A stretch of 32,951 bases of DNA from an uncultured Atopobiaceae bacterium (lineage in GTDB: Bacteria > Actinomycetota > Coriobacteriia > Coriobacteriales > Atopobiaceae), in assembly GCA_947599965.1 (NCBI GenBank), contig CANQFP010000009.1:1-32951 (forward strand), read 5' to 3'. A program made the translations under genes and the position numbers. Positions 1-32,951 of this stretch are shown piece after piece. The notes beneath the pieces are model-generated. The model saw only the letters and a list, made by a program, of their open reading frames with translations, made no database searches and was not told the origin of the DNA. Position 1 is the stretch's first letter, and each line of letters starts with the position of its first letter.

Positions 1-52
1 GTGAATCAAAGAAATCGGTGCGGGCTCGGACAACATGCGCAGCCGAGAGTGA

Positions 53-117
53 GGCGAACTCCGTTTTGAGCGCCGCCGATTAGCAAGCTCCAATAGGCGC
101 TCATCGAGGAGTTCGCC
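53..117. repeat. Imperfect inverted repeat in the left intergenic region
   Basis: Two arms face each other: GGCGAACTCC at 53-62 with GAGCGCC at 68-74, and GGCGCTC at 96-102 with GGAGTTCGCC at 108-117. They would form a hairpin with a small internal loop and a 21-nt apical loop. A perfect 7+1+7 dyad, GAGTTCG-C-CGAACTC, overlaps the right end at 109-123. No T-run follows, so a classical terminator is unlikely. It is more probably a dispersed intergenic element or part of the 3' end of an upstream transcript. Confidence 0.5.
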
Positions 118-220
118 GAACTCGAGGCGGCCAGGTGCGGAACCGTGCCAACCAGTTCCCCAGGTATCAATGCTTGTGGATAGGTCGGCGGCGAGCGCCG
201 AGCACGGTGACCCGCTTGTG

Positions 221-475
221 GCGTGGAAGTTCAGCCCCGAGCGGATTCCGCAGACGGATAACCATGCATTGGGCGAGTGCTTTGTGTCGAGGACCGGAGC
301 GAGGGGCTGAACTTCCACGCCTCCCAAAAGCTGTTCCATCCCCTCGCACGGCTCGCGCCGAACTGGCCGACCTTTGTATGGCCGAGGACCGGAGCGAGGG
401 GCTGAACTTCCACGCCTCCCCAACATGGCTTCATCGCCCTCGAATCGCTCGCGCGACGAACTGGCCGACCTTTGT
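221..475. repeat. Intergenic repeat cluster: two ~97-bp direct repeats plus an inverted arm
   Basis: A 38-bp block is perfectly repeated at 288-325 and 383-420. A second 19-bp block (CGAACTGGCCGACCTTTGT) is repeated at 359-377 and 457-475, so two divergent units of about 95-98 bp lie head to tail. The 18-bp segment 221-238 is the exact reverse complement of 303-320 and of 398-415, giving potential long stems. I see no start codon with an SD and no family-like protein here. The whole stretch 1-524 appears to be non-coding, with nadK beginning at 525. The duplication looks recent in the 38-bp block and decayed between the blocks. Confidence 0.75.
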
Positions 476-524
476 CCTGCGGTAGCATTGACCCGTTCCC
501 GGCGCAGACGAAGGAGGCGGGTCC

Positions 525-1385
525 ATGCGGGTCATGCTCGTTCCCAATCGTTCGCGCCCGGACGCCGTCGAGGGCACGCGCGAGCTCTCGCGGTGGCTGA
601 AAGGCGAGGGCGTCGAGGTGGTCGTGGCGCCCGAGCTTTCGCATGGCGAGAAGGGCCTGCCGCCGGTCGACGACTTCGCGCTCGTGGTCTCGCTCGGAGG
701 CGACGGCACGCTGCTGCGCGCGGCCTCGATCGTGCGCAACGCCGAGGTGCCGATCCTGGGGCTCTCCTACGGCCACCTCGGCTTTCTCACAGGAGCGGAT
801 TCGTCGCACATCCAGCGGACCGTCGGCCAGGCGCTCGCGGGGGAGCTGCACGTCTCGCGGCGCGCGACGCTCTCCGTGGACGTCTACTTCGAGGACTCCG
901 GCCCGCTCTTCGACCTCTTCTGCCTGAACGAGATGGCGCTCTCGCGCGGCGCCATGGGCGACATCGTCGAGTTCGACATCGCCGTCTCCGGCGAGCCCAT
1001 CGACCGGCTGCGCTCGGACGGCTTCGTCGTGGCCACGGCCACCGGGAGCACGGGCTACGCGCTCTCCGCCGGCGGCCCCATCGTCACGCCGAGCTTCACG
1101 GGCATGGTCTGCGTGCCCATCGCACCCCACACGATCCAGGCGCGCGCCTTCCTCACGGCGGCCTCGGACGTCGTGGAGATCGCGCTTTCGCCCGAGCGGC
1201 CGGTGGAGCGGCTCGTCTTCCTCGACGGGCGGCTCGCGGCGGAGGGCGCGCAGGCGTCGCGCGTGGTCGTGCGGCGCGGCGAGGGCGACATCATCCTGCT
1301 CTCCGAGGACGGCGGCGAGTTCTACCAGGCGGTTTCGCGCGTCTTCTACGGCACGACCGGTGCGAGGAGCGCCCGAGCTTCATGA
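525..1385 (+). CDS. nadK: NAD kinase
   Basis: ATP-NAD kinase, a cytoplasmic enzyme that phosphorylates NAD+ to NADP+. The 286-residue length is normal for the family. The diagnostic GGDG motif is at residues 58-61 (SLGGDGTLLRAA). It is followed by GLSYGHLGFLT, the NE motif in CLNEMALSRG and the glycine/threonine-rich ATATGSTGYALSAGG segment that shapes the NAD site. The ATG at 525 follows an AAGGAGG SD at 511-517 with ideal spacing; a TAGCAT hexamer at 483-488 could be its -10. The 3' end overlaps recN (ATGA at 1382-1385), so the two are translationally coupled. nadK-recN adjacency is common in Actinobacteria and Firmicutes. The family assignment is firm. Confidence 0.95.
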   Translation: MRVMLVPNRSRPDAVEGTRELSRWLKGEGVEVVVAPELSHGEKGLPPVDDFALVVSLGGDGTLLRAASIVRNAEVPILGLSYGHLGFLTGADSSHIQRTVGQALAGELHVSRRATLSVDVYFEDSGPLFDLFCLNEMALSRGAMGDIVEFDIAVSGEPIDRLRSDGFVVATATGSTGYALSAGGPIVTPSFTGMVCVPIAPHTIQARAFLTAASDVVEIALSPERPVERLVFLDGRLAAEGAQASRVVVRRGEGDIILLSEDGGEFYQAVSRVFYGTTGARSARAS

Positions 1386-3010
1386 TCGACGAGCTCTCCG
1401 TCACCAACCTCGCGCTCATCGCCGAGGCCACGCTGGCGCCCGGCGCCCACCTCACGGTCATCACCGGCGAGACCGGAAGCGGTAAGACGGCCCTCGTCGA
1501 GGGGCTGAAGCTTCTGGCGGGGGAGCGCGGCCAGGCCACGGCGGTGCGCGACGGCGCCGAGGCGCTCGAGGTGGCGGGGCGCATCTTCACCGATGACGAA
1601 TCCGAGGACGGGCATGTGGTCGTGCGGCGGCTCGCGGCCTCCGGGCGCGGGCGCGTCTCCATCGACGGCGCCATGGCCACGGTGGCCGAGCTCGCCGAGG
1701 GGCTGGGCGCGACGGTCGATCTCTGCGGCCAGCACGAGCACCAGCGGCTGCTCTCGCCGGCGAACCACCTCGCGATCGTGGACGGCTTCGACCCGGCGGC
1801 GCTCGAGGCGCCGAAGGCGGCTTGGGAGGAGGCCTTCGCGAAGGCGACGGCCGCGCGAGCCGAGCTCAGGCGCGTGCGGGAGCTCTCGCAGGCCTCTGAC
1901 GAGGCGCTCTCGGAGGCGAGTTTCGTCCTCGCGCGGATCGACGCCGTGGCGCCGAGGGCGGGGGAGCTCGACGAGCTGCGCGAGACGCTCAGGAGCGCCG
2001 AACACGCGGACGAGCTGCTCGCCGCGCTCTCCGGGGCACGCGAGGCGCTCGTGGAGGATGACGGAGCCATCGACCGGCTCTCCTTCGCGATCTCCGAGCT
2101 CAGGGCCCAAGCGGCACACGATCCCGCGCTCTCGGAGCTCGCGGGTTCGCTCGAGGAGGCGCTCTTCGAGGCCGAGGACGTGGCCGGGACGCTTCGCGAT
2201 CGCGCCGATGCCGTGGACATCGACCCCGCGGAGCTCGAGCGGCTGCGCGAGCGGCAGGCGGCCCTCCAGGGGCTCACGCGAAGCTACGGCCCCTCGCTCG
2301 AAGACGTGCTCGAAAGGCGCGAGAGGGCAGCGGCGCTCGTGGAGGCCTCGCGCGATTCCTCCGCGCTCCTCGCGAAGGCGACGAAGCGGGCACGCGCCGC
2401 CGAGGCGCGGCTTGCCGAGGCCGCCGATGCCCTCGACGGGGCACGTCGGCGGGTGGCGGATGCCTTCGCCGCCTCGGTGAACGCCCAGCTCGAGGGGCTC
2501 GAGATGAAGGGCGCCGAGGTCTCCGTCGAAACCGAGCGCCTGCCGCGGGCCCGCTGGAGCGCGCAGGGGCCCTCGCGTTCGGAGATCCTCTATCGCGCGA
2601 ACCGCAACCTACGCTGGCGGCCGCTCGCGAAGGTGGCCTCGGGCGGCGAGATCTCGCGCGTCATGCTCGCCGTCAGGGTGGTGGAGGACGCGCGGGGAAG
2701 CGCCGAGACCATCGTCTTCGACGAGGTGGACGCGGGGGTCGGCGGCCACGCGGCGCTCTCGCTCGCGCGCACGATCGCCGAGCTCGCCCGCAAGCGCCAG
2801 GTGATCTGCGTCACGCACCTCGCGCAGGTGGCGGCCGAGGCCGAGACGCACTACGTGGTCACCAAGGAGGAGGCCGACGCGGACGGCATCCCCGAGACCC
2901 GGCTCGTGCCGGTGGCGGGGGAGGAGCGCGAGGCCGAGATCGCCCGCATGCTCGCCGGATCGGTCACCGAGACGTCGCTCGCCCACGCCCGCGAGCTCCT
3001 CGAACGCTAG
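1382..3010 (+). CDS. recN: DNA repair protein RecN
   Basis: SMC-like ATPase that gathers double-strand break ends for recombinational repair; 542 residues, close to the usual ~550. The Walker A GETGSGKT is at residues 29-36, right after the MIDELSVTNLALI N-terminus typical of RecN. The middle (about 150-360) is Glu/Ala/Arg-rich coiled coil. The C-terminal ATPase half carries the ASGGEISRVMLAV signature, Walker B TIVFDEVDAGVGG and the switch VICVTHLAQVAA. Translation starts at the ATG overlapping the nadK stop; the frame stays open upstream only because of GC bias. No LexA-like box was seen in front of nadK. A weak stem-loop (AGGGGC/GCCCTT) follows the stop at 3009-3024 without a T-run. Confidence 0.95.
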   Translation: MIDELSVTNLALIAEATLAPGAHLTVITGETGSGKTALVEGLKLLAGERGQATAVRDGAEALEVAGRIFTDDESEDGHVVVRRLAASGRGRVSIDGAMATVAELAEGLGATVDLCGQHEHQRLLSPANHLAIVDGFDPAALEAPKAAWEEAFAKATAARAELRRVRELSQASDEALSEASFVLARIDAVAPRAGELDELRETLRSAEHADELLAALSGAREALVEDDGAIDRLSFAISELRAQAAHDPALSELAGSLEEALFEAEDVAGTLRDRADAVDIDPAELERLRERQAALQGLTRSYGPSLEDVLERRERAAALVEASRDSSALLAKATKRARAAEARLAEAADALDGARRRVADAFAASVNAQLEGLEMKGAEVSVETERLPRARWSAQGPSRSEILYRANRNLRWRPLAKVASGGEISRVMLAVRVVEDARGSAETIVFDEVDAGVGGHAALSLARTIAELARKRQVICVTHLAQVAAEAETHYVVTKEEADADGIPETRLVPVAGEEREAEIARMLAGSVTETSLAHARELLER

Positions 3011-3094
3011 GGGCGACAGCCCTTCCTGCGATCGATTCCCGCAGCCTGAACTTCCGAAAACGATCATTCAATGTAAGAAATCGGCAGCACTACA

Positions 3095-3149
3095 TGTACA
3101 AATTCGGAACAGAGCACTCGATCTACCAGCACCTTTCCGAATTCGTACA
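3095..3149. promoter_or_regulatory. Long inverted repeat upstream of pyrG (possible operator or RNA hairpin)
   Basis: The arms are TGTACAAATTCGGAA (3095-3109) and TTCCGAATTCGTACA (3135-3149): 15-bp arms with one mismatch, separated by 25 bp. A further TTCCGAA lies at 3052-3058. The recN-pyrG spacer (3011-3272, no gene) is visibly more AT-rich than the coding DNA around it. The repeat is 120-180 bp before the pyrG start. It could bind a dimeric regulator at two half-sites or fold in a leader RNA. No regulator family was identified. Confidence 0.45.
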
Positions 3150-3221
3150 GGTAACGTCGCTCGCATGCGCTCGTGTTCATGCGGCGGCGGATTCGCCGCG
3201 CGGGGGCGCGCGAGCGCTTGG

Positions 3222-3227
3222 TAGACT
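3222..3227 (+). promoter_or_regulatory. Candidate -10 hexamer (TAGACT) for pyrG-xerD
   Basis: TAGACT occurs in CTTGGTAGACTGTAGACC, about 45 bp before the pyrG ATG. No good -35 is visible at 16-18 bp. The hexamer resembles the TACACT/TATACA hexamers before sepF and murC, which is the main reason to list it. Confidence 0.3.
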
Positions 3228-3272
3228 GTAGACCCGTGCAAGTCGGGACGCGAAGTGAGCGGAGGCACGGGC

Positions 3273-4931
3273 ATGACGAAGCACGTATTCGTGACGGGCG
3301 GCGTCGTTTCTTCCCTCGGTAAGGGCATCACCGCGGCCAGCTTGGGTCGCCTGCTCAAGAGCCGCGGCTACAAGGTCATGATGCAGAAGGCCGACCCGTA
3401 TCTGAACGTCGACCCCGGCACCATGAGCCCCTTCCAGCACGGCGAGGTCTTCGTCACCGAGGACGGCAAGGAGACCGACCTCGACCTCGGCCACTACGAG
3501 CGCTTCGTCGACGAGAACCTCACGCGCGCGTCGAACTTCACCACCGGCCTCATCTACCAATCGCTCATCAGCCGCGAGCGCCAGGGCGATTTCCTCGGCG
3601 GCACGGTGCAGGTGGTGCCCCACGTCACGGGCGCCATCCGCGATCGCTTCCTGCGCATCGAGCAGCACACCCACGCCGACGTCGTCATCACCGAGCTCGG
3701 CGGCACCATCGGCGACATCGAGGGCCAGCCGTTCGTGGAGGCCATGCGCCAGTTCAGGAACGAGAAGGGCCGTGACGACGTCTGCTTCATCCACGTCTCG
3801 CTCGTGCCCTACATGTCGGCGGCCCACGAGGTGAAGACCAAACCCACGCAGCACTCCGTGAAGGAGCTTCGCGGCATGGGCATCCAGCCCGACATCATCG
3901 TCTGCCGCTCCGACCACGAGGTGGACGAATCCATCCGCGCGAAGATCGGCATGTTCTGCGACGTGCCGGCCGATCGCGTCTTCGAGAACTGCGACCTGCC
4001 GAGCATCTACGACGTGCCCCGCTACCTCGCCGAGCAGGGCTTCGACCTCAAGGTGTGCGAGTGCCTCGGGCTCGACCCCGGCGTGCTCGACCTCTCCGAG
4101 TGGGACGCCTTCACCGACGCCATGCACGCCGCCAACAAGCTCCCCGACGTCACGCGCATCTCGGTGGTGGGCAAATACACCCAGCTCCCCGACGCCTACC
4201 TCTCCGTCATCGAGGCGCTCCACCACTCCGGCGTCTACTACGGCCGCCATGTGGAGATCGAGCTCGTGGACGGCGAGAACCTCACGGAAGACGACGTGGA
4301 GGAGGTCCTCGGCGCGGCCGATGGCATCCTCGTGCCGGGCGGCTTCGGCATCCGCGGCCTCGAGGGCAAGATCCTCGCCGTGCAGCGGGCGCGCGAGCAG
4401 AAGGTGCCCTTCCTCGGCATCTGCCTCGGGCTGCAAGTGGCCGTCTGCGAGGTGGCGCGCCACGCCGCGGGCATGGAGGGCGCGTCCTCGACGGAGTTCG
4501 TGCCCGATTGCGCCTATCCCGTGATCGACCTCATGCCCGACCAGGAGGACATCACCGACAAGGGCGGCACCATGCGCCTCGGCGCCTGGCCCTGCCGCGT
4601 CCAGCCGGGCACGCTCGCGTCCGAGGCCTACGGCGAGGATCTCGTCTACGAGCGGCATCGCCATCGCTACGAGGTGAACAACGCCTTCCGCGGCCGCCTC
4701 GCAGAGGCGGGGCTCGTCTTCTCCGGGCTCTCGCCGGACGAGCGCCTCGTGGAGATGGTCGAGCTTCCCGAGAGCGAGCACCCTTGGTTCGTGGCGAGCC
4801 AGTTCCACCCCGAGTTCAAGAGCCGGCCCACGAAGCCGCAGCCGCTCTTCCGCGAGTTCGTGCGCGCAGCCATCGCGCGCCACGAGGGCGTCGGGCGCCA
4901 TGAGGTGATGCCGCGCTCGGCCGAGCGCTAG
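3273..4931 (+). CDS. pyrG: CTP synthase (glutamine-hydrolysing)
   Basis: Makes CTP from UTP, ATP and glutamine, the last step of de novo pyrimidine nucleotide synthesis in the cytosol. It has 552 residues, the normal two-domain length. The N-terminal amidoligase domain opens with KHVFVTGGVVSSLGKG and contains the P-loop-like SLGKG. The C-terminal class I glutaminase has nucleophile Cys384 (FLGICLGLQVA) and the His512-Pro-Glu514 dyad (FHPEF). The ATG at 3273 is preferred over an in-frame GTG at 3255 because GGAGG at 3261-3265 is 7 nt upstream of it and it gives the conserved MTKHVFVTGG start. xerD begins 5 nt after the stop. Confidence 0.97.
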   Translation: MTKHVFVTGGVVSSLGKGITAASLGRLLKSRGYKVMMQKADPYLNVDPGTMSPFQHGEVFVTEDGKETDLDLGHYERFVDENLTRASNFTTGLIYQSLISRERQGDFLGGTVQVVPHVTGAIRDRFLRIEQHTHADVVITELGGTIGDIEGQPFVEAMRQFRNEKGRDDVCFIHVSLVPYMSAAHEVKTKPTQHSVKELRGMGIQPDIIVCRSDHEVDESIRAKIGMFCDVPADRVFENCDLPSIYDVPRYLAEQGFDLKVCECLGLDPGVLDLSEWDAFTDAMHAANKLPDVTRISVVGKYTQLPDAYLSVIEALHHSGVYYGRHVEIELVDGENLTEDDVEEVLGAADGILVPGGFGIRGLEGKILAVQRAREQKVPFLGICLGLQVAVCEVARHAAGMEGASSTEFVPDCAYPVIDLMPDQEDITDKGGTMRLGAWPCRVQPGTLASEAYGEDLVYERHRHRYEVNNAFRGRLAEAGLVFSGLSPDERLVEMVELPESEHPWFVASQFHPEFKSRPTKPQPLFREFVRAAIARHEGVGRHEVMPRSAER

Positions 4932-4936
4932 GCGCC

Positions 4937-5893
4937 ATGCCCAAGCGAGGGCGAGAGGGGAGGGCGGCTCGCGCCGAGGCCGAGCCGAGGCCCGCGAACG
5001 CCCTCGATGACGCGCGGCTCGCCTACATCGATTCGCTTGCCGTGGCGGGGCGCTCGGAGGCCACCTGCTCCTCCTACGATCGCGATCTCGCGCGCTACCT
5101 CGATTGGCTCGCGCCGCGTGGCGTGACGGAGCCCGCCCAGCTGAACTCCCGCGAGCTCGAGGCGCACGTCGCCCATCTCATGGGGGAGGGCCTCGCGCCC
5201 TCCTCGGTGGAGCGAGCCGTCTCGGCCATCAAGGGCTTCCAGCGCTTCCTCGTGGCCGAGGGTGTGATCGAGGATCTCACGCCCACGCGCCTCGCGCCGA
5301 TGAAGCACCCGACGCTCCTTCCCGACGTGCTCACCATCGACCAGGCGCGTCGGCTCCTCGACCAGCCCTGGGCCGAGACGCCCACGGCCCAGCGCGACCG
5401 CACGATCATCTGGACGCTCTACGGCTTGGGGCTCCGCGTCTCGGAGCTCTGCGGCCTCGACGTGCTCTCCTTCTTCGACGACGGCAAGCTCGTGCTCGTG
5501 CGGGGAAAGGGCGACAAGGAGCGGGTCGTGCCCGTGCTCTCGGGCCTCGCCGAGCGCATCGGGGATTACGTCGAGCACTGGCGGGGCGAGCTCGTGAGCT
5601 CGAAGCGGCCGACGGGCGCGCTCTTCCTGAACGTGCGCGGCGGACGGCTCACGCGCCAGAGCGTGCATTCCATCGTGGAGCGTTCGGGTCGCCTCATCGG
5701 CATCACCGGCCTCCACCCGCACACGCTTCGCCACTCCTTCGCGACCCATCTCATCGAGGGCGGCGCCGATCTGAGGAGCGTCCAGGAGCTCCTCGGTCAC
5801 GCCGACATCACCACCACCCAGCGCTACACCCACCTCGACCTCACGCATCTCGCCGAGGAGTACTACACCTCGCACCCCCGCGCGAGCGAGTAG
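4937..5893 (+). CDS. xerD: Site-specific tyrosine recombinase XerD-like
   Basis: Chromosome-dimer-resolving tyrosine recombinase, expected to act at dif. It has 318 residues with an N-terminal core-binding SAM-like domain (about 20-110) and a C-terminal catalytic domain. The catalytic set is complete: Arg167 (GLGLRVSEL), Lys191 (RGKGDKER), His262 and Arg265 (HPHTLRHSFA), His288 (LLGHADI) and nucleophile Tyr297 (TTQRYTH). Its first ~20 residues are Arg/Glu/Ala-rich and look dispensable. It follows pyrG by 5 nt with no independent SD of note, so it is probably co-transcribed. Its housekeeping context and lack of flanking att-like repeats argue against a phage integrase. XerC versus XerD cannot be settled from one gene. 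Confidence 0.85.
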   Translation: MPKRGREGRAARAEAEPRPANALDDARLAYIDSLAVAGRSEATCSSYDRDLARYLDWLAPRGVTEPAQLNSRELEAHVAHLMGEGLAPSSVERAVSAIKGFQRFLVAEGVIEDLTPTRLAPMKHPTLLPDVLTIDQARRLLDQPWAETPTAQRDRTIIWTLYGLGLRVSELCGLDVLSFFDDGKLVLVRGKGDKERVVPVLSGLAERIGDYVEHWRGELVSSKRPTGALFLNVRGGRLTRQSVHSIVERSGRLIGITGLHPHTLRHSFATHLIEGGADLRSVQELLGHADITTTQRYTHLDLTHLAEEYYTSHPRASE

Positions 5894-5918
5894 CCGGGGG
5901 GCTCCCAGGCACCGCTCG

Positions 5919-5940
5919 GCATCAACGATCGAGTTGATGC
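5919..5940 (+). other. Perfect 8-bp stem-loop after xerD
   Basis: GCATCAAC at 5919-5926 pairs with GTTGATGC at 5933-5940 around a 6-nt loop, 25 bp after the xerD stop. No T-run follows. It may be an mRNA 3'-end stabiliser acting with the terminator downstream, or an operator dyad. Confidence 0.4.
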
Positions 5941-5971
5941 GAGGGGTGCGCTCCCACGTCCTTCCCACCCG

Positions 5972-5998
5972 AAAACCCGCCGTTTACCAGCGGTTTTT
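5972..5998 (+). terminator. Probable intrinsic terminator after xerD
   Basis: CCGC (5977-5980) pairs with GCGG (5990-5993) around a 9-nt loop. Flanking AAAA (5972-5975) faces TTTT, and the run TTTTT (5994-5998) follows the stem directly. The GC core is short, but the position between xerD and the mraZ promoter fits termination of pyrG-xerD. Confidence 0.5.
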
Positions 5999-6038
5999 AC
6001 CGCTCGGTGTCTCCGATTCCCTCGATATGACCGTTTGG

Positions 6039-6063
6039 TGGGCCGAAGTGGGCCGAAGTGTTG
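6039..6063 (+). promoter_or_regulatory. MraZ-box array (TGGGC direct repeats)
   Basis: TGGGC-CGAAG-TGGGC-CGAAG-TG occupies 6039-6060: two perfect TGGGC boxes at 6039 and 6049, with a decayed third at 6059, all at 10-bp spacing. In E. coli and other bacteria MraZ binds TGGGN repeats at this spacing in front of its own operon, so this is the predicted autoregulatory operator. The last box touches the candidate -35. Confidence 0.65.
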
Positions 6064-6089
6064 CGAAAAGGCCCGAGGATACCTACCAT
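6061..6089 (+). promoter_or_regulatory. Candidate promoter of the mraZ-ftsQ operon
   Basis: TTGCGA (6061-6066) and TACCAT (6084-6089) are separated by 17 bp. The predicted start point near 6096 gives a ~73-nt leader to mraZ. The MraZ boxes abut its -35, as expected for repression by the encoded protein. Confidence 0.5.
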
Positions 6090-6168
6090 GAACAGGCGTC
6101 GGGCCCCGCAACCCGACGGGAATCTCCCGATTGCCGGCCATGTCCATGCGAGGAAACGGAGGGACGCC

Positions 6169-6600
6169 ATGCACCTCATGGGCACCAAGCGCCACTCCGT
6201 CGACTCGAAGCTCCGGCTCAAGCTTCCGGCGGAGTTTCGCCGGGAGTTCGGCGATCAGGTGTGCCTCCTGCCCGTGAATGAGTCGCTCTATGGGTTCACG
6301 CCCGAGGAACACGCTCGTTTCGTGGCGGAGCGCTTCGGGGATTCCTACGATCCGCGCGACCGCACCCAAGAGGATCTGCGCCTCATGCTCAACGCGCTCA
6401 CCGTCGAGCTCGACATCGATTCCGCCGGGAGGATCAGCCTGGGCCGCGTGCCCGAGAAGCTCCGCCCGTGGATCGCCCCGGGCCAGCCGGTGGTCGTGGT
6501 GGGCAACGAGAACCGCTTCGAGATCTGGCGCCCCGAAAGCTGGGACGCGAAGGAGGCCAAGCTGCTTCCGCAGCTCGAAGCGTTGCTCTACGACGACTGA
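6169..6600 (+). CDS. mraZ: Transcriptional regulator MraZ
   Basis: DNA-binding regulator of the dcw operon that forms rings and recognises TGGGN repeats. It has 143 residues with two SpoVT/AbrB-type half domains: MGTKRHSVDSKLRLKLPAEFR near the N-terminus, and VELDIDSAGRISLGRVPEKL near residue 85. The ATG at 6169 follows GGAGGG at 6158-6163; an ATG at 6178 is a less well spaced alternative. The predicted binding boxes lie about 110 bp upstream. rsmH begins 17 nt after its stop. This mraZ-rsmH order heads the dcw cluster in most bacteria. Confidence 0.95.
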   Translation: MHLMGTKRHSVDSKLRLKLPAEFRREFGDQVCLLPVNESLYGFTPEEHARFVAERFGDSYDPRDRTQEDLRLMLNALTVELDIDSAGRISLGRVPEKLRPWIAPGQPVVVVGNENRFEIWRPESWDAKEAKLLPQLEALLYDD

Positions 6601-6617
6601 TCCTCGAGGGACGCACC

Positions 6618-7574
6618 TTGACATCCGCATATCGGCACGTACCGGTCTTGCTCGAGGAAGTGCGGGCGATCCTTCGCCCCGCCTCGGGCGAGACCTACGT
6701 AGACGGCACCCTGGGCGGTGCCGGCCATGCCCGGGCCATCGCGCCGGCGCTCGGCGCGGACGGCCTCGTCATCGGCATCGACCACGATCCGGCGGCGCTC
6801 GCCGCCTCCGACACCGCCCTCCAAGAGGCCGCGCCCGAGGTGCCCAGGCTCCTCGTGCACGGCTCCTTCGCCGATCTCGACGATATCCTCCTCGACGCCG
6901 GCGTGACCGGCGCAGACGACGTCCTGCTCGATCTCGGCGTCTCATCGCCCGAGCTCGACGAGGCATCGCGTGGGTTCTCCTACGCGAAGGACGCGCCTCT
7001 GGATATGCGCATGGATCCGGACACATCCACCCTAACCGCAGCTGAGGTCATCAACACCTATTCGCAGCCCGACCTCGTCCGGATCCTCGGCGCCTATGGC
7101 GAGGAGCGCCACGCGCAAGCCATCGCCGCCGCCATCGTGCGGGCCCGAAAGCGGGCTCCCATCGAGGGAACGCTCGAGCTCGCGGATCTCGTCCGCGCGG
7201 CCTATCCCGCGCGCGATCGCGCCAGGCGCCACCCTGCGCGCAAGACCTTCCAGGCCCTGCGCATCGAGGTGAACGGCGAGCTCGACGCGCTCGAGCGGGG
7301 CCTCGACGCGGCCATCCGCTGGCTCGAGCCGGGCGGCGTGATCTGCGTCATCTCCTACCACTCGCTCGAGGACCGAATCGTGAAGCGGACCTTCGCCGAG
7401 CTCTCCCGGGGCTGCACCTGCCCGCCCGAGCTGGGCGTGTGCGTCTGCGGGAACGTGCCGATCGTGGATGTGATCACCAAACGGCCGATCACCCCCTCCG
7501 AGGAGGAGGTGGCGGCAAACCCCAGGGCCCGAAGCGCCAAGCTCCGGGCCGCCCGCAAGCGAGCGATCGTTTAG
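6618..7574 (+). CDS. rsmH: 16S rRNA (cytosine1402-N4)-methyltransferase
   Basis: SAM-dependent methyltransferase (MraW) that modifies C1402 in the ribosomal P-site region; 318 residues. The SAM loop DGTLGGAGH is at 29-37, followed by IGIDHDPAAL, LLDLGVSSPELDEASRGFSY, and VISYHSLEDRIVK in the C-terminal third. A Cys cluster (GCTCPPELGVCVCG) typical of Gram-positive members follows. The start is assigned to TTG at 6618 because GAGGG at 6606-6610 lies 7 nt upstream and the family-typical short N-terminus (SAYRHVPVLLEEV) follows at once. Upstream readings of the frame overlap mraZ and are not believable. Confidence 0.94.
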   Translation: MTSAYRHVPVLLEEVRAILRPASGETYVDGTLGGAGHARAIAPALGADGLVIGIDHDPAALAASDTALQEAAPEVPRLLVHGSFADLDDILLDAGVTGADDVLLDLGVSSPELDEASRGFSYAKDAPLDMRMDPDTSTLTAAEVINTYSQPDLVRILGAYGEERHAQAIAAAIVRARKRAPIEGTLELADLVRAAYPARDRARRHPARKTFQALRIEVNGELDALERGLDAAIRWLEPGGVICVISYHSLEDRIVKRTFAELSRGCTCPPELGVCVCGNVPIVDVITKRPITPSEEEVAANPRARSAKLRAARKRAIV

Positions 7575-7681
7575 CGGGAGAGCCTCCATGAGCCTGCCCG
7601 AGGGCCTCGGCCCGACGGTGGCAAACGCAGCAGAACGCACGACACCGCAGCTCAAACGCACCACCATCGCACCACCCCCGC

Positions 7682-7699
7682 CCGGGCGCCCACGCCCGG
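7682..7699 (+). other. GC-rich stem-loop ahead of the ftsL ribosome site
   Basis: CCGGGCG (7682-7688) pairs perfectly with CGCCCGG (7693-7699) around a CCCA loop; a TCTTTT stretch follows at 7705-7710 and GAGGAGG (SD of ftsL) at 7711-7717. The 147-bp rsmH-ftsL gap has no believable gene. The hairpin could be a partial terminator or attenuator, or a processing or stability element that adjusts ftsL-ftsI expression. Confidence 0.5.
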
Positions 7700-7721
7700 C
7701 GCGGTCTTTTGAGGAGGTTTC

Positions 7722-8138
7722 ATGGCCTATCAGGGCGCTCGAGCACACGCCGAGAGCGATTTCGACGCCTACGGCGCTCCCCTCGCGGAGCCCCGCCCCG
7801 CGTTCGAGGTCCTCGAGGGCGAGGGGCTCGACAGGCAAGCGCGGAGCGCCCTCGACCCGAGGTGGAGGAGGGTCTTCGCCATCTTCCTCGCGGGCCTCGC
7901 CATCGTCTCCGGCCTCGCCGTCGCCCGCGTGCAACTCACCGTGCGCTGCGTGGAGGCCCTCTCCGAGAACGCTCGACTTCAAGTCGAGGTCGACGAGGGC
8001 GAGGATCTCCTCCGTTCCCTGGCGGTGGAGGAGAGCACGCTCGCCTCGGCCGAGCGCATCGAACGCATCGCCACGCAGAACCTCGGCATGGTCTACGTGG
8101 GCACGGGCGAGCCGCTCGCCGGCCCCGAGGAAGGCTAG
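7722..8138 (+). CDS. ftsL: Cell division protein FtsL-like
   Basis: Small bitopic divisome protein expected to form the FtsQ-FtsL-FtsB-type complex that activates FtsW/FtsI. It has 138 residues: an acidic cytoplasmic N-terminus (1-46), one membrane segment at about 51-69 (FAIFLAGLAIVSGLAVARV), then a periplasmic-side coiled-coil-like stretch (VRCVEALSENARLQVEVDEGEDLL) and the terminal IATQNLGMVYV block typical of FtsL/DivIC. Sequence conservation in this family is weak, so the call rests on topology and its place between rsmH and ftsI. The ATG follows GAGGAGG with a 4-nt gap. Confidence 0.8.
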   Translation: MAYQGARAHAESDFDAYGAPLAEPRPAFEVLEGEGLDRQARSALDPRWRRVFAIFLAGLAIVSGLAVARVQLTVRCVEALSENARLQVEVDEGEDLLRSLAVEESTLASAERIERIATQNLGMVYVGTGEPLAGPEEG

Positions 8139-8144
8139 GGGCAG

Positions 8145-10076
8145 GTGGCCCGTCGTCGACCCACGACACCCGAAGCCGGCGGCCGCCGACGCGCTCGCCG
8201 CTCCTCCTATGACGAGGGTCGGGACCAGACGCTCAACCATGCCGTCAAGTTCCTCGCCAAGCTCGCGCTGGGCATCGTCGCCGTCTTCATCGTGCAACTC
8301 ATCCGGCTCCAGGTGATCGACGCCGGCAACCTCTCGGCCATGGCCGCCGAGCGCGCGACGAACCAAGTGACCCTCTCTGCGCGGCGCGGCACCATCTACG
8401 ACCGCAACGGCAACGTCCTCGCCGCGAGCGAGAACTGCTCGACGCTCTACTGCAACCCCACCGAGATCGAGAACGAGGCCATGACGGCCCGCATCCTCGC
8501 GAGCTACCTCGGAGGCACTGCGGCCGACTACCACGACAGCCTCTCGGCCGAGAGCACGTTCTCCTACGTGAAGAAGCGCGTGGACACCGCCACCGCCGAG
8601 AAGGTGCTCGTCTCGCTCACCGAGGCGGACCTGCCGGGCGTCTACGAGCTTCCCGACGTGCGTCGCACCTATCCCTTCGGCGAGGTCGCGGGCCAGCTCC
8701 TCGGGCTCGTGGGCGATGACGGCCACGGCCTCACCGGCCTCGAGCTCTACTACGACGACATCCTCTCCGGCACCGACGGCCATCGCTCCATGGAGGTGGG
8801 CAACGGCGGCACGCCCGTGGCGGGGGGCGCCTACACCGAGACCCCGGCCGTCGACGGCACCGACATCGTGATCTCCATCGACGTCGAGACGCAGAAGAAC
8901 GCCGAGGAGGCCGTGCGCACCGCGCCCGAGCAGTACGGTGCCACCGGCGCCATGGCCTGCATCATGGAGCCCGATACGGGCGAGATCCTCGCGTTTTGCT
9001 GGTCTCCGCTCATGGCCGCGGGCGACGCGAGCCAGGCGAGCGCCGAGGCCACGAACTCCCAGATGCTCACCCAGAGCTACGAGCCCGGCTCCGTATCCAA
9101 GGTGCTCACGACGGCCATCGGCCTCGAGACCGGCGCCTTCACGACCGAGACGGTGTGGGACGTGCCCTGGACGCTGCCCTCCGGCGACGGCATGGTCACC
9201 GACGACGACGGGCGCGCCTACGGCATGGCCATGGACGCGAACGAGATACTTCGCCGCTCCTCCAACGTCGGCGCCATGACCGAGGGCCAGGCCATCGGGG
9301 CGGAGAACCTCTCCAAGGGGCTCCGCGCCTTCGGCATCGGCCAGTCGACCGGCATCGACTTCCCGGGCGAAGCCGGCGGCATCGTGCGCCCCGTCGACCA
9401 GTGGGACGCGACGACGCTGAACTCGATGTCCTTCGGCCAGGCCTATTCCGTGCCGCCGATCCAGGTGTTGCGCGCCGTCGCCTCCATCGGCAACCACGGC
9501 GTGCTCGTGACCCCGCACTTCCTCGTGCAGAAGGGGACGGAGCGCGTGGACTGGGGCGCCGGCGAGCGCGTCGTGACGCCCAAGACCGCCACCGCCGTCT
9601 CGCAGATGATGCAGGGCGTCGTCGACGAGGGCACGGCCACCGCGGCCAAGGTGGCCGGCTTCAACATCGGCGGCAAGACCGGCACGGCCCAGAAGGCCGA
9701 CACGGTGAACGGCGGCTACCTCGAGAACGAGGTCTTCTCGTCCTTCGTGGGCTTCGCCGGAATCCCCGACGCCGAGCTCGTGGGCTACGTGGGCATCGAC
9801 GGCGGTCTCCTCCACGGCGGCGAATCCTCGGCGCCCATCTTCTCCGAGCTCATGGCCAAGGCGCTGCGCAACCTCGCCATCACGCCCGATCGCCCGGACG
9901 AGGTGAACCTCGACCCGGCGGCCACGGTGGACGAGGGCTACGACGAGGGCTACTACGACGAGTACTACGAGAACGACGCGTACTACGACGAAGGCTATGA
10001 CGACGCGTACTACGACGATGGCTCCTACGACGAGTATTACGACGAGACCTCCTACGACGAGACCGGGGGTTGGTGA
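8145..10076 (+). CDS. ftsI: Septal peptidoglycan transpeptidase FtsI/PBP with an Asp/Tyr-rich C-tail
   Basis: Class B penicillin-binding protein that crosslinks septal peptidoglycan. It has 643 residues: a basic N-terminus, one membrane anchor (about 35-57), a PBP dimer domain (ARRGTIYDRNGNVLA), then the transpeptidase with Ser316-x-x-Lys319 (GSVSK), S372-S-N374 and Lys511-Thr-Gly (GGKTGTAQ). Residues 595-643 form a low-complexity tail with 20 Asp/Glu and 14 Tyr in 49 residues, extracellular by topology. The tail shares DDGSYDE with the FtsQ tail. No PASTA domains are present. The start is GTG at 8145, 6 nt after ftsL, with a weak AGGGG SD. The stop overlaps the murF ATG. Confidence 0.94.
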   Translation: MARRRPTTPEAGGRRRARRSSYDEGRDQTLNHAVKFLAKLALGIVAVFIVQLIRLQVIDAGNLSAMAAERATNQVTLSARRGTIYDRNGNVLAASENCSTLYCNPTEIENEAMTARILASYLGGTAADYHDSLSAESTFSYVKKRVDTATAEKVLVSLTEADLPGVYELPDVRRTYPFGEVAGQLLGLVGDDGHGLTGLELYYDDILSGTDGHRSMEVGNGGTPVAGGAYTETPAVDGTDIVISIDVETQKNAEEAVRTAPEQYGATGAMACIMEPDTGEILAFCWSPLMAAGDASQASAEATNSQMLTQSYEPGSVSKVLTTAIGLETGAFTTETVWDVPWTLPSGDGMVTDDDGRAYGMAMDANEILRRSSNVGAMTEGQAIGAENLSKGLRAFGIGQSTGIDFPGEAGGIVRPVDQWDATTLNSMSFGQAYSVPPIQVLRAVASIGNHGVLVTPHFLVQKGTERVDWGAGERVVTPKTATAVSQMMQGVVDEGTATAAKVAGFNIGGKTGTAQKADTVNGGYLENEVFSSFVGFAGIPDAELVGYVGIDGGLLHGGESSAPIFSELMAKALRNLAITPDRPDEVNLDPAATVDEGYDEGYYDEYYENDAYYDEGYDDAYYDDGSYDEYYDETSYDETGGW

Positions 10077-11527
10077 TGTTCGAGCTCCCGGCAGAGCAGG
10101 TGTGCGCCGTCACGGGCGCCGAGCTCCTCTTCGGTGACGCCGCCCGGATCCTCCGGGGCGTGGTCACCGATTCGCGTGAGGTGGGGCGCGGCGGAACCTA
10201 CGTCGCCTTCAAGGGCGAGCGCGTTGACGGCAACGCCTTCGCGCCCGGCGCGATCGAGGCGGGCGCCGCGGCCGTCGTGCTCTCGGACGAGCCGTCGGCG
10301 GAGCTCCTCGCCGTCGCGGCCGAGCACGGCGCCTGCGTGCTCCGCGCCGCGGACGACGATCCGACGGCCTTCCTCCTCGCGCTCGCGGGGGAGTGGCGCT
10401 CCCGTCATAGTTGGCTCTGCGTCGGCATCACCGGCTCCGTGGGCAAGACGACCACGAAGGATCTCACGCTCGCCGCGCTTCGCGGCAGCTTCGCCGTGCA
10501 CGCCAACCGGGGAAACCTCAACTCCGTCATCGGCGTGCCGCTCACGATCCTCTCCGCGCCCGAGGAGACCGAGGTCCTCGTCTGCGAGATGGGGATGAAC
10601 CATCCGGGCGAGATCGCCGCCATCGCCGGCTGCGCCCGCCCGCGCCTGGGCGTCGTCACGAACATCGGCACGAGCCACATCGGCTACCTCGGCTCGCGCG
10701 AGGCCATCGCCGACGCCAAGGCCGAGATCGTGGCCGAGCTCGCCGCCTCCGAACCCTCCGACGTGGCGCCCGAGGTGGGGCCCGCGCTCGTCCTCGCCTC
10801 CGCCGACGACTTCACCGGCTATCTCGAGGAGCGCTACGCGAAACCCGCTGGCGTGGAGACGCTCGAGGTGGGGGAGGGGAAGGCGGACGCCCTCCGGGCC
10901 GAGGACGTGGTCCTCGACGCCGGCGGCCATCCGAGCTTCACCGTCGTCTCCGGCGCGGAGCGCGTCTCCGTGACCCTCTCGCTCACCGGCTCCCAAGCTG
11001 TGATCGACAGCCTCTTCGCCCTCGCCGTCGCAGAGCGCCTCGGCGTCGAGCTCGCATGCGCCGCGAAGCGCATCGCCCGTCTGCACGCGGCCTCCATGCG
11101 CGCGAACCTGCTCGCCGCGCCCGGCGGCTGGACCGTGATCGACGATACCTACAACGCGAGCCCGAGCTCGCTCGCGGCCGCCCTCGACACGCTCCGCGAC
11201 CTCGCGGTCCCAGGCCGGCGCATCGCCGTCGTCGGCACGGTGGGCGAGCTCGGAGCCGAGGCACGGCACCTCCACGGCCTCATGGGCGCCTACGTGGCCG
11301 CCGTGAAGCCCGATCTCGTCTGCTTCGTCGGCGGCGAGGATGCGGGCACCATGGCCGAGGCCGCCTCCATCATGGGCCTCTCCCGCGAGCGGATCCTCCG
11401 TGCGAAGGACGCCCTCGAGGCCGCTGATCTCGTGGTTCGCCGGCTCCTCCCGGGAGACGTCGTGCTCGTGAAGGCCAGCCGGGCCCTCGGGCTCGAGCGC
11501 TTCAGCGAGGCGGCGATGGCCTCGTGA
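10076..11527 (+). CDS. murF: UDP-N-acetylmuramoyl-tripeptide--D-alanyl-D-alanine ligase
   Basis: Cytoplasmic Mur ligase that adds D-Ala-D-Ala to UDP-MurNAc-tripeptide; 483 residues. The N-terminal Mur ligase domain contains RGVVTDSREVGRGGTYVAFKG. The ATP P-loop GSVGKTT is at 120-126, and the central-domain substrate loop is EMGMNHPGEI. DTYNASPSS marks the start of the C-terminal domain. The ATG at 10076 overlaps the ftsI TGA (ATG/TGA sharing A) and is preceded by GGGGG at 10065-10069; a TTG six bases upstream is less likely. The stop overlaps the mraY GTG. No ddl is present in the window to supply its D-Ala-D-Ala substrate. Confidence 0.95.
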   Translation: MFELPAEQVCAVTGAELLFGDAARILRGVVTDSREVGRGGTYVAFKGERVDGNAFAPGAIEAGAAAVVLSDEPSAELLAVAAEHGACVLRAADDDPTAFLLALAGEWRSRHSWLCVGITGSVGKTTTKDLTLAALRGSFAVHANRGNLNSVIGVPLTILSAPEETEVLVCEMGMNHPGEIAAIAGCARPRLGVVTNIGTSHIGYLGSREAIADAKAEIVAELAASEPSDVAPEVGPALVLASADDFTGYLEERYAKPAGVETLEVGEGKADALRAEDVVLDAGGHPSFTVVSGAERVSVTLSLTGSQAVIDSLFALAVAERLGVELACAAKRIARLHAASMRANLLAAPGGWTVIDDTYNASPSSLAAALDTLRDLAVPGRRIAVVGTVGELGAEARHLHGLMGAYVAAVKPDLVCFVGGEDAGTMAEAASIMGLSRERILRAKDALEAADLVVRRLLPGDVVLVKASRALGLERFSEAAMAS

Positions 11528-12555
11528 TCAACACCGGCGCCTATCCCACCTACACCGTCTTCTTGGCGGTGGCCGTCTCGGCCATCATCGCGATGGTCCT
11601 CATGCCGGCCTTCATCAAGCTCATGCGCCACCGCGGCATGGGCCAGCAGGTGCGCGCCGACGGCCCCGGCACCCATCTCGTGAAACAGGGCACGCCCACC
11701 ATGGGCGGCGTGATCATCATCGTCTCCGTGCTCATCACGGTGGCGCTCTTCGCCCGCTGGACGCCGGCTCTCGTCCTGGGCGTGCTCACGCTCGTCGCCT
11801 GCGCCGCGCTCGGGCTCGCCGACGACATCGAGAGCGTCTCCCACGGGCGCTCGCTCGGCCTCACGCCCTCCCAGAAGATGGTGAGCCTCACGCTCATCTC
11901 GGTGATCTTCTGCCTGCTCGCCGTGAACTGGGCGGGACGCTCGCCCGTCGTCGCCTTCCCGGGCGGCCTTTCCATCGACCTCGGCGTCCTCACCACGGAG
12001 ATCCCCCTCGGCGAGGGCAGCTTCTCCGTCCCCTGGCTCTACGTCTTCTTCGTGTTCCTCCTCGTGGCCGGGCTCTCGAACGCCGTCAACCTCACCGACG
12101 GCCTCGACGGGCTCGCCGGCGGCACGGTCTTCGTGGTCATGGTCTTCATGGCCATGGTCTGCTACGCCGAGAACGAGCTTTCCCTCGCCATCCTCGCGGG
12201 CACCATCGCCGGCAGCTGCGTGGGCTTCATCTGGTACAACTGCTACCCCGCGCAGATCTTCATGGGAGACACCGGCTCGCTCGCCTTGGGCGGCGCCTTC
12301 GCAGCGCTCGCCGTGCTCTCGAAGACCGAGGTCACGAGCCTCATCATGGGCGCGCTCTTCATCGCCGAGGCGCTCTCGGTGATCATCCAGGTCTTCTGGT
12401 TCAAGCGCACGGGCACGCGCATCTTCCTCATGGCGCCGCTCCACCACCACTTCGAGAAGCGCGGTTGGTCGGAGACGACCGTGGTCATCCGCTTCTGGAT
12501 CGTCTCGGCGGCGTTCTCCACCCTCGGCTTCGCGCTCTTCTTCCAGATGGGCTAG
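11524..12555 (+). CDS. mraY: Phospho-N-acetylmuramoyl-pentapeptide-transferase
   Basis: Integral membrane enzyme that transfers phospho-MurNAc-pentapeptide to undecaprenyl phosphate, giving lipid I. It has 343 residues and about ten hydrophobic segments. Conserved family motifs are TPTMGGVIIIV, the Asp pair in LADDIESVSHGRS, NLTDGLDGLAGG, MGDTGSLALGG and LHHHFEKRGW. The start is GTG at 11524, overlapping the murF stop (GTGA), which implies coupling. The first hydrophobic segment begins within 10 residues, as in other MraY proteins. Confidence 0.96.
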   Translation: MINTGAYPTYTVFLAVAVSAIIAMVLMPAFIKLMRHRGMGQQVRADGPGTHLVKQGTPTMGGVIIIVSVLITVALFARWTPALVLGVLTLVACAALGLADDIESVSHGRSLGLTPSQKMVSLTLISVIFCLLAVNWAGRSPVVAFPGGLSIDLGVLTTEIPLGEGSFSVPWLYVFFVFLLVAGLSNAVNLTDGLDGLAGGTVFVVMVFMAMVCYAENELSLAILAGTIAGSCVGFIWYNCYPAQIFMGDTGSLALGGAFAALAVLSKTEVTSLIMGALFIAEALSVIIQVFWFKRTGTRIFLMAPLHHHFEKRGWSETTVVIRFWIVSAAFSTLGFALFFQMG

Positions 12556-12561
12556 GCAACC

Positions 12562-13962
12562 ATGACGACGCTTCCCACATCCTCCGCGCGCCTCGGCGAC
12601 GTCGCCGTCCTCGGACTCGGCGTCTCCGGCAAGGCGCTCATCGCCTATCTCGCCGAGGCCCGGAGACGGGGGCGCGTGGGGCGCATCGCCGCCTTCGGGC
12701 GCGCCGACGAGGCGAGCGTGGCGGCACTCCGGGCGCGCTACGGGTGCGAGGTCGACGTGATCTGCGAGGAGCGGGTGAGCGGCTCCTTCGACCTCGCCAT
12801 CGCGAGCCCCGGCATCTCGGTCTTCTCGGAGTTCTTCGCGAGCGCCGAGGAGGCGAGCGTCGAGGTCGTCGGCGAGCCCGAGTTCGCCTATCGCGAGAGC
12901 CCCGAGCGCTGGCTCGCCGTCACGGGCACGAACGGCAAGACGACGACCACGACGCTTCTGGCCGAGCTCATGCGCGGTGCCGGCTTCGGCGCGCTCGCCC
13001 TCGGAAACATCGGCGACACCCTCATCGAGGCCGTGGCCAAGCGAGCGGACGAGTGGTTCTGCACGGAGCTCTCGAGCTACCAGCTGGCCACGACCAGGCG
13101 CCTGCACCCGAGGGCCGCGATCCTCCTGAACGTGACGCCCGACCACTTGGCGTGGCATCGGACGCTCGAGCACTACGAGGCCTCCAAGATGAGGGCCTTC
13201 GCGAACCTCGATGCGAAGGACCTCGCGATCCTCGTCACCGACGACGCCGCCTGCGCGCGTGAGGCCGAGGCGCTCTGCGAGCGGGGCCTTCGGGTCTGTC
13301 GCGTCTCCGCCGCAGGTCGCCCGCTCGGCGCGGACGCCGCGTGGGTTTCAGACGGGCGGCTCACGGTCGAGCTCGGCGGCGAGACCTTCGATCTCGGGGC
13401 CGCGTCGGATCTTCAGATCAAGGGCGCCCACAACGCCACGAACGCCCTCGCGGCAGCCACGGCGGCGCTCTTCGCGGGCGCCGATGCGGCCTCGGTGGCG
13501 GGGACCCTCGCCGCCTTCCGCCCGCTCGAACACCGCGTGGAGCCGGTTCCCTCGGCAGACGGCATCTCCTACATCGACGATTCCAAGGCCACGAACACCG
13601 ACGCCGTGGAGAAGGCGCTCGGCGCCGTGCCAGCGGGAAGGACGATCATCCTCCTCGGCGGCACCGACAAGGGCACCGACCTCACGAGCCTCGCCGCCGC
13701 CGTGGCCGCCACCTGCAAGGCGGCCGTCTGCTATGGCGAGGCGGGGGAGCGCATCCGAGCGGCCCTCGAGGCCGCAGGCGCCCCCGGCATCGTGTCCGCC
13801 GGGCATCTGGCCGACGCCTTCGATCGCGCGCGCGAGCTTGCCCGGAAGGGCGACACGATCCTGCTCTCGCCCGCGTGCGCGAGTTTCGACGAGTTCAGCG
13901 GCTTCGAGGAGCGCGGAGAGCGGTTCCGCGCGCTCGTCGCCGAGAAAGCGGGGAGGCCATGA
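12562..13962 (+). CDS. murD: UDP-N-acetylmuramoyl-L-alanine--D-glutamate ligase
   Basis: Mur ligase that adds D-Glu to UDP-MurNAc-L-Ala; 466 residues. A Rossmann-like N-terminal domain (VAVLGLGVSGKALIAYL) is followed by the P-loop TGTNGKTTTTTLL at about 121-133, the central ELSSYQLATT and LNVTPDHLAWH motifs, and the C-terminal DDSKATNTDA. The ATG at 12562 lies 6 nt after mraY with only a weak SD in the mraY stop region, suggesting coupling. The stop overlaps ftsW by ATGA. Confidence 0.95.
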   Translation: MTTLPTSSARLGDVAVLGLGVSGKALIAYLAEARRRGRVGRIAAFGRADEASVAALRARYGCEVDVICEERVSGSFDLAIASPGISVFSEFFASAEEASVEVVGEPEFAYRESPERWLAVTGTNGKTTTTTLLAELMRGAGFGALALGNIGDTLIEAVAKRADEWFCTELSSYQLATTRRLHPRAAILLNVTPDHLAWHRTLEHYEASKMRAFANLDAKDLAILVTDDAACAREAEALCERGLRVCRVSAAGRPLGADAAWVSDGRLTVELGGETFDLGAASDLQIKGAHNATNALAAATAALFAGADAASVAGTLAAFRPLEHRVEPVPSADGISYIDDSKATNTDAVEKALGAVPAGRTIILLGGTDKGTDLTSLAAAVAATCKAAVCYGEAGERIRAALEAAGAPGIVSAGHLADAFDRARELARKGDTILLSPACASFDEFSGFEERGERFRALVAEKAGRP

Positions 13963-15440
13963 CCACCGCCGCCATGGACGCGAGACGCGGCGCGAAGGGC
14001 GCCGCTCGCAGGGGAAATCCCTCCAGGCGCACGCCGCGCGAGCTCGAGGTGCAGGCCGCGCGCATCGCGGTTCCGCGCCTCTGGCTCATCGCGGCCGTCT
14101 GCGCCCTCACGGCCCTCGGCATCGTGATGGTCTATTCGGCGTCCTCCATCAAGAGCCTCACCGCCGGCGGCGACGCGCAGGCGGAGCTCGTCTCCCAGCT
14201 CGTCTTCACCTTCGGCGGCGTCATCGTCGCCTGCCTCGCCGCGCGGCTCTTCGACTACCGCGCGATCTTGGAGAAGAGCCTGCCGCTCGTGGGCGTGGCC
14301 GCGGTGCTCCTGCTCGCGGTGCGGGTCATGGGCGTGGCCTCCCACGGCGCCACGCGCTGGATCTCCATCGCCGGCGTCTCGCTGCAGCCCTCCGAGCTCG
14401 CGAAGATCTGCGTCGTCCTCTGCATGGCCTCGGGCCTCGCCGCCGTGCCGCGCTTCCGGCGCTCGACCGACCAGGATTTCTTGCTCAAGGTCGGGGCCTG
14501 CGTGGTCACGCTCCTGCTCATCTTCTTCCAGCCCGACAAGGGCACCGTGATGGTCTGCGCCATCGCGCTCTGGGTCATGGCCGTCTCCGACGGCTACGAC
14601 GGGAAGAAGATGCTCGGGATCGCCGCCCTCTTCGTCGGCGCCTACCTCGCCTATGCCATGCGCGACGACTACTCCCGCCAGCGCATCATCTCCGTGTTCG
14701 ACCCCTTCGCCGATGAATACGGCGACGGCTACCAATCGGTCCACGGCTTCTTCGCCTTCGCCTCGGGCGGCCTCCTCGGCCGCGGGCTCGGCATGGGCGT
14801 GCAGAAGTACGCCTACCTTCCCGAGGCCCACAACGACTTCATCCTGCCCGTCATCGGCGAGGAGCTCGGGTTCGTGGGCGTGCTCCTCGTCTTCCTCTGC
14901 TTCGGCATCATCGCCTGGGCCGGCGTGCGCATCGCCCAGCAGGCGAACGACCAGGGCGGCCGCCTCCTCGCCATGGGTTGCGTCGCGCTCCTCGTGGGCC
15001 AGGCGGCGCTGAACTTCGCGGGCGTCCTCGGGGTCGCGCCGCTCACGGGCAAGGCCGTGCCCTTCCTCTCGGCGGGCGGCTCCTCGATGCTCGCCTCCAT
15101 GCTCATCGTCGGGCTCCTGGCCAACGTCTCGCTCCACACGACGCTGCCGGAGACGGTCCACGATCGCCGTCGCGCCTCGCTCCGGGCGGTCGAGGAGGTG
15201 CCCGCCGAGCGGCGCGAGCGGCGAAGTGCCGAGCGCCCCGTGGCGCCGGCGAGCCCCTTCACGCTCGTCGTCGACCACGACGATCGCAAGCGCCCCGCCG
15301 CCTCCGCCTCGCGCACCGAGCGGGGTGCCGCCCCCGGCTCCTCGCCCGCGAGAGCCTCGGGAAACGCGCGAAACGCGACCCTCGTGGACGTCTCGCGCGA
15401 TCGCGGATGCCGTCGCCCGAGTCTTCGCCAAGGAGCCTAG
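13959..15440 (+). CDS. ftsW: Septal peptidoglycan polymerase FtsW
   Basis: SEDS-family glycosyltransferase that polymerises lipid II at the septum with FtsI. It has 493 residues and about ten membrane segments between residues 43 and 395. Family landmarks include GIVMVYSASSIKSL, GATRWISIAGVSLQPSELAK, FQPDKGTVMV, the extracellular-loop AHNDFILPVIGEELGF and PFLSAGGSSMLASM. It has a basic cytoplasmic N-terminus (~40 residues) and a ~95-residue Arg/Ser/Ala-rich tail that is longer than in many homologues and of low complexity. The ATG at 13959 overlaps the murD stop and follows GGGAGG at 13951-13956. Confidence 0.93.
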   Translation: MTTAAMDARRGAKGAARRGNPSRRTPRELEVQAARIAVPRLWLIAAVCALTALGIVMVYSASSIKSLTAGGDAQAELVSQLVFTFGGVIVACLAARLFDYRAILEKSLPLVGVAAVLLLAVRVMGVASHGATRWISIAGVSLQPSELAKICVVLCMASGLAAVPRFRRSTDQDFLLKVGACVVTLLLIFFQPDKGTVMVCAIALWVMAVSDGYDGKKMLGIAALFVGAYLAYAMRDDYSRQRIISVFDPFADEYGDGYQSVHGFFAFASGGLLGRGLGMGVQKYAYLPEAHNDFILPVIGEELGFVGVLLVFLCFGIIAWAGVRIAQQANDQGGRLLAMGCVALLVGQAALNFAGVLGVAPLTGKAVPFLSAGGSSMLASMLIVGLLANVSLHTTLPETVHDRRRASLRAVEEVPAERRERRSAERPVAPASPFTLVVDHDDRKRPAASASRTERGAAPGSSPARASGNARNATLVDVSRDRGCRRPSLRQGA

Positions 15441-15442
15441 CC

Positions 15443-16552
15443 ATGGCCCTCGTCGCCATCGCCGCCGGCGGCACCGCCGGCCACGTGAACCCCGCGCTCG
15501 CCCTCGCCGAGGAGCTCCGATCCCGAGGCGAGGACGTCCTCTTCTTCGGGCAGTCCACCAAGCTGGAGGGACGCCTCGTGCCCGAGGCGGGCTTCGAGCT
15601 CGTGCCGCTCACCATGCGCGGCTTCGATCGCTCGCGCCCCTGGACGGCCGTGAGCGCCGCCGCGAAGCTCATGAAGGCGCGCAAGGCCGTGAAGGGCGTC
15701 ATCGCCGAGCGGCGCCCCGCCGTGGCCGTGGGCTTCGGCGCCTACGTGGAGGTGCCGCTCCTCACGGAGTGCGACCACGCGGGCATCCCCACCCTCATCC
15801 ACGAGCAGAACTCCGTCGTCGGCCTCGCCAATCGCATGATGGCGAAGCGGGCGCGGGAGGTCTGCATCTCCTTCCCGCAGGCAGAGGCCGGCTTCGAGGG
15901 CTCCCTCGGCCCCGAGACCAGGCTCGTCTTCACGGGCAACCCCGTGCGCCGCTCCGTCATTGAGGGCGACGGCGCCAGGGCTCGCGAGAAGCGCGGCATC
16001 CCCACCGAGGCCGAGGTGCTCGTCTGCTTCGGCGGCTCGCTCGGCGCGGCCTCCATCAACGAGGCCCTCGTGCACCTTAAGGAGACGCTCCTTTCCGTGG
16101 AGGGCCTCCACGTCATCCACGCCACCGGCGCCGACGGCTTCGACGCCACGAGCGAGGCGCTCGCCCTCTCCGAGGCCGAGGCCGCCCGCTGGCACCTCTC
16201 GGCCTACGTGGACGACATGGGAGATGTGCTCGCGGCCTCCAACCTCGCCCTCTGCCGCTCGGGCGCCTCGAGCGTGGCCGAGCTCGCCGCGGTGGCGCTT
16301 CCCTCCATCCTCGTGCCCTATCCCTTCGCCACGGCCGACCACCAGCGCACGAACGCCTCCTGGCTGGCCGACGCCGGCTGCGCGCGCATCGTGGACGACG
16401 ACGATCTCGAGGCGGAGCGCTTCAGGGAGGAGCTCCTCTCGCTCCTGGCAGACGGGCCCGAGCGCGAGCGGATGCGCGAGCGGGCGCGCTCGCTCGGATC
16501 GGCCGGCGCGGCCGAGCACCTCGCCCGCGAGGTGCTCTCCTTCGCGCGCTGA
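15443..16552 (+). CDS. murG: UDP-GlcNAc--lipid I N-acetylglucosamine transferase
   Basis: Peripheral membrane GT28 glycosyltransferase that converts lipid I to lipid II; 369 residues. The N-terminal glycine loop is GGTAGHVNP (9-17). The middle has IHEQNSVVGLANRMM and VFTGNPVRRSV. The C-terminal nucleotide-sugar domain has VCFGGSLGA, the CRSGASSVAELAAVALPSIL signature and PYPFATADHQRTNA. The ATG is 2 nt after ftsW with AAGGAG at 15430-15435. Unlike the junctions before it, murG is followed by a 91-bp gap. Confidence 0.96.
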   Translation: MALVAIAAGGTAGHVNPALALAEELRSRGEDVLFFGQSTKLEGRLVPEAGFELVPLTMRGFDRSRPWTAVSAAAKLMKARKAVKGVIAERRPAVAVGFGAYVEVPLLTECDHAGIPTLIHEQNSVVGLANRMMAKRAREVCISFPQAEAGFEGSLGPETRLVFTGNPVRRSVIEGDGARAREKRGIPTEAEVLVCFGGSLGAASINEALVHLKETLLSVEGLHVIHATGADGFDATSEALALSEAEAARWHLSAYVDDMGDVLAASNLALCRSGASSVAELAAVALPSILVPYPFATADHQRTNASWLADAGCARIVDDDDLEAERFREELLSLLADGPERERMRERARSLGSAGAAEHLAREVLSFAR

Positions 16553-16564
16553 CCATACGCCCCG

Positions 16565-16572
16565 TATACACT
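16565..16572 (+). promoter_or_regulatory. Candidate -10 (TATACACT) for murC-ftsQ
   Basis: TATACA/TACACT overlap in CCGTATACACTGG just after the murG stop. No convincing -35 lies at 16-18 bp (TTCGCG at 16541 is the best). A start here would give a ~70-nt leader containing the stem-loop at 16604-16633. Confidence 0.35.
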
Positions 16573-16603
16573 GGGCCTCGAGGAATGCGAAACGACCGAG
16601 CTG

Positions 16604-16633
16604 CCCGGGCGCCCCGCGCGGCGCGCCCTCGGG
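16604..16633 (+). other. GC-rich stem-loop reaching the murC ribosome site
   Basis: GGGCGC (16607-16612) pairs with GCGCCC (16623-16628), and CCC (16604-16606) with GGG (16631-16633) across a 2-nt bulge. The last GGG belongs to the murC SD (GGGAGGAG), so folding could partly mask it. Confidence 0.45.
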
Positions 16634-16643
16634 AGGAGACTTC

Positions 16644-18038
16644 ATGAGCACCCCCACGTTGGGCTTTTCCAAGGTTCACTTCATCGGCATCGGCGGCGCG
16701 GGCATGAGCGGCATCGCCCTCGTGCTCCACGAGCGGGGCTACGAGGTGAGCGGCTCCGATCTCAAGACCTCCCGCTACGTGCGCGAGCTCACGCGCGCCG
16801 GCATCCCCGTGACCATCGGGCACGGAGCCGAGACCATCGACGCGGTCTCGCCCGACGTGGTCGTCATCTCCACGGCCATCCCGGCGGATAACCCCGAGCT
16901 CGTGGCCGCCCGCGAGAAGGGCATCGAGGTGTGGCCCCGTGCGAAGATGCTGGCCGAGCTCTCCCTGGGCTCGCGCTCCATCTGCGTCGCCGGCACCCAC
17001 GGCAAGACCACGACGTCCTCGATGATCGCGGTCATGCTCGAGGGCATGGGGCTCGACCCCTCCTTCCTCATCGGCGGCGTCGTCGAGGGCTACGGTACGA
17101 ACGGCAAGAACGGCTCCGGCGATCTCTTCGTGGCCGAGGCCGACGAGAGCGACGAGAGCTTCCTCTTGCTCCATCCGCAGGTGGCCGTGGTCACCAACGT
17201 CGAGGCCGATCACCTCGACCACTATCCCTCCCTGGCGGCCATTCACGAGGCCTTCGTCGAGTTCATGGCGCTTCCCGGGCCCGGGGGGCACGTCGTGGTC
17301 TGCGGCGAGGACGCCGATCTGGCCGAGCTCGCCAAGGGCTCGGGCACGCCGTTTTCCACCTACGGCCGCGACGTCTCCTTCGACTACGTGGCCACCGAGG
17401 ACGAGGATCCGCGCGTGGTCCACGTGGCCACGCCCTCGGGCGAGCGGGTCACGGTCGAGGTGCGCTCGAACCCCGGCGTCCACAACCTCCTGAACGCCAC
17501 CGCCGCCATCGCCGTCGCCGACGTGCTCGGCCTGGACGTCGCCTGTGCAGCCGAGGCGCTCTCCGCCTTCAAGGGCGTGAAGCGGCGCTTCACGCCGGTG
17601 GGGGAGGCCCGCGGCGTGACCATCGTCGACGACTACGGGCACCATCCCACCGAGATCAAGGCCACGCTCAAGGCGGCGAAGTCGCTCGGCTACGAGCGCG
17701 TCGTCGTGCTCTTCCAGCCCCACCGCTACAGCCGCACGCAGGCGCTGGCGGGCGAGTTCGCGAGTGCCTTCGACGACGCCGACGAGCTCATCCTCATGGA
17801 CGTCTTCGCGGCCGGCGAGCTGCCCATCCCGGGCGTCTCGGGCAAGACCGTGGCGGTTTCCGTGGGCGCCCACAATCCGAGCCTGCCCGTCTCCTACCTG
17901 CCCGATCGCAGGCGGCTCGCCCGCGCGCTCGAGGAGAGGGTGCGCCCGGGCGACCTCCTCATCACCATGGGCGCCGGTGACGTGACGATGGTCGGCCCGG
18001 AGCTCCTCGAGATCCTCGCCGACGACGAGCGAGCCTAG
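16644..18038 (+). CDS. murC: UDP-N-acetylmuramate--L-alanine ligase
   Basis: First Mur ligase, adding L-Ala to UDP-MurNAc; 464 residues. The N-terminal VHFIGIGGAGMSGIAL dinucleotide-like loop is at about 12-27, the P-loop GTHGKTTTSSM at 117-127, then the ADESDESFLLL and TNVEADHLDHY motifs, and C-terminal DDYGHHPTEIKATL and FQPHRYSRT. The ATG at 16644 follows GGGAGGAG with a 5-nt gap; the frame is open for ~680 bp upstream inside murG, but nothing there resembles MurC. ftsQ starts 8 nt after its stop. murB and ddl, often the next genes in other dcw clusters, are absent. Confidence 0.96.
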   Translation: MSTPTLGFSKVHFIGIGGAGMSGIALVLHERGYEVSGSDLKTSRYVRELTRAGIPVTIGHGAETIDAVSPDVVVISTAIPADNPELVAAREKGIEVWPRAKMLAELSLGSRSICVAGTHGKTTTSSMIAVMLEGMGLDPSFLIGGVVEGYGTNGKNGSGDLFVAEADESDESFLLLHPQVAVVTNVEADHLDHYPSLAAIHEAFVEFMALPGPGGHVVVCGEDADLAELAKGSGTPFSTYGRDVSFDYVATEDEDPRVVHVATPSGERVTVEVRSNPGVHNLLNATAAIAVADVLGLDVACAAEALSAFKGVKRRFTPVGEARGVTIVDDYGHHPTEIKATLKAAKSLGYERVVVLFQPHRYSRTQALAGEFASAFDDADELILMDVFAAGELPIPGVSGKTVAVSVGAHNPSLPVSYLPDRRRLARALEERVRPGDLLITMGAGDVTMVGPELLEILADDERA

Positions 18039-18046
18039 GGCAGCTC

Positions 18047-19225
18047 GTGCCCCGAAAGGCGACACCGAGAGCCAGGGAGCGTGCTGGCGCGTCGTCGGCT
18101 CCCGCGCCGAGTGCTCGAAGCCCGCGCGGCCCTCGGAGCTCCCCGAGGGAGCCAAGGGGCGCGCGCCCGGGCTCTTCGACTCGACGGCCGAGCCGAAGAA
18201 CGGATGGCGGGCGCGGGGAGGCTCGCGCGGATCGCGGCGAGCGCGCGCCGGCGAGCTCGCTCGCGAAGCGCGTCATCGGCACCATCGTCGTGGCCGCCGT
18301 CGCCATCGTCATCGGCGCGATCGTGCTCTCCTTCACGCCGGTTCTCCAGGTGCGCTCGGTCGAGGCCACGGGCACCTCACACATCGAATCCTCCGACATC
18401 ATCCGGCTCTCGCAGGTGGGCCAGGGGACGCCCCTCATCGCAATCGATGGCGAGGCGATCCGCTCGCGGCTCGCGCAGAACCCCTGGGTCGCCTCGGTGG
18501 ACGTGAGGTGGGGGTTCGACGGCGTGCTGCACATCGACGTGACCGAGCGCGTGCCCTACGCCCTCGTCGTCATGGGAAGCCAGAACATCGCCTGGTATCT
18601 CGCCGAGGACGGAGTCTGGCTCGAGCCGTCGGACGTGAAGCCCTCCGCCGAGGTGTCGATGTTCACGGCGGCCCTCGATCGCGCCCGCTCCGAGGGGCTT
18701 CTCCTCGTCGTGGACGTGCCGGCGACGGTGAACCCGCAGGCGGGCTCCGAGACCACCGATCCCACGATCGAGGGCGTGCTCGCCTACCAGACCGGATTCA
18801 CGCCGGAGTTCGCCGAGCAGGTGGCCTATTACCGCGCCGCGTCGGAGCCGGCGCTCACCTGCGTGCTCGTGAGCGGCGTGGAGATCTCCCTCGGCGCTCC
18901 GCGCGAGATCGACGCCAAGGAGACGGTGATCGAGGCGCTCCTGGCGGAGTTTCCGAACCAGCTCACCTACATCAACGTCCGCGTGCCCTCGCGTCCGACC
19001 TACCGCAAGCTGAACAGCGACAGCGTCGCCCCCGGCTCAGGCGTCTACGGCACCATCGACGAGGGCGCCGAGGCGCCTCCCGAAGGGGAGGGCACGGCCG
19101 ACGACGCGGAGGGCTACTCCGACGAGGGCTACTCGGACGGGGAGTACGTCGATGACGGCTCCTACGACGAGGGCTTAGACGAGGGTTCCTACGACGGGTA
19201 CGGCGATGAATCCGAGTATTACTAG
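18047..19225 (+). CDS. ftsQ: Cell division protein FtsQ/DivIB with unusual termini
   Basis: Bitopic divisome scaffold; 392 residues. Residues 1-75 are a disordered Arg/Pro/Ser-rich cytoplasmic segment (19 Arg). A single membrane helix spans about 76-95. The POTRA domain follows (VLQVRSVEATGTSHIESSDII ... GQGTPLIAIDGEAIRSRLAQ), then a beta domain with VTERVPYALV. From about residue 335 the protein becomes acidic, and 355-392 holds 15 Asp/Glu and 8 Tyr in 38 residues, with DDGSYDE shared with the FtsI tail. The start is GTG at 18047, 8 nt after murC; no in-frame ATG lies before the membrane helix. The N-terminal boundary is therefore less sure than the domain call. Confidence 0.85.
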   Translation: MPRKATPRARERAGASSAPAPSARSPRGPRSSPREPRGARPGSSTRRPSRRTDGGRGEARADRGERAPASSLAKRVIGTIVVAAVAIVIGAIVLSFTPVLQVRSVEATGTSHIESSDIIRLSQVGQGTPLIAIDGEAIRSRLAQNPWVASVDVRWGFDGVLHIDVTERVPYALVVMGSQNIAWYLAEDGVWLEPSDVKPSAEVSMFTAALDRARSEGLLLVVDVPATVNPQAGSETTDPTIEGVLAYQTGFTPEFAEQVAYYRAASEPALTCVLVSGVEISLGAPREIDAKETVIEALLAEFPNQLTYINVRVPSRPTYRKLNSDSVAPGSGVYGTIDEGAEAPPEGEGTADDAEGYSDEGYSDGEYVDDGSYDEGLDEGSYDGYGDESEYY

Positions 19226-19547
19226 CGCTCGGCGAGGGTTCAACCTCGAGTGACGGGAAAGCCTCAGATGAAGCCTCAAGGTGCCTCGATTCGCGCCTCG
19301 AGGAACCCTGGAGGCGGGCTTGAGAGTTTTGGGATGGAAACTCAACCTCGCTACCTGCGGGAATCAGTTCGGCAGATCGCCGCTTGACCATCTCTTTTTC
19401 TTTGTGCGAAACTACGCCGATTCAGAGATTCCATCGGGCTTAACTTGAGGATTACGGTTGATTCCGAGGGATCGGGAAGCCATCAACGCGGGGTCAAGGG
19501 TGCCCCGTTCAAGGGCGGGTGCGGATGGGCCCGCGGGAGGAGCGACG
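19226..19547. other. ftsQ-ftsZ intergenic region with several dyads
   Basis: This 322-bp stretch has no gene I can support. It contains CTCAAG (19275-19280) facing CTTGAG (19319-19324), enclosing CCTCGA (19284-19289)/TCGAGG (19298-19303). The outer arm is followed by TTTT at 19327-19330. GAGTTT (19324-19329)/AAACTC (19338-19343) forms an alternative hairpin. The first structure may end the mraZ-ftsQ transcript, and the remainder is the ftsZ promoter and leader. Confidence 0.5.
19384..19413 (+). promoter_or_regulatory. Candidate ftsZ promoter
   Basis: TTGACC (19384-19389) is a near-consensus -35, followed by a T-rich stretch and GAAACT at 19408-19413 (18-bp spacer) as a poor -10. The AT-rich context in an otherwise GC-rich region supports a promoter here. 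The leader to ftsZ would be ~130 nt. Confidence 0.35.
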
Positions 19548-20648
19548 ATGGACATCATGACCCCCAACAACTACCTCGCCGTGATCAAGGTCGTCGGCGT
19601 GGGCGGCGGTGGCACCAACGCCATCAACCGCATGATCGACGAGGGCATCCGGGGCGTCGAATTCGTCGCCATCAACACCGACGCGCAGGCGCTCGCGCTC
19701 TCCGAGGCCGATCACCTGGTGCACATCGGCACCGACATCACCAAGGGCCTCGGCGCCGGCGCCAACCCCGAGGTGGGCGCCCAGGCAGCCGAGGAGAGCC
19801 GCGACGAGATCAAGGCCGCGCTGGCCGGCGCCGACATGGTCTTCATCACCGCCGGCGAGGGCGGCGGCACGGGCACGGGCGCCGCGCCCGTCGTGGCCCG
19901 CATCGCCAAGGACGACATCGGCGCCCTCACGGTGGCCGTCGTCACCAAGCCCTTCACCTTCGAGGGCCGCAAGCGCACCGAGCAGGCCGAGGGCGGCATC
20001 GAGGAGCTCCAGGACAACGTAGACACCCTCATCGTCATCCCGAACGATCGCCTCCTCGAGCTCTCGGAGAAGAAGACCACCATGCTCGAGGCCTTCCAGA
20101 CCGCCGACGACGTGCTCTGCCAGGGCACCCAGGGCATCACCGACCTCATCACGGTCCCCGGCCTCATCAACCTCGACTTCGCCGACGTCTCCACGATCAT
20201 GCGCGGCGCCGGCACGGCCATGATGGGCATCGGCGTCGCCTCCGGCGACAACCGCGCCGTCGACGCCGCCCAGGAGGCCATCTCGAGCCGCCTGCTCGAG
20301 AGCTCCACCGACGGCGCCACCCGCGTGCTCCTCTCCATCGCGGGCAACAAGGATCTCGGCATCCAGGAGATCAACGACGCCGCCGACCTCGTGGCCGCCA
20401 ACGTCGACGCCGACGCCAACATCATCTTCGGCACGGTCGTCGATGAATCCCTCGGCGATCAGGTGCGCGTCACCGTCATCGCCACGGGCTTCGAGCGCAA
20501 CCAGAACGCCCATCCCTTCGCGAGCGGCTTCGGCATCCCCGAGCGCGCCGAGCGTCGTCGCTCCGTCCACGCCCCGGCTCCGCGCCAGGCGACGTCCTCC
20601 TCGAACGACTTCGAGATCCCCGATTTCCTCAGGCGTCCGCGCGCCTAG
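19548..20648 (+). CDS. ftsZ: Cell division GTPase FtsZ
   Basis: Tubulin-like GTPase that forms the Z-ring; 366 residues. The N-terminal nucleotide loop is [15 protein letters not shown], the tubulin signature GGGTGTG is at 105-111, and the T7 synergy loop is [11 protein letters not shown]. The linker after the globular core is very short (about 20 residues). The C-terminal conserved peptide [13 protein letters not shown] ends the protein and should bind SepF. The ATG at 19548 follows GGGAGGAG at 19535-19542; an in-frame ATG at 19557 is the alternative. ftsA is absent, as is usual in Actinobacteria, where SepF is the membrane tether. pgeF begins 6 nt downstream. Confidence 0.97.
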
Positions 20649-20654
20649 GCGATC

Positions 20655-21455
20655 GTGTCCGAAGCCTCCCTGGGCCCCCTCGGCCCCGCTGGACTCGGCC
20701 TCATCGGCGACGTGTCACGTCCCTCGGGCGTGACGCTCGCCTTTTCGGGCCGTCTGGGCGGTGTCTCGACGGGCCCCTACGCCTCGCTCAACATCGGTTG
20801 CCGGGTGGGCGACGACGAGCGCGCCGTCGCCGAGAATCGCCGCATCCTCCTCGCCGCGCTCGGGGGAGCGGAGCTCGCCGATCGTCTCGTGAACCCGAAG
20901 CAGGTGCACGGCACGACGGTGCTCTCGCTCACCGACCCCTCGGAGGCGGCCCTCGAGGCCTTTCGCGCAACGGCCGAGGAGGGGGCGGACGCCCTCTGCG
21001 TCACGGTGCCGCGCGTGCCCGTGCTCCTCGGATTCGCCGACTGCGTGCCCGTCATCCTCGTCGCCCCCGGCGGCTTCGCCGTCGTCCATTCCGGCTGGAA
21101 GGGCACCATCGCGAAGATCGGCGCCCTCGCGCTCGCCGAATTGTGCTCGGTGAGCTCCTGCGCGCCCGGCGATGTCCGCGCCTACGTGGGCCCGCACATC
21201 CAGGGCGCCGACTACGAGGTATCGCCCGAGCTCCTGGCCGAGTTCGTCGAAACCTTCGGGCCCGAGGTGGCCGTGGACGAGCGCCATCTCGCCCTCGCGC
21301 GCGCCGTCGAGGCGACCCTCACGGCGGCGGGCGTCGGCGAGGAGTCGATCTGCATCTGCGAAGATTCGACCGCGTCTGCGCCCGATCTCTACTTCTCCCA
21401 TCGGCGTGACGGCGTGTGCGGAAGGCAGGGAGCCATCGCATGGCTGGCAGAGTGA
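20655..21455 (+). CDS. pgeF: Purine nucleoside phosphorylase/laccase-domain protein (YfiH/YlmD family)
   Basis: Member of the PgeF/YfiH/YlmD family; homologues have purine nucleoside phosphorylase or adenosine deaminase activity, and E. coli PgeF helps keep peptidoglycan stem composition correct. It has 266 residues. Family motifs are GGVSTGPYASLNIG, NPKQVHGTTV, GFADCVPVIL, HSGWKGTIAKIG, YVGPHIQGADYEV and C-terminal FSHRRDGVCGRQGAIAWL. The conserved His and Cys metal ligands are in VHGT, ADC and the GPHI region. The start is GTG at 20655, 6 nt after ftsZ, a position it keeps in many Gram-positive bacteria (ylmD). Its last 16 bp overlap pstS. Confidence 0.9.
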   Translation: MSEASLGPLGPAGLGLIGDVSRPSGVTLAFSGRLGGVSTGPYASLNIGCRVGDDERAVAENRRILLAALGGAELADRLVNPKQVHGTTVLSLTDPSEAALEAFRATAEEGADALCVTVPRVPVLLGFADCVPVILVAPGGFAVVHSGWKGTIAKIGALALAELCSVSSCAPGDVRAYVGPHIQGADYEVSPELLAEFVETFGPEVAVDERHLALARAVEATLTAAGVGEESICICEDSTASAPDLYFSHRRDGVCGRQGAIAWLAE

Positions 21456-22345
21456 AACGGCTCCTCGCGCTCGGCTGCGCCCTCGCCCTCGCCCTCGGCC
21501 TCGCGGCCTGCGGGGGCTCGGAAACGGCCACGCTCACCGTGGCCGGATCCACCACCGTGCTACCCATCGCCGAGATCGCCGCCGAGGACTTCGAGGAGGA
21601 GAGTGGAGTCCACGTGCTCGTCTCGGGCCTCGGCTCCTCGGCGGGCATCGAGGCCGTCATCAACGGCACCGCCGACGTGGCCACGTCGAGCCGCGATCTC
21701 ACGCCCGACGAGGCGAAGGAGGGGCTCTCCCAGTACGCCGTCGCCCACGACGGCATCGCCGTCATCGTCAACGACGCGAACCCCGTGGAAGACATCTCCC
21801 TCGACGATCTCCAGGCCATCTACGACGGGAAGATCGAGAACTGGAGCGAGGTGGGCGGCGAGGACCTCGCCATCCAGGTGGTGAACCGCGACGAGGCCTC
21901 CGGCACCCGCGAGGCCTTCCGCACCATCGTGATGCGCGGCACGCCCTTCGACCGCACCGCGGCCGTGCTTCCCGGCACGGGCCAGGTGCGCGACGTGGTG
22001 GCCCGCACGCCGGGCGCCATCGGCTACATCTCCATCGGCTTCGTGGAGAACCGCTTCACCACGGCCACGGTGAAGACCCTCGATGTGGACGGCGTGGAAC
22101 CCACTGAGGCCAACCTCGAATCCGGTGCCTATCCGCTCTCGCGCGACCTCTACTTCTTCACGAAGGGGCCGGCCCAGGGCGAGGCCCTGGCCTTCATCGA
22201 CTACGTGCGCTCGAGCGCCATGGACGCCACGATCCGAGACGCCGGTTACGTGCCGGTGGGCGAGGAGGCGGCCGAGCCGGCCGAGGGCTCGGGCGGCGCC
22301 GAGGACGCGCAGGCGAGCACCGCGGGAGGTGGGGGCGATGCCTGA
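21440..22345 (+). CDS. pstS: Phosphate ABC transporter substrate-binding lipoprotein PstS
   Basis: Extracellular phosphate-binding lipoprotein of the high-affinity Pst system; 301 residues. It has a basic N-terminus and hydrophobic signal with lipobox LAAC and Cys24 as the lipidation site. The mature protein opens with TATLTVAGSTTVLPIAE, and the phosphate-site segments GLGSSAGIEAVINGTADVATSSRDL and VNRDEASGTREAF are clear. The C-terminal ~25 residues are a Glu/Ala/Gly-rich tail. The ATG at 21440 follows CAGGGAG at 21426-21432 and lies inside the end of pgeF, so expression is tied to the ftsZ-pgeF transcript unless an internal promoter exists. I saw no Pho-box-like direct repeat. Confidence 0.93.
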   Translation: MAGRVKRLLALGCALALALGLAACGGSETATLTVAGSTTVLPIAEIAAEDFEEESGVHVLVSGLGSSAGIEAVINGTADVATSSRDLTPDEAKEGLSQYAVAHDGIAVIVNDANPVEDISLDDLQAIYDGKIENWSEVGGEDLAIQVVNRDEASGTREAFRTIVMRGTPFDRTAAVLPGTGQVRDVVARTPGAIGYISIGFVENRFTTATVKTLDVDGVEPTEANLESGAYPLSRDLYFFTKGPAQGEALAFIDYVRSSAMDATIRDAGYVPVGEEAAEPAEGSGGAEDAQASTAGGGGDA

Positions 22346-24371
22346 GCCGATCATGACGCCCCCGCCCACCATCGTCGAGGACATCAACCGCGCCCCGGAC
22401 ACGGGTCGCGTGCCCGATGACCTCGTGAAGCCGCCGCACATCCAAGACATCACGCCGAACTCGCGGAAGTCCTATAAGCGCGGCCTCAAGCTCGTGGATC
22501 GAAAGACCTACGTGAAGGAGCGCGCGCTCGAGGCGCTCTTCCTCGCCTGCGCCTTCGTGGCGGTGCTCGCGGTCTTCCTCATCTTCGTCTTCACCATCTA
22601 TCGCGCCGCGCCGGTGCTCACCGAGATCGGCTTCGCCGAGTTCTTCGGGCTCGACTGGGCGCCCTCGGAGGGCTCCTACGGCATCGTGGCGCTGCTGCTC
22701 GGCTCGCTCCTCGTCACGGCGGGCTCGCTCGCCCTCGGCGTTCCGCTCGCCATCGGCTGCGCGGTCTACCTCGTGGAAATCGCGTCGAAGCGGGTCTCCT
22801 CCATCGTCTCCACGGCGGTGGACCTCCTGGCCGGCGTGCCGAGCGTCATCTTCGGCTTCTTCGGTCTCGTCATGCTCCGGCCGATCATCGCCGACCTCAC
22901 GGGCGGCATGGGCTTCGGCGCCCTCACGGCCTGGCTCGTGCTCGCCATCATGATCGTGCCCACCATCACGACCCTCACCATGGACGCGCTGCGCTCCATC
23001 CCCATGGGCGTGCGCGAGGCCTCCTATTCGATGGGCGCCACGAAGTGGCAGACCATCTACAAGGTCGTGCTGCCGGCCGCGAAGCTCGGCATCGTGAACG
23101 CCGTCGTCCTCGGCATGGGGCGCGCCATCGGCGAGACGATGGCCGTGCTCATGGTCGTGGGCAACGCGCCCGTCGTGCCGGAATCCATCTCGAGCCCGGT
23201 CTCGACGCTCACGAGCCAGATCGCCCTCGACATGGGCTACTCCTCGGGTCTCCATCGCGCCGCGCTCTTCGGCATGGGCGTCGTGCTCTTCGTCATCTCC
23301 GCGTCGCTCGTGGGGATCGTGCGCTTCTTCTCGAGGGAACGCGGGGAGCGCGTGGACAGCCGCGAGGCCGAACGCGAGCGCGAGCGTCGCGAGCGCCTCA
23401 CGAAGGCGACGCCGGTGGAGCTCGCCACCGAGGGCCCCGACCTCTCCGCGACCCAGATCGCCCAGGCGGCCGAGGTCCAGGAGAACTCCCGCAAGCGCAT
23501 CAAACGCCATCTTCAGAACGGCACGAGCGCCAAGGTGAGCAAGGACGTGACCAACGCGACGATGATCACGATCTTCAAGGTCGCCGGCTGGCTCGCCACG
23601 GGCGTGCTCGCCCTCATCATCGCCTTCGTGGCCTGGAACGGCTTGCCCGTGATGTCGCTCGACTTCATCTTCGGCTGGCCGGAGGGGGTGAACGCCGAGG
23701 GCGGCATCTTCCCCACGATCGTGAGCTCGCTCTACGTGACGGCGCTCGCCATGCTCATCTGCGCGCCCATCGCGGTGCTCGCGGCCGTCTACCTCGCGGA
23801 ATACGCGAAACAGGGCCGCCGCGTGGCCTTCATCCGCTACGCCGCCGACACGCTCTCCTCGGTGCCCTCCATCGTCATGGGCCTCTTCGGCTTCGCGCTC
23901 TTCGTGGAGGCCTTCGGCTTCGGGCTCTCGATGCTCTCGGCCGCCCTCGCGCTCGCGCTCATGATGCTTCCCATCGTCATGCGTACGACCGAGGAGGCCA
24001 TCCGCGCCGTGCCGCGCTACATCCGCTGGGGCGCCTACGGCCTCGGCGCCACGAAGTGGCAGGTGGTCTCGCGGGTCGTGCTGCCCACGGCCTTCCCGCG
24101 CATCGCCACGGGCATCGTGCTCGCCATCGGGCGCGCGGTGGGGGAGACGGCCGTCGTGCTCTACACCATGGGCCAGGCCATCAACCTGCCCGTGACGCCG
24201 CTCGATTCCGGCCGTCCGATGACGATCCACCTCTACCTGCTCGCCAACGACGGCATCAACATGCAGGCCGCCTACGGAACGGCGCTCCTGCTCATGCTCA
24301 TGATCCTCGCGTTCAACCTCTTCGCCCGCTACCTCTCGCACAAGAGCGCCGGGAAAGCCGGGGGGAAGTGA
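22338..24371 (+). CDS. pstCA: Fused phosphate ABC permease PstC-PstA
   Basis: One 677-residue polypeptide that carries both permease subunits of the Pst transporter. Residues 1-64 are a hydrophilic N-terminus. 65-330 are PstC-like with the coupling loop [20 protein letters not shown]. About 330-410 is a charged linker ([18 protein letters not shown]), and 411-677 are PstA-like with the second coupling loop [20 protein letters not shown]. Both halves end their coupling region with GRA(I/V)GET. Normally pstC and pstA are separate genes of ~300 residues each. No stop or frameshift is visible at the junction and the linker reads as coding, so this looks like a true fusion. The ATG overlaps the pstS stop by 8 bp and follows GGGAGG at 22324-22329. 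Confidence 0.92.
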
Positions 24372-24375
24372 TCGG

Positions 24376-25182
24376 ATGACCGCCTACCGTGACGCGCCGC
24401 ACAACGATCCCAAGCAGGGGATCCACGTCGAGAACTTCGACTTCTGGTACGGGGAGTTCCACGCCCTCACCGGCGTGACCCTCGATCTCGCGCAGAACAA
24501 GATCACGTCGTTCATCGGCCCGTCGGGCTGCGGCAAGTCGACGTTTTTGCGCTGCATCAACCGCATGAACGACCTCATCGACGGCACGCGCACCGCGGGC
24601 ACCATGCAGCTCGACGGCAACGAGATCTACGCCGAGGGCGTCGACCCGGTGGATCTGCGCCGGCGCGTCGGCATGATCTTCCAGCAGCCGAACCCCTTCC
24701 CGAAGTCCATCTACGAGAACGTCGCCTTCGGGCCGCGCCTCCAGGGGGTCACCGCCAAGAGCGACCTCGACGCCATCGTCGAGGAATCGCTCAAGCGCGC
24801 GAACCTCTGGAAGGAGGTCTCGAACCAGCTGAACAAGAACGGCCTCGCGCTCTCAGGCGGCCAGCAACAGCGCCTCTGCATCGCGCGCGTGCTCGCCGTG
24901 CAGCCCGACGTGCTGCTCATGGACGAGCCCTGCTCGGCCATCGACCCCACCTCCGTGCAGAAGGTGGAGGACCTCATGTACGAGCTCGCGCCGGAGATGA
25001 CGATCATCATCGTCACCCACAACATGCAGCAGGCGGCGCGCGTCTCGGATTACATGGCCTTCTTCCTGCAGGAACACGCGGGCGAGCCGGCGACGCTCAT
25101 CGAGTACGGGGTGACGGGCGAGATCTTCTCGGCGCCCCAGGACCAGCGCACCGAGGACTACATCACGGGTCGTTTCGGCTAG
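24376..25182 (+). CDS. pstB: Phosphate ABC transporter ATP-binding protein PstB
   Basis: ATPase of the Pst transporter; 268 residues. Walker [10 protein letters not shown] is at 48-56 followed by [11 protein letters not shown], the Q-loop [15 protein letters not shown], signature LSGGQQQR at 159-166, Walker [14 protein letters not shown] and the switch [16 protein letters not shown]. The N-terminal [19 protein letters not shown] is typical of PstB. It begins 4 nt after pstCA and is followed by phoU after 55 bp. Confidence 0.96.
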
Positions 25183-25237
25183 GCCCGAAGGGTTCGGCCG
25201 GGCGCGATCGGATTTCATTTCAGGGAGGCAGTGGACC

Positions 25238-26059
25238 ATGCGCGAACAATTCGACGCCGAGTTGGCGAATCTTCGGCAGGACCTCGTCCGCATCTACGCG
25301 AACGTCGACCTGCAACTCCACGAGGCCGTGGATTCGCTCATCCACGAGGATGGGGAACAGGCCAAGCGGGCGCGCAAGGCCACGCACAAGATCGACAGCG
25401 CGTCGATGAAGCTCGAGGAGCGCGCCTACAACCTCATCGTGCTGCAGAACCCCGTGGCCTCCGATTTGCGCCTGCTCCAGTTCATCATCTACGTGAACTT
25501 CAACATCCAGCGCATGTCCAACCACGTGCGCAACATCGCCAAGACGACCGAGCGCGCGGCCGGGCACGAGGTCCCGGGGCACATGATCGAGCTCCTGGCG
25601 AGCCTCGCGCACCTCGTCTACCGCGTGCTCGGCGAGACGGTCCACGCCATCGTGGAGAACGACCTCAACGTGGCCACGAACCTGCCCGAGCTGGACGAGC
25701 CCGTGGACGAGCTCTACAAGACGTTCTTCAAGACCTTCTCCAAGCTGAAGACCGAGGACGACATCGACGCCGCGAGCCGCGTGATGATGGCCGCGCGCAT
25801 GCTCGAGCGCATCTCCGACAACTCCGTCGAGGTGGGCGATCGCCTCGTCTTCCTGCTCACGGGGCAGCGCCAGACGTTGGACGACCTCGCGGATCTCGAC
25901 GAGGACGAGCTGAACGACATGCAGGCCGCCCAGGGCCTCTCCTTCTCCATGGGCCAGCAGGAGATGGTGAAGGCGGCGAATACGATCCCCGAGGTGGAGC
26001 TCACCTCGCCGAAGGCCGCCGACGATGACGACGATGACGACGATGACTACGAGGACTAG
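25238..26059 (+). CDS. phoU: Phosphate signalling complex protein PhoU
   Basis: Negative regulator linking Pst transport to phosphate signalling; cytoplasmic metal-binding helical bundle of two PhoU repeats. It has 273 residues. The first repeat has MREQFDAELANLRQDLVRIYANV and NPVASDLRLLQFIIYVNFNIQRMSNHVRNIA; the second has ARMLERISDNSVEVGDRLVFLLTG. After residue ~220 it carries an extension not needed for the bundle, ending in nine consecutive Asp then YED. The ATG follows AGGGAGG at 25222-25228. The Asp tail is encoded by a GATGACGAC microrepeat that also supplies the start codons of yggS in another frame. No PhoR/PhoB pair lies in the window. Confidence 0.92.
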   Translation: MREQFDAELANLRQDLVRIYANVDLQLHEAVDSLIHEDGEQAKRARKATHKIDSASMKLEERAYNLIVLQNPVASDLRLLQFIIYVNFNIQRMSNHVRNIAKTTERAAGHEVPGHMIELLASLAHLVYRVLGETVHAIVENDLNVATNLPELDEPVDELYKTFFKTFSKLKTEDDIDAASRVMMAARMLERISDNSVEVGDRLVFLLTGQRQTLDDLADLDEDELNDMQAAQGLSFSMGQQEMVKAANTIPEVELTSPKAADDDDDDDDDYED

Positions 26060-26786
26060 CGCCGCAGACGGGGCCGAGGTCGCCTTCCTCGCCGAGCGCC
26101 GCGCCTCCATCTTGGAGCGCGTGCGGCGGGCGTGCGAGCGCGTGGGCCGGGAAGTCTCCGAGATCGAGCTCGTCTGCGTGACCAAGGGCCATCCGGCCGC
26201 CGTCGTGGCGGCCGCGGCCGAGGCCGGCTGGGGCGTCTTCGCCGAGAACCGCGTGCCCGAGCTCGTGGGGAAGTGGGCGGAGCTCGCCGAGCTCGGCCTC
26301 ACGCCGCCCGTCGACATGATCGGCAATCTCCAGACGAACAAGTTGAAGGCGCTCGCCGGCAAGGCCCGTTGCGTGCAATCGGTCTCCTCGCTCCATGTGG
26401 CCGAGGCCCTCTCCGCGCGCTCCTTGGCCGCGGGCGTGCCCCAGCGCGCGCTTCTCGAGGTGAACGTCTCCGGCGAGGCGTCCAAGCAGGGCTTTTCCGA
26501 AGACGAGCTCATGGGGTGCGCCGAGGAGCTCGCGGCTTTGCCGGGCCTTGCCATCGAGGGGCTCATGACGATGGCGCCCGCAGGAGACGCCATGCGCGCC
26601 CGGGAGACCTTCCGAGCCGCCAGGGCGCTCGCGACGAGCCTCGAGCGGAACACCTCGCTCACGCTGCCCGTCCTCTCGGCCGGCATGAGCGACGATTTCG
26701 AGATCGCCATCGAGGAGGGCTCCACGATGGTGCGGATCGGGCGCGTCGCGCTCGATCGGGCCTACACGCCAACGGGCGCGCGCTAG
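26025..26786 (+). CDS. yggS: Pyridoxal phosphate homeostasis protein (YggS/YlmE, PLPBP family)
   Basis: PLP-binding protein of the alanine racemase-like fold that buffers PLP and affects amino-acid metabolism; up to 253 residues. Motifs are ELVCVTKGHPAAVV with the PLP lysine in VTKG, WGVFAENRVPEL, MIGNLQTNKLK, LLEVNVSGEASKQGF, GLMTMAP and LSAGMSDDFEIAIEEGSTMVRIG. Three in-frame ATGs (26025, 26034, 26043) sit in the phoU tail; 26025 is chosen because GAAGG at 26011-26015 is best spaced to it, but any could be used. It is the ylmE member of the ftsZ-divIVA series and is followed by a 66-bp gap. Confidence 0.9.
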   Translation: MTTMTTMTTRTSAADGAEVAFLAERRASILERVRRACERVGREVSEIELVCVTKGHPAAVVAAAAEAGWGVFAENRVPELVGKWAELAELGLTPPVDMIGNLQTNKLKALAGKARCVQSVSSLHVAEALSARSLAAGVPQRALLEVNVSGEASKQGFSEDELMGCAEELAALPGLAIEGLMTMAPAGDAMRARETFRAARALATSLERNTSLTLPVLSAGMSDDFEIAIEEGSTMVRIGRVALDRAYTPTGAR

Positions 26787-26788
26787 CG

Positions 26789-26829
26789 TACACTTTGCGC
26801 AGGCGGGCGCCGCTCGGCACGCGCCCGCC
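26789..26829 (+). promoter_or_regulatory. Candidate sepF promoter element and leader stem-loop
   Basis: TACACT at 26789-26794 is a plausible -10 with no good -35. Immediately downstream GGCGGGCGC (26802-26810) pairs perfectly with GCGCCCGCC (26821-26829) around a 10-nt loop. The SD-like GGGAAGGG follows at 26838-26845. No T-run follows the stem, so it is a leader structure more than a terminator. Confidence 0.4.
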
Positions 26830-26852
26830 GACACAGTGGGAAGGGTGAGACC

Positions 26853-27485
26853 ATGGGTTTCAGGGACACGATCGAGGGCCTCAAGGACCGCTTCATGCGC
26901 GGCGGCGATGACGAGTACTACGAGGACTACGAAGACGAGTACTTCGACGAGGACTTCGACGAGGAGGGCGATTTCGAACCCGTCCGCGAGAGTCCGCGGA
27001 CGCGCAACACCCCGCTCGCCGAGCACGTCGGTTCCGGTGTGCTCGGCAACTCGCAGCGCCCCGAGGCCCAGTCGGTCTCCGTGCGCACGCGCTCGGGCGA
27101 GCCGATCGACAGCTCCCCCTCGCCCTCCATCGGCGGCTACACCTCGCCCACGAGCTTCGCGGGCGACGTCTTCCGCGACGGCGCCAACGGCGCTCGCCCC
27201 GCCGTCCCGCTGCTCCCGCCCACGGTGATGAAGCCGGCCGCCTACGCCGACATCCAGCCCATCATCCGGCGCATCCGCACGAACCAGCCCGTGGTGCTCG
27301 ACCTTCGCCACACGCCGGTTCCCGAGGCCAAGCGCATCCTCGACTTCTGCTTCGGCTTGGCCCTCGGCATGGAGGGCGCCATGGAGGAGTTGGACGATCG
27401 CGTCTTCGTGCTGCTGCCCACCGAGGAGAGCCTCTCCGTCTCCGATCGCGAACGCCTCGTGCGCGACGGGATCATCCGTCCCTAG
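26853..27485 (+). CDS. sepF: Cell division protein SepF
   Basis: Membrane tether and Z-ring organiser that binds the FtsZ C-terminal peptide; 210 residues. An amphipathic N-terminal helix (MGFRDTIEGLKDRFM) for membrane binding is followed at once by an acidic aromatic stretch (19-42: 16 Asp/Glu, 4 Tyr, 3 Phe in 24). A long Pro/Ser-rich linker leads to the SepF core (about 128-208) with YADIQPIIRRIRTNQPVVLDL, AKRILDFCFGLALGMEG and VFVLLPTEE. The acidic stretch resembles in composition the tails of FtsI and FtsQ but is cytoplasmic. SepF presumably replaces the missing FtsA. Confidence 0.92.
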   Translation: MGFRDTIEGLKDRFMRGGDDEYYEDYEDEYFDEDFDEEGDFEPVRESPRTRNTPLAEHVGSGVLGNSQRPEAQSVSVRTRSGEPIDSSPSPSIGGYTSPTSFAGDVFRDGANGARPAVPLLPPTVMKPAAYADIQPIIRRIRTNQPVVLDLRHTPVPEAKRILDFCFGLALGMEGAMEELDDRVFVLLPTEESLSVSDRERLVRDGIIRP

Positions 27486-27493
27486 GGAGCGCG

Positions 27494-27510
27494 CCCGCGC
27501 CCCGCGCGGG
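27494..27510 (+). other. Perfect 7-bp GC stem-loop ahead of proC
   Basis: CCCGCGC (27494-27500), loop CCC, GCGCGGG (27504-27510), then a 22-nt stretch carrying the proC SD (AAGGAAG). It is in the same position relative to the gene as the hairpins before ftsL, murC and sepF. Confidence 0.45.
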
Positions 27511-27532
27511 TTGCTCTCGGTAAGGAAGAACC

Positions 27533-28342
27533 ATGCCTGAGAAGCCGGCCGTCGCCGTCATCGGCTGCGGGGCCATGGGCGGAGCCATCGCCCGCGGCCT
27601 CGTGGCGAAGGAGCGCGTGGAGCCCGCGGACCTCGTGCTCGTGGATGCCGACGCGAAGAAGGCAGCCGATCTCGCCGCCGAGCTCGGCGCGAGGAGCGTG
27701 GCCTCCGCCGATCTGGGGGGCGCCACCGCAGACGTCGTGCTCCTCGCGGTGAAGCCGCAGGTGCTCGCCGCCGTGTGCAAGGAGATCGCCCCCGTCTTCC
27801 GCGGCAGGCTCGTCATCTCCATCGCCGCCGGCGTGAACCTCGCGAGCCTCGCCAAGCTCGCTCCCGGTGCCGCGGGCATCGTGCGCGCCATGCCCAACCT
27901 CGCCCTCACGGCGGGAAGCGGCGCCACGGCGCTCGCCTCGCAGAGCGCCACAAGCGAGCAGCGCTCGCTCGCACGGGAACTCTTCGACGCCTTCGGGCCC
28001 GCCGAGTTCTTCACCGAGGGCCAGCTCGACGCCATGGGCGCCATCTCCGGCGCCGAACCCGCCTACGTCGCGCTCTTCGTGGACGCGCTCACGCGCGCCG
28101 CCATCGAGCAGGGGCTTCCCGCCGCGACCGCCCGCCGCTTCATCCTCTCCACGATGATCGGCACCGCGAAGATCCTCGAGGAGGGGGAGCACCCTCGCGC
28201 GTTCATGGAGGAGGTCATGTCACCCGGCGGCACGACCGTGCGCGCCGTGGCCGCCATGGACCCGGCCTTCACCAAGGCAACGCACGAGGGCGTCCGCGCC
28301 GCCGTCGCGCGCACGCGGGAGCTCGCCGAGGGAGGCGCCTAA
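27533..28342 (+). CDS. proC: Pyrroline-5-carboxylate reductase
   Basis: Last enzyme of proline synthesis, reducing P5C to proline with NAD(P)H; cytoplasmic, 269 residues. The Rossmann loop is VIGCGAMGGAIARGL. The middle has AVKPQVLAAV and IVRAMPNLAL, and the C-terminal signature is VMSPGGTTVRAVAAM. The ATG follows AAGGAAG at 27522-27528. proC next to sepF and yggT is also known in cyanobacteria and other lineages, so its placement in the division cluster is not unique. yggT begins directly after its TAA. Confidence 0.94.
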   Translation: MPEKPAVAVIGCGAMGGAIARGLVAKERVEPADLVLVDADAKKAADLAAELGARSVASADLGGATADVVLLAVKPQVLAAVCKEIAPVFRGRLVISIAAGVNLASLAKLAPGAAGIVRAMPNLALTAGSGATALASQSATSEQRSLARELFDAFGPAEFFTEGQLDAMGAISGAEPAYVALFVDALTRAAIEQGLPAATARRFILSTMIGTAKILEEGEHPRAFMEEVMSPGGTTVRAVAAMDPAFTKATHEGVRAAVARTRELAEGGA

Positions 28343-28621
28343 GTGCTCGCCGTCGCCCTGGCCAACGTCATCTCGGCGCTCTTCAACCTCTACGAGATCA
28401 TCATCATCGTCTGGTGCATCATGAGCTGGATTCCCCGGCGCCCGGGCTCGGTGCTCTTCGACGTGGGCGTGGTGCTCGATCGGCTCGTCACGCCCTACAT
28501 CAACGTCTTCAGGCGCGTGATCCCGCCGCTCGGTGGCATCGACTTCTCGCCCGTCGTGGCCGTGCTCGCGCTCTCCATCATCGAGATGGTCGCCATCCGC
28601 CTGATTTTCATTCTCTTCTAG
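28343..28621 (+). CDS. YggT family membrane protein (YlmG-like)
   Basis: Small integral membrane protein of the YggT/YlmG family; 92 residues with two hydrophobic segments: NVISALFNLYEIIIIVWCIMSW and, after the conserved RLVTPYINVFRRVIPPLGGIDFSP loop, VVAVLALSIIEMVAIRLIF. The precise function is unsettled; relatives affect osmotic tolerance or nucleoid and chloroplast division. The GTG at 28343 abuts the proC TAA, and GGAGG at 28331-28335 is 7 nt upstream. Its place between sepF and divIVA matches ylmG in Firmicutes and the mycobacterial cluster. Confidence 0.9.
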   Translation: MLAVALANVISALFNLYEIIIIVWCIMSWIPRRPGSVLFDVGVVLDRLVTPYINVFRRVIPPLGGIDFSPVVAVLALSIIEMVAIRLIFILF

Positions 28622-28667
28622 GGGTTGCGCCGGCGCGTCCATGGTGGTTTTTGCCCGAGCGTTGGGG

Positions 28668-28673
28668 CACAAT
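28668..28673 (+). promoter_or_regulatory. Candidate -10 (CACAAT) for divIVA
   Basis: CACAAT in TGGGGCACAATGCG lies 57 bp before the divIVA ATG, in the only sizeable gap (108 bp) after yggT. TGGTTT is at the right distance but is a poor -35. Confidence 0.3.
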
Positions 28674-28729
28674 GCGATTCCAATGGGGTACTCCCACGAG
28701 CAGCTTCAACACACCAGAAGGGATTTCGC

Positions 28730-29401
28730 ATGGCCATCACACCCCAAGACATCGAACAGCTCACGTTCTCGCCTTCCAAGCATGGCTACGACACCGAGGA
28801 AGTCGATCGGTTCTTGGAGCAGCTCTCCGTCGAGGTGGACGCCATGCTCCAGAAGATCGCCGACCTCAAGGGGCGCCTCACGGCCTCCGACCAGGCCCTC
28901 GATGCCGCTCGCGCCCAGGTGGCGCAGCTCCAGGGCGAGCTCTCCCAGAGCCAGCAGGTGATCCCGATCTCCTCCGTGGCCGCCTCAACGACCGGTGCCA
29001 CCGAGCAGCAGATCTCCGCGGCACTCATCGTCGCCCAGCAGGCCGCCGATCGCATCGTCTCCGACGCTCGCGAGAGCGCGGACAAGATCCGCACCGAGGC
29101 CGATCAGAAGGCCCGCGAGGTCATCCGCCAGGCGCTCGCCGAGAAGCAGAACGAACTCGACGAGATCGATCGCCTGAAGGCCTCCCGCGAGGAGTTCCGC
29201 AGCGAATACAAGAAGCTCCTCCAGCACTTCATGGACGACGCGGACACCACGTTCCCGGCGGCGACCTCCTTCCCGGCGCCCGCGACCTACGAGGTGCCCG
29301 CTCCGGCCGCTCCCGTCGCCCAGGAGGTGGACGTGAACGCCACCGTCTACGTCCCCGCGCCCGCGGCGGACGGCTTCTCCATGCTGGACGATCTGGACTA
29401 G
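28730..29401 (+). CDS. divIVA: Polar growth/division coiled-coil protein DivIVA
   Basis: Membrane-curvature-sensing coiled-coil scaffold (Wag31/DivIVA family); 223 residues. The N-terminal lipid-binding domain is ITPQDIEQLTFSPSKHGYD followed by TEEVDRFLEQLSVEVDAML, matching the family. Coiled coil continues to about 70, then a Ser/Thr/Gln-rich hinge, a second helical segment (about 90-165, AADRIVSDARESADKIRTEA), and a Pro/Ala-rich tail ending FSMLDDLD. The ATG at 28730 follows AGAAGGGA; an upstream in-frame opening at 28625 is not family-like. It closes the ftsZ-divIVA series and its stop overlaps the convergent gene on the other strand. Confidence 0.94.
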   Translation: MAITPQDIEQLTFSPSKHGYDTEEVDRFLEQLSVEVDAMLQKIADLKGRLTASDQALDAARAQVAQLQGELSQSQQVIPISSVAASTTGATEQQISAALIVAQQAADRIVSDARESADKIRTEADQKAREVIRQALAEKQNELDEIDRLKASREEFRSEYKKLLQHFMDDADTTFPAATSFPAPATYEVPAPAAPVAQEVDVNATVYVPAPAADGFSMLDDLD

Positions 29402-29462
29402 CTCCCCGCTCCTCCCAACCAGCCCGCCACGGCGCTTCCGGCGAACCCGGGGGCGCCGTTTT
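29398..29462 (+). terminator. divIVA terminator embedded in the opposing gene
   Basis: The divIVA stop TAG (29399-29401) and the opposing gene's stop share CTAG at 29398-29401. Then ACGGCGC (29429-29435) pairs perfectly with GCGCCGT (29453-29459) around a 17-nt GC-containing loop, followed by TTTT (29459-29462). It has a T-run only for the plus strand, so it should end the ftsZ-divIVA transcripts while lying within the last codons of the minus-strand gene. Confidence 0.6.
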
Positions 29463-30555
29463 GCGTGGCGTCCTCCCGGGAAACCGGGCGCGCGTGGGGC
29501 TTTCGCGCTCGTCCCTCGGCCTCCGCCTCGCCGTCTTCCATCGCCTCAGCCCACGCCCCCTCGCTCCAGCCGTCGTCCACGGAAGGGTCGAGCTCGACGA
29601 GCCCCTCGGCGATGCGCTTCGGCATGAAGTTCGCCCGCAGGTCGTAGCCGCGCTCGAGCTTTCCGCGGCCGGGGAGGGCGAGGGCGTCGTAGAAGCGCTT
29701 CCAGAGCGCCCGTACCGAGCGCTCGACCCCAGAGAGCTCGTGGGGGCGGGAGAGCTCAGCCACCTCATCCTCCGAAAGCGGGCCGCAGACGAGGCGCCCC
29801 TCGCTCAAGAGCACGGCAGTTCGGTGCTTCGGATCGGCCAGAAGGAAGCGCTCGCCCTCCATGCGACGCGCGAAGTGGCCCGCGACGAGGGGAAGCACGT
29901 TCGCCTTCGGCGTGTAGAGTGCGAAGAACGCGCCCGTGGAGAGCTCCGAGAAGCGCACGAACTGCCGCGCCTTCTCGCTCTCGTTCACGGCGAGCGTGTG
30001 GAAGGCCTCCGCCTGGGCGATCCTCGGGTCGCGCGCGGCCAGGGAGCGCACCTCCCGACCGTGATCGAAGCCGCCGACGAGAAACGCGTGGAGCGCCTCC
30101 GGCATGGCCTCGTCATCGGCGGCGGCGATGGTGTAGACGCGCCGCGCGCAGGCCGACGGGCAACCCCGCTGGCAGCGACCGCCCCGCACGCGCGGACACC
30201 CCTCGCGAAGCCGCGCGGCGAAACCCCGGTAGACGCGCCGGGCGAGGCCCTCGATGACGGGAACCTCGAGGAAGGCCTCGCCGAGCGCCGGCTGCGCGAA
30301 GCCGCTGCGCACGAAGCGCAGCGGAGCGTGCGGGCAATGGGCGAGGTAGGAGAGCCCGGTGGCCGTGAGCACGCCGTCTGCGCTCGGGGCGAGCGCCACG
30401 CAGACGGCGGGCGCCTCGCGCGCGAGCGCTCCGAGACGCTCCGTGAGCTTCTCGGAGAGCTCCTCCTCGGCCCGCTTGGCCGAAGCGAGCTCAGAAGAGC
30501 GTGAGTTGGCGAGGGTTCTCTCGCCGGGCGCGGTTATAGGCGCTGGACGCGGCAT
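29398..30555 (-). CDS. DUF4130/TIGR03915-type DNA metabolism protein
   Basis: Partner of the adjacent radical SAM protein; the family (DUF4130, related in fold to uracil-DNA glycosylases) is annotated as probable DNA metabolism or repair. It has 385 residues. The recognisable core is ESEKARQFVRFSELSTGAFFALYTPKANVLPLVAGHFARR, then FLLADPKHRTAVLL and WKRFYDALALPGR...RANFMPKRIAEGL. The N-terminal ~50 residues are charged and family-atypical. Unusual for what I remember of the family is a four-Cys segment, Cys120, 128, 132 and 136 (GCPRVRGGRCQRGCPSAC), which could bind metal. The ATG at 30555 has an SD-like AAGGTGG and overlaps the upstream gene by 65 bp. The C-terminal ~35 residues are low-complexity and overlie the divIVA terminator. 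Confidence 0.82.
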   Translation of the reverse strand: MPRPAPITAPGERTLANSRSSELASAKRAEEELSEKLTERLGALAREAPAVCVALAPSADGVLTATGLSYLAHCPHAPLRFVRSGFAQPALGEAFLEVPVIEGLARRVYRGFAARLREGCPRVRGGRCQRGCPSACARRVYTIAAADDEAMPEALHAFLVGGFDHGREVRSLAARDPRIAQAEAFHTLAVNESEKARQFVRFSELSTGAFFALYTPKANVLPLVAGHFARRMEGERFLLADPKHRTAVLLSEGRLVCGPLSEDEVAELSRPHELSGVERSVRALWKRFYDALALPGRGKLERGYDLRANFMPKRIAEGLVELDPSVDDGWSEGAWAEAMEDGEAEAEGRARKPHARPVSREDATQNGAPGFAGSAVAGWLGGAGS

Positions 30556-31873
30556 CGCTCACCACCTTCTCGCGAATGGCCTCCGGCGAGGCGATGAAGC
30601 GGGGGCTGCGCGCACCGGAGCAGGTGATGAAGAACCCCGCGCGCTTCAGGGATATGTGGAGACGATCGAGGTCGTCGAAGGTGAGGCGATGGGCCCGGCG
30701 CGCCCGGCAGATCTTTCTCACGGAGGTGGGCCCGAACCCGGGCACGCGCAGAAGCGTCTCCCTGCTCGCGGCGTTCACCTCCACGGGGAAGCGATCGGGC
30801 ACGGTGAGCGCCCAGGCGAGCTTCGGATCCACGTCGAGATCGAGGAACGGGGCGTCGCCCGCCACGAGCTCGGATGCCTCGAACCCGTAGAAGCGCATGA
30901 GCCAATCCGCTTGGTAGAGGCGATGCTCGCGGCGAAGGGGGACCGGCGTCTCGGGGTCGGGGAGGCGCGGATCGTCCGCGATGGGCATGTAGGCCGAGAA
31001 GAAGACGCGCTTCAGGCCGAAGCGCCGGTAGAGGCTCGTGGAAAGCGAGAGGATGTCGCGATCGCTCTCGGGCGTGGCGCCGATGATGAGCTGGGTGGAC
31101 TGCCCCGCGGGGCAAAACGCCTCGCCTCGCGGGCCCCCGCGCCTGGCACTACTTTTCCGCACGAGCCCCGAGGCGGGAAGCGCCGCCGTGCGTGCATCGG
31201 GTTTCACCGTCGAGTAGACGCTGCCCGCTCCTTCGGAGGTGCCGTGGGAGACGGCGCCCGTGCCGAGGAGGCGCCCGGAGTGCATGGAGGCGTGGATCTG
31301 CGCCATGGGGGCGAGCACGTCTTCCGCGTGCTTCTCCGGGCAGAGCCGCTCGAGCGATTCGGCGCTCGGGAGCTCGACGTTCACGGAGAGGCGATCGGCG
31401 AGGCGCCCCAGGCGGTCGACGAGCTCAGGGTCGGTGCCGGGGATCACCTTGGCGTGGACGTAGCCGCCGAAGCGATACGGCCCGCGGAGGAGCTCCAAGC
31501 ACGCGATCATGCGCTCGGAGGTGGCGTCGGCGCTGCCCAGCACGCCGGAGGAGAGGAAGAGCCCCTCGATGTAGTTGCGCTTATAGAAGTCGATGGTGAG
31601 CTGTGCGAGCTCCGCGGGCTCGAACGTCGCCCGCGGCACGGGGTTCGACACGCGGTTCACGCAGTAGGCGCAGTCGTGCGTGCAGGCGTTCGAGAGGAGC
31701 ACCTTCAAGAGCGTCACGCAGCGCCCGTCGGCCGTGAAGGAGTGGCAGCATCCGGCGTTCGAGGCGACGCCGATGGCACCCTTCTTCGGCCCGCGCTCCA
31801 CGCCGGAGGAGGTGCACGCGGCGTCGTATTTCGCCGCGTCGGCCAAGATCTCGAGCTTCGCGAGCGTATCCAT
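30491..31873 (-). CDS. Putative DNA modification/repair radical SAM protein (TIGR03916 type)
   Basis: Radical SAM enzyme of the family that travels with DUF4130 proteins; role in DNA modification or repair is predicted, not shown. It has 460 residues. Family N-terminus KLEILADAAKYDAACTSSG and GCCHSFTADGRCVTLLKVLLSN leads to the 4Fe-4S motif Cys64-x3-Cys68-x2-Cys71 (ACTHDCAYCVNR). The barrel continues with FYKRNYIEGLFLSSGV, then VNVELPSAESLERLCPEKH and FCPAGQSTQLIIGATPESD. A helix-hairpin-helix-like LLRVPGFGPTSVRKICRARR near residue 390 suggests DNA contact. The start is placed at ATG 31873 (MDTLAKL) because GGGGAGG lies just upstream; an ATG at 31891 precedes that SD. Two LexA-like boxes are upstream. 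Confidence 0.88.
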   Translation of the reverse strand: MDTLAKLEILADAAKYDAACTSSGVERGPKKGAIGVASNAGCCHSFTADGRCVTLLKVLLSNACTHDCAYCVNRVSNPVPRATFEPAELAQLTIDFYKRNYIEGLFLSSGVLGSADATSERMIACLELLRGPYRFGGYVHAKVIPGTDPELVDRLGRLADRLSVNVELPSAESLERLCPEKHAEDVLAPMAQIHASMHSGRLLGTGAVSHGTSEGAGSVYSTVKPDARTAALPASGLVRKSSARRGGPRGEAFCPAGQSTQLIIGATPESDRDILSLSTSLYRRFGLKRVFFSAYMPIADDPRLPDPETPVPLRREHRLYQADWLMRFYGFEASELVAGDAPFLDLDVDPKLAWALTVPDRFPVEVNAASRETLLRVPGFGPTSVRKICRARRAHRLTFDDLDRLHISLKRAGFFITCSGARSPRFIASPEAIREKVVSDAASSAYNRARRENPRQLTLF

Positions 31874-31893
31874 CGCACCTCCCCGCGCCATGC

Positions 31894-31907
31894 CGAACAG
31901 GTGTTTG
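31894..31907. promoter_or_regulatory. LexA-like box 1 (proximal)
   Basis: CGAAC-AGGT-GTTTG matches the Gram-positive/actinobacterial SOS consensus CGAAC-N4-GTTCG with one mismatch. It lies 21 bp upstream of the radical SAM ATG (31873), just downstream of the candidate -10, where LexA would block initiation. Confidence 0.6.
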
Positions 31908-31909
31908 GA

Positions 31910-31915
31910 ATACTA
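31910..31915 (-). promoter_or_regulatory. Candidate -10 (TAGTAT) of the radical SAM operon
   Basis: On the minus strand GTGTAGTATTCC carries TAGTAT, 36 bp before the start codon; no strong -35 is seen. A GGTGT-N10-ACACC dyad (31900-31919) spans it. Confidence 0.4.
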
Positions 31916-31944
31916 CACCGAACCCGTAACAGAAATGACGCACG

Positions 31945-31958
31945 CAAACGCGTGTTCG
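31945..31958. promoter_or_regulatory. LexA-like box 2 (distal)
   Basis: CAAAC-GCGT-GTTCG has one mismatch to CGAAC-N4-GTTCG and lies 51 bp (about five helical turns) upstream of box 1, on the same face of the DNA. A CGAAC half-site also occurs at 31919-31923 between them. Confidence 0.5.
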
Positions 31959-32025
31959 ATGAATGCACCCCCGACCCCGAAGGGTTTTCATCACGTTGCG
32001 GAGAGGCGCAGGACAAAAGCAAGAC

Positions 32026-32042
32026 AAAAGGACCGTCCCTTT
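32026..32042. repeat. GGACCGTCC palindrome with A/T arms (REP-like)
   Basis: AAAAGGACCGTCCCTTT is a near-perfect palindrome with one bulged C. From memory, GGGAC(C/G)GTCCC palindromes with AAAG/CTTT arms are frequent intergenic elements near REP-associated transposases in Gram-positive bacteria. No transposase is present here. Confidence 0.35.
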
Positions 32043-32080
32043 CGCCTTGCGAGGAAGATACATGGCGCGGAGGAACGCGA

Positions 32081-32119
32081 TGGCGAGTGCGCGCGGCGAG
32101 GAACCGCGCGCACTCGCCA
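32081..32119. other. Perfect 16-bp hairpin without a T-run
   Basis: Bases 32081-32096 are perfectly complementary to 32104-32119 around a 7-nt loop (CGAGGAA). On the minus strand it follows the RiPP-gene terminator; no T-run adjoins it on either strand. It may reinforce termination between the RiPP gene and the radical SAM gene, protect an RNA 3' end, or be a repeat element. Confidence 0.6.
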
Positions 32120-32121
32120 CG

Positions 32122-32154
32122 AAAAACGGGGCGCCCGCCGATGACGGACGCCCC
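32122..32154 (-). terminator. Intrinsic terminator of the Nif11-type gene
   Basis: Read on the minus strand, GGGGCGTCCG pairs with CGGGCGCCCC (10 bp with one G-U) around a 7-nt loop and is followed by GTTTTT. It begins 15 bp after the stop codon, so the precursor gene should form a monocistronic transcript. Confidence 0.78.
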
Positions 32155-32169
32155 GCATGAGGTTCAGTC

Positions 32170-32577
32170 CTAGAGGTCCCTGCCCGTGCCGCCGAGGCCC
32201 GTGCACGTGCCATCGCCGGCCTTCCCCTCGGTCTGCGGCGTTGAGAGGTCTTTGTGTTGGCCGTACCCAAAGCAGAAGCAGCCCTTCACCGCTCCGATGA
32301 AGATGCACCCGCAGGCGCCGCCGGCGACCGCCTCGAGCTCGGCTTCGGAGAGTTCGCCCTCGGCGGCGGTCTCAGCCTCGGCCGCGAGGATGTCCTCTGC
32401 GGTGAGGTCGAGGTCGTGGGCGGCCGCGAAGGCGGCGACGGCCTCGGCCATGGCGGTGCGGGCCTCCTCCTCGGAGATGCCCTCGACGTCGACGCCCTCC
32501 GTCACGGTGACGAGCTCCGCCTGGAGCGCGTCGTCTGCGGAGATGACCTCGTAGAACTTCTGGACTTTCTCGTTCAT
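32170..32577 (-). CDS. Nif11-type leader RiPP precursor peptide
   Basis: Predicted precursor of a ribosomally made, post-translationally modified peptide. It has 135 residues. The N-terminal 87 form a Nif11-like leader (MNEKVQKFYEVISADDALQ, then a Glu/Ala-rich helical body) ending in ELSEAELEAVAGG, a classic double-glycine cleavage site. The predicted core is 88-135 with five Cys: Cys89 and 91 (CGC), Cys100 and 102 (CFC) and Cys125, plus Ser/Thr at 112, 113, 116, 124, 126 and 131. The ATG at 32577 follows AAGGAAG; an upstream in-frame ATG at 32697 adds an Arg-rich segment without family likeness. No modification enzyme or peptidase-type exporter is in the window; they may lie beyond the right edge. 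Its product class cannot be told from the precursor alone. Confidence 0.82.
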   Translation of the reverse strand: MNEKVQKFYEVISADDALQAELVTVTEGVDVEGISEEEARTAMAEAVAAFAAAHDLDLTAEDILAAEAETAAEGELSEAELEAVAGGACGCIFIGAVKGCFCFGYGQHKDLSTPQTEGKAGDGTCTGLGGTGRDL

Positions 32578-32613
32578 TGGTCTTCCTTTCATTCGACCAT
32601 CGGTGCTGGAGTG

Positions 32614-32637
32614 ATTATGGCGGCCGAGAGTCGGCCG
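32614..32637 (-). promoter_or_regulatory. Candidate promoter and operator of the Nif11-type gene
   Basis: On the minus strand CATAAT (32619-32614) is a possible -10, 37 bp before the ATG. A perfect dyad CGGCCGA-GAG-TCGGCCG at 32621-32637 fills the spacer region and could be an operator. No clear -35 is visible. Confidence 0.35.
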
Positions 32638-32759
32638 TGGGTTTCGAACCCATGAACGGGCACGCGGGATGTCCTTTCGTGAGCCATTACCCGTCATTCG
32701 CGCTCCGCCATGACGGCCGTCTCCTCAGCGAGGAGGTACCTGCAGGTCCAATCGGAAGG

Positions 32760-32951
32760 TCGAAACGTCAGCGAGAGGCGCTGGGGTGCCTCAGATAGAC
32801 GGGATCTCGGCCACGTAGCGTACTGGCGCTACGTGAGTGGCCGGGATCGTGGCTAGGTGAGGTGCAGCGCCTCGCAGCATCGACTTGGAGCATGGTGGAG
32901 ACGCAGGGATTCGAAACGTCAGCGAGAGGCGCTGGGGTGCCTCAGATAGAC
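32760..32951. repeat. Two copies of a 41-bp direct repeat, 151 bp apart
   Basis: Bases 32760-32800 and 32911-32951 are identical; the second ends at the window edge, so its true length is unknown. Between them is a bulged hairpin: GGCCA (32809-32813) and CGTAGCG (32814-32820) pair with CGCTACG (32827-32833) and TGGCC (32838-32842), with a 4-nt bulge. GAGGCGCTG inside each repeat is complementary to CAGCGCCTC at 32865-32873. The rest of 32578-32951 holds further dyads (CTCCTC/GAGGAG at 32721-32735; ACCTGCAGGT at 32738-32747) and no gene I can support. Confidence 0.7.
32893..32915 (-). pseudogene. tRNA 3'-end fragment (T-loop to CCA)
   Basis: On the minus strand, 32915-32893 reads as T-loop TTCGAAT, 3' T-stem CCCTG, acceptor strand CGTCTCC, discriminator A and CCA, resembling the end of a serine-type tRNA. 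The 5' T-stem partner (CAGGG) is missing: the adjoining bases belong to the 41-bp repeat. It is therefore a truncated remnant or recombination junction and not a working tRNA, unless the remainder is arranged unusually beyond the edge. Confidence 0.35.

Follow-up and report, generated by a model that had tools for sequence, protein, structure and literature searches.

Near the right end of a contig from an uncultured Atopobiaceae bacterium lies a gene for a Nif11-type RiPP precursor that had been annotated as an orphan, and the question raised by this locus is whether its product stands alone or is served by enzymes encoded elsewhere in the genome. The window analyzed here (32,951 bp) is an entire contig (C9) of a MAG of 1.43 Mb in 96 contigs with 96% completeness.

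The precursor gene, its leader and its core

The initial annotation had given an ORF at 32170-32577 without its strand; the ORF exists and encodes 135 residues on the minus strand only (32577..32170, ATG at 32577 and stop at 32170-32172), the plus strand having a stop in the same frame. A ribosome-binding-like AGGAAG was read from the sequence immediately 5′ of the ATG. As annotated, the gene has its own intrinsic terminator directly at its 3′ side (minus strand, 32126..32156), consisting of a 14-pair stem at 32156-32126 and a T tract, and four terminator-type sites were seen around the gene (0.7 expected). The dyad reported in the promoter was retained in part: a short inverted repeat, GGCCGA-GAG-TCGGCC, is present on the promoter side (32622-32636) with arms of only 6 bp, but a repeat finder with a minimum of 12 nt gave no dyad in the promoter region. 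No sigma-70-like site was detected in this region, and the upstream sequence GGTTCGAAACC, T-arm-like in appearance, was rejected as a tRNA after a tRNA search of the upstream region found none. A perfect 16-bp inverted repeat with a 7-nt loop was observed at 32081-32119, between the terminator and the next gene.

The leader (residues 1-87; minus strand, 32317..32577) is a helical Nif11-like domain ending in ELSEAELEAVAGG, as judged from the TIGR03798 matches of relatives, a profile match to 9zn4, dN/dS values and the AlphaFold model. TIGR03798 was matched by 28 of 28 aligned relatives and PF07862 by 23 of 28 (E ≤ 0.01), and a profile of the aligned relatives matched, among solved structures, the Nif11 domain 9zn4 (E = 1.8e-4) over the entire leader. 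The window protein alone scored below the curated cut-offs of both models (TIGR03798, 21.6 versus 32.3 bits; PF07862, 18.5 versus 23.8 bits), and because of these single-sequence scores it is named, on the strength of the family profile, a Nif11-like homologue and not a model-defined member; its paralogue C24:3266 exceeds both cut-offs. With this caveat, the leader HMM search proposed in the initial annotation found significant Nif11 matches, in agreement with the Nif11-type precursor with a double-Gly site described there. In the AlphaFold model, the leader is all-helical, with pLDDT of 77-88 for residues 1-70, and the core is disordered; a Foldseek search with this model, in which the leader alone is folded, gave nothing under E = 5.

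Cleavage at the GG site (residues 86-87) would leave a 48-residue core (residues 88-135; minus strand, 32173..32316), ACGCIFIGAVKGCFCFGYGQHKDLSTPQTEGKAGDGTCTGLGGTGRDL, carrying five conserved Cys (89, 91, 100, 102 and 125) and Thr at 124 and 126, exactly as annotated. An alignment of 28 homologues contained 23 invariant columns, and the canonical core CxC-x3-G-x3-G-CxC...C with all five Cys was kept in 25 of the 28 rows. The CxC/CxC core is distinctive, as annotated. Five is an odd number, and internal disulfides cannot hold all of these Cys. Against five relatives, dN/dS was 0.15-0.22 in the leader and 0.55-1.6 in the core; the leader is under purifying selection and the core is not, and the pattern is that of a fixed leader and a fixed scaffold with changing loops. 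A conserved leader joined to a changing core is the pattern expected of RiPPs. That the window gene is instead a decaying, functionless paralogue is most improbable: although remnants exist in the family, including a leaderless copy (G013:C7) and copies with in-frame stops, the ORF and its terminator are intact here, and comparison with the L010 relative (87% identity) gave a dN/dS of 0.29 over the entire gene and of 0.16 for its leader.

Paralogues, exporter and sister genomes

Eight Nif11-type precursors were found in the same genome, namely five with the canonical five-Cys core (C9, the window gene; C24:4716; C24:2771; C42; C61), one variant (C24:3266) and two divergent precursors (C17 and C81). 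Six of them, including that of the window, are distributed over four contigs and align at E ≤ 4e-20; those of C17 and C81 match weakly. Sister genomes gave 6-17 precursor-family matches each. The core similarity search proposed in the initial annotation thus recovered four paralogues in the own genome, as well as relatives in sister genomes, with the same core, and the orphan status was not borne out, as the genome also holds RiPP-type enzymes, an exporter and a candidate maturase that synteny would place approximately 2 kb away. Fragmented MAGs can make RiPP precursors seem orphaned although the enzymes are located elsewhere in the genome. Most database relatives of the window protein (52-87% identity) come from MAGs of uncultured Atopobiaceae in a "Lapin" series, taken from its name to be of rabbit gut origin. 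A mobile-element origin was rejected, the precursor having no match in viral contigs, plasmids or phages.

Contig C25 encodes an NHLM exporter with a C39 peptidase-ABC protein (TIGR03796, 905 bits) and an ABC protein (TIGR03797, 732 bits), both above cut-off, together with a short HlyD-like protein; apart from the TIGR03796 protein, the genome gave no C39 peptidase match. A GG site, a variable core and an NHLM exporter are therefore all present. Among 140 genomes of the family, with kinship ignored, precursor homologues occurred together with NHLM in 20 of 22 genomes (8 expected) and with the radical SAM (rSAM) family described below in 17 of 22 (3.8 expected); outside the genus, the corresponding counts, likewise with kinship ignored, were 16 of 16 and 11 of 16. 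No NHLM ABC1 was detected in G011 and G014, both less than 90% complete. In G013, a five-Cys precursor also lies in the homologous NHLM cluster, together with a SpoIIE-type phosphatase and a small GG peptide.

Several features of these neighbourhoods were recorded in addition. The HlyD-like NHLM component is short, about 190-200 aa (L028, 13056-13625; L101, 13125-13730), and TIGR03794 (421 positions) was matched by the L028 copy over positions 1-69 only. SpoIIE-type phosphatases lie beside the exporter and precursors (L028, 18077-19930; L025, 2761-5159; L101, 6112-8025), one of them with a STAS-like partner, and LytTR regulators lie near two precursors (L023 and L025); both may point to regulation of the system. 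Two genomes encode similar GG peptides of 51-53 aa with a basic core (...VNLSPTQAVDLARGLAVKAVKKPLFKK), one close to the rSAM pair (L033 on C72, 3195-3356) and one within the NHLM cluster (L101 on G013:C1, 8089-8244); they could be a pheromone or a second exporter substrate. Two five-Cys precursors in L013 (G013:C6, 10560-13579) are surrounded by a run of at least six very small GG-leader peptides whose leaders are short and acidic, and no maturase was seen nearby. In an Eggerthellaceae MAG (L019, 5844-10399), genes for a two-component system and an ABC transporter, which by eye from the translations resemble those for peptide-antibiotic sensing and immunity, precede a five-Cys precursor.

Radical SAM enzymes as candidate maturases

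As stated in the initial annotation, no maturase adjoins the gene on the visible side: the window is one complete contig, and the neighbouring rSAM gene (minus strand, 30491-31891) was rejected as an adjacent maturase, its product matching TIGR03916, a putative DNA modification/repair protein, with 561.6 bits. The gene at 29398-30555 (minus strand) is a conserved neighbour of this TIGR03916 gene. On the other side, the contig ends in two identical 41-bp direct repeats at 32760 and 32911 (spacing, 151; region, 32760..32951), the assembly break lying inside the repeat.

The rightward extension suggested by the initial annotation was made by comparison of gene order. Past the orthologous precursor in L010 and L012 are an RNase P RNA region and toxin-antitoxin genes, followed in L010 also by an rSAM gene of type C, and contig C81 of the own genome carries RNase P RNA (at its start), a toxin-antitoxin pair and an rSAM/SPASM gene in that order. 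The same order is present on a single contig in G012, with the type C enzyme approximately 2.4 kb from the precursor. C81 would thus follow C9, with a join that rests on synteny, not on overlap, and a candidate type C enzyme would lie approximately 2 kb past the right end of the window. Exact 77-bp end overlaps are shared by C81 and C79, and likewise by C61 and C72, so that C81-C79 and C61-C72 are contiguous.

Four rSAM/SPASM-type enzymes were found in the genome, that is, a tandem pair on C72, the type C enzyme on C81 and a degenerate type B enzyme on C79 (L098, 3450-4856), which is truncated and has lost part of its SPASM cysteines; enzymes of RiPP type are accordingly present, as the initial assignment presupposed. 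Both C72 enzymes and the C81 enzyme passed the SPASM model TIGR04085 and possess all SPASM Cys, and the C81 enzyme has Radical_SAM and SPASM Pfam domains above cut-off. None of the rSAMs scored above the cut-off of a curated RiPP-maturase model (for example, TIGR04103, 82 of 725 bits), no PlpX-specific model was among their best NCBIfam matches, and their closest solved relative by sequence was the sactipeptide (sactionine) synthase SkfB (3.3e-24). The N-terminus of type C contains a region of about 100 aa in which no Pfam match was found, and a structural model of the enzyme (two sequences) had a pLDDT of 44, too low to show a leader-binding RRE. In sister genomes (L099 and L100), the type B gene adjoins a Nif11 precursor whose core is poor in Cys; in the own genome this core reads GGMGLPGDQCSLFGADDEPMILWY (L026, C17).

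In two sister genomes (G011:C77 and G013:C9), only 15 bp separate the end of an intact five-Cys precursor (...GGASDCICPVIGAANGCGCFFYGQGKDQEKYGSPGCMGVGAMPSK) from two tandem rSAM/SPASM genes that follow it in the same direction and are orthologous to the C72 pair (74-76% identity). In these two genomes, a five-Cys precursor is encoded together with such enzymes; for the window gene they are encoded elsewhere in the genome or, by synteny, about 2 kb away. Of 91 precursor matches, 15 were located no more than 2 kb from an rSAM of this family. The own genome has no precursor ahead of the C72 pair, and any action of that pair would consequently be in trans.

These observations make it probable that the five-Cys precursors are modified in trans by rSAM enzymes, presumably to thioethers, and then cleaved and exported by NHLM. 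The helical leader of the window precursor would be recognized by rSAM/SPASM maturases from other loci of the genome, the C72 pair being the best candidate and the C81 enzyme the second, and the five conserved core Cys would be cross-linked, most likely as thioethers, in view of the similarity to SkfB and of thuricin CD and ruminococcin C, each made with two such enzymes. The Cys sulfur could be joined to an alpha-carbon, as in sactipeptides, or to a beta- or gamma-carbon, as in ranthipeptides. To our knowledge, the leaders of thuricin CD and ruminococcin C are not of Nif11 type. The single C25 exporter would then cut after Gly86-Gly87 and secrete a 48-residue peptide, which presumably serves bacterial competition.

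An unlikely alternative to trans modification is that these are unmodified or disulfide-only class II-like bacteriocins, with the Nif11-type leader serving just NHLM and the rSAMs acting on their own cis peptides. The hydrophobic, Gly-rich core with paired Cys would suit such peptides, weak matches to the class II bacteriocin models TIGR03949 and PF10439 exist, albeit with a start at the GG region, most five-Cys precursors lack a maturase next to them, some neighbouring rSAMs have candidate substrates of their own (for example, a small Nif11 peptide on C81), and N11P were noted in species that have neither TOMM nor lanthionine enzymes (Haft 2010, PMC2887384). The intact precursors directly ahead of tandem rSAMs in two genomes, the odd number of Cys and the strong co-occurrence with rSAMs argue for enzymatic modification instead.

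Within the favoured reading, the tandem pair is preferred to type C as the enzyme for the window peptide. Every genome in which its second enzyme was found has five-Cys precursors: G015, a genome of the same genus with 98% completeness, retains the first enzyme (orthologue, 80%) and a type C enzyme (58%) but lacks the second enzyme, and no five-Cys core was present among the precursor matches read there. A contig-end fragment 65-69% identical to the first enzyme was also found in the Eggerthellaceae MAG with a five-Cys precursor (L019). Type C has a conserved small Nif11 partner of its own with a different core (C81:3101-3343), and that it matures the window peptide, a sub-case overlapping the main explanation, is accordingly doubtful, although it has several points in its favour. 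It is the enzyme located about 2 kb from the precursor in the own genome (by synteny) and in G012, and the latter genome (91% complete) has many five-Cys precursors with types B and C only, the C72-type pair being undetected; in G013 a five-Cys precursor has moved along with it, as has a five-Cys remnant that lacks the leader, 0.16 kb upstream, and in G015 it comes after two Nif11 precursors.

The class of the product, left open in the initial annotation among lanthipeptide, sactipeptide and others, was narrowed by these rSAM/SPASM genes adjoining related precursors and by the lack of any LanC-like domain match in the genome (control positive). Nif11 leaders are classic substrates of LanM and TOMM enzymes (PMC2887384) and the MAG is fragmented, yet a lanthipeptide or azole product made by a LanM or YcaO hidden in assembly gaps is scarcely to be expected: in addition to the LanC result, DUF4135 had no match in the genome (its positive control being also silent), no LanM was recognized beside the five-Cys precursors examined, and no YcaO cyclodehydratase was recognized among the genes read near precursors.

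Relation to known systems

The likeness to Nif11-derived peptides with NHLM (Haft et al. 2010, PMC2887384) lies in the common leader type, the ELS(D/E)xELxxVAGG motif, large paralogous sets and a three-part exporter, and N11P adjoining NHLM were noted there in Eggerthella lenta, a coriobacterium. Whereas those cases use LanM or a cyclodehydratase, rSAM/SPASM genes are linked here and LanC and DUF4135 were not found. The same principle of pairing is seen in Nif11/NHLP systems with a radical SAM enzyme as sole candidate maturase (TIGR04064 and similar; PMC3023750, 2011), from which the present one differs in rSAMs far below every curated cut-off and in a tandem pair with scattered precursors. 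Pairs of Nif11 and rSAM have thus been known since 2011, and what is new is the five-Cys form with tandem rSAMs and many precursors; literature searches found no paper on this five-Cys family.

Prochlorosins (PMC10783134) share a Nif11 leader and the use of one enzyme (ProcM) for many precursors, and differ in that enzyme being a lanthionine synthase, in place of the rSAM enzymes proposed here. It is conceivable, though put forward tentatively, that this family is an rSAM counterpart of prochlorosins, in which one tandem pair would act in trans on about 5-12 scattered five-Cys precursors and a new thioether topology would arise from CxC/CxC/C. If true, the logic of "one promiscuous enzyme, many precursors" known from lanthionine synthases would reach radical SAM enzymes in gut Actinobacteria, and the family would constitute a natural library whose cysteine scaffold is fixed while its loops evolve, with a directly testable crosslink pattern.

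Thuricin CD (TrnC/TrnD; PMC12093266) and ruminococcin C (RumMC1/2; PMC8188230) likewise combine two rSAM/SPASM enzymes with Cys-rich thioether cores, but are encoded in cis clusters and have a Cys spacing different from that of the five-Cys family; the leader of RumC is 19 residues long (PMC8188230). Spliceotides (PlpX; PMC11002830) have NHLP/Nif11 leaders and a SPASM rSAM, and the window core happens to contain the splicease motif, Xaa-Tyr-Gly (GYG at 104-106), which is also present in several relatives, including operon-embedded ones, in some with another first residue. Since rSAM spliceases and epimerases are known to accept Nif11/NHLP leaders (PMC11002830), another rSAM chemistry (splicing, epimerization or C-C links), with the Cys in disulfides or metal binding, was weighed and appears quite unlikely: the enzyme of solved structure nearest in sequence is a sactionine synthase, and the family conserves Cys, not Tyr, the Tyr of GYG being absent from most aligned relatives, in which all five Cys are retained.
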